The translations under genes were made by a program, and so were the position numbers. Below are positions 1-64,000 of a stretch of 64,000 nucleotides of DNA, in pieces. The notes under the pieces were generated by a model. The model did not search any database. It was given only the letters and a program-made list of their open reading frames with translations, and was not told where the DNA came from. Where the stretch lies: the NCBI GenBank assembly GCA_900299195.1, contig OMIX01000064.1:32109-96108 (forward strand), read 5' to 3'. Positions within the stretch are counted from its first letter, which is position 1; each line of letters starts with the position of its first letter. This DNA is from Deltaproteobacteria bacterium. GTDB taxonomy: Bacteria > Bdellovibrionota > FAC87 > UBA2466.

Positions 1-1924
1 AAGCTCCCCCCGAGGCTTTCTGAGGCACTTCATTTTTAACATTTACAGTCATAGAAATAGAACCATCTCCGGAAACAATAGGAGTCACCTCCAAAGACAA
101 CGTCGTATCAATCGCTTGTAAACTGGGAACGGCAAACCCGCCTGCCCCCTGTTGAGCCACGGGGAAGAACGAGGATAAGGTTTGTGTCATAGTAGCCTTT
201 TGGTTTTGATTTACCGAAACAGTAGGATTAGCTAATACTTTGGTTTGTCCCTCAAGTTCGGCTAGCCCAATCGTCGCATCTAACTTAGCAAAGTCTGGAG
301 CTTTAATATTGATTGTATTTCCACTCACAGAGAACTTATCGAAGTTGACGTCAGCATTAATTCCCGAGGTTGACGTTCCAAACTTTAAAATATTCATTCC
401 AAAACTTCTTGAAAAATCAGATTTCATCTCAACGACTTTTGCGGAAACTGAAACAATCGGTGGCTGCGTATCGAGCATAGCGTACAATTTTTGCATTTTG
501 CCGACAGATCGATCGATATCTCTCACAATGATACTATTCGAGCGTTCATCAACCTCCATGCTTCCTCTTTCGCTCATCAAAGCTTTTCCTTTGGGAGCTA
601 AGTCGGTGGCCTTGGCATAACTGATCGGTATGATCACAGTTCGTAAGGATTCCGCTTTAACTTTCGATTGTTCAACAGCAGCGATCTCCTCTTTCTCAGA
701 TTTCAATGCAGCTAGAGTTGCCACTCTTAACACATTACCCTGTCGTACATAACCCAATTTTTTACTTTGTAGTACCAATGCGAAAGCTTGGTCCCAGGGA
801 ATGTTCTCTAAGCTCAAAGCCCCTATCTTACCTGTCACGTCCTCTCCGATGACAATGTTGTACCCACTGCTTCGACCGATTAATCTAATCACATCTTGAA
901 TGTCGGTGTTTTTAATTTCTAATCGCTCAATCGGTCGACCCGTAAAAACCTGGTTGGGAGAAAAAGTATTTTCTTCGGAAGTAAATTTTTTATTTTCATC
1001 CCCCAAAGCAACTCGAGCGTCTCCTTGTTCATCGGGTGCCGGAAAATCAATGAACATCCCCTTTTCGGTGTTAGTCACCACTGGAGTTTTATCCTCTCTT
1101 AATTGAATAATCAGTTTAGCTAATGGAACCTTATTTTTGGGTGTTTGAAGAAGTGTGAATAAAGCCACCGGACTCAAGAATTCGCTAGTATCATAGGCTC
1201 TTTCAATCCGCTCGGGCACCATTGTATTTTCAAAAACATACACATACTGCTTCATTGCTGCGTTTCGTTTCTCTTGATATCTGAGTTTGTATCTTGAAGT
1301 CACATAGATCCTAGAAACATCACCTTCCATCTTAAATTCCAAATTGAATATTTCGTTTTTAGCTGCAGGAACACTCTCAGATACGCTGGAAACCACAGCG
1401 GGCAGCTGTGTTGGTTTCGAAGTCACAGTCTTAGGAGTAGAAGACTGGCCTTCATAGGGTACTGAACTCTTCTCTACCAACTCTTCCTTTTGGGTAAGAT
1501 CATCCGACTTCGCTTTTGAAATGGCTGTGGATTTGGATTTCGAGGGTTCAGTCGGGCTTTCAAGATCAAGTTCTGGAAACTCAGAAGCGTTGGCATCGAG
1601 ATCTGGCCCCGCAGAAAACTCACCCTCACCTTCACCTTGGAGGGTATTATCAAGGGAATCATCCTCTGCAATCTGTCGTTGGGGTTGCTTAGCTTTAGAC
1701 ACCGGTTGTCTGCCTGTTGTTGTTGAAGAAGGCTCTTTTCGCTTTTCTTCCGAAATGACTGACTCTAATTCTTCTAAAGCATCCAGGTCTGAGTCACGGG
1801 ATGTCTTGTTCTCGTATTGGGCTTCTTGTTTCGATTTGTTTGAATTGGCTTTAGCGTAGACATTGCTTGAAAAGGACGCTGATACTAGAAGCACCACCAT
1901 GTGATAAACTATCCATTTACTCAT
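1..1924 (-). CDS. pilQ: Type IV pilus secretin PilQ, partial (C-terminus beyond left edge)
   Basis: Minus-strand reading frame open from ATG at 1924 (MSKWIVYHMVVLLVSASFSSNVYAKA..) to the window edge; contains secretin/TonB short N-terminal-like segment IKNTDIQDVIRLIGRSSGYNIVIGEDVTGKIGALSLENIPWDQAFALVLQSKKLGYVRQGNVLRVA; follows pilMNOP. Absent from the ORF track because it is open at the edge. Confidence 0.93.
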   Translation of the reverse strand, partial: MSKWIVYHMVVLLVSASFSSNVYAKANSNKSKQEAQYENKTSRDSDLDALEELESVISEEKRKEPSSTTTGRQPVSKAKQPQRQIAEDDSLDNTLQGEGEGEFSAGPDLDANASEFPELDLESPTEPSKSKSTAISKAKSDDLTQKEELVEKSSVPYEGQSSTPKTVTSKPTQLPAVVSSVSESVPAAKNEIFNLEFKMEGDVSRIYVTSRYKLRYQEKRNAAMKQYVYVFENTMVPERIERAYDTSEFLSPVALFTLLQTPKNKVPLAKLIIQLREDKTPVVTNTEKGMFIDFPAPDEQGDARVALGDENKKFTSEENTFSPNQVFTGRPIERLEIKNTDIQDVIRLIGRSSGYNIVIGEDVTGKIGALSLENIPWDQAFALVLQSKKLGYVRQGNVLRVATLAALKSEKEEIAAVEQSKVKAESLRTVIIPISYAKATDLAPKGKALMSERGSMEVDERSNSIIVRDIDRSVGKMQKLYAMLDTQPPIVSVSAKVVEMKSDFSRSFGMNILKFGTSTSGINADVNFDKFSVSGNTINIKAPDFAKLDATIGLAELEGQTKVLANPTVSVNQNQKATMTQTLSSFFPVAQQGAGGFAVPSLQAIDTTLSLEVTPIVSGDGSISMTVNVKNEVPQKASGGA

Positions 1925-1961
1925 ATTTTTTCCTCACATTACGCTGACTCAATTGGAGATT

Positions 1962-2597
1962 TTATTTCCCAATCATCTCGTCTAACTGTTTTTCCAGTTC
2001 AGCCGGCCTATTCATCACTTTTTGGAGTGATTCGTTAACTTTATTGATATCCCCAACGCCATTAAAATCCGGAATTTTTGGCTCATTTTTTTTCTTTGCC
2101 ACTCCAACTGCCTTTTTATTTTGAACCTCTTCATTCTTTTTTTCTGGAGAGACTAAGTCAGTAGCTAAGCTGACCTGTTCAGGAGGCAAAGATAAAACCC
2201 GTTCAATCAGGCTAGAATTACCTAAATAGTTAAATGTTTTCTGGGTAAAAATAATTTCAGTTTTTAAAATTCGACTTAGAGTCGCCCGCTCACGCCCCAC
2301 TACCTCGCCTTCGACAATCACAAAGGTTTGACCGTCCGGAGCCTGAACCATAGCTCTACTTTTTCCCTGAACACGAAGAATAGCTTTCAACGTGAGTTGC
2401 TCCAAATCATATTTCTCCGTTGGATAAATGGCTGTCGGCTTTCGCTGAGCACTACCCAACACCAAAACTTTAAAAGGATCCCTCTTGCCTGCAGGATTGT
2501 AGATATTGGTTCCTTTTGGCTCATTGGCTAAGATGGAAATGCACATTGCCAAAGCTGTAAAACACACAAACCTCAAGCTTTTTAGTTTAAAGTTCAT
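1962..2597 (-). CDS. pilP: Type IV pilus assembly lipoprotein/inner membrane protein PilP
   Basis: ORF with signal peptide, YNPAGKRDPF motif typical of PilP, position between pilO and pilQ. Confidence 0.9.
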   Translation of the reverse strand: MNFKLKSLRFVCFTALAMCISILANEPKGTNIYNPAGKRDPFKVLVLGSAQRKPTAIYPTEKYDLEQLTLKAILRVQGKSRAMVQAPDGQTFVIVEGEVVGRERATLSRILKTEIIFTQKTFNYLGNSSLIERVLSLPPEQVSLATDLVSPEKKNEEVQNKKAVGVAKKKNEPKIPDFNGVGDINKVNESLQKVMNRPAELEKQLDEMIGK

Positions 2598-3184
2598 TCC
2601 GAAAACCTATAAGTCTTTAACAAAACCGCAGTTTCAAGAGGGGTTACAACCGAAGCAGGCCCCCGATTTTCTTCTCCGCTCTTGCTGACCATTTTTAAGC
2701 TTTCGACATTAAGGATTCTTTTTAATCTCGAAATCTGATCAAAAAACATAACTGTTTGAGCAAAACCACCTCTTAATTGCAACTCAACAGCCACCGTTTG
2801 ATAAAACGATTTTTCTGAACTCTCTGACTTTTTGTTTTCATCTTTTATGGGTTTGAAAGCATCGATATCTACTCCGCTATTTCTTGCTAACACATTGAGT
2901 TTTGCTAAAAGCTTAGAGAGATCCAAAGTTCTGGGAATAAACTCCAAAGCTTCCTCGAATTCGGAATTGGTTTTTTTTAATCGGGCCTTAATATCAACCA
3001 AGCCCGCAGAGAAGTTTTTTAGTTTAGCCAACTCTGTTTTTGATTGATTCAGCGCATTTCGTTTGCTTTCAATTTCATTATTCATTTTTATGAGATCCGC
3101 ATTGAAGAAATCATAAAACTCATACCCTCCCCCGAGAACACCCAGCGCAAACATTACGAGAACAATTTTAATTTTATCGACCAT
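2594..3184 (-). CDS. pilO: Type IV pilus assembly protein PilO
   Basis: N-terminal TM plus coiled-coil, operon position; 4-nt overlap with pilP. Confidence 0.9.
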   Translation of the reverse strand: MVDKIKIVLVMFALGVLGGGYEFYDFFNADLIKMNNEIESKRNALNQSKTELAKLKNFSAGLVDIKARLKKTNSEFEEALEFIPRTLDLSKLLAKLNVLARNSGVDIDAFKPIKDENKKSESSEKSFYQTVAVELQLRGGFAQTVMFFDQISRLKRILNVESLKMVSKSGEENRGPASVVTPLETAVLLKTYRFSE

Positions 3185-3201
3185 AATTTAATTAATAGTT
3201 A

Positions 3202-3879
3202 CTAATTTGGGGGCTTTTCTCCGGTTAAAACCCTATTTACTCCCTCAGCTGCTTTTGGGACCACATAAATAAAGAATGCTTTAGTGCTGCCCTGTTGTTC
3301 GCCTTCTTTTTGGGTTGAAACGTTATCTAAAATTACTTTTTCAAAATAGACAGAGGAGTTTAATTTTTCTACATACTCAGCCACATCTTCACTGGAATAG
3401 CCTTTTCCGGTCAGTTGAATCTGATAAGAAGGTTCAAAATTCAACTCAAGATTGGTTAACCACACTCTCTGTGGGAGTAATTGCCCGACAGCATCTAAGA
3501 TATTTACAGGTCCCCGCCGAGAAGCCTGTAGTGTTTTGACAACCGCTAACCTAGAATTAAGTCGACTTTCCTGCTCCTCGACACTTCTCATTTCTGCTTG
3601 CAGGGTTTTATAATCTTCCGTCTCTGCTTTTACTTTACTGTCTTCAGCACCCAGTGCCTCTATGTTTTTCTTATGATTTTCTTCGGTTTGTTCTCGATAT
3701 TTTACAAATAATAAATGGGGGATTACTGCAAGAGACAGAGCAACGACCATTAAAATCAGAAAACTCGCGTCCAGTGTGATTTGAGGCAAATTCAGAGAAT
3801 TGAGTAATTTTGAATCCAGTTTCAATTTCGAATTCGGTTGACCAGACGCTCCCCTTTTATTTAGGTTTATTTTGATCAT
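3202..3879 (-). CDS. pilN: Type IV pilus assembly protein PilN
   Basis: MIKINLN start, TM segment and coiled coil, WLTNLEL motif, operon position. Confidence 0.9.
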   Translation of the reverse strand: MIKINLNKRGASGQPNSKLKLDSKLLNSLNLPQITLDASFLILMVVALSLAVIPHLLFVKYREQTEENHKKNIEALGAEDSKVKAETEDYKTLQAEMRSVEEQESRLNSRLAVVKTLQASRRGPVNILDAVGQLLPQRVWLTNLELNFEPSYQIQLTGKGYSSEDVAEYVEKLNSSVYFEKVILDNVSTQKEGEQQGSTKAFFIYVVPKAAEGVNRVLTGEKPPN

Positions 3880-4964
3880 TTACTGTCTCCGGTTTTGCGA
3901 AGCGCTAGCCCTACTGCCGCGGTGCCTAGGAGAGACAAGTCATCAATCAATCTTCGATTTACCCCGTTTCTTGGAAAGAAGAGATTCTTAACTGGATCCA
4001 AGTTTTCAACCTGTTCAGGGTATATATTAGAAAGCGATTCGATTAGCCCGGGTGTTTGAGAAGCTCCCCCCGTGTAGTAAATTTTTTGCAGGTGGCGCTC
4101 GGCAGATCCCCCAAAAAAGACATCGATACTTTTCTGAATTTCCGAGACCCAATGAGCATTGTAATCTTGAATGATCGGCGAAACCAAGGGTGAACCCGAT
4201 TCTTTCAACTTGACCCTCTCCGCTTGTTCAAAAGACTCCCCCAATCTTTCACTAATGAGCTGCGTACATCCAGAACCGCTTGCACTCACCTTGGTAGTAA
4301 ATACCGTGTTCTCTTTCTCTAAAAATGAAAGTTTGGTGTATCCTGCACCCAAATCTATTAAGACATGAGTGTCCCCGAGAGCCGATTGAGATAGTTCTGC
4401 TCGATAATTAAACTCAAAGGCATTCCCCAGAGCGAAAGCTTGATAGTCTAAAACGACCACTTTCAGTCCAGAACTCTCAATCAGATTAGTAAAACTCTGA
4501 ACATACTCTTTTTTGGCAGCTACTAATAAAACCTCAATCATGGATTGGGTTCCAGCTTCGACTTTTTGTAATGTGTTTCCAACGACCGCAAAATCGATTT
4601 CACACTCTTCAATATTAAAAGGAATATATTGCTCAGCTTCCCAGTAGATCTGGTCTTCAATGTCTTTCTCAGCCATTTGGGGCAAGTGAATGGGTTTGCT
4701 TAGAATAGAATTTCCAAAAATCCCCACACTCACTTGACGAGTGCTGAAATTCTTAGCTGCAAAGAGTTTTTTGAGCGCATTCGTAATCGCCAACTCGTTT
4801 TTAATAACACCATCCGGGGTGATGGCGTCCCAGGGCAACGAAATTCGGTTGTAGGCAGCCAGAGATGTTTTTTTTCCGAAACTTAACTCAACGGCCTTAA
4901 TACCGGACACACCAATGTCCAGACCGATGATAGTTTTTGAAAAAATGGAATTAATCAAGTCCAT
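3876..4964 (-). CDS. pilM: Type IV pilus assembly ATPase-like protein PilM
   Basis: IGLDIGVSGIKAVELS, VLIDLGAGYTKLSF, YYTGGASQTPG actin-like motifs. Confidence 0.95.
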   Translation of the reverse strand: MDLINSIFSKTIIGLDIGVSGIKAVELSFGKKTSLAAYNRISLPWDAITPDGVIKNELAITNALKKLFAAKNFSTRQVSVGIFGNSILSKPIHLPQMAEKDIEDQIYWEAEQYIPFNIEECEIDFAVVGNTLQKVEAGTQSMIEVLLVAAKKEYVQSFTNLIESSGLKVVVLDYQAFALGNAFEFNYRAELSQSALGDTHVLIDLGAGYTKLSFLEKENTVFTTKVSASGSGCTQLISERLGESFEQAERVKLKESGSPLVSPIIQDYNAHWVSEIQKSIDVFFGGSAERHLQKIYYTGGASQTPGLIESLSNIYPEQVENLDPVKNLFFPRNGVNRRLIDDLSLLGTAAVGLALRKTGDSK

Positions 4965-5106
4965 TCATTATTCTCAAAAGTTTCCAGACAACTTCTGCTG
5001 CCTGTTTTTTATTTTCACAATGATTTTTAAAAGGGAGAGAAAAACTGGAATATCTTAATAAAATTATAGCAAAGCTGCTCTTCGGTTTCTAGTAATCGAA
5101 TTAATT

Positions 5107-5595
5107 CTACTGATGCAGCATATCATCAGGCTCTTCAAAATACTCTACTACTACGGTGTTCCCCATGACATCCCCAAGACGAACCCCTGAATCTAAAGTA
5201 ACCAATAAATAAAGCTCGAGACAAATCAGAGGAACCAAGACTAGCTGCATTAAGACTCCAACTACTGGAATTGGAAGACAAAACAAACTGATAACCCAGG
5301 GAATATTCCGCAAGATAGAGTGAGAAGGCGAACAGGGCAGGCCTGAATAGTCCTCTAGCACTTGAAGGCCGATGATCTTTTTCCCCACACTTTGCCCCTG
5401 ACCTAAGGAATCTTGAATTGCCGCATAAACCAATGCCCCCAACCAGCCTAAAGGCAACCAAAGTGCTTTACCCAAAAGGAAAATGATAGCCACAATAATA
5501 AAGTCAATAGTCTTTGCCACAACGCGCTGAACCACCGAACATTCCGCGGGGCCTAAGAGAATTTGACTACGTCGATGATTTTTCATGAATTCCAT
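5107..5595 (-). CDS. RDD family membrane protein
   Basis: VVQRVVAKTIDFIIVAIIF...GQSVGKKIIGLQVL, RDD-domain pattern; likely start at MEFMKNH (5595) rather than 5691. Confidence 0.8.
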   Translation of the reverse strand: MEFMKNHRRSQILLGPAECSVVQRVVAKTIDFIIVAIIFLLGKALWLPLGWLGALVYAAIQDSLGQGQSVGKKIIGLQVLEDYSGLPCSPSHSILRNIPWVISLFCLPIPVVGVLMQLVLVPLICLELYLLVTLDSGVRLGDVMGNTVVVEYFEEPDDMLHQ

Positions 5596-5674
5596 GGTTA
5601 CGCTTCCTTTAGTTTCTTGACTCAAGTGTAGCCTGTCTTTATGAGTGAATATACAAAGATTCATTGGAGGATAT

Positions 5675-6127
5675 ATGGCTAGTGGTGTCAATAAAGTAAT
5701 TTTAATCGGTCGACTCGGTGGAGATCCAGAAGTTCGCTACACTACCAATGGGGGTGCTGTGGCTAATTTTAATTTAGCTACTAATGAGAGTTGGACCGAC
5801 AAAAGTGGACAAAAACAGGAACGAACCGAATGGCACAGAGTGGTCATTTGGGGAAAAATGGCCGAGCTCTGTGGTCAATACCTTTCCAAAGGTCGCCAGG
5901 CTTATGTTGAAGGACGTCTTCAAACCCGAGAATGGAATGATAAAGAAGGCAACAAACGATACACCACAGAAATTATTGCTCAAAACATTCAGTTTTTAGG
6001 TGGCCCTGGAGAAAGAACCTCTAACGCCTCGACTAGCAATGATTTTGCCCCTGCTACTGGGCTCGATAGCTCTTTAGGAAGTGAAACGGCAAGTGGCGGA
6101 ATGAGTGATGAAGAGGTTCCATTTTAA
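5675..6127 (+). CDS. ssb: Single-stranded DNA-binding protein
   Basis: [40 protein letters not shown]..., acidic tail ending DEEVPF; RBS GGAGG at 5666-5670. Confidence 0.97.
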
Positions 6128-7299
6128 GAGTCAACGAGTCTCTCAGTCACCAGGTCAGCCAGTAATCGCCCCTTGCGGGTAAGCTTTAAATGATTTCCCT
6201 CTCTAGCGATTAAACCTTCTTTCTGAAACAGAGAAAAGTGTTTGGCTAGGGAGGGATTGTAACCGTATCTTTCCACAAAAAGATCTAAATCGATTCCCCG
6301 ATTCTTTCTTAGCTCCAAAAAGGTAGCCTCAAGCCAAGTTTGTTTTTGAGTCGAGCTTTCAAAAGGCACCTCCAAGAAGGAACTTTGATTTAGATATTTA
6401 CCGAAATCCGACCACTGTTTTCGATGGTGAAATACCTTTTGTTTAAAAATTCGACTGGCAGCAGAGGGTCCAAGACCGAGAAAGTCTCCCCCTGACCAAT
6501 ACAAAAGGTTGTGCTTACAAGAAGCTTGGGGTTTTGCAAAATTGGAAATTTCATACTGTTGATAACCAGAGTTCTCAAGATGCTTCACCATTTCTTCGTA
6601 CAGTTCAGCCGCATCATCATCATGAGGTAATTTATCGAAAAGAGAGTGCCCCGGCTTCAAGGATAAGTTGTACGCACTTACATGGGTGGGGCTAAGAGCA
6701 ATCACTTCATCTAAATCTGTAAGCATTTGACTCTTGTCTTGACCAGGAATCGCAAAAATCAAATCCAAATTAAAATCCAGATAACCAAAGTCTTTTAATA
6801 ATCCAACAGCCGCGTAAATAGATTCTCTAGACCCCAACCTTTCAAGTTTTTTTAAATTATTTTCAGAAAAACTCTGAGCTCCTAAACTAACTCGATTCAC
6901 CGGAGTTAACTCTTTGAGCCTTTCAAGAAATATAGGGGTTACCGTTTCAGGGTTGGCCTCAATAGTTATCTCGATATCTTCAGAAAACTTAAAACGATCT
7001 TTAAGATTTTGAATAATGGATTGAAGATGTTCTACTGGCAGTAACGATGGGGTACCTCCCCCAAAGAACAAACTATGGACTTGGGGCAAGGCATAGCCCC
7101 AATCTCTCAAAAATTGATGCGACCTCTCAATTTCTTTTAAGAGATTTTGAGTAAAAAGGTTGAAGTCGCTTTGTTGGTACTTAGTAAACGAATAAAAATC
7201 ACAGTAAGAACACTTATGAACGCAAAAGGGAATGTGAACATAGATTCCAAAGCTATTTGTCAATTGGGAGCCATTACTGGTAAAGTCTTGGGTAACCAT
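6124..7299 (-). CDS. hemW: HemW-like radical SAM protein (coproporphyrinogen III oxidase-like)
   Basis: [22 protein letters not shown] radical SAM CxxxCxx[14 protein letters not shown] at 7299 preferred over 7389. Confidence 0.92.
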
Positions 7300-9925
7300 G
7301 ATTGCAAAATACACATTAAAAAACGGAATTCCAGTCTTTATCGTAGAAACCCACGCATCGCCTGTGGTTACCATCCAGGCGTGGATCAATCGCGGCAGCG
7401 TTTATGAAACCGAGAAAGAGGCGGGAATCTCTCATTTTTTAGAGCACTCTCTTTTTAAGGGAACCCGCAGACGCAAAGTAGGACAAATTGCCTCTGAAAT
7501 TGAATCTCGAGGGGGCGACATCAATGCTTTCACCTCTTTTGAAGAAACCTGTTATTACACGACCTTAGCCAGCCGTTATTTTTCTGAAGGTTTAGATATT
7601 ATTGCAGATGCCGTACAGAATCCTCTGTTTGATGCTGAAGAGATGGCTAGAGAAAAAGAAGTGATTCTTGAAGAAATTAAACGGGCTTATGATTCGCCTC
7701 ACAAAACCCTCTCTATGAATCTCTGGAAAGAGGCATTTGCGGGAACTCCTTATAGTCGGCCAGTGCTGGGCTATGAAGCCACCGTCCGAAATATCAACCA
7801 CAAAACGCTAAGGACCTACTTTGAAAAGCATTATCATGCGGGAAGTTTAAGCTTATTCATCGTGGGAGATATTGATAAGACCAAAGCTTTAGATTTGGTA
7901 AAACGTCAGTTTTCCAAAATGAAAACACAGAAACAACATTCAATTCCTAAGTTGGTCCCTACCCCTTTCAAAAATCCCAAAGTCATCGCAGTAGCAAAAG
8001 ACGTCCAAGAAAGCCATGTTCAGCTAGCTTGGTTAGCCCCATCGGTAACCGATTCACTGATTCCTGCTTTTGATGTGATGTGTAGTTCCATCGGACAGGG
8101 GGAAAGCAGTGGACTATTTCAAAGATTAGTAAAAGAAAAAAAACTGGCTATGGATGCCCAAATGGGACTTGTAGCGACTGCTCGAGGGGGATTAGCGACC
8201 ACAGGCTTATCCATTGCTCCAGAAAATCTAGATTCCGCCCTAAAGGAAACTTTGGACTATCTCGAAGAAAAAGCCAATAACGGCATTGAAGAATCTGAGT
8301 TAGAACGGGTTAAAAGTTCTTTAGAATCTGAAGTTATCTCAGGCAAAGAGACCGTCGAAGGCTACGCTCGCCGTTTGGGCTACTATTTTGTTCAATTTGG
8401 AGATCCCGATTATGAAAGAAAGTATTTAGACTCAGTTCTTGCCGTTAATAAAGAGCAAGCGATAGCTGCACTTAATCAGATTTTAAAAACCAAACCTGTG
8501 CTATCCATGATTCACCCTAAATCTCAAACCGTAGATACACAGGCAATAAAATCGCTTCTTAATAGAAAAAAAACAAAAACCAAAACAGCCCCTAGCGAGG
8601 CCATTTCTTTAGAGCTTAAAAAGAAGGGACAAGTTCGGTTCGTTGAAAAGATTGTTACCTCTTTACCTATCGTCTCGATGAAAATTATTTTTCCTGGAGG
8701 TTCCCGCGAGGAAAACTCTAACAAATTGGGCGTAGGGCAACTTTTTCAAAGATTGTGGACTTCAGGAACCCCATCGTTCTCAAGTATTCAAATTGCTCAT
8801 ACTTTAGAATCCTTGGGGGCTTCGATTGATTCTTTTTCAGGAAAACACACTTTGGGGCTCAGCGTGGAATTTCTGGCAAAACAATGGCCCATGATTAAAC
8901 CTCTTTTAACCGAAATACTACTTCACCCCACTTTCCCTGAAAGTGAGTTTGAAACAGAACGAGCTATTTTGTTAAGAGAAATCAAGGCAGAAAGAGACTT
9001 CCCTGGAGCGGTCTGCCAACTCAACCTTCTAAAATCTCTTTATGGAAATCATCCTTATGGAAGATCTTCATTGGGGACTACAGAAACTGTTTCAAAATTA
9101 ACAACACAGGATCTCAAAGATTATTATCAACGATTTGTTCACAAACAAAAGGCCGTGGTTTCAACGGTAGGGGCTTTTCAAAAAAATGTGTGGGAAGCTG
9201 AGATTCAAGCCATTCTGGACCAACTTCCGTCGGATGGAGGGGAGCCTCAAAACAGAGTGTCTGTAGAAAGTATCGATCATCTTCAGATTATTACTGAAAA
9301 GAAAACTCCTCTTTTTCAATCTCATTTACTGATTGGATTTTTAACTCATGACATCCACGATCCTGATCGCTATGCCATGAAATTGCTATCCTCTTGTTTG
9401 GCCGGGCAAGGAGGAAGGCTTTTTCTTGAACTGAGAGACAAACAAAGTTTGGCCTACACGGTATCTCCGATGAATAGTGACACTCCGGATCGAGGATATT
9501 TTGGGTTTTACATCGGATGTAGCCCAGAGAAGCTTTTCACCGCTATTCAGGGGATGAGAAGAGAACTGGACAAAGTATTGAACTCTCCTATCACTGCTAA
9601 AGAGCTCGAACGAGCCAAGCAGTTTTGGATAGGTCGTTTTGAACTGGATCTTCAACGGTTTTCCTCTCAAGCCATTGTCTATGGGCTCGATGAAATGTAT
9701 GGACTGGGATTTGATCATGCTCTTCACGTTGCTGACAAAATTAGATCGGTGACTCGAGAACAAATTCAAAAAGCAGCTCAGAAATTTTTAAAACCCCAAT
9801 CGGCAACGCTTTCCATAGTTCATCCGGAAGAATTAGACAAAGACAGAATCGAACAGGCTTGGCTTTCTCCAGGGGTTACTTACGAACCAGCGGAAATGCT
9901 AACTCCCAAAATGGCGACTCAATGA
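7298..9925 (+). CDS. M16 family zinc metallopeptidase (two-domain, pitrilysin/insulinase-like)
   Basis: KYTLKNGIPVFIVETHASPVVTIQAWINRGSVYETEKEAGISHFLEHSLFKGT with HxxEH zinc motif; second M16-like half follows. Confidence 0.95.
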   Translation: MIAKYTLKNGIPVFIVETHASPVVTIQAWINRGSVYETEKEAGISHFLEHSLFKGTRRRKVGQIASEIESRGGDINAFTSFEETCYYTTLASRYFSEGLDIIADAVQNPLFDAEEMAREKEVILEEIKRAYDSPHKTLSMNLWKEAFAGTPYSRPVLGYEATVRNINHKTLRTYFEKHYHAGSLSLFIVGDIDKTKALDLVKRQFSKMKTQKQHSIPKLVPTPFKNPKVIAVAKDVQESHVQLAWLAPSVTDSLIPAFDVMCSSIGQGESSGLFQRLVKEKKLAMDAQMGLVATARGGLATTGLSIAPENLDSALKETLDYLEEKANNGIEESELERVKSSLESEVISGKETVEGYARRLGYYFVQFGDPDYERKYLDSVLAVNKEQAIAALNQILKTKPVLSMIHPKSQTVDTQAIKSLLNRKKTKTKTAPSEAISLELKKKGQVRFVEKIVTSLPIVSMKIIFPGGSREENSNKLGVGQLFQRLWTSGTPSFSSIQIAHTLESLGASIDSFSGKHTLGLSVEFLAKQWPMIKPLLTEILLHPTFPESEFETERAILLREIKAERDFPGAVCQLNLLKSLYGNHPYGRSSLGTTETVSKLTTQDLKDYYQRFVHKQKAVVSTVGAFQKNVWEAEIQAILDQLPSDGGEPQNRVSVESIDHLQIITEKKTPLFQSHLLIGFLTHDIHDPDRYAMKLLSSCLAGQGGRLFLELRDKQSLAYTVSPMNSDTPDRGYFGFYIGCSPEKLFTAIQGMRRELDKVLNSPITAKELERAKQFWIGRFELDLQRFSSQAIVYGLDEMYGLGFDHALHVADKIRSVTREQIQKAAQKFLKPQSATLSIVHPEELDKDRIEQAWLSPGVTYEPAEMLTPKMATQ

Positions 9926-10176
9926 AAAATTTCTATACTCCTTCAAAAGTATATAGCTCCCGAATTGAGGAAATAAAGTAGTAGAATATCCGTAAAGCGG
10001 GCTGAAGCTCGACTAAACAGACGCCACGTAACATTTACATGGTGACTAGCTACAAGAAGAAAAAAACTCCTTTGATGAGAAGCAGGATTTGAGGTAGGCA
10101 AATCTCTCAATAGAACGATTTTTGTTTTCCCTGTTGAACCCTTTGGCCGCAAGTAAGTCGGTACCCAGCTACCCAG

Positions 10177-11859
10177 CTAGGATTTAGGAAAAATTGATGT
10201 ATCTAAGGAATGCGATGAAAGAGCCTTTTTGTAATTTTTGTAACCTAAAATAATAAACCCAAGTTGAAGAGCGACATAACTCGACACCCAACCCATCCCA
10301 CCGGAACCGAAGCCGTAAGAATGCAATCCCACTCCCAAAACAAAGTTAACGCCGTACCAAGCCATGAGCACGCCTAAAAACGAAATCACCGTCGTAGCAG
10401 CAAACCCAAACCCTTTTAACCAACCGGTGAATCGACCGTGAAGCACGGCTAAATAAAACAGCAAGGCTATCAACGCCCAGACTTCTTTGGGATCCCAACC
10501 CCAAAATCTTCCCCAAGAATAATCAGCCCAAACGCCACCCAAGATAGTCCCAGCCGCTAACAACACGACCCCTATTTGCATCGCACGATACATATACAAA
10601 GAATAGTTTTGAATATGAGTGGTAGAGGTAGGACGAAATACATAATATCCCATCACCACATTACCAAGACACAATGAAAGAGCAAAAGCTGCGTAGCTCA
10701 GAGTGATGGTTAACACATGGATGGTTAACCAGTAATTACTCCGAAGGACTGGCTCCAGAGGATTAATTGAGGGATCTAAAACAAACGGAAGATTATCGGC
10801 TAACACCAGTCCCACAATAGAAAACACAGTCGCAGCCGTGGGTACCACACTATTTTTATAAGCCATCCAAACAAAAAGAGAAAATAGAACGCAGCCCCAA
10901 GTCACCCAAATAACAGACTCATACATATTTGTTACTGGGGGCCTTCCAGCAATCAAACAACGCAAAGTAAATCCGTAAGTGTGAACTAGGAGCCCTAAAA
11001 TCACAGCTCCCAATCCAAGATTTTGAAACATTTTTCTTTTTCCCACGATAAAAACCATTAAAAAAATGAACCCAACCGTATAAAGTCCCCACGACACTCG
11101 AAAAGGACGTAATCGATTGTAGTGAATTTCCCGTTTTAAAACCGATTTTTCTGGGTAACTACCTTTGGCCATGTCCTCGGACAGCATGGAGATCAATCGA
11201 GGCACACTGGCGTTCCACCCTTGAGCATTTTTATTCAGAAATGCTTCGACCGATTCCTTCAATGTAATGGCAAATCTCTCAGTGACATCTGAAGCATAAG
11301 GAAGCCCCCCTTGGGTATTCAAGTTAGTAATGGGGTACCAACTTGCGGAAATCCCCTCGGGATTTGGAAGAATGGCAAACGCCTGACCGGTGAAAATTTC
11401 ACCTATTAGTCCCAACTGATTTTCAACCGTAACAGCTTTCTTCTCTAAATCGGATAAGCGTTCCCTGTTCCTCGATTTGGTGGCCGCCGACTTCAGAATT
11501 CTTTTGAGTCCTTCGTTATCTTGCAGTTGATTAAATGAGAAATAATTTTTATCATCCCCAAGTCCCATTTCCGCTTTTAATGGCTTGTAGGTCACCCGAA
11601 TGATCTCTTCATTTTCCCACTCTCGATCAAAATTAAACAACCAACCGACCAAGCACTCCACTGCCCCTTTACCCTTCCAGCTCTTTTTGCCAGTCACAAA
11701 CTGTAAAGACTCCGAAGCAAACGTATCGAGCGGTTTAATTCGTCCACGATGTTGAATCGCTATTTGTCCAAGGCTTTCAAAATTAAAGCCAGGCCGATCT
11801 TCAACTGAGCCAAAAATTACTAGAGGAAAAAGAATGATGAAAAACAACAAACGGTTCAT
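10177..11859 (-). CDS. ccsA: Cytochrome c biogenesis protein CcsA/ResC (system II)
   Basis: WADYSWGRFWGWDPKEVWALIALLFYLAVLHGR haem-handling WWD motif, multiple TM segments; overlaps ResB gene by 4 nt. Confidence 0.93.
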   Translation of the reverse strand: MNRLLFFIILFPLVIFGSVEDRPGFNFESLGQIAIQHRGRIKPLDTFASESLQFVTGKKSWKGKGAVECLVGWLFNFDREWENEEIIRVTYKPLKAEMGLGDDKNYFSFNQLQDNEGLKRILKSAATKSRNRERLSDLEKKAVTVENQLGLIGEIFTGQAFAILPNPEGISASWYPITNLNTQGGLPYASDVTERFAITLKESVEAFLNKNAQGWNASVPRLISMLSEDMAKGSYPEKSVLKREIHYNRLRPFRVSWGLYTVGFIFLMVFIVGKRKMFQNLGLGAVILGLLVHTYGFTLRCLIAGRPPVTNMYESVIWVTWGCVLFSLFVWMAYKNSVVPTAATVFSIVGLVLADNLPFVLDPSINPLEPVLRSNYWLTIHVLTITLSYAAFALSLCLGNVVMGYYVFRPTSTTHIQNYSLYMYRAMQIGVVLLAAGTILGGVWADYSWGRFWGWDPKEVWALIALLFYLAVLHGRFTGWLKGFGFAATTVISFLGVLMAWYGVNFVLGVGLHSYGFGSGGMGWVSSYVALQLGFIILGYKNYKKALSSHSLDTSIFPKS

Positions 11860-13721
11860 TTGGGTTGCCCCTTTCTTTTAAAGAGCAAAGATAAATATTG
11901 TGGATTCATATAAAACATCACCAAAATCCCTAAAACCATAATAAGTGAACCCCAGTACTTAATTTGTCTTCCGGGATCAAAGTTAACTGAAAAAACGGAG
12001 ACTGGAGGTCGCCCATCCTCTAAAGAGTAACTCGCCTGATAGAAAGTATAGCCTCCATACTTTATAGGTTCATTCATGCTAATGTTAGCTTTTCTCTCTA
12101 CTCCTTGGCTTGCATCTTTTACTATTACATCGCTCTCATAACTGGCGGCTTTGGTGGTTCCCGGGTCGTTCCCTATTTTGAATTTTTCAAGATAAAGGTA
12201 AAAAGGCAGGTTGAGCTTCTTCTTAGTAAATTGAACAAAAAGTTCTCGTCCCCCTACGTTCAGTAACTTTCCCTGTCCTTCAAATAGCCACCACCCCGAG
12301 CTTTCTTCGCTTTTGCTATCCGAGCTGATTCCCCTTCTGGGTTGAGTTAAATGAATTGCGCTTAAGTAATTATCTCCACTTCCAGAAATATATTCAATGG
12401 ATCTAGGAACAGTTTCGTCGACAGAATGAGGAAGCCATTCTTGAATTTTAAACTGTAAATCCATCCAGCCCGTTGGGGTGACAACCCCCGGCTTAATTTC
12501 TCCTTGAGCTTTGGTTTGCCCGTCTTTCCCCTGCGTGCGATAAAAAAGCTGAGTCCCCTCTGCATTTTGCGCAAAAGCCAAATGGCCCCTTTGATTACCT
12601 ACAATCGCTAAAGAAGGATTATGGGATTTGGGAACTTCCATTCTAAACTTGATTCCCAAAGTTGTTTTCTTGCTATGAGCACCATGAAGGGTGGAGAACT
12701 CAGGAAAGTTAGCAAAAATCGTGTGTTTCTCCGTGGACTCTGGATCTGTCTGTCCCTTCTTTCTCACCGTAAGATGTACAGCAGGGTTCACAGGTTCGTT
12801 AGATCGACTCACCAATCGATTGTTTTCGACCACGGCATAAGGGAAATACTCATCCACTTTGACTTCAAACTCACTGCCGGCAAATCCCACAAATCCTTTG
12901 CGGGCTTCTGCAATTGGAACTCTAAATTCTTTTGACCGAGCCATGGCAATTAAAAACCCTAAAGTTGAAGTTTCTTTCTTAACGGCCTGGGCTTGAAAAA
13001 ACTTTTTTTGTTCTTCTCCATTATGAAGAACCTGAAATGAAATCAGCGCAGGGCCTAAGTTGACTTCGGTAGGTTTAGACGGGTGCTGTGAGACAATCGC
13101 CTCTTCCAAGTTAAATCTTGAATTGAACAACTCTAATTTGAGAGAAGGCGCACCCACGCCCTCCAAAGGACTGGTAACTAATCTTCGCTCTGCAATCGCC
13201 CTTGGAATAAATTGATCGATAATTAAACCCTCTTCTTTGCCCACTTCTAAAGTTAAAATCTGGGCTTGTTTCTCTCGATAACTTTCTCGAATCGGGTATT
13301 CCTTCTTGATGTTATTAGCTTCATCGGCCACGGTCAGAACCATTTCGTTCAGAGTCACTTCATTTTCCTGAGTGGCTTCCGTAATCGGCATGTTAGCATC
13401 CACTCCGAATTTTTGAGTGACTACCGAACCTAACAAAAGAACAATAATTCCTAAGTGAGTTAGGACAAATCCAGTTTGGCTTTTCTTCCAAGGGTAACGA
13501 ATTAAAGCCGCGCAGAGCACGTTAAGACCGAGTAGAAATAAAACCCCCGCAAACCAAGGCGTTCCATAAACTAAAACATGAACAGCTCGGGTTCCATATA
13601 AAGATTCAAGACAAGTAGCTACGGTGAGTACACTGGCCAGTAGCAAAATAGAAATAACGGCCAACTTCAAAGATGCGAAAAACTTAAATAACGGCGTTTT
13701 AAACATATCAACCTCGCTCAA
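11856..13721 (-). CDS. resB: ResB-like cytochrome c biogenesis protein
   Basis: LKLAVISILLLASVLTVATCLESLYGTRAVHVLVY N-terminus; YGGYTFYQASY motif; coupled to ccsA. Confidence 0.9.
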   Translation of the reverse strand: MSEVDMFKTPLFKFFASLKLAVISILLLASVLTVATCLESLYGTRAVHVLVYGTPWFAGVLFLLGLNVLCAALIRYPWKKSQTGFVLTHLGIIVLLLGSVVTQKFGVDANMPITEATQENEVTLNEMVLTVADEANNIKKEYPIRESYREKQAQILTLEVGKEEGLIIDQFIPRAIAERRLVTSPLEGVGAPSLKLELFNSRFNLEEAIVSQHPSKPTEVNLGPALISFQVLHNGEEQKKFFQAQAVKKETSTLGFLIAMARSKEFRVPIAEARKGFVGFAGSEFEVKVDEYFPYAVVENNRLVSRSNEPVNPAVHLTVRKKGQTDPESTEKHTIFANFPEFSTLHGAHSKKTTLGIKFRMEVPKSHNPSLAIVGNQRGHLAFAQNAEGTQLFYRTQGKDGQTKAQGEIKPGVVTPTGWMDLQFKIQEWLPHSVDETVPRSIEYISGSGDNYLSAIHLTQPRRGISSDSKSEESSGWWLFEGQGKLLNVGGRELFVQFTKKKLNLPFYLYLEKFKIGNDPGTTKAASYESDVIVKDASQGVERKANISMNEPIKYGGYTFYQASYSLEDGRPPVSVFSVNFDPGRQIKYWGSLIMVLGILVMFYMNPQYLSLLFKRKGQPK

Positions 13722-13722
13722 T

Positions 13723-14784
13723 TTACGAGATAGGGCTTAATTTAGCGCAAACTCCGCTCGTTGTTCTCCATTCTTGCTGAGAAGACCAAAACTCTTTTTT
13801 TACAAACATCAGTCCCGTTTTTATCTTCTCATCTCGAGGATCTTCCATCCAAGAAACCAATTCCCCCACTTCTTTACTATCAGCGAAAAATAGCAAGGGC
13901 TTGGAGGAATCTAAATCACTATCCCCCCATAGAGTAACACGTTGTAGCTTCCGATTCACCTGACCGTAAGTAAAAATTCGCTCCACGACCTCTTGACCAG
14001 GATAACAGCCTTTGTTTCTAGCCACAGCCTCATTAAAATTTCCCTCTAAAATGATATCTTTTTCACTCAGTTCGTTCCCCGACCAGGGTACAGCGGCCTC
14101 AAGTCTAAAAAATTCAAACAAACGGCGTCCCAATAAGAAATGTCCATTTTCTAACCATTTCTTGAGAAAGAAAACTGCCCGAGAGCGGTCCATGACCGTC
14201 CAGAATAAGGACGAACGACGAACATCCTTCCAGCTGAGAAGCTTTTCACCCCAACATTCTACGCGCTGCAAACTTAAGGGGCCGGTTAGGTCGTTGAGCC
14301 CTAAGTCGTGGGATAAAACACCTTTTGGATTCCAAATCCCTAAAACTGCATATTCCTTTGCAAGATCTCTAACAGAAAACTGCTCTGCAAAATGAAACTG
14401 TTCAATGTGTTCTAAAACTCGTTCTTTTTTTTCAAGCGAAATCAAAAAATGAAAGGTTTCAGAATCTATTTTGTGGAAAACTCCAAGAGCAACCACCCCG
14501 CCTCTTCCTGTTAAAAAGGCTCCATGAACGACTTGATTCACGCCAAGTCCCTTAAATTGGACTGTGGTCATTCGTTGAAGATAATCTTCGGCATCTTTTC
14601 CATGAATCTCAATCACAACGTGGTCAGTCAAATCAAACAGACCGCCTTTTGATTGAGCCAAAGAAAACTCTTCTTGATAGCTTTTTAATTCCCAGGGAAC
14701 TAGAGCTCCTTGAAAAAAACAGGTGCTTTTAGGCACACAAAGTTGGGAGGTCAAAGTTATTGCTTGATCTTGGTTTTTCGACAT
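13723..14784 (-). CDS. ygfZ: Folate-binding YgfZ/GcvT-like protein
   Basis: NKGCYPGQEVVERIFTYGQVNRKLQR (K-G-C-Y-x-G-Q-E motif of YgfZ). Confidence 0.85.
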   Translation of the reverse strand: MSKNQDQAITLTSQLCVPKSTCFFQGALVPWELKSYQEEFSLAQSKGGLFDLTDHVVIEIHGKDAEDYLQRMTTVQFKGLGVNQVVHGAFLTGRGGVVALGVFHKIDSETFHFLISLEKKERVLEHIEQFHFAEQFSVRDLAKEYAVLGIWNPKGVLSHDLGLNDLTGPLSLQRVECWGEKLLSWKDVRRSSLFWTVMDRSRAVFFLKKWLENGHFLLGRRLFEFFRLEAAVPWSGNELSEKDIILEGNFNEAVARNKGCYPGQEVVERIFTYGQVNRKLQRVTLWGDSDLDSSKPLLFFADSKEVGELVSWMEDPRDEKIKTGLMFVKKEFWSSQQEWRTTSGVCAKLSPIS

Positions 14785-15104
14785 GATTCGCACTCACATT
14801 GGGATCGAAGTTGTTCAAAGGTGAAAATCCCTGTGTTGTGCCCATCGCTCCAATCTATCTGGAGTGCATATCTTCCGACCGTTTCCATTTTTTTGGGCTT
14901 GATGTCTGCGGGAACCATCTCATCTTTTAAAATTTTTTCTCGGGTCCACTCGTCGATACAATTGGCACAACGGCAGCTTAAGCGAATATTTCGGACATGA
15001 TAAATGGAGTCGTGGCCATCATTCCAACTAATCCCCAACAGATCGGCTCCTAATTGTCGCAAACTCATTGGAGCCAAAGGTATTTTCGTGGGTTCTACTG
15101 CCAT
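14757..15104 (-). CDS. DUF971 (gamma-butyrobetaine hydroxylase-like N-terminal) domain protein
   Basis: LGISWNDGHDSIYHVRNIRLSCRCANCIDEWT...IDWSDGHNTGIFTFEQLRSQCECESC, cysteine pattern of DUF971. Confidence 0.85.
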   Translation of the reverse strand: MAVEPTKIPLAPMSLRQLGADLLGISWNDGHDSIYHVRNIRLSCRCANCIDEWTREKILKDEMVPADIKPKKMETVGRYALQIDWSDGHNTGIFTFEQLRSQCECESCRKTKIKQ

Positions 15105-16174
15105 TCTAAAGTAAGTGGCTTAAATTGCCCTGCGCTTTGAGCTTGAAATACTGAAAGCTGAGCAGCCACATCTCCTGCAAGTTTTTTGTAAAGTTTAGAA
15201 ACTTCAGACTCTGGATGAGCCGAAACAATCGGAGTTCCTTTGTCGCCACCTTCTGCGACTCGAGGATCGAGAGGAATAGCCCCGAGTAACGAGACCCCCA
15301 TCTCTTGTGCCATTTTCTCCCCCCCACCCTTTCTAAAGATCGGGGTGACTTCACTGCAATGGCCACAAATAAACCCTGACATGTTCTCGATGACACCTAA
15401 AATAGGAACCTTCACGTTCTGGAACATGCGAAGCCCTTTTCGAGCATCAATTAAGCTTACTTCTTGTGGAGTCGTGACTATCAAAGCCCCGGAGACGGGA
15501 GCACTTTGTGAAATGGAGAGTTGAGCATCACCCGTTCCAGGAGGCATGTCGATTAATAAATAATCGAGTTCACCCCAATTCACTTGGGTTAAAAACTGAG
15601 TGAGGGCTCCATGAATCATGGGACCTCTCCAAACGACGGGTTGATTTTCTGGGACCAGAAACCCCATAGACATCACTTTGATTCCGTCTTTCACTACCGG
15701 CTCGATTCTTCCAGCCTCAGTCACGGGTTTTTCTTTGGTTCCGATCATCATAGGAATGCTAGGACCATAAATATCAGCATCTAACAATCCAACCCGAGCC
15801 CCGGTTTCAGCCAATGCAACAGCTAAATTAAGAGTCACCGTGCTTTTTCCAACTCCGCCCTTGCCACTGGCAACTGCAATGACATTTCTAACTCCAGGAA
15901 TGCTAATTCGATTACTTTGGGTGCCGGTAGAGCGAACATTGGCGGTCATTGTTACATCTACTTCTGTCACACCAGCCAACGCCTTAACTTTCTCTAGGCA
16001 TTGAGTCTTTAGTTGATCTTTAACAGGACATGCCGGAGTCGTCAGTTCAACATCAAAACTGACCTTCCCCCCACTGATTTTTAAATTTTTAACAAAACCT
16101 AAAGAGACAATATCTCGATGGAGGTCGGGATCGTAAACCTCAGCCAAAACTTTGAGAATGGCCCCTTCAGTCAC
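15095..16174 (-). CDS. mrp: Mrp/NBP35 family iron-sulfur carrier ATPase
   Basis: VIAVASGKGGVGKSTVTLNLAVALAETGARVGLLDADIYGPSIPMM deviant Walker A; N-terminal MIP18-like domain. Start is my inference: GTG at 16174 (VTEGAILKVLAEVYDPDLHRDIVSLG) rather than 16390. Confidence 0.92.
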   Translation of the reverse strand: MTEGAILKVLAEVYDPDLHRDIVSLGFVKNLKISGGKVSFDVELTTPACPVKDQLKTQCLEKVKALAGVTEVDVTMTANVRSTGTQSNRISIPGVRNVIAVASGKGGVGKSTVTLNLAVALAETGARVGLLDADIYGPSIPMMIGTKEKPVTEAGRIEPVVKDGIKVMSMGFLVPENQPVVWRGPMIHGALTQFLTQVNWGELDYLLIDMPPGTGDAQLSISQSAPVSGALIVTTPQEVSLIDARKGLRMFQNVKVPILGVIENMSGFICGHCSEVTPIFRKGGGEKMAQEMGVSLLGAIPLDPRVAEGGDKGTPIVSAHPESEVSKLYKKLAGDVAAQLSVFQAQSAGQFKPLTLEWQ

Positions 16175-16346
16175 TTGATTGGATTCTTTATTCTTAAAAA
16201 ACACGCCTGTTTCTAGCTCGATTTCAAGCAAAAGAAAAGTCCCCTTTGGAGAATAAGATACCCAATCAAGAATATTAACGCGTAGCGCACTTAATGCCCA
16301 ATTTTCAACTACTTGAGACCAGCCTAAACAGTTAAAATAATGGGAT

Positions 16347-18146
16347 ATGAAAAATCCATTCTTTTCAATTGTTGCCGCTTTCCTTTTCACTTTTAGCTTT
16401 TATCTTTATCCCAATCCGGTCGATTGCAAGCCTTCCTTGGCGAAACTTGCCGTCCAGGCCCGAGACAAAAATCTGGCTAGTGATCCAGTGGCCCTTCTCA
16501 CCGCAGAAGAGGGACTCATCAAGTCGGGCCCCATTTTCAAACGTTGGGATCCTGAACTTGCGACTAGCATTTACTCCACTGTGGCCGAACCCCGAAAAGA
16601 TGGTTCCGTTCCGTGGGTTCCCAAAAATGCCAAAGCCGTGGTTATTTTTTTACATGGCTCGGGAACCGCAAAAGCCAGTGGAAAAAACTTCGCTGAGAAT
16701 CAAAATATACTTAGGCCCGCAGGCATTGCAGGAATTTCACTCGATTTACCGTTCCATGGAGACAACAAAGGCAGCGAAAAGTTAAAAAACATGGATGGAT
16801 TCATGGATTGGATGCACCAGTTTGTCGAAAAAGTAAAAAAAGAGGCTGATGCTACAGGAAAAAAAATTCCCATCTACATGATGGGGCACAGTTTTGGTCC
16901 CGGCGTCATTCAAGAATATGTGGAGAGATACCCCAAAGATTTAAAAGATTTTCTTTTGATGTCACCTGCAGGGGATTTTCACCCTGCCTTAAAATACACT
17001 TATGAAAAAATTACTACTCCAGGCGAAAAGTTTTTAGAGGGAGAGCCCATTGTTGAAAATGCTGCTGGAGGAGAATGGGCTGGGCAACTCGATGGACAAT
17101 TCACTTGGCCCAAACGTGGGCCGTTCGATCGAATGCCAGGAAGACTGTTAATTGGAGAATTGGATGAGTGGTGGCCTGGAAACAAGGAGCTTGCCAGAAA
17201 GGTAGGGGTAGAACAACCTTATGAGTTTAACCAGCCACTTGAGTATTTCAGAAAAAAATATCCTGGAATGAAAATTACAACCATTCCAAATGTAGGGCAC
17301 ATGCTGTTTAATGCCACTGCCGCTAATGGAAGAAATTTGGTACGCGAAAGTATTTTTGACATGGTCGGAATTCCGGAAACAGACAGAAATCCCCCCGGAG
17401 TACCAGTATCCCCCAGCGAACGAATCGCATTGCTCTATCAGAGCTCTCCCGTATTTAGACAGTGGATTGGAAATCGTTATCCCTATTCTTTCCGTGATGA
17501 ATTCAGAGTAAATGGAGTTCTTAAAGATTGGGAAAATGCTAAATACCAAGCTTGGAGAAGCGTGCTCGAACGATTGTCACAGGAGCACCCCGAATTTGCG
17601 CGCTCACGAGGCTATTCTTTGGCCATTGCTCAACAAAAAGCCTCAGCCAAGGAACCGAACTTAGATGCAGTCACAAAAAAATTACAACATGACTTAGTGA
17701 GTTATCTAACTGGGACGGAGAAACAGAAAGCAGATATTCTTGCTCAACCCGATAGTGAAATCCCAAAACCTTTGAAACTGCAGGCCTCAGCCGTCGACAA
17801 GGGGTGGGCTCCCACGAAATCAGGAGCCACCGGGCCCGTCACACTGGCTTCATTTTTAGAAAAAATTAAAGCCAAAGGGGCCACAAAAATTGAAAGCACC
17901 TCATTAGAAAGTAAAGGGGTCAGGCTGTCTTACGAGGTGGAAGGTAAGCAATATGAAAACTACGTTTTAGATTACTCCCCGCAGGAATTGGAAAAAAAGG
18001 TCTATGAACTTTACTTGAAAGCTTATGAAAGAAATCATTTTGCTGCTCCCGGAGATACAATAGAAATTTTAGATGAAGGAATTCTCTGGAAGTTCTCAGC
18101 CAAGGACAAAGCCAACGTAACCATGTTACAGGTCAGCCCACATTGA
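16347..18146 (+). CDS. Secreted alpha/beta-hydrolase fold protein with long C-terminal extension
   Basis: Signal-like N-terminus; VVIFLHGSGTAKASG oxyanion region; IYMMGHSFGPGVIQEY nucleophile elbow GHSxG. Confidence 0.75.
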   Translation: MKNPFFSIVAAFLFTFSFYLYPNPVDCKPSLAKLAVQARDKNLASDPVALLTAEEGLIKSGPIFKRWDPELATSIYSTVAEPRKDGSVPWVPKNAKAVVIFLHGSGTAKASGKNFAENQNILRPAGIAGISLDLPFHGDNKGSEKLKNMDGFMDWMHQFVEKVKKEADATGKKIPIYMMGHSFGPGVIQEYVERYPKDLKDFLLMSPAGDFHPALKYTYEKITTPGEKFLEGEPIVENAAGGEWAGQLDGQFTWPKRGPFDRMPGRLLIGELDEWWPGNKELARKVGVEQPYEFNQPLEYFRKKYPGMKITTIPNVGHMLFNATAANGRNLVRESIFDMVGIPETDRNPPGVPVSPSERIALLYQSSPVFRQWIGNRYPYSFRDEFRVNGVLKDWENAKYQAWRSVLERLSQEHPEFARSRGYSLAIAQQKASAKEPNLDAVTKKLQHDLVSYLTGTEKQKADILAQPDSEIPKPLKLQASAVDKGWAPTKSGATGPVTLASFLEKIKAKGATKIESTSLESKGVRLSYEVEGKQYENYVLDYSPQELEKKVYELYLKAYERNHFAAPGDTIEILDEGILWKFSAKDKANVTMLQVSPH

Positions 18147-18288
18147 AAGGGGTCAGTCGACTTTCAATATTGAAAGGTCGGCAAGGAGAACCTTCTCCTA
18201 GGGTGTAAGTGAACTTTCAATATCGTTACTCTGCTTAATACAAAAAGCCTGCGGCCCCTTTCAATATTGAAAGTCGACTGACCCCTTT
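18146..18288. repeat. Inverted-repeat element (32-bp perfect terminal inverted repeats, GGGGTCA motif), MITE/REP-like
   Basis: AAAGGGGTCAGTCGACTTTCAATATTGAAAGG at 18146-18177 is the exact reverse complement of 18257-18288; internal hairpin AGGAGAA-CC-TTCTCCT at 18184-18199; fills the gap between two convergent stop codons. Confidence 0.85.
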
Positions 18289-18292
18289 TCCC

Positions 18293-19918
18293 TCAATGAG
18301 TTTTCATAACGCACTCGTCGATTGTGCTAAAGGGTCCTGCGGTTAATCCTTCGTGATCAATCGGAGAGACATACCAATCGCTTCCTCCCCAGAAACAAAC
18401 CCCTTTTGAAGTGGAGTGTTGTGTAGCCTTCAAACAATCTTTAAATTCTGTAATGGAAGAACCGCCTAAATATCCATAATCGGGACGACCAGGAACTGTG
18501 CCAGTATAAAGAGTGGGTTTCCATCCATTCAGCCCTGTGCGGCTACAGATGACACCAAATTCTGGATTCGATGCCGCCACTGCCGTCTTGCACTCTTCCA
18601 AGGAAGTCATCGGATTTTGACCCAACAGCCCCTTCGGGGTTTGACTATAATCTTTATAGCCGCCCCCACCGGCCACCGCTTTTAAATAATAAGGTCGATA
18701 CAATCCTTGTCCAAGAGGCTTACAATCAAAATACGATTTAGGTTCATCCTCTCGAAAGGTTGTTCGAAAAATCTTTGCGTTTTTTAAGGTGGGATTTAGA
18801 TATCGATTATCCACCATTTCGTGACGTAATTCTGGATAGCGTTTCTCATCGTACGGATGAAAACTAAAAATACCGTCCATTCCCCAAACTTGCCCATAAA
18901 GATAGAGATCAAAGTAGAAATCACTCACCAAACGACTCGAATCTTTGTGACAACGCATGCACGAATCATCGTTTACCTCTATCAGACCTGCCATATAACG
19001 ATTGGGTACAATGGAAAGACGACTGAGAGTTGATGCAGCATAGGTTTTCTTTTGGCCATTGCTTTTCCAAACCGCTCCATAAGCCGAACGAAACTGGGTT
19101 GTTTTAAGGAGTTCTCTGACTAAAGCATCATCGCCAAATTCAGGCAGCACATCGATATAGCCATCCTGCTGAAATATCTCACTTAGCTTTTCCTTAGCTT
19201 TAAGTGAAGCAGGTTTTAATGTGGTATTGTCCTCTAAGAATTCCACCATCGATTTCAAAGCTGGGGAAGAGATCCATTGGGGTCGATGCATTTTGATAGC
19301 TTTAGATAAATCTAAGGCTCGAGGAAAAGGGCGATAAACATTCATAGCCCAACCTGTGGAATACCGAGTACGAGTTCTAATTTCAACGGGGAGAAGATCA
19401 GTTCCCTCTTTTATAAAAAGAACCTCACCGAAAACAGTTCCTGCATAATATTCCCATTTCCACTCCGGACGACTAGCATTCATGATAACCGTCTTAATCG
19501 GAATCGTTTTAACTTCCCCTCCTTCTAAAGGAAAATTGACAAAATTCACGACCTGAAGATTGGTGGATTCGTCAGTTCCAGCGGTCGTGCTAAATGGAAA
19601 TTGCCAACGACGATTGGAGCGATCGTGTAAACCACTAATAATACTTTCGGGTGCCGCAACCAAATCAGGCCACTTATCATTTGAACTGGCGCCGATTGAA
19701 TCCTGATAAGAACGTAACATTACGGTATCGTCGTACCAAAGCGTTTGATGACTCATAAGAATCTTTGAAATCTTAGGATCATTCACTTGAGGCAAAGCCG
19801 CTCGGATCGTGTTGAGTTTTTCAGTAGGCATGATCAGAGTGTCAAGAGATGTTGCGATGAGTTGGCCCGTTGACACAATAAAAAACAGAACCCAGAAAGT
19901 TTTATTCAATGAGTGCAT
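18293..19918 (-). CDS. Secreted protein with a single CxxCH haem-binding motif
   Basis: N-terminal signal-like helix; DDSCMRCHKDSSRLVSDF. Confidence 0.6.
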   Translation of the reverse strand: MHSLNKTFWVLFFIVSTGQLIATSLDTLIMPTEKLNTIRAALPQVNDPKISKILMSHQTLWYDDTVMLRSYQDSIGASSNDKWPDLVAAPESIISGLHDRSNRRWQFPFSTTAGTDESTNLQVVNFVNFPLEGGEVKTIPIKTVIMNASRPEWKWEYYAGTVFGEVLFIKEGTDLLPVEIRTRTRYSTGWAMNVYRPFPRALDLSKAIKMHRPQWISSPALKSMVEFLEDNTTLKPASLKAKEKLSEIFQQDGYIDVLPEFGDDALVRELLKTTQFRSAYGAVWKSNGQKKTYAASTLSRLSIVPNRYMAGLIEVNDDSCMRCHKDSSRLVSDFYFDLYLYGQVWGMDGIFSFHPYDEKRYPELRHEMVDNRYLNPTLKNAKIFRTTFREDEPKSYFDCKPLGQGLYRPYYLKAVAGGGGYKDYSQTPKGLLGQNPMTSLEECKTAVAASNPEFGVICSRTGLNGWKPTLYTGTVPGRPDYGYLGGSSITEFKDCLKATQHSTSKGVCFWGGSDWYVSPIDHEGLTAGPFSTIDECVMKTH

Positions 19919-20138
19919 TTGAACCTCTGTTTTTAACGCTTATTTTCTTAGCGTAGCAGTAAAAGCCAAAAACTAGCCCACGGTTATTTGTTTGGTGTTC
20001 ACATCAGTTAAGAGGAAGCCATCTCGGTCGCTCATTCTAAAACTACTTAACGTAAAATAATTAAGTGGGAATCACTTAGCTAAGAACTTATCAGCGGGTC
20101 CTGTTCAAGGGATTATCGCTATTTATTAGGGAGAATCT

Positions 20139-20435
20139 ATGTGCAACCGAAGACATATTTTTGGATTATTGCTACTGGTAATCACTTACCTCAACCATAT
20201 TAAGCCCATCCTAGATGCACACTGCATTGAGTGTCATTCCCCTGGAAATTTTCTCGATTTGTCTTGGTATCCCTTTCACTCCCAGAACTTGTCAGAACAG
20301 TCTGCGATCGTAGAGAGAATGATCCTTAGGGTTCAACCCGGTGTAGGACAAATGCCTCCAGGTCATCGCCCCAAATTAACCACCGATGAAATTGAAACGA
20401 TTCAACAATGGCTTCAAAGTGGTCTTAATATTTAA
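20139..20435 (+). CDS. Small c-type cytochrome-like protein
   Basis: LDAHCIECHSPGNFLDLS CxxCH; QMPPGHRPKLTTDEIETIQQWLQSG, typical of planctomycete-type/class I cytochrome C-termini. Confidence 0.65.
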   Translation: MCNRRHIFGLLLLVITYLNHIKPILDAHCIECHSPGNFLDLSWYPFHSQNLSEQSAIVERMILRVQPGVGQMPPGHRPKLTTDEIETIQQWLQSGLNI

Positions 20436-20473
20436 TAACAGTTTATCTGCGCTACAATTAGAAATTCTATTAT

Positions 20474-21610
20474 TCAGTGAAATGCCGATTTTTTAGAGGG
20501 AATAGGTTTGGCACTGGGATAGATTACCGTTTCAGTCGTCTTGGGAGTTCGTATTAGATAGCCAATTCCAATTCCTAGAAGGAGAGCCAATACCGAGATA
20601 CCCACTACTCTCCACGGAAGTTTTTTTAACATTCCTTTTTCTTCTGTGAGATCAGAATACTGAATGCTTGGGTTTAGAAGCGCTTCATGATCTAAATATT
20701 TTAGAATGATATCTGAAGTGTGCTGGCTCTTTTGGGGCCCCAAGTAATTTTCCAAATCAGAAATCAAAGATCGGACATCAGTATAACGATCTGTTGGATT
20801 TTTCCTAAGGCACTTTTCAATAATCTGATCCAACTTTTTTGGAATGGCAGAATTCATTTTTCGAGCTGGAATATACTTAGTTTCTCGAATCCTTTGAAAA
20901 ACGGTCTCCTTTTCGGCTTCTTTGAAGGGACGCGTTCCAGTGAGCATTTCATAAAAAGTAATTCCCATGAGAAAAATATCTGCCGCCGGGGTGATCGGAT
21001 CCCCCAAAACCTGCTCAGGGGATAAATAGCTAGGCGATCCTACCATCATTCCCGGACGAGTGAGCGAAGTGTTCTCAATGTCCATTACGATACCAAAATC
21101 CATCAATTTCACTTCACCGCGAGTAGTTAACCTAATATTAGACGGTTTAATATCTCGATGAATTAAATGGTAAGCGTGAATATAACTGACTCCCCGAGCC
21201 ACATTTAATAGAATCGCCGCAGCGATATCTGGAGGTAGATTTCCTACTTTTTGAACAATGGTAGAAAGATCCAAACCGTCAATATACTCCATGAGCAAAA
21301 ACGAATCTTGACCCGATTCCACAAAATCGTATACGTGTGCAATATTTTGATGGAGCACGGAGGCTAAGGCTTTGGCCTCTCTTCGAAATCTTTCTAGGGT
21401 CTCTGGGTTGGAAAAAAGTTCCTCCTTCAATTTTTTGACGACGATGTACCTTTCTAAAGAAGGCTGGCGAGCTCTAAAAATGTGAGCCATTCCACCGGAG
21501 GCAATTTTTTTAACTTCATCCAATACACCGCGAAGTTTGGCCACATGGTCGTCCGAGGAAAACGACTGAGAACCAATAATAGTTATCAAATTTTGATCTT
21601 GTTTATCCAT
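20474..21610 (-). CDS. Membrane-anchored Ser/Thr protein kinase (Hanks type)
   Basis: GGMAHIFRARQPSLERYIVVKKLK, HRDIKPSNIRL, MDFGIV, SPSYLSPEQ; C-terminal TM VVGISVLALLLGIGIGYLI. Confidence 0.93.
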   Translation of the reverse strand: MDKQDQNLITIIGSQSFSSDDHVAKLRGVLDEVKKIASGGMAHIFRARQPSLERYIVVKKLKEELFSNPETLERFRREAKALASVLHQNIAHVYDFVESGQDSFLLMEYIDGLDLSTIVQKVGNLPPDIAAAILLNVARGVSYIHAYHLIHRDIKPSNIRLTTRGEVKLMDFGIVMDIENTSLTRPGMMVGSPSYLSPEQVLGDPITPAADIFLMGITFYEMLTGTRPFKEAEKETVFQRIRETKYIPARKMNSAIPKKLDQIIEKCLRKNPTDRYTDVRSLISDLENYLGPQKSQHTSDIILKYLDHEALLNPSIQYSDLTEEKGMLKKLPWRVVGISVLALLLGIGIGYLIRTPKTTETVIYPSAKPIPSKKSAFH

Positions 21611-21734
21611 GAATTGAAGTGAGTCCCAAGATGCAAGTTACGGTTAATCCTATCATGAGACCTTTCACAACTCACCTGTAACCTTAAGTAAACTTTAGGG
21701 GAGGCCACCGATGATCCCAGTCGATGACCTCCAC

Positions 21735-21770
21735 AAAAAACCCCGCTATTTTCACCTTGAAAACAGCGGG
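21735..21770 (-). terminator. Rho-independent terminator (minus strand)
   Basis: RNA sense: CCCGCTGTTTTCAAGGTGAAAATAGCGGGGTTTTTTG, stem plus T-tract. Confidence 0.75.
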
Positions 21771-21960
21771 TGAGAGAGGAGTAGTGGTACCACGAAAGAG
21801 TCGTATGAAAACCCCTTCGTGCTGCCCTACGGCAGACGGCTACCAACGATATTTCGACCGTTGGCAAATCGGATCCGGCTTTCCCCCTATTCTCCTCTCA
21901 ACGCCGGATCTATTTTTCCCCCTTGTCCTAATCAGATTCCAAAGGAATCTGGTAGGACCA
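21738..21960 (-). ncRNA. Candidate structured RNA (3' UTR, leader or sRNA) with long-range pseudoknot pairing
   Basis: Hairpins read in the minus strand: GTCCTA..AGATTCC-TTT-GGAATCT..TAGGAC; GATCCGGC..GCCGGATC; CCAACG..CGTTGG; CTGCC-GTA-GGGCAG; loop GAGAGGAG complementary to downstream CTCCTCTC; ends at the terminator. Confidence 0.45.
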
Positions 21961-22197
21961 ATTCAATACTTTAGCTAGTTCTTCCTCCGAAATCGAATCC
22001 CCTTCGAATTTCTTTTCCCCTGTTTCATTCAACCCGATAATCTGTTGCCCTCGAACCTGTTTTTCATGGAATTTTTTTTCTCCTGCTCGAGCTTTCATGG
22101 GGATCAACAGCACAAAGGCTGCCGTCACTATGACAAAAAATAAAACCTCAAGCAGTTGAATCCACTTCCCCCTGCTGCCGTTAGCTTGATAGTTCAA
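21928..22197 (-). CDS. Small single-TM hypothetical protein
   Basis: Candidate TTG start at 22197 behind GGGGG (22207-22211): (M)NYQANGSRGKWIQLLEVLFFVIVTAAFVLLIPMKARAGEKK...; the ATG at 22263 lacks a good RBS. Confidence 0.45.
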   Translation of the reverse strand: MNYQANGSRGKWIQLLEVLFFVIVTAAFVLLIPMKARAGEKKFHEKQVRGQQIIGLNETGEKKFEGDSISEEELAKVLNWSYQIPLESD

Positions 22198-22483
22198 ATG
22201 GCTCTGCCCCCTTTGAGCGGTATCACCCGCTACGACTGATAGGACATAGCAAGAGCATGCCACCGTTCGTTGTTTAAGCTTTTTATAGAAAAGTTATGGG
22301 GTTAAATGATTGAAATTCTGCAGTTTGAGGGGTGTTTACTTCCGACTCTTTCCAAAACTGAGTAAAGTTTGTGCAACTGTCAAATTGTTAGACACTTCAA
22401 CAAAAGTTGTTCATTTCACCCGTTCTCCAGGAAATTTATGTCAGTGGTTGATTGTACATCCCTCTCTAATGAGATTTCTTAAA

Positions 22484-22547
22484 AAATAGAAAACCAGGTC
22501 GTACGGCGCATTGCGAAGCCTAAGCCGGTAAGCCTAGTTTTCTATTT
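22484..22547 (-). terminator. Terminator of lysA with a large structured hairpin
   Basis: AAATAGAAAAC (22484-22494) pairs perfectly with GTTTTCTATTT (22537-22547); followed in the minus direction by a T-tract. Confidence 0.7.
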
Positions 22548-22588
22548 CCTGAAATTTATCCTAGCGGATAGGGTGTAGCCTCATTCTT

Positions 22589-23833
22589 CTAAAGAGTTTC
22601 CTGTTGCCAGAGAGTTTCAAAGGATTCACGTTTTCGAATTAACCAAAACTTGTGATCCGAAACCATAACCTCAGCGGGACGAGGACGTTGGTTGTAGTTG
22701 GAAGCCATACTAAATCCATAAGCACCCGCCGACCGAATGAATAGCAAATCCCCAGGAATGGGTTCAACCATGGTTCGGCCAAGCCCCAGAAAATCCCCAG
22801 TTTCGCAAACGGGCCCCACGATATCGGTGATACAATCCGGTCCGTTCTTGGTTCTCACATGACCCATCGAATGATAGGCATCATAAAGAGAGGGCCGTAT
22901 CAAATCGTTCATGGCAGCATCTACAATGGTAAAATGTTTTTCTCGATTGACTTTGGTGTGTATCACTTCAGTTAAAAGGACTCCGGCATTTCCAATGATC
23001 GAACGACCCGGTTCTAAATAGAGTTTTAATCCCGTTGACTTAAAATGTTCTCTCATCACTTTGCCATATTCAGAAATAGGAGGACTCACCTCCCCTTCTC
23101 GATAAGCTATCCCCAGTCCTCCTCCCATATCCACTCTTTGAATGGGAAAACCTTTACTTTTAAAACTTTGGACAATCTCAAGAATTCTCAATGAGGCCTG
23201 TTCGAAACTTTTCAATTCCAAGATCTGACTTCCAATGTGGCAAGCGAAACCTTCCAATACCACTGAAGAGCTGTTTTGAAGCAAAGGCACCAATTCATCC
23301 AATGCCTCATCTGCAATTCCAAATTTGGTTTGATACAAACCCGTTGCAATGTAAGGATTAGTTTTTACATCAATGTTGGGATTAACTCTCAAATTAATTG
23401 AAACAATCCGCCCTTTAGATTGAGCTACCTTTTGAATGAGTTTAAGTTCGCTTACGGACTCTACATTGATAACTCCAACTCCCACCTCGACAGCTCGCTC
23501 TATTTCCCTTTGGCTTTTTCCCACCCCGGAATACACCACTTGAGTTGCTCGCAACCCCACTTTCAATACTTTTTCTAACTCGCCTTGAGAAACCACATCC
23601 GCTCCAAAACCCAATGAAAAAATTTCCTTAAGAATCGAAGCATTGTCGTTGGCCTTCACAGCATAACAAATTTCCGTTGGGAACGAGTCGAAGCTTGTCT
23701 TGTACTGCTGACAATGATCTTGGAGTGCTGCAAGCGAGTAGACATACAAAGGGGTTCCAAATTCGCTAGCTAACTTCGACAAAGCGACCGACTCGCAAAA
23801 AACCTCTCCCTTTTTTTCATAGAAATAATTCAT
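22589..23833 (-). CDS. lysA: Diaminopimelate decarboxylase
   Basis: CYAVKAND PLP-Lys region, EGFACHIGSQI, MGGGLGI, EPGRSIIGNAGVL, GPVCETGDFL. Confidence 0.96.
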   Translation of the reverse strand: MNYFYEKKGEVFCESVALSKLASEFGTPLYVYSLAALQDHCQQYKTSFDSFPTEICYAVKANDNASILKEIFSLGFGADVVSQGELEKVLKVGLRATQVVYSGVGKSQREIERAVEVGVGVINVESVSELKLIQKVAQSKGRIVSINLRVNPNIDVKTNPYIATGLYQTKFGIADEALDELVPLLQNSSSVVLEGFACHIGSQILELKSFEQASLRILEIVQSFKSKGFPIQRVDMGGGLGIAYREGEVSPPISEYGKVMREHFKSTGLKLYLEPGRSIIGNAGVLLTEVIHTKVNREKHFTIVDAAMNDLIRPSLYDAYHSMGHVRTKNGPDCITDIVGPVCETGDFLGLGRTMVEPIPGDLLFIRSAGAYGFSMASNYNQRPRPAEVMVSDHKFWLIRKRESFETLWQQETL

Positions 23834-23841
23834 GCGTTATC

Positions 23842-25005
23842 CTAAATGCCTTTTTGCTGTAATCGTTCTGCAACTTGAATGAGGTGCCACTGTGGACTCA
23901 TGTTCAGTGAAAACTTCTGATAAAGATTATCTAACGAACCCGACGAAAAGTTCACTAATTTAATAGCTTCTATTTTTAGTTGGTCCGGGAAGGTTAACCG
24001 TGGAATAATGCCTTCCAAGCTAGAGGTTTTTGGAACTTGCGTAGTCAGACTGGGAACCCGGTAATACAAGGCCTCGAGGAATTTCACGGGAAAGGCTCCA
24101 TCACTGACCGAAGCAGGTCGATAAAGCATTAAATTAACCTTAAGTTTTCTCCAAAGAGCACCCACTTTTTTTCGAGGAACCCATGGAACGTAGAGAAAGT
24201 TTTTATATGACTTCCAGGACTGAATTTTGGCTAAGCCCAAAGCATCCGTTCGGCCACAAAGAATGAAACCCCAATCGGGAAAACTTCTAATAAAGTTTTC
24301 AAATAAGATCAAATCAAAACCATCGCTAAAAAACGAGCCGATGTACCCCATTGTTCTTTTGGGGAAACTTTCTGGCAAAAGATATTCTGTTTGATCATCA
24401 AAACTAGGAGGCTCCATCTCTACTGGAGGAGGAAGATAAATCGCTTTCGATTTCTGATGTTTTTGAAATAGCTCCAGGGTGAATGAATTTTGAGTCACAA
24501 TCAATTGAGCCAGTGAACTTAAATTTCCGTTAGGGGCATGTAAGTAAGGATCATCAAAAACCGAAAAAACATCCACATAAGGAAGTCGCTCTACGACTCG
24601 TTCGTCCAATCCACTTTGGATCCACAAAAGGGGCTTTTCCCCTTTTTTTAACTGCGTCTGAATAAACTGACTTTGAACTAACGGATTAATAGACTCAACC
24701 CAAGGAAATCTTCTTAAAGGCAGACAAGGTAGTTTAGAAACTTTAAGTAACGAAGAGTCCCAATTTTTTACGATATTTTTCTTTTTCCAGTGGGCACCAT
24801 CGTACCATTCCACTGGAATGCCCCATTTCACCAACTCTTTTGCAAGACTTTGCTGAACAAACCCATGTTGATCCCAATATTCATAATGATGGCTGACAAA
24901 AATAACCGGCGCCCGCTGTTGAAAAAACTGGACTGCCGAGCGTAACCTGACCTCTAATTCAGATTCTTGTCCGTACCCCGGGTCTTTGACTGACGATGTT
25001 GGCAT
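23842..25005 (-). CDS. Glycosyltransferase-like protein (GT-B/group 1 type)
   Basis: VFDDPYLHAPN, FPDWGFILCGR, SDGAFPVKFLEALYYRVPSLTT: pattern of GT-B C-terminal domain. Confidence 0.65.
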   Translation of the reverse strand: MPTSSVKDPGYGQESELEVRLRSAVQFFQQRAPVIFVSHHYEYWDQHGFVQQSLAKELVKWGIPVEWYDGAHWKKKNIVKNWDSSLLKVSKLPCLPLRRFPWVESINPLVQSQFIQTQLKKGEKPLLWIQSGLDERVVERLPYVDVFSVFDDPYLHAPNGNLSSLAQLIVTQNSFTLELFQKHQKSKAIYLPPPVEMEPPSFDDQTEYLLPESFPKRTMGYIGSFFSDGFDLILFENFIRSFPDWGFILCGRTDALGLAKIQSWKSYKNFLYVPWVPRKKVGALWRKLKVNLMLYRPASVSDGAFPVKFLEALYYRVPSLTTQVPKTSSLEGIIPRLTFPDQLKIEAIKLVNFSSGSLDNLYQKFSLNMSPQWHLIQVAERLQQKGI

Positions 25006-25059
25006 AGGAAATGGAATATTTTTATTATACAGGGGCTAGCGTCAGAGATTGAACAAATT

Positions 25060-26394
25060 TTAAGGTGAGTCGTGTATTTCCTCTTCGGGCTCAGGCATCG
25101 GAAAGGTGAGAAGCCCGAGCTTTGCGTTATAAGACAAAATTTCAGCAAAACGGCCAAAGGCCACTAGCGTATCAAACAAATTATCCAGCTTTTCATTGGG
25201 GAAATAGGTTTGTAACTTAGCAATCACGGCTTCTCTCTCAATCGACTTTTCTGGAGCTTCCTCCAACCACGACATGAGCGTTTGAAATATTCTTAGCGCT
25301 TTAACTTGAGTTGAAAACAACTCCTTCCTCTGTGCTAAATCAGCCCTCATAAATCGTTTGCCGAATTCGGTAAAAGTGACCGATTGTTTGGGCGTGTCGA
25401 CAAAGTCTAAAAGTTCGGCTGTTTTGGTGACTGCGAGACAGTGACCAAATTCACTCGCTGTTTCAGTGGATAATTTAAAAATATCCATCTTACCACCTGC
25501 ATTATCCAGAACCTCTAAAAGACCGATAATTTCACTAGGTCCCACATGTGGAATATTCTCGAGTCCCTGATACCAAGCTGGTTGAATCAACGCAGGTCGA
25601 TCCATTTCCTCTGGAATCAAGGCCTCAGTGATAACTGCATGAATCACATCTACTAGCTCTTGTAATTTGGGATCCTTGGGATCTCTCGGATAAGCTAAGG
25701 GATTATTTAGAACGGTTCGGATGTGTCCCGGATCTGTTCCAAACACGACAATCCGTTGAGCCATCACTACGGCTTCATAAATATTATGCGTAACCAAAAG
25801 AACGCTTTTAATCGCTTTGGATTTTTCACTCCAAATATCGATTACTTCTGCCCTTAAGTTCTCCGCAGTCAACACATCCAAAGCACTAAAAGGTTCATCT
25901 AAACACAAAATTTCAGGACGAACAGCAAGAGCCCTTCCAATTCCCACTCTTTGTCGCATTCCCCCAGAAAGTTCTCTGGGATAAGCCTCTTCGAATCCTC
26001 CCAACCCCACAAGATCAATGGCTTCATTCACTCGATTGTTAATTTGTCGTCGAGTTAAATCGGGAGAATGAAGTCCCAGAGCTACATTCTGTTTTACTGT
26101 GTACCAAGGTAACAGTACAAAGTTTTGGAAAACCATAGCGATTCTTTCATTGATCCCTTTAAGCGGTTTTCCGTGGGTGTAGACTGTGCCTTCGGTGGGA
26201 GCAATTAAACCCGACATAATTTTTAAAGTGGTTGTTTTTCCACATCCCGAAGGTCCAAGAAAGGCAATGATCTCTCCAGAATGGATAGAAACATTGATAT
26301 TCTTTAGAACCTGAAGTTCACTTTTTACCTCTGTTCGGAAAGTATGTGACACTCTCTCCAGCACTAACAAAGGTTCTTTTTGAGATTGCGTCAT
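25060..26394 (-). CDS. ABC transporter ATPase, NitT/TauT type, with C-terminal AAA-associated domain
   Basis: [10 protein letters not shown] Walker [17 protein letters not shown] signature, [10 protein letters not shown]; about 180-aa C-terminal extension. Confidence 0.88.
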
Positions 26395-26397
26395 CAG

Positions 26398-28179
26398 CTA
26401 CTCCAAACGGTACTTGGTCTCAGCTAGTTTATAAAGACTACCCCATAATAGCCGATTCAAAAGAACTACAACAGTCATCATAACAACAATTCCTGTGGCA
26501 AGCGCAGGAAAATTTCCTGAACGGGCCGCCTCCGTAATTGAAGAACCTACTCCAGTAGCGACTAACTTTTGATTTCCCTGTTGAACGAGTTCCGCCACAA
26601 TACTTGCATTCCATGCGCCCCCCGCAGCGGTGATCCAGCCATTCACTAAAGAAGGGAAAACGGAGGGAATGATAATCGCCTTCCACTGGCGCCAACCTGA
26701 AAGTCGATAAAGAAATCCTAAATCTATTAAATCTCTTGGAATTAATGTGGCCCCACTAATAACGTTAAAAAGAATGTACCACTGAGATGCAAACAACATG
26801 AGCACTATGCTTCCCCATTCAAAGTTGACCCCAAGTCTCAGCATGAACAAAGTTAAAATGGGAAATAACATCGGTGCAGGAAAAGAGGCCACAATTTGAA
26901 CCAAGGGCTGAAGCCTTCGAGTCCACTTCGGATGAGTTCCAATGAAAACCCCAGCGGGAATGGTCCAAATACTTCCAAAAACCACTGCAGCCGTCACTCT
27001 CAGGAAAGTAAAACAAGTGTACTTAAGTTGGGTAACCCAATCATTAACCTTGGTCACCGAAACAATTTCGACCATTTTGTGACCTGCCCAAACCACAAAT
27101 ACCAATCCCACCATTAGGAAGAAAACCCTAAACCCCTTAAGAACTATCATTGGGATAGCTTTAGATTTGGATAGTTTTTTGATGAGTTTTTTTGAGAACT
27201 TATTTTTCTCAAGTTTTTGATCCCAATTCTTTAGGAAGGTGCTACGCCATTCAAAATACTTTTCTATCAAGTGAGATTTTTGCATCAGGTCGAGCACTAC
27301 AGAACCCGTTCCGACTTGCGCTCCGCGAAGATTCATCTCAGATTGAAATTTTTCCGACCAAACCACCAAGGGAGCCCACAAGACTCTATCCACCACAAAA
27401 ATCAACGAAAACATCACAAAAATCCCTAAAGCCACGGCAGTATAATTTTCTTTGTCGTAAGCTACTGCCATATAGGATCCAATACCCGGCAATCGAAAAT
27501 CTTGATCTCCCAAAGTGAAGGATTCAATCACCATGAGGAAAAACCATCCACCGGCCATCGAAAGCATGCTATTCCAAAGCAAGCCATTCATCGCATAGGG
27601 AATTTCAACGGTTCGTAAAAGCCTCCATTTACTCAACCGAAAAATGGACGTCATGTCTCTAACGTCTTGGGGAACGCCTCTAACCGAAGAATAAAAACTA
27701 AAAACTAAATTCCATCCTTCTCCAGTAAAAATCATTAAAACGGCGGCTAACTCGAGGCCCAAATTACTATTAGGGAACAACCTCACAAGAGCCAAAACAA
27801 AACCCGGCATAAAACCCAAAACTGGAATACTTTGCAGAATATCAAGCAACGAAATGAGAATAGGTTCTAATCGACGAGATTTCGCTGCAATATAACCATA
27901 GCTAAATGTAAAAAGAAGAGAAAGGAAATAGGCGACAAATACTCGAACCAAAGAGAAAAAAGAATATTGCAACAAACTTCCAAGCCCCAAATGGATTTCT
28001 GTCTTGGGATGATAGGGTTGGACCCACTCATGCGTCACGCCTAACATCGCATAAACGAACAGAAGAATTCCAAAAAACAGAAAGATATCCACTGGGGATA
28101 TCATCCTACTTAATTTGATATGAGGCTTAAAGATGGCCACACAAACTCTCCCAACTAAAAACGACCTTGGTTTTATCAC
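26398..28179 (-). CDS. ABC transporter permease, fused double BPD-type (NitT/TauT-like)
   Basis: Two related halves, each with a permease segment (RLSKWRLLRTVEIPYAMNGLL / RLSGWRQWKAIIIPSVFPSLVNG). Confidence 0.85.
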   Translation of the reverse strand: MIKPRSFLVGRVCVAIFKPHIKLSRMISPVDIFLFFGILLFVYAMLGVTHEWVQPYHPKTEIHLGLGSLLQYSFFSLVRVFVAYFLSLLFTFSYGYIAAKSRRLEPILISLLDILQSIPVLGFMPGFVLALVRLFPNSNLGLELAAVLMIFTGEGWNLVFSFYSSVRGVPQDVRDMTSIFRLSKWRLLRTVEIPYAMNGLLWNSMLSMAGGWFFLMVIESFTLGDQDFRLPGIGSYMAVAYDKENYTAVALGIFVMFSLIFVVDRVLWAPLVVWSEKFQSEMNLRGAQVGTGSVVLDLMQKSHLIEKYFEWRSTFLKNWDQKLEKNKFSKKLIKKLSKSKAIPMIVLKGFRVFFLMVGLVFVVWAGHKMVEIVSVTKVNDWVTQLKYTCFTFLRVTAAVVFGSIWTIPAGVFIGTHPKWTRRLQPLVQIVASFPAPMLFPILTLFMLRLGVNFEWGSIVLMLFASQWYILFNVISGATLIPRDLIDLGFLYRLSGWRQWKAIIIPSVFPSLVNGWITAAGGAWNASIVAELVQQGNQKLVATGVGSSITEAARSGNFPALATGIVVMMTVVVLLNRLLWGSLYKLAETKYRLE

Positions 28180-28216
28180 AACGGGAAGAAACTTAGGAGA
28201 CTAGATTCGAAATACT

Positions 28217-29398
28217 TTAAGCAGCTAAATAAGAACTGGGCTTCGAGTCCCGATTTGAAATAGAAAATTCCCTTAAAGCACAAATCACATATTCGACTTC
28301 AACATCTGAAAGTCCATTGTGAAAGGGCAATCTGACTAGCCGATCACTCATTTGCTCAGAGATCGGACACTGGCCCTTCTGGCCCCCAAGCTTAATCCCC
28401 ATGGGGGACGTATTAAGAGCCTGATAGTGAAAAACCGCTTTAATGTTTCTTTGATTCAAATGTTCAATCAGTTGGGTACGAGTCTGAAGATCGGGTAGAA
28501 CCAAGTAAAACATATGGTAAGACTGCTGAACATCGGATGGGACCTGCGGAACTCCTACCCCATATTTTTCGGCCCAATCTTTTAACTCCGCGTAGTAAGT
28601 ATCCCAAATTTTTCTTCTTCGACTCATGATCGAAGTCCAGTTTTCCAGTTGAGCCCACAAATAAGCTGCAAGAATATCGGAGGGAAGAAAGCTCGAACCC
28701 ATGTCTACCCAACCGTACTTGTCTATTTCCCCTCTAAAGAACTGACTACGATTAGTTCCCTTTTCACGAATAATCTCAGCTCGCTCGATAAATCGAGAAT
28801 TATTAATGAACAAAGCCCCGCCTTCGCCGCAGTTAATATTTTTGGTCTCGTGAAAACTCAAAGTGCCTAAATCTCCTAGGCTCCCTAGATCCCTACCCCG
28901 GTAAGTTCCAAAGATACCCTGAGCATTATCCTCGATAACGAACAACTCATTTTCTCGGGCTATTTCCATGATCTTATCCATCTCACACGCCACTCCCGCG
29001 TAGTGAACTGGAATGATGGCCTTGGTTTTAGGAGTGATCAGTTGAGAAATCAACCGTTCATCGATATTTTTAGTGTCCCAGCGGATATCGCAAAATTTAG
29101 GAGTCGCTCCTCTTAAGACAAAGGCATTAACGGTAGAGGTGAAAGTAAAAGAGGGAACAATCACCTCATCTCCAGGTTGAATCCCACACAAAATCGCTGC
29201 CATCTCTAAGGCATGGGTGCAAGAGGTGGTCAGTAGTGCACGAGGGATAGAAAATTCTTTTTCAAAGAAATCGTGACAGAGCTTTGTATAGAAACCATCT
29301 CCCGAAGCGTGTTGTTTATGAATAGCATCTGCAATATAGATCAGTTCTTTGCCGACTAAACAGGGTTGATTGAATGAGATAGTAGGTGTTTTTTTCAT
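28217..29398 (-). CDS. wecE: dTDP-4-amino-4,6-dideoxygalactose transaminase-like (DegT/DnrJ/EryC1/StrS)
   Basis: NQPCLVGKELIYI...SGDGFYTKLCHDFFEKEF...TTSCTHALEMAAILCGIQPGDEVIVPSFTFTSTVNAF...FHETKNINCGEGGAL. Confidence 0.85.
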   Translation of the reverse strand: MKKTPTISFNQPCLVGKELIYIADAIHKQHASGDGFYTKLCHDFFEKEFSIPRALLTTSCTHALEMAAILCGIQPGDEVIVPSFTFTSTVNAFVLRGATPKFCDIRWDTKNIDERLISQLITPKTKAIIPVHYAGVACEMDKIMEIARENELFVIEDNAQGIFGTYRGRDLGSLGDLGTLSFHETKNINCGEGGALFINNSRFIERAEIIREKGTNRSQFFRGEIDKYGWVDMGSSFLPSDILAAYLWAQLENWTSIMSRRRKIWDTYYAELKDWAEKYGVGVPQVPSDVQQSYHMFYLVLPDLQTRTQLIEHLNQRNIKAVFHYQALNTSPMGIKLGGQKGQCPISEQMSDRLVRLPFHNGLSDVEVEYVICALREFSISNRDSKPSSYLAA

Positions 29399-29616
29399 AA
29401 GTTTTCGGGAGACCACAATGAATAATGAATAAAATCAGGAATGTAAGACAAGTATATCAAATGGCTACTAAGCCATCAATCTCGTTAAACAGAATGCTGT
29501 CTTCCTCCAATGCCCAGCGTTACTACTCCCCCATTCCTTTACAAATCTCGCGCTGATACAATCGAAGAAGAAGATATCTTGCTACAACTTTTAAAACCCT
29601 GACTCTTAGCGCAAAA

Positions 29617-30333
29617 ATGAAAAAAATTGCGATTCTTCAATCTAATTATATTCCATGGAAAGGCTATTTTGATCTAATAGCCTCGGTAGACGAGTTTGTG
29701 TTTTATGACGATGTCCAATTCACTAAAAATGATTGGCGAAATCGAAATAAAATCAAAACTCCTAAAGGAATAGAATGGATTAGCATTCCCGTCGGAAAAG
29801 ACATCAGTCGAAAAATAAAAGAAGTCACTCTCCCTAACTCCCAATGGCAGATAACTCATTGGAAAACCCTCGCCAGTAACTATAAACGTGCTCCCTATTA
29901 CGAAGAAGTATCAGAACTTTTAGAGCCGATTTACCTTTTGCAAACCTTCTCTTCCCTATCTCAACTAAATAGAGCGTTGATCGAAAAAATTTGTTCTTTC
30001 CTAGGAATCAAAACAAAAATCACAGACTCGGGACAGTATCAGCTTGAAGGCGACAAAACAGAAAGGCTTGTCAATCTGTGTCTTCAAACAGGAGCTCAGA
30101 TTTATGTATCAGGTCCCGCAGCTAAGGAGTACCTGAAGGAAGATGCTTTTTCCAAGCACCATATTGGGGTAACTTGGTTTGATTACTCCGGCTATCCGGA
30201 ATATCCCCAGCTGTGGGGTCCCTTTGAACATGCCGTCACCATTCTAGATCTGCTCTTCAACTGCGGTAAAAATGCTGCAAGCTACATGAAGTATGTCCAA
30301 CCCTGTTTTTCAAGAGGCGCGCATGTCCCATAA
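29617..30333 (+). CDS. WbqC family protein
   Basis: MKKIAILQSNYIPWKGYFDLIASVDEFVFYDDVQFTKNDWRNRNKIKTPKGIEWISIPV. Confidence 0.92.
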   Translation: MKKIAILQSNYIPWKGYFDLIASVDEFVFYDDVQFTKNDWRNRNKIKTPKGIEWISIPVGKDISRKIKEVTLPNSQWQITHWKTLASNYKRAPYYEEVSELLEPIYLLQTFSSLSQLNRALIEKICSFLGIKTKITDSGQYQLEGDKTERLVNLCLQTGAQIYVSGPAAKEYLKEDAFSKHHIGVTWFDYSGYPEYPQLWGPFEHAVTILDLLFNCGKNAASYMKYVQPCFSRGAHVP

Positions 30334-31717
30334 AAAAGTGTTGATTTTAGGAGCTGGTTTTACTGGCTTAGCCTCAGCGATCGAGCTCGACAAGTTAGGA
30401 GTACAGGCATCCATAGTAGAACGTTCCCATGAAGTGGCGGGACTCTCTCGAACTTTTGAATTAGCTGGGTTGAAATTTGAGTTGGGACCTCATATTTATT
30501 TCGATAAAGATAAAGAGGTGACTCAATTCTGGAAGAGCATCGCCGGCGATCAAATGAAAACCTACTATCGTAACAATCGTATCTTTTACGATGGGAAATT
30601 TATTAAATCACCTCTCAACCTTTTAGACACTGTCATTAAACTCGGACCTATCGCTGTCTTTAGAATTGTGATGAGCTATCTGGTTGACCGCACTAAAAAA
30701 CCCTCTATTGATTCCGCTGAAGATTGGGTCAAATCCAACTTTGGAACTGAGTTATTTCAAAGGTTCTTTAAAGTCTATAACGAAAAAATATGGGGAATTC
30801 CTTGCTCGCAAATGGCCCCAGACTGGGCGGGACAACGAATCAAATCGTCACTCTTCAAAATGGTCCTAAAATCTCTCACCAAAGACAAAGACTTCATCAT
30901 AAAAACTTTTGAATTCCCAACCGGAGGTTCCGAAACTCTTTATAAAAAACAAACTGACAGAATTTTAAATTCCAAACATGTGACATTACGGATGGGATGT
31001 GAAGCCACGCGCATCCAAAAAACTCCCTCAGGTTTTCAAGTAACTTTCAATAACAACGAAGAACCAGAGGAGTTCACTCATATTATTTCAACGATTCACC
31101 TAGACCACTTAAACTCCATTCTTGAGCCTAATGATTTCATAAACGAAAAACGAACCCGTAGCGCACTCTCCCAATTGAAGTATAGAAATCTTATTTTAGT
31201 GAATTTAGTATTTCAAAAAGAGGCGGTCCAAAATTTTAAAGAGCACTGGATTGATATTCATGACCCTTCTATTTCAGCGTTGAGAATCACCAACTTTGGA
31301 AATCACGAGTTGGGTTTAGGTGATGGGACCCGATGTGGAATTTGCGTCGAATACAACTGCTGGGAAAGCGACGAACTCTGGAAACTGAAAAATGAAGAGC
31401 TAGTTCATTTAGCTTTAAGTGAAATGAATCGTATGAAACTCACTTCGGGCTCATCTCCAATAGCGCACGAAATCATTCGTTTACCTAGGGCTTATCCCGT
31501 ATATTTCAAGGGCTACAAAAACTACATTAATACTATTTTTGAAGAATTTAAAAAGATGGATGGGCTCATTCTAGCTGGTAGAAACAGTCTCTATAAATGG
31601 AATAACATGCACCACTCAGTAAAAACTGGGTTACTCGCAGCTAGAAACATAGTTGGGGGAAATTACGATCTCTTCTCTGTTAAAGGGATTGTCTCCATCG
31701 GGAAAGAATCAGATTAA
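30323..31717 (+). CDS. FAD-dependent amine oxidase/UDP-galactopyranose mutase-like oxidoreductase
   Basis: VLILGAGFTGLASAIELDKLGVQASIVERSHEVAGLSRTFELAGLKFELGPHIYF Rossmann FAD motif. Confidence 0.82.
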   Translation: MSHKKVLILGAGFTGLASAIELDKLGVQASIVERSHEVAGLSRTFELAGLKFELGPHIYFDKDKEVTQFWKSIAGDQMKTYYRNNRIFYDGKFIKSPLNLLDTVIKLGPIAVFRIVMSYLVDRTKKPSIDSAEDWVKSNFGTELFQRFFKVYNEKIWGIPCSQMAPDWAGQRIKSSLFKMVLKSLTKDKDFIIKTFEFPTGGSETLYKKQTDRILNSKHVTLRMGCEATRIQKTPSGFQVTFNNNEEPEEFTHIISTIHLDHLNSILEPNDFINEKRTRSALSQLKYRNLILVNLVFQKEAVQNFKEHWIDIHDPSISALRITNFGNHELGLGDGTRCGICVEYNCWESDELWKLKNEELVHLALSEMNRMKLTSGSSPIAHEIIRLPRAYPVYFKGYKNYINTIFEEFKKMDGLILAGRNSLYKWNNMHHSVKTGLLAARNIVGGNYDLFSVKGIVSIGKESD

Positions 31718-31735
31718 TTTTTCAAAAGGCATAAC

Positions 31736-32674
31736 ATGAAACTTTCAATCATTTGTCCCATCTATAACAATGCGCCTAGCATTTCAGAATTGGTCGAAGA
31801 AATTATCCAGGAGACCCAAAAATGCTCTGCCCAATGGGAGCTGATTTTAGTGGATGATAGAAGTACCGATTCAAGTTGGTCTAAAATCAATGAAGTCTCT
31901 AATAAGCACCCAGAAATCAAAGGAATTAGGTTAAGTCGTAACTTTGGTCAACAAGTCGCCGTCAGTGCTGGGTTACGGCACTCTTCAGGTGATATTCTCA
32001 TCGTCATGGATGGAGATCTTCAAAATCCTCCAGAAGCAATTTCCCAAATGGTCAAAGAAATTCAAAATGGAGTGGATATTGTTTACACCACTTCAACGGT
32101 GAGAAACCACTGGAAAGACGAGGTTACTTCAAAAGTCTTTTGGTTTATCATGAACTCGGTTCTAAAAGTCCAAATCATTCCCAACCAATTGATGATGAAA
32201 GCTTTCAGCAGAAAATTTATTAACCTCTACAACTCGTATGAAGAGAGAATTCGGATCGTAGCAGGGATCACACACGACATAGGGATGGATTACAAGATTC
32301 TTCAAGTTAACAATCGCAAGAGAAAAGCTGGTAAAGGAAATTATGGATTTTTTAGAAGATTTCATCTCATGCTAGATGTTGTCATTACCATGACCAACAA
32401 ACCTTTAAATTATCTCATCAATATCAGTCTGTTTGCAGTTCTAACCAGCGTCGTTCTTGGTGTTTACACTCTCACCAAGTACTTTTTATATCCCGATGTT
32501 CCCCCAGGCTATACCACGCTTTTGATTTTTATGTCTTTCTTTGGAAGTTTAACGATGCTGGTTTTGGGAATCATAGGTAGATATCTGTCTAATATTTATA
32601 GTGAGGTCAGACAACGACCGTTGTTTATTGTTCAAAACACGCTTAATTTCCAAGATGGGCAAATCCATGGATAG
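31736..32674 (+). CDS. Family 2 glycosyltransferase (DPM1/GtrB-like)
   Basis: SIICPIYNNAPSISELVEEI...LILVDDRSTDSSW...VMDGDLQNPPE; two C-terminal TM segments. Confidence 0.93.
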   Translation: MKLSIICPIYNNAPSISELVEEIIQETQKCSAQWELILVDDRSTDSSWSKINEVSNKHPEIKGIRLSRNFGQQVAVSAGLRHSSGDILIVMDGDLQNPPEAISQMVKEIQNGVDIVYTTSTVRNHWKDEVTSKVFWFIMNSVLKVQIIPNQLMMKAFSRKFINLYNSYEERIRIVAGITHDIGMDYKILQVNNRKRKAGKGNYGFFRRFHLMLDVVITMTNKPLNYLINISLFAVLTSVVLGVYTLTKYFLYPDVPPGYTTLLIFMSFFGSLTMLVLGIIGRYLSNIYSEVRQRPLFIVQNTLNFQDGQIHG

Positions 32675-33344
32675 AATCATCAAAAAACAAATTGAAACCT
32701 ACCGTCCCAATTTTTTAGAGCATGGAATCAGTCCCAAGGGAACATTTCAAAACGATCTCATTACTCAAGAAGAACGACATTTAGAACTCCTAAATCCACT
32801 ATTCAAACACAAATCGACCCATTTTAGCATCTGCGATGTGGGTTCCGGGTTGTGTGACCTTCACGGTCTTTTAAACAAGCTCAACATCGCCCATGATTAC
32901 ACAGGCATTGAGATTGTAGATGAGATGGTAGAGGCCTCAAAGAAACTTTGGCCCCGAGCTAATGTTGTTAATGCTGATATTCTTGATCCTAGCTTTAAAG
33001 AAACTTTCGACTTTGTAGTCTTAAGCGGAACTTTTAATATTCCGGGCTCTGTACCCATAAATGACTGGGAATCGTTCGTTTTTAAAATGATTAAGGCCAT
33101 GTATGACCATTGCAAAATAGGTATCTCCTTTAATGCTTTAACCACCTACTCAACATTCCGAGATGGCCACTTATTTTATTTGTCCCCTGAAAAAGTCTTT
33201 TCATTCATTCAAAGCCAGTTGAGTCGGTTCTGTTGCCTCAACACCTCTTACCCTTTGTATGAGGTGACATACACCGTTTTTCGACCTGAAAATTTGAAGG
33301 AACAGTTTCCTCAACCAGCCTTCCAAAAATACTTTAAAAAATGA
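32655..33344 (+). CDS. Class I SAM-dependent methyltransferase-like protein
   Basis: SICDVGSGLCDLHGLLNKLN...YTGIEIVDEMVEASKKLWPRANVVNADILD; likely start 32655 or 32667. Confidence 0.75.
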   Translation: MGKSMDRIIKKQIETYRPNFLEHGISPKGTFQNDLITQEERHLELLNPLFKHKSTHFSICDVGSGLCDLHGLLNKLNIAHDYTGIEIVDEMVEASKKLWPRANVVNADILDPSFKETFDFVVLSGTFNIPGSVPINDWESFVFKMIKAMYDHCKIGISFNALTTYSTFRDGHLFYLSPEKVFSFIQSQLSRFCCLNTSYPLYEVTYTVFRPENLKEQFPQPAFQKYFKK

Positions 33345-34336
33345 ATCATCCCATTTTGGCCAATCGAGCTTTAGGAATCCTCTCTGCTTATATCGACCAA
33401 AGAACCGATATTACAACTTGGTTCATTCCAAGCAATGTTTGTTTTTCTCTCCCTTTTCTCATGATTTCAAAAAACAAACACCTAGAGATGTTTGACTTTG
33501 GTTTCAGCTCCGAAATTATTTTAAAAAAAATCGAGGAACAAAAACAGCCGAATACTGGCATTGTTCTAGTGAATCACTTTGGAGTGAGCTGGACACAGGA
33601 AGAGGTTCAAAGTTTATCGCCCTACTTTAACTCGGTGATCATCGACGCTTGTCTTTCTCCTCCCGAAACCCATTTACCAAAATCCTGTAACTCCGATCTT
33701 CTCATTTTTAGTACAGGGAAGGGGAAATTTGTGGATCTGGGGTATGGAGCTATTGGTTATTGTAAGGTGCCTCTCACTATTCAGCCCTCATCACACCCTT
33801 CTCAAATTGAAATTCACAGACGCTATGAATGGTTAGAATCCTTTTGGAAAATGGCTTTAGCCGGAGGCAGTGTAGTGGATTATTCCGAGGTTCGAAAACT
33901 TCCCTGGATAGATGACGGGGCCGAAAAATTGACTAACGGTGAAAGTTATTTTTCTCAAGTGGTTCAACAAAGCTCACTGGAATGGAACCATCGAAATACT
34001 CTTAATGAAATCTATCAAGCAATCATCGGCCCGGATCTAGCCTGGAACTCAAAAGCTAACCTCTGGCGATACCATCTTTGGGTAGACAAACCCGAGATTG
34101 TAATCAATGCCCTTTTTGATAACGGACTATTTGCTTCGCGCCATTACCCCAATGGAGCTAAACGTTTGGGAGTGAACGGATCTTTTGAGTCTGCAGAGTT
34201 GCTAGAAAATCATATCATTAATTTATTTAACTCAACCCAAGTCAATTCTGATTTCGCAGAAAAATGCTCTCAAGTGGTCTCTCGGCTTTTATCTTCAGGA
34301 AAAGTTAAACCAGCCTCACGAAAACCCATTTTTTAA
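33341..34336 (+). CDS. Divergent DegT/DnrJ-like PLP-fold protein
   Basis: FIPSNVCFSLPFLM...GIVLVNHFGV...SVIIDACLSPP...DLLIFSTGKGKFVDLGYGAIGY resembles the aminotransferase core. Confidence 0.55.
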   Translation: MNHPILANRALGILSAYIDQRTDITTWFIPSNVCFSLPFLMISKNKHLEMFDFGFSSEIILKKIEEQKQPNTGIVLVNHFGVSWTQEEVQSLSPYFNSVIIDACLSPPETHLPKSCNSDLLIFSTGKGKFVDLGYGAIGYCKVPLTIQPSSHPSQIEIHRRYEWLESFWKMALAGGSVVDYSEVRKLPWIDDGAEKLTNGESYFSQVVQQSSLEWNHRNTLNEIYQAIIGPDLAWNSKANLWRYHLWVDKPEIVINALFDNGLFASRHYPNGAKRLGVNGSFESAELLENHIINLFNSTQVNSDFAEKCSQVVSRLLSSGKVKPASRKPIF

Positions 34337-34377
34337 ACTAAGAATTAATTCAATCCTCTCAATAAAACCAATCGGAA

Positions 34378-36054
34378 TTAATTAAAACGAGGCCGGAATA
34401 ATTCAAAATAAGGGGTGTCTTTCACTAGAACGTGTTTTTTCTCTATCATTTGATTGATAGGACTTTGAGGATCAAAATAGTTTTTTTGATTTAATTCAGG
34501 AGTAGAGTACCAGTTCTTCATTCTCACAAGTCTCGATGTAGGTTTCATTTCATCCAAATAGGCCCTAGCCCAATACCCATCGACACCTCCCTTGGGATTT
34601 TGGTACCAAATCACTCCAGAGGCAGGCGGAATCCCAGCTATCAGGTACCCAGCTGTAAAGTTAGGAAAAATCATAAGTGGACCTCGAGAATCTAACGAAC
34701 TGCGAAGTTCTTTCTGCACCGAAACTAAGTATTGTTGTTTCTGTGGGGTCGTGAACAACCCTTTGAAGGGACCCTCATCGACTCGGGAGGTAAGCAACTC
34801 TTTTGGAGACTCGTCCCAAATATTGATGGGATTAAAAAACGCCAAAAAAACAGGCAATCCCAAGGCTAAACTTTGGATTCTAAAATCTACTTTGGACTGA
34901 GATTGTACAAAAAACGCTACAAAAATAAGTCCGGTTAAAAACGCGGGCACCAGGCCCACCTGGCTGTTTGTATAACCCACATTTGAAGAAACACCGGCCA
35001 CGATTCCCGCGACCCAAGATGGAACAAAAACCCACACAAAAAGTTTCCTGATTCGATCTTCTTTTTTAATGATCTGGAAAGGAATTAAACTCAGTATTGA
35101 AAGATAAAAAGGATAGACCGCCCACCCCGAGGTCGATAATTGACTCAGAAGATAGGAAACTCCAGGAATGGCTGTCACCAGTCCTACGAACGCAACCTCT
35201 TTTTTTGTTTTTGACCAAAAAGCGCTCCCAAAAAACAGAACAAGAACAGCAATCACTTGTTTGGGAAATAACTTATGGATAGCCGTAAAAAAATAGAGGA
35301 ACTTATTTGAGGAATATCCATACTCTTTTGAGACTAAAATGGCAGTCTCAACAAAGTGCCACCTTTGTAGAAAAAGTATCAAAGGCCAAACTCCAACTAA
35401 AAAAACTCCCAATATATACCAACAGCAAAACTTTCGAGTCTCCCTTCCCCAAACCATCAAAAACAACACTAAGAGGATACTCACTAAGAGCGTGTTATAA
35501 GAAAGGCAACTCAACCCCAGACTGATCCCGACGCTAAAATACCAAGCACCTCTTTTTTTTTGAACTGCCTCGAACAATAAAAAAAGTCCCAATATTAAGA
35601 AAAAAGTCCCCAACGTGTTGTAACTCAAGGTGGGAATGTTCCCCGGTAAAAACAAACCCACGGAGCTTGAGATGATTAAAGCAGAAGGGGCCGTGATCAT
35701 TTTTTTAAGCCATCGAAAGAGAATTAAGGCTAAAGCGAGGTAAAAGAACCAGTAACAAAACCTAAGATAAAGAACCATATAATCAGTTCCCTGAAAGAAA
35801 AAGGAATGCAACTTGATGAGAGGGTAAGAAACAAGGCCAAATGACTGCAACAAGAACTGTTCGTGGATGAACAATTTTTGGCCCAAAACAAATCTTAAAG
35901 GGATGCCCGAATAAAAAGGTTCATCAAAAAAATTAACTCCAAAGAACAAACGGTAGAGAGAAAAACCCTCTGCAGCCACAAAGATAAAAAAAGCTATTAC
36001 CTTCTGGGCGGAAGAGGCTTTGGAGAAATTTGAAATTGGGTTCACAATACCCAA
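34378..36054 (-). CDS. Polytopic membrane protein, probable GT-C (PMT/ArnT-like) glycosyltransferase
   Basis: FFDEPFYSGIPLRFVLGQKLF early lumenal acidic loop followed by many TM segments. Confidence 0.5.
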   Translation of the reverse strand: MGIVNPISNFSKASSAQKVIAFFIFVAAEGFSLYRLFFGVNFFDEPFYSGIPLRFVLGQKLFIHEQFLLQSFGLVSYPLIKLHSFFFQGTDYMVLYLRFCYWFFYLALALILFRWLKKMITAPSALIISSSVGLFLPGNIPTLSYNTLGTFFLILGLFLLFEAVQKKRGAWYFSVGISLGLSCLSYNTLLVSILLVLFLMVWGRETRKFCCWYILGVFLVGVWPLILFLQRWHFVETAILVSKEYGYSSNKFLYFFTAIHKLFPKQVIAVLVLFFGSAFWSKTKKEVAFVGLVTAIPGVSYLLSQLSTSGWAVYPFYLSILSLIPFQIIKKEDRIRKLFVWVFVPSWVAGIVAGVSSNVGYTNSQVGLVPAFLTGLIFVAFFVQSQSKVDFRIQSLALGLPVFLAFFNPINIWDESPKELLTSRVDEGPFKGLFTTPQKQQYLVSVQKELRSSLDSRGPLMIFPNFTAGYLIAGIPPASGVIWYQNPKGGVDGYWARAYLDEMKPTSRLVRMKNWYSTPELNQKNYFDPQSPINQMIEKKHVLVKDTPYFELFRPRFN

Positions 36055-36085
36055 CAGTTTACCATGCCAGAGAGTCTCAAACCCA

Positions 36086-36553
36086 CTATTTCAATTGAGC
36101 CAATCGGGTAGGGAGACATTTGCGACTCACCGCCCCTTTAAGCGTTTCTAACTCGGTCTTCAACATCGAAATTTCTTCCTCGATGGTCAAAAGATGAGTT
36201 CCCTCCATGAGCCATTGGTCGTAAGCCTCTCCACACATTTCTGCCGTCTTTGCGTCAAAGTCTGAAACATTGTTTGAGCTCAATCCATTTTTTTTCTGGC
36301 AATCCGTTAGAGCTTTGAAATAGGTCTTAGTAGTTAAATTGACTTCCTTATGATCGTTTAATCTTTTGCTCAGAGTTTCCTGGGTATTCGCAAAGACCGA
36401 CCGATAGATACTGCAGTCCACTCGGCTTTCCTGATTCTGATAGTGCGAACTGCTAGGTCGCCAGTAATCGTCCGCCCGAATAACTCGGTGATGCATTGAA
36501 AGAGAGATTAACCCAACCCCAAAAAAGAAACGACCCCAATACCCTTTTCCCAT
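36086..36553 (-). CDS. Hypothetical exported protein
   Basis: ATG at 36553 (MGKGYWGRFFFGVGLISLS) preceded by GGGGGG RBS; signal-like N-terminus. Confidence 0.6.
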   Translation of the reverse strand: MGKGYWGRFFFGVGLISLSMHHRVIRADDYWRPSSSHYQNQESRVDCSIYRSVFANTQETLSKRLNDHKEVNLTTKTYFKALTDCQKKNGLSSNNVSDFDAKTAEMCGEAYDQWLMEGTHLLTIEEEISMLKTELETLKGAVSRKCLPTRLAQLK

Positions 36554-36807
36554 TTGATTCCCCCCCGGAAAATTTTCCCCGACACTCTTATCATACAGCA
36601 AATCAAGTACCAAAAGTTTACAACTGTAAAACCCCTAGTCTTCTGACAAACTTTTAGCTATTCCACTCTTTCATCGTGACAAGCCATTAATTTAATGTAG
36701 TTTTTGCCGCATGGATGTTAGACACCTAAGACTTTTTCCGTTTTTAGGTGGCTTAAGTCACTCAATTATTGACTGAACTGAATTGAATACACTTAAATCG
36801 GTGCCCA

Positions 36808-37602
36808 ATGAGTTCACAAAAAAAAACCATCGCTGTGCTGGATTCTGGGGTTGGGGGACTAAGTATCTTCCAATCGATTAAAGAAGCCTTGCCTCAAGTC
36901 TCCATCGTTTACGCCTGTGATAATAAAAACTTTCCTTATGGTACGAAATCCGCTGATACGGTGGTTGGATGTATCCAATCAATGACCCAAAGGGTAATTG
37001 AACGTTACAGTCCTCAATTAATAGTCATTGCATGTAACACTGCAAGCACCATTGCTTTAGAATCTCTAAGATCCACTTTTAGTGTTCCCATGGTTGGAGT
37101 GGTTCCCGCGATCAAACCTGCAGCGGCTCAATCTCACTCAAAAACCATCGGGCTTCTAGCGACTCCCGGAACCATCCAACGACCGTACACTGACCAATTG
37201 ATTGAGGCGTATGCTAAGGATTGTAAAGTAATTAAGGTAGGCTCCTCGCGCCTTGTTGAATTGGCAGAGGAGAAACTTCGTGGGCTGCCTATCAAATTAG
37301 ATGAAATCAAGACAGAAGTTGCTCCCTTCTTTTCTGAGGATTATCGTGATGCCATTGATACTATCGTTTTGGGTTGCACCCATTTTCCGCTTTTATCAAC
37401 TGAACTCACACTTGCTTCTCCCAAAAAAGTGACTTGGCTAGATTCCTCGCAAGCTATCGCTCAAAGGGTGACTTCACTGGTAAAACAACCTGGGGCCTCA
37501 TCTCCCATTTACACTCCGACATTCACTCTACTTAATGAAAGCGTTTTGTCTTTGCGCCCACACCTGAAAACTTTAGGTTTTGCTGAGCTAGAAGAACTCT
37601 GA
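36808..37602 (+). CDS. murI: Glutamate racemase
   Basis: IAVLDSGVGGLSIFQSIKEALPQVSIVYACDNKNFPYG; IACNTAST; VLGCTHFPLL. Confidence 0.97.
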   Translation: MSSQKKTIAVLDSGVGGLSIFQSIKEALPQVSIVYACDNKNFPYGTKSADTVVGCIQSMTQRVIERYSPQLIVIACNTASTIALESLRSTFSVPMVGVVPAIKPAAAQSHSKTIGLLATPGTIQRPYTDQLIEAYAKDCKVIKVGSSRLVELAEEKLRGLPIKLDEIKTEVAPFFSEDYRDAIDTIVLGCTHFPLLSTELTLASPKKVTWLDSSQAIAQRVTSLVKQPGASSPIYTPTFTLLNESVLSLRPHLKTLGFAELEEL

Positions 37603-37608
37603 GCATAA

Positions 37609-38607
37609 TTAATAACACACCCAGATCTGTTGGGCTTTATCGGGCAATCGAAGCACCGTTTCTGGGCGCTTTCCTGAATCTTTAGACCACTTAAGAATCT
37701 GTTTGTTTTCTCCTCCAAGAATCGATCGGACAGCCAAATAAATGGCATCTTCATGACAAGTCATGGAATCCACCAGAAGATTGGTGTCTAGATCCAACCC
37801 CGAGTGACTGACCGATGACTCCAGAAGTTTCTCCAAAAAGCTGTAAACAGGAACAGTGTAAGGCATGGTGGGAATATCCCTAGCCACCCACACATTACCT
37901 TCGCGATCCAAACAACTATCGAAAAACAATCCCCGATCTTTCCATTGATAACTATCTTCAATGGTCCAATGACTTGAAATTTTTTTTATTTGAGGTGAAT
38001 AAGTGTGTTGAGGGGTTGTCATGGAATACCCCAACCACAATGTTCCTGTGGACTCATTTAAAATAACCTTGCTTGCCCCCCAAAGTTCACTCCGAGTTTC
38101 TACCGTTAGCTCATTAATCACTTGTCCCTTCTCATCTAACCGAGACAACCACAAGTCCTGCTTACTTCCACTTCTAGCCCCTTGATTGAGAGTCCAAAAA
38201 TTATCGGAAGATAAGCGGCCGATTCTTTTTAAATAAGCTCCCCCAGGATGGCTCAATTCAGAGACAAGCTCTCCTTCACTATTCCAAAGATGGACCTTTT
38301 TAAAATCGCTGCTTAAAGAAAAAAACTGATTATTTTCGATTTCAGAAATGAGCGTTCCGGAAAACTCTCTCTCGGATTCTAAATATCCCCTACGGTAGCT
38401 TGAGAGTTTTAGTCCCTTGTCGGAAGTCACCCAAAGTCGGCAAGCACTTTTGTCAAAAACCCAACTCAAAGGTTCTATCCCGGTCTTAACAACAGGAGTT
38501 TTATTTTCATTCTGAAAGAGAACATAATTCTCTCCCACCACCACCAGATCTTTAGCGAAAAGAAATGGAACCCACAAAAACAGAGTAAAATATTTCAATT
38601 GTGTCAT
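37609..38607 (-). CDS. Hypothetical exported protein, possibly beta-propeller
   Basis: Signal-like N-terminus and repeated short beta-rich WNSEG/LWLSR/LWLGY segments. Confidence 0.5.
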   Translation of the reverse strand: MTQLKYFTLFLWVPFLFAKDLVVVGENYVLFQNENKTPVVKTGIEPLSWVFDKSACRLWVTSDKGLKLSSYRRGYLESEREFSGTLISEIENNQFFSLSSDFKKVHLWNSEGELVSELSHPGGAYLKRIGRLSSDNFWTLNQGARSGSKQDLWLSRLDEKGQVINELTVETRSELWGASKVILNESTGTLWLGYSMTTPQHTYSPQIKKISSHWTIEDSYQWKDRGLFFDSCLDREGNVWVARDIPTMPYTVPVYSFLEKLLESSVSHSGLDLDTNLLVDSMTCHEDAIYLAVRSILGGENKQILKWSKDSGKRPETVLRLPDKAQQIWVCY

Positions 38608-38642
38608 CAGCGCATTTTATCCTAACAATCTCATGTTTTTAA

Positions 38643-38670
38643 TTGCCAAGTTAAACAGACAAATTATACT
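38643..38670 (+). promoter_or_regulatory. Sigma70-like promoter of the 48-aa basic ORF
   Basis: TTGCCA (38643-38648), 16-nt spacer, TATACT (38665-38670). Confidence 0.6.
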
Positions 38671-38719
38671 AAGGGTCTTTACTGGATAACAAAGTTAAAG
38701 TTCGAACAAGGAGACCCAA

Positions 38720-38866
38720 ATGGCAAAAAGAAAAACGGCTAAAAAGAAGGCGCAAAGAAAAGCTAAATTAAGAAGAGGAAGACAGCAGCAACGCCAAAAT
38801 CCAGCCCTTGCCCGACGCCGTAAAGCCAAGAAAAAAATGCGCGTCAAGAAAATGCGTCGAAAATAA
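38720..38866 (+). CDS. 48-aa highly basic small protein (missing from ORF track)
   Basis: ATG at 38720 behind AAGGAG; translation MAKRKTAKKKAQRKAKLRRGRQQQRQNPALARRRKAKKKMRVKKMRRK; 14 Lys + 12 Arg, no Asp/Glu; promoter and terminator flank it. Confidence 0.85.
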   Translation: MAKRKTAKKKAQRKAKLRRGRQQQRQNPALARRRKAKKKMRVKKMRRK

Positions 38867-38890
38867 CTTAAAGGTTATTTCCTGATTTCA

Positions 38891-38915
38891 AGGGCTCCCT
38901 CGGGAGCCCTTTTTT
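38891..38915 (+). terminator. Rho-independent terminator
   Basis: AGGGCTCC-CTCG-GGAGCCCT followed by TTTTT. Confidence 0.9.
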
Positions 38916-39082
38916 CATTTCATCCTTAGTCGCCCTCGCCTCATCTTATGCCCCACATAGCTCGAGCCAGCTTGAATAGTCCCTTTTCTCCCCTAAATAG
39001 CTAGAAAAAGCGGGTTTTTTTATATCTCGTCATTGACCTTTTTAGAAGGGATCCCATACTCTCATATGTAAGGTGGTCGAAT

Positions 39083-41488
39083 ATGGACGGAACAACCAAA
39101 AATATAGATATCCCAGAACTTATCCCGGTTCTCCCTGTACGAAATACCGTGCTTTTTCCCAATACCGCAGTGCCTTTGATTGTAGGAAGAACGAAAAGTA
39201 TCAAAACGGTGAGACAAGCTCAAAAAATGGGGGATTTGCTTCTTATTGTCACTCAAAAAGACCCCTCAAAAGAAAAACCTGAAACTCAAGATCTGTATAG
39301 TGTCGGCGTTGTTTGTTTGATCTCTAAAATTACACACCTTGAAAAAGAAAGTTTACAAATTGTTGCCAACGGTCTTTTTCGTTTCCAAATCACTGAACTC
39401 GTTGAGCATGAGGGATATTTAGCGGCTCGAGGTTTTCAACTGCCTGAAATTGCTTCAACCGACACTGAAAGGGCTGAAGCTTTAGCGAACGAAATTAGGC
39501 AAATCGGCAAAACCATCCTCACTTTGTCGGGTACTCCCGGCGCCGACGCTTTGATTAAACTCATCAACCAAATTGAAGCCCCAGCACAATTGGCCGATTT
39601 GGGTTGTACTTTTATCCATCTTAACACTGCCTCCAAACAGAAACTTTTAGAGATTTCTGATTTAGAGGAAAGGCTCAATGTACTTCTTTCTGAGATGATC
39701 AGAGAGAAGGAAAAGCTCATGTTACAAAATGAGATCCAGAACAAAATGATGGATCGCTTAACGAAAGATCAAAGAGAACAGCTTTTAAGAGAACAATTGA
39801 AAACCATTTCGGAAGAATTGGGCGAAGAAAGTAAATCCAACGATGGAATGGCAAAAAAAATTGAAGAAGCCGGATTTCCAGAAGAGGTCCTTAAGATCGC
39901 TCGAGAAGAACTTAAGCGCCTCAATGCTATCCCTAAGGCTTCTCCCGAGCATCATGTGATTAGAACTTACTTGGATTGGCTCTTGGCAGTACCCTGGTCT
40001 AAAACCTCAGGAACTCCGAGTGATCAAATTAATCTTCAAGCCGCTCGAGAAATTTTAGAAGCCGAACATTTCGGAATTGAAAAAGTTAAAAAGAGAATTC
40101 TGCAGTTTTTGGCAGTAGCCAAACTCAAGAAAGATATGAAGGGGCCGATTCTCTGCCTTGCGGGTCCCCCAGGAGTAGGAAAAACGAGTATTGCTCAATC
40201 GATGGCTAAAGCCCTTGGTAGAAATTTTGTTCGTATCAGTCTAGGTGGGGTACGGGATGAAGCTGAAATTAGAGGTCACCGAAGGACCTATATTGGAGCT
40301 ATGCCTGGAAGAATTATTCAGGCCATGAAAAGGGCCCAAGTCAAAGACCCTCTGATTTTACTTGATGAAATTGATAAATTAGGAAACGATTTTCGAGGAG
40401 ATCCTTCTTCGGCTTTGCTAGAGGTTTTAGATCCCGAACAAAATCATACTTTTGTCGATCACTATTTAGATGTTCCCTACGATCTTTCCAACGCTTTTTT
40501 TGTGACCACTGCCAACATGCTGGAAACTATCCCGCCTGCTTTACGAGACAGGTTGGAAATTATCGAAATGAGTAGTTACTCCAAGCTAGAGAAGATTGAA
40601 ATTGCAAAACGGCATCTCATTCCCAAAGTACTATCTGATCATGGAATTGCTGCTGAAACCCTGAAGATCACCGATGAAGCTCTAGGGCATGTCATAGAGT
40701 CCTACACTCGAGAGGCCGGGGTTAGAAATCTGACTCGAGAATTGGCGCATCTGTGCCGAAGTGCGGCCGAACAGTTGGCCGCAGAAAATCCACCCTCCTC
40801 AATTACTGTTCGAGAGAAGGACATTGAATCCATTTTAGGACCTCAAAAGTTATTTCCAGAAGTCGTTGAGTCCGAAGTTAAACCTGGAATTGTGACGGGC
40901 TTAGCATGGACTCCGGTCGGTGGGGAAATTCTTCAAATTGAAGTGGCTCGAATGGAAGGAAAAGGAGGCCTCACCCTAACTGGCCAGTTAGGTGATGTCA
41001 TGAAAGAATCAGCCCAAATAGCTCTAAGCTTACTGCGTTCGCAGATTGGAAAATCATTAGAGATCAAGTTTGACCAATCGGACTTCCATATTCACGTTCC
41101 GGCTGGGGCGATCCCCAAAGATGGGCCATCGGCAGGGACCGCAATATTTTTAGCTTTAGCAAGCTTACTTCAAAATAAACCTGTTTCCTGCAAATTGGCT
41201 CTGACAGGGGAAATCACCTTGCGTGGGAATGTTTTACCCGTCGGTGGAATTAAGGAAAAGGTCATTGCAGCCCACCGAGCTGGAGTGACCACTGTACTAA
41301 TTCCTGAAAAAAATGCGGGGGATCTAAGAGATGTCAGCGATGAAGTGAAGACCCACATGACTTTTCATCTAGTCAAAGACATTTCCCAAGTGCTCACGTT
41401 AGCGGGTTTGGAAAATTTTGGATTTACCAAAAAGCCGTTGGCAGTAGCTGCATCTACATCAAATGATCATCCCACCATGGCTAACTAA
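39083..41488 (+). CDS. lon: ATP-dependent protease Lon
   Basis: IPVLPVRNTVLFPNTAVPLIVGR; CLAGPPGVGKTSIAQSMAKALGR; DGPSAGTAIFLALASLL catalytic region. Confidence 0.98.
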   Translation: MDGTTKNIDIPELIPVLPVRNTVLFPNTAVPLIVGRTKSIKTVRQAQKMGDLLLIVTQKDPSKEKPETQDLYSVGVVCLISKITHLEKESLQIVANGLFRFQITELVEHEGYLAARGFQLPEIASTDTERAEALANEIRQIGKTILTLSGTPGADALIKLINQIEAPAQLADLGCTFIHLNTASKQKLLEISDLEERLNVLLSEMIREKEKLMLQNEIQNKMMDRLTKDQREQLLREQLKTISEELGEESKSNDGMAKKIEEAGFPEEVLKIAREELKRLNAIPKASPEHHVIRTYLDWLLAVPWSKTSGTPSDQINLQAAREILEAEHFGIEKVKKRILQFLAVAKLKKDMKGPILCLAGPPGVGKTSIAQSMAKALGRNFVRISLGGVRDEAEIRGHRRTYIGAMPGRIIQAMKRAQVKDPLILLDEIDKLGNDFRGDPSSALLEVLDPEQNHTFVDHYLDVPYDLSNAFFVTTANMLETIPPALRDRLEIIEMSSYSKLEKIEIAKRHLIPKVLSDHGIAAETLKITDEALGHVIESYTREAGVRNLTRELAHLCRSAAEQLAAENPPSSITVREKDIESILGPQKLFPEVVESEVKPGIVTGLAWTPVGGEILQIEVARMEGKGGLTLTGQLGDVMKESAQIALSLLRSQIGKSLEIKFDQSDFHIHVPAGAIPKDGPSAGTAIFLALASLLQNKPVSCKLALTGEITLRGNVLPVGGIKEKVIAAHRAGVTTVLIPEKNAGDLRDVSDEVKTHMTFHLVKDISQVLTLAGLENFGFTKKPLAVAASTSNDHPTMAN

Positions 41489-41916
41489 GGGAGTTTATTT
41501 TGTTTGGATTTCTCTATCTTCTTTGAAAGCTCTTTCAAAGCTTTTTTCTGTTCAGGCGTAAATGTGTTAGCGAAGGCTTCGGGATTTTTTTCTGCATCTT
41601 TAAGCAACTGTTCCATTTTATCCGGATCACCTTGAGTTTTTTTCACAAGAGATTGCATCACTTCTCCAGCCAACCCGTAAATTTCCTCCGAATACTCTCC
41701 ACCCACCTCTTTCACCATTTCATCTGATTTTGCAGCTTTAGGATCCTTTTTCAAATTTTCAGAACGTTTAGCAGGATCCGTCAACTCTTCCACAGCTCCG
41801 CTCAAAGCTTGTTCTTGCTCTGACGAAAGGTCCTGTCCCTTTAAAATAGGGGTGTAAAAAAAGAAACCAGTCATCCCAACTAGCACGAATGAGCTCAATC
41901 GAATTTTTGTATCCAC
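41485..41916 (-). CDS. Hypothetical exported protein
   Basis: GTG start at 41916 with RBS AGAGGTG; signal peptide; charged alpha-helical body. Confidence 0.55.
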   Translation of the reverse strand: MDTKIRLSSFVLVGMTGFFFYTPILKGQDLSSEQEQALSGAVEELTDPAKRSENLKKDPKAAKSDEMVKEVGGEYSEEIYGLAGEVMQSLVKKTQGDPDKMEQLLKDAEKNPEAFANTFTPEQKKALKELSKKIEKSKQNKLP

Positions 41917-41929
41917 GAAGTTCACCTCT

Positions 41930-43165
41930 TTAGTATTGTAACACTTTTTTAATACGCTGAAGATTGCCATCATGATTCGCGGGTTCAACTTTCAAGAGAT
42001 GGGCTAAAAGAGAATAAATATCCACATTTTGGACCTCACCCACTTTATTTCCAGGTTGCACCCCTGGTCCTTTCCACACAAAAATAGCCTGCATATTTTT
42101 GTTGTCGTTATCATACCCATGCAAACCGAAAACCTCCGGTTTTAATGAAGGAAGAACTCCGCTATCTAAATACCAACCTTCATCAGCTAAAAACACCAGC
42201 GGCGCTATTCTTCTGTGTTCGGAATAATGAAATCTTTCTGGGATCGACTCCTTTTTAAAAAGTTTAAAATGGCCGGGGAGTTTTTTAACCCTTTCCAAAA
42301 TATTGAGCTTGGCATTTTCATCTTTGGGCCAAACTAAACTCAAGGCCCCTTTTCCTACGATTCTAGTCTCACTCCCCTGGATATAGTTTTTTAATCTAAT
42401 GCGGTTTGATCGCTTCACTTCAGCCATTCCATGATCCGATACCAAAAGAATATAAGTCTTATTCTCAAGACCTCGCGCCTTAAGACCTGTTAAGAGCCGA
42501 CCGAAAGCTTCATCTAATTTCGAAATGGCTTGAGCCACTTCTTCAGAATGGGGTCCATACCGATGCCCTGCCTGATCGACATCTTCAAAGTATAAAGTGA
42601 TGAGTTTAGGTCTTTTCGATTCAGGAAGGTCTAACCACTCCAGAACTTTGTCTACTCGCTGATTTTTCGAAAAACTTTCATCGTAAGGCAACCAATAAGT
42701 GGGCCTCTTTCCAGCTATTTCAGCAGAACTTCCCACCCAAAACATGGTCCCTGTGGTAACTCCCTGTTTCTCCGCAGTCACCCAAATAGGCTCCCCTTCC
42801 CACCAGTCACTTCGATTCACTTCATCCGAATCCGAAATCTCAAACGTTCTTTCAGTCTTCGGGTCCCACATGGAGTTATTCACTATCCCATGGTGCTCAG
42901 CGAACCTACCAGAGATTATAGAATAATGATTTACAAAAGTTACCGAGGGAAAAACAGGCTTTAGATTTGCGGCTTGAGTGCCTGAACGTCTAAACGCTTC
43001 AAAGTGAGGAGTCTTGACTCTATCAAAATAATCGGCTCGGAACCCATCCATCGACACCAAAATCACAGTAGGAGTTTGAACCGCTTTAGTTTCAGATTCA
43101 ATGAAGGGAATGATGGCAAAAATGACATTCCAACACCCCAATAAAACTAAAATGACCCTTTTCAT
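41930..43165 (-). CDS. Ectonucleotide pyrophosphatase/phosphodiesterase-like (alkaline phosphatase superfamily)
   Basis: VILVSMDGFRADYFDRVKTPHFEAFRRSGTQAANLKPVFPSVTFVNHYSIISGRFAEHHGIVNN; DVDQAGHRYGP; VSDHGMAEV. Confidence 0.92.
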   Translation of the reverse strand: MKRVILVLLGCWNVIFAIIPFIESETKAVQTPTVILVSMDGFRADYFDRVKTPHFEAFRRSGTQAANLKPVFPSVTFVNHYSIISGRFAEHHGIVNNSMWDPKTERTFEISDSDEVNRSDWWEGEPIWVTAEKQGVTTGTMFWVGSSAEIAGKRPTYWLPYDESFSKNQRVDKVLEWLDLPESKRPKLITLYFEDVDQAGHRYGPHSEEVAQAISKLDEAFGRLLTGLKARGLENKTYILLVSDHGMAEVKRSNRIRLKNYIQGSETRIVGKGALSLVWPKDENAKLNILERVKKLPGHFKLFKKESIPERFHYSEHRRIAPLVFLADEGWYLDSGVLPSLKPEVFGLHGYDNDNKNMQAIFVWKGPGVQPGNKVGEVQNVDIYSLLAHLLKVEPANHDGNLQRIKKVLQY

Positions 43166-43169
43166 CGAA

Positions 43170-44303
43170 CTAGCCTTGAGCTCCTCGAAGCTTTAAGATT
43201 CGCCTCCAAGGTGCAGGATGAGAATAGGTAAAAAATTCGATGTATTTGTTGGGTTTAAACAGTCCCTGATTTTGATAAGTTAATCTTTCTAAAGAATCGG
43301 CTAGTTTTTCTCCAGTCCCCATTCTTTCAAATGCAAATTGATCGGCAAGTCGCTCACGCCAACGAGAAAACAAGGTTTGAACAAATCCTGCGGGAATTTG
43401 AACAAGAGAAAAAACAACTAGAAAACAAAGGACTCCAAAAGGATGAATCATCTCTGTTTGAAAGTAAGGATGTACATAAAGGCTCAAAAGGGTTTGAACG
43501 ACATAAAACACAACAAACAGAAAAAGACTCGACAATATAATCCCTTTCCAAAGATCGTTATGAACCTGATGGCCTAATTCGTGAGCAAATACCGCTTCAA
43601 CTTCATCCGCGGAGAACTTTTTATAAAGAGTATCTCCAATCATAATTCTTTTAGTTCTTCCTAGGCCAACAAAAGCAGCATTTCCTTTTTCAGTCTTTTC
43701 ACCCATCCCTAAATGGTAGACCTCTTTCACTTGCACACCAAAGTTTTCACACATTTTAAGAAGTCGTTCTTTTAAAGGCCCTGCTTCCATTGGTTCCAAT
43801 TTAAAGAAAATAGGAATCAATACCACGGGAGCTAGCTGAGCGAGCACAATCGAGACTCCCACAAATAAAACAGCGGTTACCAGCCACCACCGATTTTCAA
43901 GGTGCGCGACACAGAGATAGAGAATCCCAAGAAACAAAATCCCCAGAACTCCTCCAACCATCCAACCCTTCACTTTGTCCCAGAACCAACTCACATAACT
44001 TTGCTTGGACAAGTGATGCGACCTCTCTACCCAATGATGACCTAAACTAAAAGGGAAAGTACACACCTCAAGCACCGCACTCACTATTCCAAAGTAGGCC
44101 AACCAAACTAAAAAAGGTTGAGAGATATTTCTTTCTAAATACATCTCTAAATAAAAAGCTCGAAGACTTACCACAAACCAAACCAAAAGAGCTAAAGTTA
44201 AGCAGGTTCTTCCGATGCCTAGAACCCGATGGCTCCAAAGATACGGTTTAATTTTCTTGTCATGTTCTAGCCAAGCTGATGGGAGAGAAGATAGTGTTGT
44301 CAT
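43170..44303 (-). CDS. M48 family metalloprotease (Ste24/CAAX protease-like)
   Basis: VFAHELGHQVHND HExxH motif with surrounding TM segments. Confidence 0.92.
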   Translation of the reverse strand: MTTLSSLPSAWLEHDKKIKPYLWSHRVLGIGRTCLTLALLVWFVVSLRAFYLEMYLERNISQPFLVWLAYFGIVSAVLEVCTFPFSLGHHWVERSHHLSKQSYVSWFWDKVKGWMVGGVLGILFLGILYLCVAHLENRWWLVTAVLFVGVSIVLAQLAPVVLIPIFFKLEPMEAGPLKERLLKMCENFGVQVKEVYHLGMGEKTEKGNAAFVGLGRTKRIMIGDTLYKKFSADEVEAVFAHELGHQVHNDLWKGIILSSLFLFVVFYVVQTLLSLYVHPYFQTEMIHPFGVLCFLVVFSLVQIPAGFVQTLFSRWRERLADQFAFERMGTGEKLADSLERLTYQNQGLFKPNKYIEFFTYSHPAPWRRILKLRGAQG

Positions 44304-45085
44304 GCATTAAGAATGGATGAGGAACCTGGGCTAGTCAAATATCGTTGCATTCCCTCTTTCATATCACCTTCATAAATCAGTTTACCCTGAGACAAAGTCA
44401 CGGCCCGATCACAAAGAGCCTCAACTCGTTCCGAATCGTGTGAGACAAACAAAATTGCTTTACCCTCATTTTTTCTTTGGATCATCTTTTCAATAGCACG
44501 TTTTTGAAAAGCAATATCTCCCATCTCTAAAACCTCATCCAAAAGAAGAATATCAGCGTTCAAGTGGGCCGCAACGGCGAACGCCAAACGAGTGTACATG
44601 CCCTTGGAATAATGTTTCACGGGGGTGTCGATAAAAGCTTCGTTTTCAGAAAAATCTACAATGGCGTCAAATTGACGAGCTACCTCTTTTTTTTTCATTC
44701 CAAGAAATGCACCGTTCAAAAAGATATTTTCTCGTCCCGTGAGATCGGGATGAAACCCACTGCCCACTTCAAGTAAAGAGGCCAAGCGACCTCGAATTAC
44801 CGCATGCCCTTCCGAGGGTTCGGTTAAACTAGCTAAAATTTTTAACAACGTGGATTTACCAGCTCCGTTTTTACCCAACAGGCCAATAGCTTGTCCTTCT
44901 TGAACTTGAAAAGAAATGTCTCGCAAAGCCCAAAAAGCCCCGGGAAATTCGGGAGCCTCTTGAGTGTTTTTTCGCTTTAAGGTCTCCTTCCACCAAAATT
45001 GGAAGGAATCTCGTAAAGATCCAAACCCTCTTTGCCCAAGCCGATAGGACTTCGACAAACGATGTACTTCAATGATCGGTTTCAT
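44300..45085 (-). CDS. ABC-2 polysaccharide exporter ATPase (Wzt-like)
   Basis: GLLGKNGAGKSTLLKILASL; YSKGMYTRLAFAVAAHLNADILLLDEVLEMGD. Confidence 0.92.
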   Translation of the reverse strand: MKPIIEVHRLSKSYRLGQRGFGSLRDSFQFWWKETLKRKNTQEAPEFPGAFWALRDISFQVQEGQAIGLLGKNGAGKSTLLKILASLTEPSEGHAVIRGRLASLLEVGSGFHPDLTGRENIFLNGAFLGMKKKEVARQFDAIVDFSENEAFIDTPVKHYSKGMYTRLAFAVAAHLNADILLLDEVLEMGDIAFQKRAIEKMIQRKNEGKAILFVSHDSERVEALCDRAVTLSQGKLIYEGDMKEGMQRYLTSPGSSSILNA

Positions 45086-45930
45086 ACTGTATCGATGAAA
45101 CTCCTCTGAGCTTTGTTAAAAAACAAAATGCCTGTCACACAAATGGCGATTGAAACTAACATTGAAACAGCTTGAGCCTTAAACTCAAGTCCCGGGGTTC
45201 CAAAAAGAGCCGATCGGAAGGATAGAATCACTGACGATACCGGATTTGCCAAAACGGCCCATCTCCAACGGTTAGGGACCAAAGACAATGAGTAACTGAT
45301 GGGAGAAACGTACATCCAAAGAGTGAGCCCCAATTGAGTTAAATGATGAAAGTCTCGATATTTGGAGGTTAAGCCCGCTATCCATGTTCCAACCCCTAAA
45401 CTTAAAATGGCTAATTGAAAGAGCCAAATAGGAACCCAAACCATTTGATCCGAAACAGAAAAACTGGGATCTTTTTCAGCCCACCTAACCCCCAAGTAAA
45501 GAACCGCTAAAACTGACAGTTGAATAAGAAATGCAAATAAATAGGAAACTAGTAATGAAATAGGTAAGAAAATTCTCGGAAAGTAAACTTTTTTGCAAAG
45601 TTCAGCGTGATGGAGCATAGAAACTGAAATCGATCCCAAAGCCCCCGAGAGAAAGTTCCATATAATAATTCCTGAAAAATAAAATAAAACAGGTGGAACT
45701 CTGTCGGTAGGAATCTTCATCGTTTCTGAAAAGACAAAAACGAAAGTTACAGCCATTAATGCGGGCTGGACGACAAACCATGCAGGTCCTAGAAGCGTTT
45801 GTTTGTACTTAGAAACAAACTCCCTACGGATCATGAGGAAAAGTAGGTCTCGGTAGTGGATGAGAGATTTAAAGTCAAAAGACAGCCAACTTTTATCTGC
45901 CCTAATAACTTTTGTGAAGCTCTCGTTCAC
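45082..45930 (-). CDS. ABC-2 polysaccharide exporter permease (Wzm-like)
   Basis: YRDLLFLMIRREFVSKYKQTLLGPAWFVVQP...; coupled to ATPase gene. Confidence 0.9.
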   Translation of the reverse strand: MNESFTKVIRADKSWLSFDFKSLIHYRDLLFLMIRREFVSKYKQTLLGPAWFVVQPALMAVTFVFVFSETMKIPTDRVPPVLFYFSGIIIWNFLSGALGSISVSMLHHAELCKKVYFPRIFLPISLLVSYLFAFLIQLSVLAVLYLGVRWAEKDPSFSVSDQMVWVPIWLFQLAILSLGVGTWIAGLTSKYRDFHHLTQLGLTLWMYVSPISYSLSLVPNRWRWAVLANPVSSVILSFRSALFGTPGLEFKAQAVSMLVSIAICVTGILFFNKAQRSFIDTV

Positions 45931-48197
45931 CCCACCCCTGCAAGTAAGTTCAACGCCGATCCCGCTTTAAACCAACCTATTTGATCTTCGGTCATTGAAT
46001 GGTTAAGTGTGATTTTATCTTCACTACCATCCGAGTGATGCAAAACGGCAGTGACAGATTTCTTCGGAGCCAGATCTTTCAAGCCTAAAATTGAGATTCT
46101 ATCAGTTTCTCTGACTTTCTCGTAATCTTGTGGCTGACTAAAAGTAAAAGGAAGGATCCCCTGCTTTTTCAGATTGGTTTCATGAATTCTAGCAAAGCTT
46201 TTCACAATCACAGCAGCTCCATTTAAAAATCTCGGAGACATGGCTGCGTGTTCTCGACTGCTTCCTTCACCATAATTCTCATCACCCACCACCACCCAAC
46301 GAAGCCCGTGAGACTTGTAGTCCCTAGCTACGGCGGGAATACTTTGGGTTTCAGAAGTGTTGATATTTTTAGTCGTTCCGGCCTGTCCACTGTAAGCATT
46401 AATCGCCCCAGTAAACATGTTGTCACTGATATTGTCTAAATGGCCTCTAAATTTAAGCCATGGTCCCGCCGGAGAAATATGATCGGTAGTGCACTTTCCT
46501 TTCACTTTCACAAGAAGGGGCAACTTCTCAAAATCTTTACCGTCCCATTTGCTGAACGGCTTTAAAAGTTGCAACCTTTTACTAGTTGGGTTCACCACGA
46601 CTTCGACTTTGGCTCCATCGGAAGGGGGCTCGACATATCCTTCTTGAGAAAACTTAAAACCCTGCGAAGGAATCGCTGGCGCCTTTTTGGGCGGAGCCAA
46701 CTTAAATTTTTTGCCCGATGCTGGAGTTAGTTCGTCCACTAGGGGATTGAAGGTCAACTTGCCCGACAGAGCTAAAGCTAACACAATTTCAGGACTACTT
46801 ATGAAGGAAAGGGTTTCAGCATTGCCATCATTTCGAGCCGGAAAATTTCGATTAAAAGAACTAAGAATCGCGTTGGATTCCCCTTTTTTAATATCACCCC
46901 TTTTCCACTGTCCAATGCAAGGGCCACAAGAGTTGGACAATACAGTCGCACCTATCGATTCTAAAGCGGCCAACTGTCCATCCCGTTTTATAGTTTGGAA
47001 AACTTGATCGGATCCAGGAGACACTAAAAACGGAATGGGTAACTTCATTCCATGTTCTGCAGCCTGTTGCGCTAGATCCATGCAACGAGAAATATCTTCA
47101 TAGGAAGAATTGGTACAGCTTCCCACTAAAGCGGCAGAAAGTTTTTCAGGCCAACCTTTTTCTTTCACATCTTTTGAGAGCTGTGAAATTCCTCTGGCCA
47201 CATCCGGAGAGTGGGGTCCGACCACTTGAGGTTCAAGCTCAGAAAGATCAATCTCAATCACTTGATCAAAATACTTCGAAGGATTCTTCTCAACATCTTC
47301 ATCAGCACGAAGAAGAGTGGCGTGTTGTTTTGCTAAAGCTGCGATATCTTCTCTTCGAGTCGCTCTAAGATATTTTTCGATTTCATCGTCGAAGGGAAAA
47401 ACTGAAGTCGTAGCGCCCAACTCAGCTCCCATATTAGTAATGGTGGCTTTACCCGTACAACTGATGGAACGGGTTCCCGGACCAAAATATTCAATGATTC
47501 TATTGGTTCCACCTTTTACTGTCAGAATTCCGCACAACTTACAAATAACATCTTTAGGTGAAGTCCAACCCTTCATTTCACCCTTAAGATGAACTCCGAT
47601 CAGTTTAGGATACTTGACCTCCCAAGGAAGACCCGCCATCACATCCACAGCGTCAGCGCCACCCACTCCGCAAGCGACCATTCCCATACCTCCGGCGTTG
47701 GGAGTATGAGAGTCGGTTCCAATAATCAATCCGCCAGGAAAAGCATAATTTTCCAAAACAACTTGGTGAATAATCCCAGAACCCGGTTTCCAGAATCCAA
47801 TTCCAGCTTTAGAAGAAGCTGTTTGTAAAAAATCATAAACCTCTCGGTTCTCATCTAAAGCCGTTTTCATGTCGGCATTGGCGCCGGATTCAGCGCGAAT
47901 TAAATGATCGCAGTGAACTGTCGTGGGAACTGCGGTTTGTTTCTTTCCAGAACTTAGGTACTGCAGAATAGCCATTTGGGCCGTAGCGTCTTGCATAGCC
48001 ACTCGATCAGGATGCAGAGCCAAAATGCTTTCCCCTGGCTTAAGTTCCTGCCCTTTGGGGTCATGAAGGTGCCCAAAAAGAATTTTCTCCGCCAAAGTAT
48101 AGGGACGATTAATCCGTTTTTTCACTTCGTCGATGCGAGACTGCATCCGAGAGTAGAGATTTGAAACCATTTCCTTCGTTGTATTAATGTTCGGCAT
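45927..48197 (-). CDS. Aconitate hydratase, mitochondrial-type
   Basis: GTDSHTPNAGGMGMVACGVGGADAVDVMAGLPWEVKYPKLIGVHLKGEMKGWTSPKDVI; SCTNSSYED; NSCGPCIGQW. Confidence 0.97.
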   Translation of the reverse strand: MPNINTTKEMVSNLYSRMQSRIDEVKKRINRPYTLAEKILFGHLHDPKGQELKPGESILALHPDRVAMQDATAQMAILQYLSSGKKQTAVPTTVHCDHLIRAESGANADMKTALDENREVYDFLQTASSKAGIGFWKPGSGIIHQVVLENYAFPGGLIIGTDSHTPNAGGMGMVACGVGGADAVDVMAGLPWEVKYPKLIGVHLKGEMKGWTSPKDVICKLCGILTVKGGTNRIIEYFGPGTRSISCTGKATITNMGAELGATTSVFPFDDEIEKYLRATRREDIAALAKQHATLLRADEDVEKNPSKYFDQVIEIDLSELEPQVVGPHSPDVARGISQLSKDVKEKGWPEKLSAALVGSCTNSSYEDISRCMDLAQQAAEHGMKLPIPFLVSPGSDQVFQTIKRDGQLAALESIGATVLSNSCGPCIGQWKRGDIKKGESNAILSSFNRNFPARNDGNAETLSFISSPEIVLALALSGKLTFNPLVDELTPASGKKFKLAPPKKAPAIPSQGFKFSQEGYVEPPSDGAKVEVVVNPTSKRLQLLKPFSKWDGKDFEKLPLLVKVKGKCTTDHISPAGPWLKFRGHLDNISDNMFTGAINAYSGQAGTTKNINTSETQSIPAVARDYKSHGLRWVVVGDENYGEGSSREHAAMSPRFLNGAAVIVKSFARIHETNLKKQGILPFTFSQPQDYEKVRETDRISILGLKDLAPKKSVTAVLHHSDGSEDKITLNHSMTEDQIGWFKAGSALNLLAGVG

Positions 48198-48242
48198 AAT
48201 GTGGCATTATATCTGCTGTTCTCAGCTTGGAAAGCATTTTGT

Positions 48243-48923
48243 ATGGCCAAATTAACCCTCCTAGTCATCACAATCCTTCCCTTAGTTTTTCCCTTTTTCG
48301 TTTTAAAGGCCCATGCAGAAAACAACCCTAAATTACTGAAGCCCAAATCTCAATCTGTCCCAAAACCGTTAGAACGCCCCAATCAACCCTTAAAAACCAA
48401 AACCTTACTACCCGCCAAGGTTCAACAACCTGTTCGACCCAGCGGGTTCGAATCGGTAAGTTACTCTATTCTTGTAGGGACCCCTTTGATTCACGAAAGC
48501 TTTTACGAAAAAAGGTTTGCCGCTTTAAGCAACCTTCATCTGTTTTCCATTCCCATCTACCGAATCGCCCCCGAGCTTTTTCTCCATTTTGAAACCGGAC
48601 CTGGTTTTTCTTTTGCTCGTTTAACTTTTGAGAACCCGCCCTTACAGTATTCACACATTTTTATTTTGGTACCCGCTCATTTCAGATTGATTTACACGGT
48701 TCGTGAAACTTTTCATTTAGAGGTCTTTGCTGGAGCTATGTTGCGCCCTATCGAATACGACTCTAGAACCACTACCGATGGGGGAACTCGATGGTTGAAG
48801 GGATCTTCTCTTTTCCAAGGTGATGTCGGATTGGGTTTGAACTATAATCTTAACCCGGCCATAAAATTGAGAATGCAATTGGGTTATCAGTTTTTAGCCG
48901 GGGGTTTAGAACTTAATGGTTAG
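48243..48923 (+). CDS. Hypothetical exported protein, possible outer-membrane beta-barrel
   Basis: Signal peptide MAKLTLLVITILPLVFPFFVLKAHA; alternating aromatic/beta segments at C-terminus. Confidence 0.5.
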   Translation: MAKLTLLVITILPLVFPFFVLKAHAENNPKLLKPKSQSVPKPLERPNQPLKTKTLLPAKVQQPVRPSGFESVSYSILVGTPLIHESFYEKRFAALSNLHLFSIPIYRIAPELFLHFETGPGFSFARLTFENPPLQYSHIFILVPAHFRLIYTVRETFHLEVFAGAMLRPIEYDSRTTTDGGTRWLKGSSLFQGDVGLGLNYNLNPAIKLRMQLGYQFLAGGLELNG

Positions 48924-48997
48924 AAAGAAAAACAGTAGACGTATCCCCCTTTTCCGTCGTAATTTATGGCCCTAAAAAAACTTAAGAAAAGGCAGCT

Positions 48998-49669
48998 ATG
49001 GCTCATTTAAAAACCTTTTTAAAATCCTCAGTTGGCAGAAAATTTTTAGTTGGGCTCACTGGACTCGGTCTTTCAGGCTTTGTTCTGACCCACATGGCAG
49101 GAAATATGCTGATGTTCGTCGGTCCTGAGGCTTACAACACCTACGGCCACAAACTCACTTCGACCCCTTTAATTTATTTGGCAGAAGCGGGACTACTAGC
49201 CATGTTTGTGGTTCACATGGGGTTGGCTCTCAAATTGGCCCTAGAAAATAAACAGGCCCGAGGAACTGGCCCCTCCCAAAACGCTTCAAACTGTGAAAAG
49301 AATGCCCGTTTCGGCTCCCGATACATGGCTTTGACTGGAATTTTGGTTTTAGCTTTCATTGTTCTCCACTTGATTAGTTTCAAATATGGCACTTACTACT
49401 CCGTAAACTATCAAGGGGTAGAAATGAGAGATCTTCACCGTTTAGTCGTTGAAAAATTCAAATCCCCTCTTTATTCGGGTTGGTATTTATTTTCGATGAT
49501 CGTGCTCTTTGTGCATTTAGCCCATGGATTTTCTGCTGCTTTTCAATCTCTGGGATTTTTCAGTGTGAGAAATTGTTTGATTAAAAAAATCGGGTGGGCT
49601 TTTGCTTTACTGGTTGCGGGTGGTTTTTTCATCCAACCCATCTATGGCTACTTTTACGGAGGTAACTAA
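48998..49669 (+). CDS. sdhC: Succinate dehydrogenase cytochrome b subunit
   Basis: [45 protein letters not shown]; b558-type; followed by sdhA and sdhB. Confidence 0.92.
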
Positions 49670-49671
49670 TC

Positions 49672-51576
49672 ATGTTGGACTCCAAAATTCCAAGCGGTCC
49701 TATTGAAAAAAAATGGACCCAACGTAAGTTTGAAAACAAACTGGTGAATCCTGCCAATCGAAGAAAACATACGGTTTTGGTAGTGGGAACGGGTTTGGCC
49801 GGAGCCTCTGCGGCAGCAAGCCTAGCCGAACAAGGCTACAAGGTTAAAGTCTTCACTTATCATGAAAGCCCCAGACGAGCTCACTCAATTGCAGCACAAG
49901 GGGGAATCAACGCTGCTAAGAACTATCAAAATGATGGGGACTCGGTTCAACGACTATTCTATGACACGATCAAAGGTGGAGACTATCGAGCTCGAGAAGC
50001 TAATGTGTACCGACTCGCTGAAGTTTCGGTGAATATTATTGACCAATGTGTAGCTCAAGGAGTTCCCTTTGCTCGTGAGTATGGTGGGACTCTCACTAAC
50101 CGCTCGTTCGGAGGCACTCAGGTATCAAGAACTTTCTATGCCCGAGGACAAACAGGACAGCAGTTGTTGTTGGGGGCCTACAGTTCCCTGATGCGCCAAG
50201 TGGGAGATAACACGGTTGAGCTATTCACTCGTCATGAGATGTTAGATCTCATCACTGTCGATGGAAAAGCTCGAGGCATAGTGACTCGGGATCTAAAAAC
50301 TGGAGAAATTACCAACCACACCGGAGATGCAGTCATTCTAGCGACGGGTGGCTACGGAAACGTGTTTTTCTTATCTACCAATGCAAAAGCAAGTAACGTG
50401 ACCGCTTCTTGGAGAGCCCACAAAAGAGGGGCTTACATGGCAAACCCTTGCTTTACGCAAATTCACCCGACCTGCATTCCAGTTTCAGGGGACCATCAAT
50501 CTAAACTCACTTTGATGTCAGAATCTTTAAGGAACGACGGACGGGTTTGGGTTCCTAAAAAAACCGGAGACAATCGAGGGCCTTTAGAAATTTCAGAAGA
50601 TGAAAGAGACTACTTTTTAGAAAGAATGTACCCTGCCTTTGGAAATTTGGTCCCGAGAGATGTGGCGTCTCGAGCTGCAAAAAGAATGTGCGATGAAGGT
50701 CGAGGGGTGGGGAGCAGTAAGCTCTCTGTCTATCTTGATTTTGCAGAGTCCATTCAACGCATGGGGGAATCTAAAGTCAGGGAAAAATACGGCAATCTTT
50801 TTCAAATGTACGAAAAAATTACCGATGAGAATCCCTACAAAGTCCCCATGAGAATTTATCCAGCAGTTCACTACGTCATGGGAGGTTTGTGGGTTGACTA
50901 CAATCTCATGAGCAATATCCCTGGACTTTTCGTTTTAGGAGAGGCCAACTTTTCTGATCATGGTGCTAACCGTTTAGGAGCTTCGGCTCTGATGCAAGGT
51001 TTGGCCGATGGGTACTTCATTGCCCCCTACAGCGTCGGTAATTATATTGGGGGTGAAAAGTTAGCTTCTATCAAATCAGACCATGAAGCCGTCAAAGCAA
51101 CTACCCAAGCCGTAAAAGAAAGAATCGAGAGTTTCAAAAAAGTTAATGGAAATCAAAGTGCTGAAACTCTTCACAGAAAATTGGGCAAAATCATGTGGGA
51201 TCATTGTGGCATGGCCCGAAATGAGAAGGGGTTGAAAGAAGCTATCCAACAAATCAAAACCCTTAAAGAGGAGTTTTGGAGCACTTTATGGGTTCCTCAG
51301 GACGACCGCTGTTTGAGTTCGGAAATTGAGAAAGCGGGCCGTGTCGCCGATTTTATCGAGCTCGGAGAACTCATGTGTATCGATGCCTTGGAACGTCGCG
51401 AGTCTTGCGGTGGCCATTTCCGAGAAGAGATGCAAACTCCAGAGGGGGAAACTTTACGAGATGATGCAAATTACTCTCATGTGGCGGCTTGGGAATTTAT
51501 GGGTGATAAACCCAAACTCCACAAGGAGCCTCTCAATTTTGAATTTGCTCACATTGCCCAACGTAACTACAAGTAA
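49672..51576 (+). CDS. sdhA: Succinate dehydrogenase flavoprotein subunit
   Basis: [75 protein letters not shown]. Confidence 0.97.
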
Positions 51577-51587
51577 GGGGAATTAAC

Positions 51588-52331
51588 ATGAAGCTTAACT
51601 TAAAAATTTGGCGTCAAAACGGACCCTCGGCTCCTGGAAACTTTGTAGATTATCATGTCGATCACGTTTCCCCAGACATGTCTTTTCTGGAAATGTTGGA
51701 TGTCCTCAATGTTTCTTTGGTCAACAAGAAGGAAACTCCGATTGAGTTTGATCATGATTGCCGTGAAGGTATCTGTGGCTCGTGTTCGTTAATGATTAAT
51801 GGAAATGCTCACGGTCCTGAAACAGGAACAGCGACGTGTCAGCTGCACATGCGAAGATTTAAAGAGGGCGATACCATTGTGATTGAACCCTGGAGAGCCA
51901 AAGCTTTTCCTGTCATCAAAGATTTGTCGACGGATCGAACGGCTTTTGACCGTATTATGGCCGCTGGAGGTTTTGTATCGGTAAATACGGGAAATGCTCC
52001 AGAAGCTAACAGTATCCTTGTGGGCCACGACACTGCCGAAAGTGCCATGGATTCTGCAGCCTGTATCGGTTGTGGAGCCTGTGTTGCCAGCTGTAAAAAT
52101 TCATCTGCGATGCTCTTTGTTTCTGCCAAAGTATCTCACTTGGCCCAATTGCCTCAAGGTCATCCCGAGAGGGCAAAACGGGTGCGAGGGATGGTGACTC
52201 AAATGGATCAAGAGGGCTTTGGGAATTGCTCAAACACTGGGGCCTGTGAAGCGGCTTGTCCGAAAGAGATCACTTTGGAAAATATTGCACAATTGAATCG
52301 AGAAATTGTTAGAGCGGTATTTAAAGATTAG
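51588..52331 (+). CDS. sdhB: Succinate dehydrogenase iron-sulfur subunit
   Basis: [50 protein letters not shown]. Confidence 0.97.
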
Positions 52332-52350
52332 TCCAAACTGAAAAAGTGAA

Positions 52351-52389
52351 GTTAATCTTGAAAAGGGGTCAACTCATTCAAGATTGAAC
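52351..52389. repeat. Hairpin with GGGGTCA loop, related in architecture to the 18146-18288 element
   Basis: AATCTTGAA (52354-52362) - AAGGGGTCAACTCA - TTCAAGATT (52377-52385), between convergent sdhB and khpA stops. Confidence 0.65.
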
Positions 52390-52396
52390 ACAAAGA

Positions 52397-52645
52397 CTAT
52401 TCGATAATTTCTAAAACAGAACGCTTTCTCAACTTGGTCGATGCACCCGTAAGAATGGTTCTTAAAGCCTTAGCGGTTTTGCCCTGTTTCCCAATCACTT
52501 TTCCGAGATCTTCTTTAGCCACCACTAGTTCAAATACAGTGGTTTGCTCACCCGTAATTTCTGAAACTTTAACGTCCTCGGGAATATCCACTAAAGCTCT
52601 AATCATGGTTTCTAGCAGCTCTTTTAACGTAGGTTCGTTCGCCAT
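52397..52645 (-). CDS. khpA: KH-domain RNA-binding protein KhpA
   Basis: LLETMIRALVDIPEDVKV...LVVAKEDLGKVIGKQGKTAKALRTIL with GxxG loop. Confidence 0.92.
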   Translation of the reverse strand: MANEPTLKELLETMIRALVDIPEDVKVSEITGEQTTVFELVVAKEDLGKVIGKQGKTAKALRTILTGASTKLRKRSVLEIIE

Positions 52646-52819
52646 GGGCTCTCCTCATTATGCGCGTCAACTATGCAATTATATAAAATTACTACTCTAT
52701 TTATCCCTGAGCAATGAGATTCTTATTACGCAGCGATTCCTTAAAGAGCTTGAGTGAAAACGCCGATAACAAAGAGACGTTTCACACACTGTCATGACCC
52801 AGTTAACCAAGAGGCAAAA

Positions 52820-53746
52820 GTGAGCGATAACGATTTTAAAGACGATCAAGAACAGAGGGAAAAGACTCAGATTGGTTCGCCCCGAATGAAATCTGAGGAT
52901 TCATCACAAGCGATGGATCCCTGCCTCACCCAACTATCAGGTTTGGGAAGTGGGCAGGTATTCAATCTTAAAAATCAAACTCTGAAAATTGGGCGTGACC
53001 GGGCTTGCCAAATTTGGGTTGAAGACCCTCATATTTCACGAATTCATGCGGTGATCTCCAATGAAGGAGAGACTACCACTCTTAAAGATGAAGGAAGCAC
53101 CAACGGTGTCTTTATCAATGGAACTAAAATTAAAAATCAGGTTTTAAAAAATGGAGATCGCATCCTGATTGGAACTCGACTCTTTTTTAAATATTCTTTG
53201 GAGTTTGCGGACTATCAAAGGGTTCAAAATCAAAAGTACATGCAAGCTAATTGCGATAGCCTCACCAAACTCTATAATAAAAGATTTTTTGTCGATGTTC
53301 TTTCTCGAGAACTTAGTTACAGTAGGAGAAATAAGAACCCTCTAAGTCTTTTGATGTTGGATATTGATTATTTCAAAAAGATCAATGACTCCTATGGACA
53401 TTTGGTGGGCGACAGAGTTTTAGCTGAAATCGGAGAACTGATTAGAAAAACACTAAGACACGAAAATATCGCTTGTCGCTACGGGGGAGAAGAATTTGCC
53501 GTGGTTTTAAGAAATACTGGGCCCATGGCGGCGGAAACTGTCGCTGAAAGGCTCAGATCTACCATAGAAAAAACTAATTTCACCCATTTGAATCAACAAC
53601 TCAAAGTTACCATCAGCATCGGCATTGCCACTTTTGACCACAATAATTTCGAGACCTACGAAGAGCTTATCAAATACGCGGATGAACTTCTCTACGAATC
53701 CAAACTGAATGGCAGAAATCGTATCACACTCAAAAAAGCAGCTTAG
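52820..53746 (+). CDS. FHA-domain diguanylate cyclase (GGEEF), DgcB-like
   Basis: FHA: LKIGRDRACQIWVEDPHISRIHAVIS..STNGVFING; GGDEF: DSLTKLYNKRFF..RYGGEEFAVVL; GTG start at 52820 with AGAGG RBS preferred over 52754. Confidence 0.93.
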   Translation: MSDNDFKDDQEQREKTQIGSPRMKSEDSSQAMDPCLTQLSGLGSGQVFNLKNQTLKIGRDRACQIWVEDPHISRIHAVISNEGETTTLKDEGSTNGVFINGTKIKNQVLKNGDRILIGTRLFFKYSLEFADYQRVQNQKYMQANCDSLTKLYNKRFFVDVLSRELSYSRRNKNPLSLLMLDIDYFKKINDSYGHLVGDRVLAEIGELIRKTLRHENIACRYGGEEFAVVLRNTGPMAAETVAERLRSTIEKTNFTHLNQQLKVTISIGIATFDHNNFETYEELIKYADELLYESKLNGRNRITLKKAA

Positions 53747-54288
53747 TTTTTCTTAAGAACTGGGACTGGATTTGGATAAACTGAAGGCGGTAAAGTTCCC
53801 TCTTCGATATTCTGCTTTTGCGCCCGCTGAAAGTCAGCTAGTAAAACAAAACCGAGGGAATCTCCATACGAAGAGCCACACACTTTAACTGGAATGACTA
53901 AGGGCCCTGTGCGCGGTTTAGTTTTCGAGTCTTTCTTGATACCTTGGGGCTGCGTGACCTTAAATCGGGAATCGGCCAATTCATATAATTTAGAAATCAC
54001 TCCAAAGTTTTTAAACTCGGCAGGGACTCCCAATCGCATTAATTCTACAGTTCCACTGAGATGAGTTAGGACCGGAGTTTCATTCATCAGGCTTTTCCAA
54101 CCCTGCTGAGGGTCATTGTACATTTCTCCCAATGCCCCTACGAATAAACTCGGATCTTTATACACACGCAGTTCCGATGATAACTTAACCTCTTCACAGA
54201 GAGAGTGTTCAAATTCTGATAAAACATGAACTGCAAAAACAGGAAACTGAAATAACCCTACTAAAATGAAGATAACTATTTTCTTCAT
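53743..54288 (-). CDS. Hypothetical exported protein
   Basis: MKKIVIFILVGLFQFPVFA signal peptide at 54288. Confidence 0.6.
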   Translation of the reverse strand: MKKIVIFILVGLFQFPVFAVHVLSEFEHSLCEEVKLSSELRVYKDPSLFVGALGEMYNDPQQGWKSLMNETPVLTHLSGTVELMRLGVPAEFKNFGVISKLYELADSRFKVTQPQGIKKDSKTKPRTGPLVIPVKVCGSSYGDSLGFVLLADFQRAQKQNIEEGTLPPSVYPNPVPVLKKN

Positions 54289-55310
54289 TTTGTTCCCCCA
54301 ACCACTTTTTCTAGACGATTTAAAACGGAAGGGGCCGCATCCCAAATCGATTGTTCTAATAAGGCTCCTGCTGCTTTCTTATGACCGCCCCCATGTTCCG
54401 TTAAAGACCGAGCAAAACTTGCCACATCAATATTGCCCTGAGAGCGAAATGAAACTTTAGTTTTTCCCGAAGCGAGTTCAAAAAACAAAACCGCGACTTC
54501 AATTCCTTGTGTTAAAAAAAGATGATCTATGATTCCTTCTCGATCATCATCGGTGGCTTGATATTTTTTGAGGGTTTGCTGAGGCAGAACACTCCAAATA
54601 ATCTTCCCCTCACCGGTCAATTCGGACCGATTTAAAGTCTCTGACATCATTTTCAAACTGGAAAAACTTCTCTCAAGCATTCCTCGTTCCCCAACTCGAG
54701 TAAAATCAAACCCAGTTCTTAACAATAAAGCCGACAACTCCATGACTTCTGGGGTGGTATTGGAATGTCTGAAAAATCCGGTGTCAAAAACTAATCCTAA
54801 ATAGATTTGTTGAGCAAAATCAGAATCAACTCGAGTTTTAAAGTCGGAAGACTGAGATAAATGGTACATCAGCTCAGTGGTGGAAGAAGCGGTCGATTCC
54901 ACAATCCGAATCGAGTAAGGAAACTCGATACTCACGGCATGATGGTCGATAAAAACGGTGGTTTTGGCTTTTTCAAAATAAGGACGAACTCTACCTGCCC
55001 GATCAATGCCTCCATCCACAATAATCGCCACATCGAAAGTAGAAGATTCCTGGGTAGCTCCAAAAGATTCCGGAGTGTGAACGACATCCGCCGCAGGCAA
55101 AAATTGATACCGCAAGGGAAGGGGCTCATCATTGATAATTCTCACCGCTGCTTTGGGAAATCTTTGGAGCAGCATGGTTCTTAAAGCCAACTGGGCTCCA
55201 ATGGAATCTCCATCAGCGGCCCCGGGAGATGTGATCAGCACTCGAGTTGATGATTCCATGGCTGCCATCCATTGAGTTATTTCTGATTTAAACTTTTTTA
55301 CATCCACCAT
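54285..55310 (-). CDS. nrnA: DHH/DHHA1 phosphoesterase (NrnA-like oligoribonuclease/pAp phosphatase)
   Basis: ITSPGAADGDSIGAQLAL; VFIDHHAVS; EHGGGHKKAAGA. Confidence 0.9.
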   Translation of the reverse strand: MVDVKKFKSEITQWMAAMESSTRVLITSPGAADGDSIGAQLALRTMLLQRFPKAAVRIINDEPLPLRYQFLPAADVVHTPESFGATQESSTFDVAIIVDGGIDRAGRVRPYFEKAKTTVFIDHHAVSIEFPYSIRIVESTASSTTELMYHLSQSSDFKTRVDSDFAQQIYLGLVFDTGFFRHSNTTPEVMELSALLLRTGFDFTRVGERGMLERSFSSLKMMSETLNRSELTGEGKIIWSVLPQQTLKKYQATDDDREGIIDHLFLTQGIEVAVLFFELASGKTKVSFRSQGNIDVASFARSLTEHGGGHKKAAGALLEQSIWDAAPSVLNRLEKVVGGTK

Positions 55311-55440
55311 AAGGATTTGACTCGGTTACTCCGGATTCCGCCCATTGATTGGGTTAAAGTAAACTCCTCCTTGAAGCAACCGTCAACGCCTTATTCTATT
55401 GTTATTTCAATGAGTTAGTTGTATCCTAAATTCAATCTCT

Positions 55441-55974
55441 ATGACATCTCACTCTCTAAAACCTTTTTCTAATCCTCCTAGCCCCTTTTCTATTATTGTG
55501 GAGACTCTCTTAGAAAGAGACCATCTGAAATTCGATTTTACTTTAACGGGTGATATCACCACTTTGAATTTGCCCTCCCCTGCTGAAAATCCGAAACGCA
55601 CTGAAGGTCTTTACCATCACACCTGTTTTGAAATTTTTTTAAAACGTGGGATTCACTATTTTGAGTGGAATTTTTCTTTTACCGGAAATTGGTGTGTCTT
55701 TGAGTTTGAAGATTATCGAGTCCCCGCCCAAACAAAAAACAATCTGGGGTCACACCTTTTTTCCTTATCTCATCTTTCTCATGGGGCCACTGCCGCCTCT
55801 ATGAAAGTTTCTATTCCCATTAACGAAATAAGCCTTATAGAAAAAGAGAAGCTCCAATTAGGCATTTCGGCGGTTTTAGAACATCCGAAGGGCATTCTTT
55901 CCTATTGGGCTTTAAACCATCCCCATACCCAACCCGATTTTCACCATCCCAAAAGTTTTATTGAGCTACTTTGA
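55441..55974 (+). CDS. DOMON-like domain protein
   Basis: GLYHHTCFEIFLKR...YFEWNFSFTGNWCVFEFEDYR...LSYWALNHPHTQPDFHHPKSFI. Confidence 0.8.
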   Translation: MTSHSLKPFSNPPSPFSIIVETLLERDHLKFDFTLTGDITTLNLPSPAENPKRTEGLYHHTCFEIFLKRGIHYFEWNFSFTGNWCVFEFEDYRVPAQTKNNLGSHLFSLSHLSHGATAASMKVSIPINEISLIEKEKLQLGISAVLEHPKGILSYWALNHPHTQPDFHHPKSFIELL

Positions 55975-56989
55975 TAACAACTTTTCCAAATTGAGTGCCT
56001 TTTTGGAGATAATCGTGGGCTAAACCCACTTCTTGGAGGGAAAACTCACGATCGACCACAGCCCTTAAAGCTCCCGTTTCAAATAGTTTTAGAATTTGTG
56101 GAAAATCTCTTTTGCTTCCCATGGTAGAACCCAATAACGATAATTGCCTAAAAAAAAGATGTTTCAAATCGGTGATCCCTTCTCCCCCGCTAGTGGCTCC
56201 GCAAGTTACTAAGACCCCACCCGATTTCAAACATTTGATGTTCTTTTCCCAAAACGCTTTTCCGACATGATCTAAAATAATATCGGCTCCAAGTTTCCAG
56301 TGTTGTTTTATCGCTTTGGCAAAGTCGGTCTCTTTAGAGTTTATGATGATATCGGCTCCAAGTTGTTTAGCCCGTTCCAATTTTGAGGCTTGAGTCGAAG
56401 TCACAGCAACTTCTGCCCCTAGCCCTTTAGCCATTTGAATCGCAATAGAACTGACTCCACTTCCTGCACCGTGAATTAGAACCCTATCTCCAGCTTTAGC
56501 TTTAGCCCGAATCACCAGCATTTGCCAGGCGGTAGTAGAAACTAATCCGAGCGAGGCGGCCTCTAAGAAACTTAAGTTTTTAGGTTTGAGAAATAGATTA
56601 GCTTCGGGGACAGAGACATACTCTGCATGAGTGCCGCTTACTTGCTCACCTAAAATTGCGTACTCTGAGCAAAGACTTTCCCACCCTTCAAGACAGTGGG
56701 AACAATGGCCGCAACTGATACCTGGATGGACAATCACTTCGTCGCCCGGATTAAAATGCTTGCATTCCAATCCTAACTCGACGACCACTCCCGAAGCATC
56801 TCCTCCTAAGACATGGGTTGAGAATTTTTTCAAACCGGGCCAACCTTCGCGAACCCAAAGATCTAAATGGTTCAAGGCTGAATAATGAACCTTAACTAAG
56901 ACTTCCCCGTTTTTTGGACGAGGACGAGGAATTTCTCCGACCAAAATTTTATCAATCCCTCCGTGTTCGTCGAAGTAAGCAGCTCTCAT
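55958..56989 (-). CDS. Zinc-binding MDR-family dehydrogenase/quinone oxidoreductase
   Basis: NHLDLWVREGWPGLK; LGGDASGVV; CGHCSHCLEGWESLC; HGAGSGVSSIAIQMAKGLGAEVAVTS. Confidence 0.92.
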   Translation of the reverse strand: MRAAYFDEHGGIDKILVGEIPRPRPKNGEVLVKVHYSALNHLDLWVREGWPGLKKFSTHVLGGDASGVVVELGLECKHFNPGDEVIVHPGISCGHCSHCLEGWESLCSEYAILGEQVSGTHAEYVSVPEANLFLKPKNLSFLEAASLGLVSTTAWQMLVIRAKAKAGDRVLIHGAGSGVSSIAIQMAKGLGAEVAVTSTQASKLERAKQLGADIIINSKETDFAKAIKQHWKLGADIILDHVGKAFWEKNIKCLKSGGVLVTCGATSGGEGITDLKHLFFRQLSLLGSTMGSKRDFPQILKLFETGALRAVVDREFSLQEVGLAHDYLQKGTQFGKVVIKVAQ

Positions 56990-58116
56990 GATTTAGTTCC
57001 GTAGCTCCTTCTTGCAATTAACAAAGCTCGAGGCATCTGTTGAGACTTGAAATATTGGAAAAAATATCGAATAAGTTCAAATCCCACCCACGCGATATAC
57101 ACCCAAGTGATCACTTCTCGAGTTGAAGAGAAAATAAATTGAACTAGCCAAAGCACAAAAATCAGGGAGGCATCCCCAATGGAAAATTCAAGATCGAGTA
57201 GTAACATGCCTACAAGTAGCGATTGCACAATAGTGAGTAACAACTCCGATTTGTGACTTGCATCAAACGTCACAGCTTCATAGTGGCCTAGAGAAAGATT
57301 GAACACCAACGGGATCATTCCAGCTAACATCGTCCACTGGTTAATGTTACTACCCATCATGTTCATCACTGCCATCGGAGCCTTATTTTTTTGGCGGGCC
57401 CAGTTGAAAGCTGAGACTTTTTCGGGGAATTCAGACAGAAAAGGAGCAACCCATTGAATAAATACAAAGGTTGAAATTCCAAATCTAAGCGACCACCTCT
57501 GAAGAGTGTCCACAAAGGGATGGACACTAAAATAAAGAGCCACTCCGCCCACAGCAAACAAAAGGACAGTTCCTATCACTTTTGGAACTGGGGCTAACTT
57601 GATCAACTGTTTTCCTATCCAAGGAAGATCCTCCACTTCCTCTTCATCATGAGCAGGAAAAGAACGTAACATCCAAAGATAAGTCCCATAAATTCCAAAT
57701 AACGCTGCTGAGTCCCACAGGTTTAACGACCCCTTGGCCCACACAAAAATAAAATAAAGAATAGAAACGAAAACACAAAGGACACTTAAAAAATCTTGGT
57801 CATCCAAGCTGATGGCCCGAATAAACTTTTTGGTCTTCACACCTTGAAAAAAGAAATGCACAAAAAAGATCATGGGTAACCCTAACCCCGTAATCAATCT
57901 TAAAGATCCGGTTAGGTTTGCGATCATCAAGCTTCGTTCTTGTCGCCAAGCGATATTGGCTTCCACCGCAAATTCAGGAAGAGTTTGAAGCCAAGCTAGA
58001 ATACTCAACGCTAAAGCTCGTGACATAAAAGTTTGTGCTGTTTCGGCAGCCCAACCGATGACAAAAGCTGAAAGTAAAATAACAACAAGACTCCAACTTT
58101 CTAAAAGAAACTCCAT
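56986..58116 (-). CDS. Sodium/calcium exchanger-like (CaCA superfamily) membrane protein
   Basis: Two alpha-repeat-like segments: LPEFAVEANIAWRQERSLMIANLTGS and LSEFPEKVSAFNWARQKNKAPMAVMNMMGSNINQWTM. Confidence 0.72.
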   Translation of the reverse strand: MEFLLESWSLVVILLSAFVIGWAAETAQTFMSRALALSILAWLQTLPEFAVEANIAWRQERSLMIANLTGSLRLITGLGLPMIFFVHFFFQGVKTKKFIRAISLDDQDFLSVLCVFVSILYFIFVWAKGSLNLWDSAALFGIYGTYLWMLRSFPAHDEEEVEDLPWIGKQLIKLAPVPKVIGTVLLFAVGGVALYFSVHPFVDTLQRWSLRFGISTFVFIQWVAPFLSEFPEKVSAFNWARQKNKAPMAVMNMMGSNINQWTMLAGMIPLVFNLSLGHYEAVTFDASHKSELLLTIVQSLLVGMLLLDLEFSIGDASLIFVLWLVQFIFSSTREVITWVYIAWVGFELIRYFFQYFKSQQMPRALLIARRSYGTKS

Positions 58117-58337
58117 GAGTTTATCTTCGCTCCTGTATTAAAGTTTGACAGTTTATGACAAGAATGGGCCGCTCTTAAGCCTTACCCTATCCTTGTTCTT
58201 CAAAAATGGCCTTATTATTACTGTCTTTTGGGGCCTTTGTCACAGATAAATACGGCACTCCCCTTGCACCAGTGAGAGGTGCCATGCGTGGCTAGTGAGA
58301 GGGGTCTGCTCTCATCCGAGTTTTGAGGAACGTTGGA

Positions 58338-60407
58338 ATGAATAAATTGCGCCAGGCTATGGGCATGCTCTTTTATCGCCCAAGCAAAGACACATCAGAA
58401 GCTTTTGTACACGACCGAACCGTGAGAGAAATTAAGGGTAGTCTCTATACCCTATTAGCTATTTTTCTTTTAGTGGCCCTCACCTCTTATATCCCTCTAG
58501 ACACTTTTAACATACTTAATGGCAGAATTGACCACATCAACAACATGGGTGGAGTCGTCGGAGCCATTCTAAGTGAAGTGTTTTTAGGTACCTTGGGCGT
58601 CATGGGCTATTGCAGTATTATTCTGGCCGCTTGGTTTTCACTCTTAGCTTTCCGTGGTGAATCGATTAAATCGCATTGGTTATCCATGTTGGGATTTATC
58701 ATCTCAAGCATTCTAGGTTCTTTGGGGTGCCGACTTATTTGGGGTCTTAAAGTGGCTGAAGTGAGCCTTCTCCAAGGAGGAATCGTAGGTCGCTACGTCG
58801 GAACTGGTTTGGAAGGCCTTTTTAATACGACAGGAGCTCTCATCTTAGTCGGAGGAGCTTTTGTGATTACCCTGATTTTTACAGCTCATCTATCCATGCT
58901 AGGTTTCACTCGACAGATTTTCGGTGAAGCGGAAGAAGTAGAGAAAAAACCGGAACCCAAATCGGAAAAAAATCCCACTTTATCAGTAAAATCCCAAGCC
59001 GCTGAGCCTTTAGAAAATGCTGTTGTCTCTATTAAGAAGCCCAGCAAATCTAAAAAAGGCCGTTCCAAGAAAAGTGAAAGTGAAGAGACTGACTCTTCTT
59101 TACCCCAAACTACTGAATTGGAAAACCAAGCAAACGAAGCCGAACCGTCAGCCTCTTCAGCCTCAAGTGACAGCCAAAAGATTTTCACTTACTCAGAACT
59201 CGTTCCCTTCCAAGGAGCTTACTCTCTTCCTTCTACTCGGTTACTGAAATCCCCCACCAACAACCCAAGAAAAATGAACAAAGGGGAATTAAAAGAGAAC
59301 ATTCAAAAACTTTGCGAACACTTGCTCTCTTTTCAAATTACCGGAGAAATCACATCGGTTTCTCAGGGACCTGTGCTTACCACTTATGAATACAAACCTA
59401 GTGCGGGTATTAAGTTAAGTAAAATTGCAGCTCTCCAGGAAGATCTCGGAGTTGTTCTTGGAACACGTGAGTTAAGAATAGTAGCTCCCATTCCCGGAAA
59501 AACGGTAGTCGGAATTGAAGTTCCACGACCGCAAGCTGAAACCATTGCACTTAAAGATTGTCTAAATGAAAAGGATTTCGCCGATAAAAAGCTTCGAATT
59601 CCAGTCGCTTTGGGAAGGCAAACCGATGGAAAAGCCGTTTTTGCAGATCTCGTTTCGATGCCTCATTTACTGGTCGCAGGGGCCACGGGATCCGGAAAAT
59701 CTGTTTTTATTAACTCTCTTATCATGAGTTTCCTTTTTAGAATGTCTCCACAACAACTTCGTTTGATTTTAGTGGATCCTAAGATGCTAGAGTTGAATGT
59801 CTTTGATGGACTGCCTCACTTAATCACCAATGTGATTACTGACAATAAGATTGCTTTCAATGCTCTTAACTGGGCTGTTTGGGAAATGGATCGACGATAT
59901 AACCTAATGGCTAAGACAGGTTCAAAAAACATTGACTCATTTAATGAAAAACAAAAATCCTCAGCGGACAAATTGCCGTTTATCGTGGTAGTCGTAGATG
60001 AATTAGCCGACCTGATGATGTCAGGTGGAGAAATGGTAGAAATAGCTATTACCCGATTAGCTCAAAAAGCAAGAGCTGCAGGAATTCATTTAGTCATTGC
60101 CACCCAAAGACCTTCGACCGATGTGATTACAGGTCTCATTAAAGCTAATATTCCCTCTCGTCTTTCTTTTAAGGTTCCTTCGGGAATTGACTCAAGAACT
60201 GTATTAGACACTTCAGGCGCTGAAGAACTGATTGGTCGAGGGGATAGTTTAATGATCCAACCTGCAGTTCCTTTAAGAAGATTACACGGGACATTCGTAA
60301 CTGAAGAAGAATTAAAACGAACAGTTAAGTTTTGCATCGATGGAAAAGATCATTCCGCAAACTATATCGATTTCTCCGGGATAGACCCTGAGCAGGAAGA
60401 GAAATAA
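58338..60407 (+). CDS. ftsK: FtsK/SpoIIIE DNA translocase lacking a recognisable C-terminal gamma domain
   Basis: Four N-terminal TM segments, acidic/basic linker, motor GATGSGKSVFINSLIMSFLF, VVVVDELADLMM, ATQRPSTDVITGLIKANIPSRLSFKVPSGIDSRTVLD; stop after YIDFSGIDPEQEEK; start ATG 58338 with GAGGAA RBS. Confidence 0.95.
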   Translation: MNKLRQAMGMLFYRPSKDTSEAFVHDRTVREIKGSLYTLLAIFLLVALTSYIPLDTFNILNGRIDHINNMGGVVGAILSEVFLGTLGVMGYCSIILAAWFSLLAFRGESIKSHWLSMLGFIISSILGSLGCRLIWGLKVAEVSLLQGGIVGRYVGTGLEGLFNTTGALILVGGAFVITLIFTAHLSMLGFTRQIFGEAEEVEKKPEPKSEKNPTLSVKSQAAEPLENAVVSIKKPSKSKKGRSKKSESEETDSSLPQTTELENQANEAEPSASSASSDSQKIFTYSELVPFQGAYSLPSTRLLKSPTNNPRKMNKGELKENIQKLCEHLLSFQITGEITSVSQGPVLTTYEYKPSAGIKLSKIAALQEDLGVVLGTRELRIVAPIPGKTVVGIEVPRPQAETIALKDCLNEKDFADKKLRIPVALGRQTDGKAVFADLVSMPHLLVAGATGSGKSVFINSLIMSFLFRMSPQQLRLILVDPKMLELNVFDGLPHLITNVITDNKIAFNALNWAVWEMDRRYNLMAKTGSKNIDSFNEKQKSSADKLPFIVVVVDELADLMMSGGEMVEIAITRLAQKARAAGIHLVIATQRPSTDVITGLIKANIPSRLSFKVPSGIDSRTVLDTSGAEELIGRGDSLMIQPAVPLRRLHGTFVTEEELKRTVKFCIDGKDHSANYIDFSGIDPEQEEK

Positions 60408-60413
60408 CCACCC

Positions 60414-61178
60414 CTAATTCCAATACGGCCCCTTACCTTCTTCTGAGTTATTTTCATTCACTATAAGAGTGAATTGTCGTTTGAGTTTTTCTCTGTCTTG
60501 GTCTTTTTTGGATTGTCCCGAGCCCGGGCCCTTGGGACGCAGATATTTCAAATAGAGATAGACTGCCCCCACAAACATTCCTCCCAAATGAGCGAAGTGG
60601 GCCACATTATCTTGCGCTGTAGCTTCTACTCCGGTGATAAGCTCCACCAGAGCCATGACAAGAACAAAATATTTCGCTTTCATGGGAAAAACAAAAAACA
60701 CTAAGAAATATCTCTCTCCGAAAAAGATACCATAGGCTGCGAGGATTCCGTAGATTGCACCGCTAGCACCAATGATAGGATGACTGAGTCGACTCACATC
60801 TGAGAAAAGTAAGTTAACCCCATAATTAAACAATCCAGCCCCAATGCCACACATTAAAAAATAAAACAGAAATTGTTTGCGCCCCAATTTAGCTTCAATT
60901 TCAGATCCGAAATACCAAAGAATGAGCATGTTCAAAAGCAAATGGAGTGGGTGCCCATGCATAAAGATGTAGGTCACAAATTGCCATGCCCAACCCTTTT
61001 CTTTGACCAAAGCCGGAACCAAGCCAAAAATTTCTTTTAAATAAAGATCATGAAATTGAAAGCCTAAGTGAGTCGCCACAAAGTCGATAAAGTAAACTGC
61101 AACACAAGTCACAATAATATTTCGAGTGACTAAAGTTAATGGCGGAACCGGACTGAGTTGATCGTAGCGTGAGTTCAT
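60414..61178 (-). CDS. Rhomboid family intramembrane serine protease
   Basis: HGHPLHLLLNMLILWYFGSEIE; IGASGAIYGILAAYG; HFAHLGGMFVG. Confidence 0.95.
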   Translation of the reverse strand: MNSRYDQLSPVPPLTLVTRNIIVTCVAVYFIDFVATHLGFQFHDLYLKEIFGLVPALVKEKGWAWQFVTYIFMHGHPLHLLLNMLILWYFGSEIEAKLGRKQFLFYFLMCGIGAGLFNYGVNLLFSDVSRLSHPIIGASGAIYGILAAYGIFFGERYFLVFFVFPMKAKYFVLVMALVELITGVEATAQDNVAHFAHLGGMFVGAVYLYLKYLRPKGPGSGQSKKDQDREKLKRQFTLIVNENNSEEGKGPYWN

Positions 61179-61190
61179 AATGTTATCTTA

Positions 61191-61601
61191 TCAAGTTGTG
61201 ATTTCTTCTAATTCAACCAAAACTCCCCCCATACTTTTGGGGTGAATGAAAAGAGCTTTGCCTCGAGCCGCTTTTCTTATGCCGGGAGGCAAAATTTCAA
61301 AACCGTTCTGATTTAAAAGGGCCTGCCACTTTTCGATTTGAGTGACTTCAAAGCTAACATGGTGAATTCCACCCTCGGGGCGCTTAAGTAAAAACTTGGA
61401 GATAGGGGAGTCGGGTACCGTTGGCTCCAAAAGTTCAAGTCGAAAGTGATGTGAAACATCAACGGGTAACATGGCAGCCCTCACCTTTTCCGTTGGAACC
61501 TCATGATGTTCTGTAATCTGAAGAGATAAAACTTTGAGTTTTTCTGCAATTTTCTCAATCGCAGGACAAGCAATGGCGATGTGTGACAACTCTAATTTCA
61601 T
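61191..61601 (-). CDS. mce: Methylmalonyl-CoA epimerase-like VOC/glyoxalase protein
   Basis: LSHIAIACPAIEKIAEKLKVL...LELLEPTVPDSPISKFLLKRPEGGIHHVSFEV...LFIHPKSMGGVLVEL. Confidence 0.9.
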   Translation of the reverse strand: MKLELSHIAIACPAIEKIAEKLKVLSLQITEHHEVPTEKVRAAMLPVDVSHHFRLELLEPTVPDSPISKFLLKRPEGGIHHVSFEVTQIEKWQALLNQNGFEILPPGIRKAARGKALFIHPKSMGGVLVELEEITT

Positions 61602-61646
61602 GAATGACTTTCTTGGAATTAAGAAACCAGGATATTGATACCTATT

Positions 61647-62147
61647 TCAATCTTCTCGCTCAATTCCACTGGGATTTCTCATTTGTTCTTCGATAAGTGA
61701 ATTAGGAGCATTCCTTAACGGTATGCTCTGTTTCTTTTCAACCTCATCGTACCCCTCTTGAATTCCTTTTTTAACATTAGCTAAGTCTTTTTGGTAACAC
61801 TCTTGGTATTTTTTGTAATTCTGATTTCTTAGTGGTTCGCATTTATCGAGCGCTCTTTGACGATTTTCCGTGTTGTATTGAGGGTCCTCAGCGTAGGCCC
61901 TTCCTTTCGGCGAATTCACTTCTTTAGGTCCCTGAGGCGTCGGTTTAAAAAAATCCCCATCAAAAATCTGTATGGTATTAGGGTTGAGCCGGTTAAAACC
62001 CTGATTAGGAGTATTGGGGGCTCCTGGAGCCGGAACCACAGGAACAGCCGGGGCAACAGCAGGAGGGTTCTGAGAGCTGGGCTCTCCACCCGCTTCGGAA
62101 AATGCCTCGGAACTGAGCAGAGCTGTTAAAAGCAACAAATAGAACAT
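61647..62147 (-). CDS. Hypothetical exported proline-rich protein
   Basis: Probable start 62147 (MFYLLLLTALLSSEAFS signal) behind GGAGAAAGG; P/N-rich linker; alternative starts to 62225. Confidence 0.55.
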   Translation of the reverse strand: MFYLLLLTALLSSEAFSEAGGEPSSQNPPAVAPAVPVVPAPGAPNTPNQGFNRLNPNTIQIFDGDFFKPTPQGPKEVNSPKGRAYAEDPQYNTENRQRALDKCEPLRNQNYKKYQECYQKDLANVKKGIQEGYDEVEKKQSIPLRNAPNSLIEEQMRNPSGIERED

Positions 62148-62234
62148 TAAGTTTGTGCCTTTCTCCATTTGACTTAAAAACCGTGACAGTCCCTTCATTT
62201 TATCTGATTGAGACCACCGCATCAATATCCTCCG

Positions 62235-62264
62235 TTGCCAATCTCACTTCAGGCTCGTACCATA
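62235..62264 (+). promoter_or_regulatory. Promoter of the ferritin-like gene
   Basis: TTGCCA (62235-62240), 17-nt spacer, TACCAT (62258-62263), followed immediately by a dyad. Confidence 0.45.
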
Positions 62265-62265
62265 G

Positions 62266-62282
62266 TGTCAAACTTTTAGACA
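62266..62282. promoter_or_regulatory. Putative operator TGTCAAACTTTTAGACA
   Basis: 17-nt near-palindrome at the expected transcription start; related copies at 62749-62765 and 22378-22394. Confidence 0.5.
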
Positions 62283-62298
62283 CAAGGAGAAAAGTGCG

Positions 62299-62745
62299 AT
62301 GGCCAAAGGTAAACCCAGTAAAAACTCTTCCAATGAAATTATTGATGCTTTAGACCAAATTTTAGAAGCTGAACTTTCAGGGGTCGTCAGATATCTGCAT
62401 TACAGTTTTATGATCTTTGGACCTAATCGAATTCCCATCACTAAGTGGTTTCGAGACCACGCTATGGAAGGCATTCAACACGCTGTCACTATCGGTGAAA
62501 AGATCACCGCTTTAGGCGGTCATCCCTCGGTCAAAGTGAAGCCAGTGCCCGAGACGAACAAACACAATGTGATGGAAATTTTAAAAGAGAGTCTAGAGTT
62601 TGAACATGAAGGGGTAAGACTTTATCACGAACTTCTTAGCAAAATTGAAGGTGACGTTGCCTTAGAGGAAATGGTTCGCGGACTCATCCTCGATGAAACC
62701 ACCCACATTGAAGAAGTTGAAAAAATGACACGATCTTTAAAATAA
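62299..62745 (+). CDS. Ferritin-like/bacterioferritin family protein
   Basis: LDQILEAELSGVVRYLHYSFMIFG...FRDHAMEGIQHAVTIGEKITALGG...LEFEHEGVRLYHELL...ILDETTHIEEVEKM: E and ExxH pattern of ferritin-like diiron fold. Confidence 0.88.
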   Translation: MAKGKPSKNSSNEIIDALDQILEAELSGVVRYLHYSFMIFGPNRIPITKWFRDHAMEGIQHAVTIGEKITALGGHPSVKVKPVPETNKHNVMEILKESLEFEHEGVRLYHELLSKIEGDVALEEMVRGLILDETTHIEEVEKMTRSLK

Positions 62746-62780
62746 GATTGTCTAAAAGTTAGACACTTTAAAAGATTCGA

Positions 62781-62810
62781 GAAGTGCCCCATTTAGGGGC
62801 ACTTCTTTTA
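62781..62810 (+). terminator. Rho-independent terminator of ferritin-like gene
   Basis: GAAGTGCCCC-ATTTA-GGGGCACTTC-TTTTA, perfect 10-bp stem. Confidence 0.9.
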
Positions 62811-62949
62811 TGACCGACTAAAATTGTCACTCATCCCCACCAGTTTACTGAACTTAGCTTAACCCTTGCTTGGCTTTAAATTTGCTCAGATCCGTACAGA
62901 ATAACTCCATCGCCCGGGAGTTTATGGCCTTAACTAAGGGAGTTTTGGA

Positions 62950-63639
62950 ATGCCAAGAAAAAAGAATACGGAATCAACTCCAACATTAACTATCGGTTCC
63001 GAAGACACCCAAGTGATCAACTCTGCTGATTTGGAAGCCACTGAAGCAGAATTACTCAGTGATACCGAAAGAACGGAAACTCAAGTCCCCGAAAAGGAAC
63101 CTTCACAAGAGGTTGAAGTAGAAGCCTCTTCAACCACAGAAGTTGAAGCCAAACCCAAACGTCAAAGACGCTCTAGAAAAAATCCGAGTGCACAAGACAT
63201 CGTAGCCTCCGAGGCCCACAGTTCTTCTCTGGATCTTTCTAAAGACGTTACTTTAGCTAAAGAGTCTATAGAATTAACAATGAATTCCATGGTGGCTCAA
63301 TTTACCAAAATTAAAGAATTAACCTCTGGAGTGAATACTCAACTTGAAAAGATGAACGCCCTTATCAAAGAGATGTCACCCACACAGAATCCAAATCTTG
63401 AAGAATTGGTAAAACCTCAAAGCAATACTCAGTTTATTACTAAGTTTGCCACAGCGGCCAGTTTAGTTGCGATGTTGCTTTCTATTTTGAGTATGTCGAT
63501 GTCACAATCGGCTCGACAAACCCTCCTCTCCGCTTCTATCGCCCCTAAAGAAAACAGTTCGGCGTTGAACTCTACTTCCTCGCAGGAGCTAGCCTTCAGC
63601 AACAAAGAAATTCCATCTAAGAAGAAGCTAAAAAAATAA
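62950..63639 (+). CDS. Hypothetical protein: acidic N-terminus, basic KPKRQRRSRK patch, coiled coil, TM helix
   Basis: ORF with low-complexity E/T/S N-terminal half and FITKFATAASLVAMLLSILSM hydrophobic segment. Confidence 0.65.
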   Translation: MPRKKNTESTPTLTIGSEDTQVINSADLEATEAELLSDTERTETQVPEKEPSQEVEVEASSTTEVEAKPKRQRRSRKNPSAQDIVASEAHSSSLDLSKDVTLAKESIELTMNSMVAQFTKIKELTSGVNTQLEKMNALIKEMSPTQNPNLEELVKPQSNTQFITKFATAASLVAMLLSILSMSMSQSARQTLLSASIAPKENSSALNSTSSQELAFSNKEIPSKKKLKK

Positions 63640-63677
63640 GCCGTTGAGTTTCTTTTCTGGGTAAGACAAGATGAGCT

Positions 63678-64000
63678 ATGACTCTAAGAAGGCATTCCGC
63701 ATCTTCGGTTGAAACAGAACTGAAATACTCCCTTTCAAAAGAGGAGTATTTAAAATTAAAAAAATATCTCAAGATTTTTTCTATCCACAAAAAACAACAA
63801 ACCAATTTTTATTTCGATACTCCCCAACTCAACTTAAAAAAAAATAAAATCGGCCTACGGATCCGAATCGAAGATTCTCACCAAGCTACTCTCACCATGA
63901 AACTACCTGCAAAAAAAATCAAATCCTCCATGGCTGGTTTAAAAGTGAGAATCGAAATTGAAACCCCGGTCAAAATGACTACCGCAAGAACGCTTATCAA
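63678..64000 (+). CDS. CYTH domain protein, partial (runs off right edge)
   Basis: MTLRRHSASSVETELKYSLSKEEYLKLKKYLKIFSIHKKQQTNFYFDTPQLNLKKNKIGLRIRIEDSHQATLTMKLP...VRIEIET; ExELK and IRIE motifs. Not in ORF track because open at the edge. Confidence 0.8.
   Translation, partial: MTLRRHSASSVETELKYSLSKEEYLKLKKYLKIFSIHKKQQTNFYFDTPQLNLKKNKIGLRIRIEDSHQATLTMKLPAKKIKSSMAGLKVRIEIETPVKMTTARTLI

Follow-up and report, generated by a model that had tools for sequence, protein, structure and literature searches.

A short gene of the window (the whole stretch of 64,000 nucleotides that was analysed) encodes a strongly basic protein, here called KR48, which is conserved throughout one GTDB class and is probably a small protein of the ribosome, or of its assembly, peculiar to that class, judging from its sequence, its predicted fold and the analogy with small ribosomal proteins (r-proteins) of other lineages. 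KR48 is a real gene under very strong purifying selection. Its position and those of the surrounding elements are given in Table 1.

Table 1 Features of the KR48 locus and of the adjacent lon gene, in window coordinates.
Feature	Position	Strand	Evidence
Sigma-70-type promoter TTGCCA-16-TATACT	38643..38670	+	10/12 matches; both hexamers kept in five genus g1 genomes
Ribosome-binding site AAGGAG	38708..38713	+	Sequence; conserved in genus
KR48 gene (48-aa basic protein)	38720..38866, stop included	+	Orthologues in 13/15 class genomes; strong purifying selection
Intrinsic terminator AAGGGCTCCC-TCGGGAGCCCTT + T-run	38890..38915	+	Stem-loop at 38890-38911, then T-run
Separate lon promoter TTGACC-16-CATACT	39033..39060	+	Promoter scan; also precedes lon in G009, G010, G012, G013
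lon protease, conserved neighbour	39083..41488	+	Family match, neighbourhood comparison

The protein (MAKRKTAKKKAQRKAKLRRGRQQQRQNPALARRRKAKKKMRVKKMRRK) carries 14 lysines and 12 arginines, which amounts to 26 basic residues out of 48 (54%), and no acidic residue at all, exactly as the preliminary description of this DNA had it; the computed pI is at the ceiling of the calculator. The window contains, over its six frames, 156 ATG-initiated ORFs of at least 40 codons; the next most basic of them reaches 23% K/R, so that KR48 stands apart from the distribution rather than at its tail. A whole-genome search found one copy in the window's assembly. Nei-Gojobori counts between the window and its congeners gave a pS of 0.69-0.76 and a pN of 0.05-0.09, corresponding to a pN/pS of about 0.07-0.13 within the genus, while the mean across all pairs was 0.25, with pS saturated there. 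The ORF is therefore conserved in its relatives with a ratio far from 1, and it is this conservation at the protein level that establishes its coding status.

A profile (A1) built from 12 orthologues was searched in 15 genomes of the window's class, and orthologues were found in 13 of them, although in one (G005) the gene is split over two contig ends, with the promoter stretch on contig C293. Of the two genomes without a match, G001 has an orthologous lon (86% identical) lying 250 bases from a contig end, at about the place where KR48 would be expected, and G008 is a 73% complete genome containing distant lon paralogues only. As the former is a contig break and the latter a missing region, no class genome in which the locus is assembled lacks KR48. 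It can be added that G001, G008 and G014 each contain several lon paralogues of about 30% identity, and that neither G014 nor G008 showed a lon closely orthologous to that of the window. The orthologues are 47-53 residues long and contain no low-complexity repeat. Outside the class, no convincing match was obtained in the 369 genomes of the phylum, which is probably Bdellovibrionota; the weak ones (E 0.0015-0.05) are partial stretches, several of them with stops, and were rejected as orthologues. Beyond the phylum, the distribution is given by a scan of public genome contigs, in which at least two loci were found, both in MAGs, one titled Deltaproteobacteria and the other Proteobacteria. Searches of viral, phage and plasmid collections gave no relative, two of these searches being weakened by a low-complexity filter. 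Groundwater and lake samples are the apparent sources of the loci L020 and L021.

Nothing credible was found when the members were compared with Pfam, NCBIfam, PHROGs and PADLOC, nor did searches of the PDB by sequence, profile and fold give any match, r-proteins included; the AlphaFold2 model had no Foldseek match. KR48 represents a new protein family, absent from the libraries searched; its kind, most likely that of the accessory r-proteins or ribosome-assembly proteins, is already known. That the protein is unannotated, as the preliminary description had it, is supported, but the term orphan used there fails in that the family spans a class rather than a single genome.

The percent identity of KR48 to each relative tracks that of bL34 (96 versus 92 for G004, 88 versus 86 for G007, 86 versus 76 for G009, and 72 versus 65 for G010), and is higher than for lon and murI, which lie at this locus too. 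The bS21 proteins of the same genomes are on the whole better conserved. Across the clade KR48 is conserved at an r-protein-like rate, level with bL34 and on the whole below bS21. Of the 22 basic columns of the alignment, 17 hold to either K or R, with one exception at most. Among the non-basic columns, 11 (T6, A7, A11, G20, Q22-24, Q26, P28, A31 and M40) keep their residue in 11 or more of the 12 sequences. The conserved K/R choice, together with the GRQQQRQ[ND]P segment and M40, which are conserved in the family, may indicate that the protein docks onto a single structured RNA. AlphaFold2 models the protein as a pair of basic helices, residues 7-26 and 28-47, with a break at N27; the mean pLDDT is 92 and the pTM only 0.50, and proteins of so basic a composition are commonly predicted to be helical.

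The known small ribosomal proteins were each considered as a possible identity for KR48. bL34 resembles it in being small and basic and in carrying a LARRRxKxxK-like stretch. KR48 has neither a PF00468 match nor the KRTYQPS start, its z score in a composition-controlled test was -0.3 (the bL34 control being an E. coli-type sequence), and the canonical bL34 gene is found at another place in all 15 class genomes (C98 in G000). Likewise, there is no match to PF00444 (bL36) or to PF01165 (bS21, z -0.1), and the genes for both are located elsewhere in these genomes, so the earlier statement that the protein is neither bL34 nor bL36 is borne out. A bS21 match over the cut-off is present in 14 of the 15 class genomes, the exception being G007, which is 97% complete. 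KR48 as bTHX was also rejected, as it has no PF17070 match; the bTHX and bS22 (PF08213) profiles gave nothing over cut-off in the class. The possibility raised beforehand, that an HMM would assign the protein to a known small ribosomal protein, was thus followed with these profiles and gave no match. bL37 and bL38 are lineage-specific accessory r-proteins that were missed by annotation, as is proposed for KR48, and PDB profile and sequence searches gave no match between them and KR48.

KR48 also resembles bS22/mS38 (AURKAIP1/COX24 domain, PF08213), which are likewise tiny, 55-65% basic, folded as a bent helix, often unannotated and patchy in their lineage distribution (PMC10618245, PMC10085706). 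KR48 could accordingly be imagined as a divergent true homologue, placing its C-terminal KKRM..KK motif in the h44/h45/h27 pocket. The strings KKRMRVKKMRR and KKRMRNKKHS do locally resemble KRMSKKKHRK and the KKRMRR of eL41, and PF08213 matches over cut-off are absent from the class but genuine in family f14 of the phylum. However, the profile scores of KR48 are not above those of composition-matched shuffles (z -1.3 and -0.3), against which the striking motif also loses its value as a sign of homology, and the MGSV[IV]KKRRK start is missing. bS22 has 33 residues and begins with MGSVIKKRRK, whereas KR48 has 47-53 and a GRQQQRQ[ND]P core, with no alignment signal above composition. The composition-controlled tests of KR48 against bS22, mS38, eL41, bL34 and bS21 were all null, while the positive controls scored highly (z 8.7 for the f14 bS22 and 9.7 for human mS38) and the G014 KR48 gave a z of 10.7 against its own family profile; the bS22, mS38 and eL41 references used are letter-for-letter identical to PDB chains. 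The absence of bS22 from the class is not special, since it is undetected in nearly all of the remaining phylum as well. Among the 369 phylum genomes, bS22 (MGSVVKKRRKKMSKHKRRMWRRR...) was over the Pfam cut-off in L047 and L048 (genomes G038 and G031) only, both of family f14, where the protein is a true bS22 (MGSVVKKRRKKMSKHKRR...). Homology to bS22/mS38 is regarded as very improbable. A functional analogy may nevertheless hold, because eL41, which occupies the bS22 pocket, also fails the same test (z 0.8). eL41/eS32 shares with the KR48 orthologues a short basic helix and the KKRMR string, and differs in having 25 residues and one helix, in being eukaryotic/archaeal, and in giving no significant score against KR48.

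The promoter, ribosome-binding site and terminator are all where the preliminary description placed them. Promoter-like elements are more frequent in the region than expected by chance (4 observed versus 0.7 +/- 0.8 in shuffles), while the terminator count by itself is not (1 versus 1.0). The TTGCMA...TATAST hexamers and AAGGAG align in all five genus genomes having the stretch (that of the window and four others), and terminators equivalent to that of KR48 but differing in their stem sequences are present in G002, G003, G004, G010, G012 and G013, the window's genus and genus g6 both retaining a stem-loop and T-run downstream of the stop codon. Both promoter and terminator are supported by this retention among relatives. 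An Rfam suhB match at 38858-38924 is below the gathering score and is probably just the KR48 terminator. The self-contained transcription unit that had been described applies to the window's genus and, for the terminator, to g6, but other genera have no terminator, and in G007, which belongs to another genus, only 19 bases separate the KR48 stop from the lon start; it is a genus-level arrangement and not a property of the family.

In all family f1 genomes whose contig extends far enough, KR48 immediately precedes lon. In the sister family f2 (G014) it adjoins instead a RecQ-type helicase gene, identified by reading the ORF. The promoter-like element before lon (TTGACCTTT...CATAnT) shows striking conservation from genus to genus (window, G009, G010, G012 and G013), and could be a promoter devoted to lon or to the heat-shock response. 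The gene upstream of KR48 (37609-38607, minus strand in the window) is divergent from it in the window and in G004, and its counterparts are codirectional with KR48 in G006, G007, G009, G012 and G013. Its product is fast-evolving (25-35% identity), has a sub-threshold Reg_prop match, and keeps its place next to KR48 in much of the family.

This neighbourhood bears on two other explanations of KR48. It could be a regulatory RNA-binding protein, an RNA chaperone or a transient factor that is not stably bound to the ribosome, for example one linked to Lon or to stress, as the adjacency to lon throughout f1 and the near-operonic spacing in G007 would suggest. In the window, however, KR48 and lon are distinct units, since lon has a promoter of its own, and the KR48 terminator stands between them; moreover, the function of KR48 is not tied to lon, given that its neighbour in G014 is recQ. 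Such a role is thus considered unlikely. The short, Lys/Arg-rich ORF with a terminator upstream of lon could also be taken for a leader peptide or a chance ORF without protein function, but the protein is conserved while synonymous change is saturated, lon is driven by its own promoter, and KR48 survives apart from lon in G014. The pN/pS values and the differing G014 neighbourhood already contradict this explanation, whose probability is next to nil.

The preliminary description took KR48 for a nucleic-acid-binding protein, either histone-tail-like or ribosome-associated. The type is supported by the sequence, and of the two functions the ribosome-associated one appears favoured, because individual columns of the alignment keep both their non-basic residues and their preference for K or R, and the overall conservation equals that of bL34. 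A nucleoid-associated polycation of protamine or histone-tail type, which would compact DNA, perhaps while the cell is resting or dispersing, would agree with 54% K/R, zero acidic residues and the helical prediction. If the phylum is indeed Bdellovibrionota, basic chromatin proteins matter there, an example being the Bdellovibrio histone Bd0055/HBb (PMC10627809). Yet K and R are not freely exchanged, residues such as Q22-Q24, Q26, P28, G20 and M40 are conserved, the length range is narrow and free of low-complexity repeats, and a helix-break-helix, as predicted here, differs from the histone fold. Merely neutralising DNA would not need such specific conservation, which counts against a plain polycation. 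Bd0055/HBb is also a small protein of nucleic-acid-binding type, possibly from the same phylum; KR48 differs from it in its two predicted helices and its lack of any acidic residue, and was rejected as a Bd0055-like histone, the model having two helices where the histone fold has three. An H1-like or protamine polycation, with a low-complexity tail of interchangeable K and R, was rejected on the 17 retained K/R columns and 11 conserved non-basic ones. A role in the nucleoid is accordingly unlikely.

The preferred reading, that of a ribosomal or ribosome-assembly protein, is strengthened by the presence of KR48 in every class genome with the locus assembled, and the lack of a recognisable bS22 or bTHX in the class also agrees with it. 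Against it stand the location of the gene beside lon or recQ, and not in an r-protein operon, the lack of sequence or structure matches to any r-protein, the null composition-controlled tests, the low pTM, the better conservation of bS21 and the rarity of bS22 in the phylum at large. The anatomy of the protein, as far as sequence and model can tell, fits a peptide folding on one structured RNA, for which rRNA is an abundant and universal candidate. Borrelia, C. acnes and mycobacteria provide precedents, having small r-proteins with 55-65% basic residues that came to be recognised only via cryo-EM density: Borrelia bS22 (61% K/R) and bL38 were unannotated before the structure, and C. acnes provides bS22 and bL37 (PMC10618245, PMC10085706). 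By analogy with bS22/mS38, eL41, bL37 and bL38 in other lineages, the two basic helices would insert into an rRNA groove, which they would neutralise and brace, while the GRQQQRQ[ND]P segment and M40 would make specific contacts. rRNA as the target, the site bound and stable residence as a ribosome subunit are what we infer. More tentatively, KR48 might be a previously undescribed r-protein unique to one class, at an rRNA site that elsewhere is protein-free or filled by an unrelated protein, rRNA having then captured a basic peptide convergently.

The way in which ribosomes acquire additional proteins is still a matter of debate (PMC10764239), and it was only unexplained cryo-EM density that brought several lineage-specific r-proteins to light. 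KR48 offers a testable case, being a short conserved gene that is universal in one class and undetected in sister lineages, and it illustrates that a class-wide core function can sit in a gene below ORF length cut-offs.
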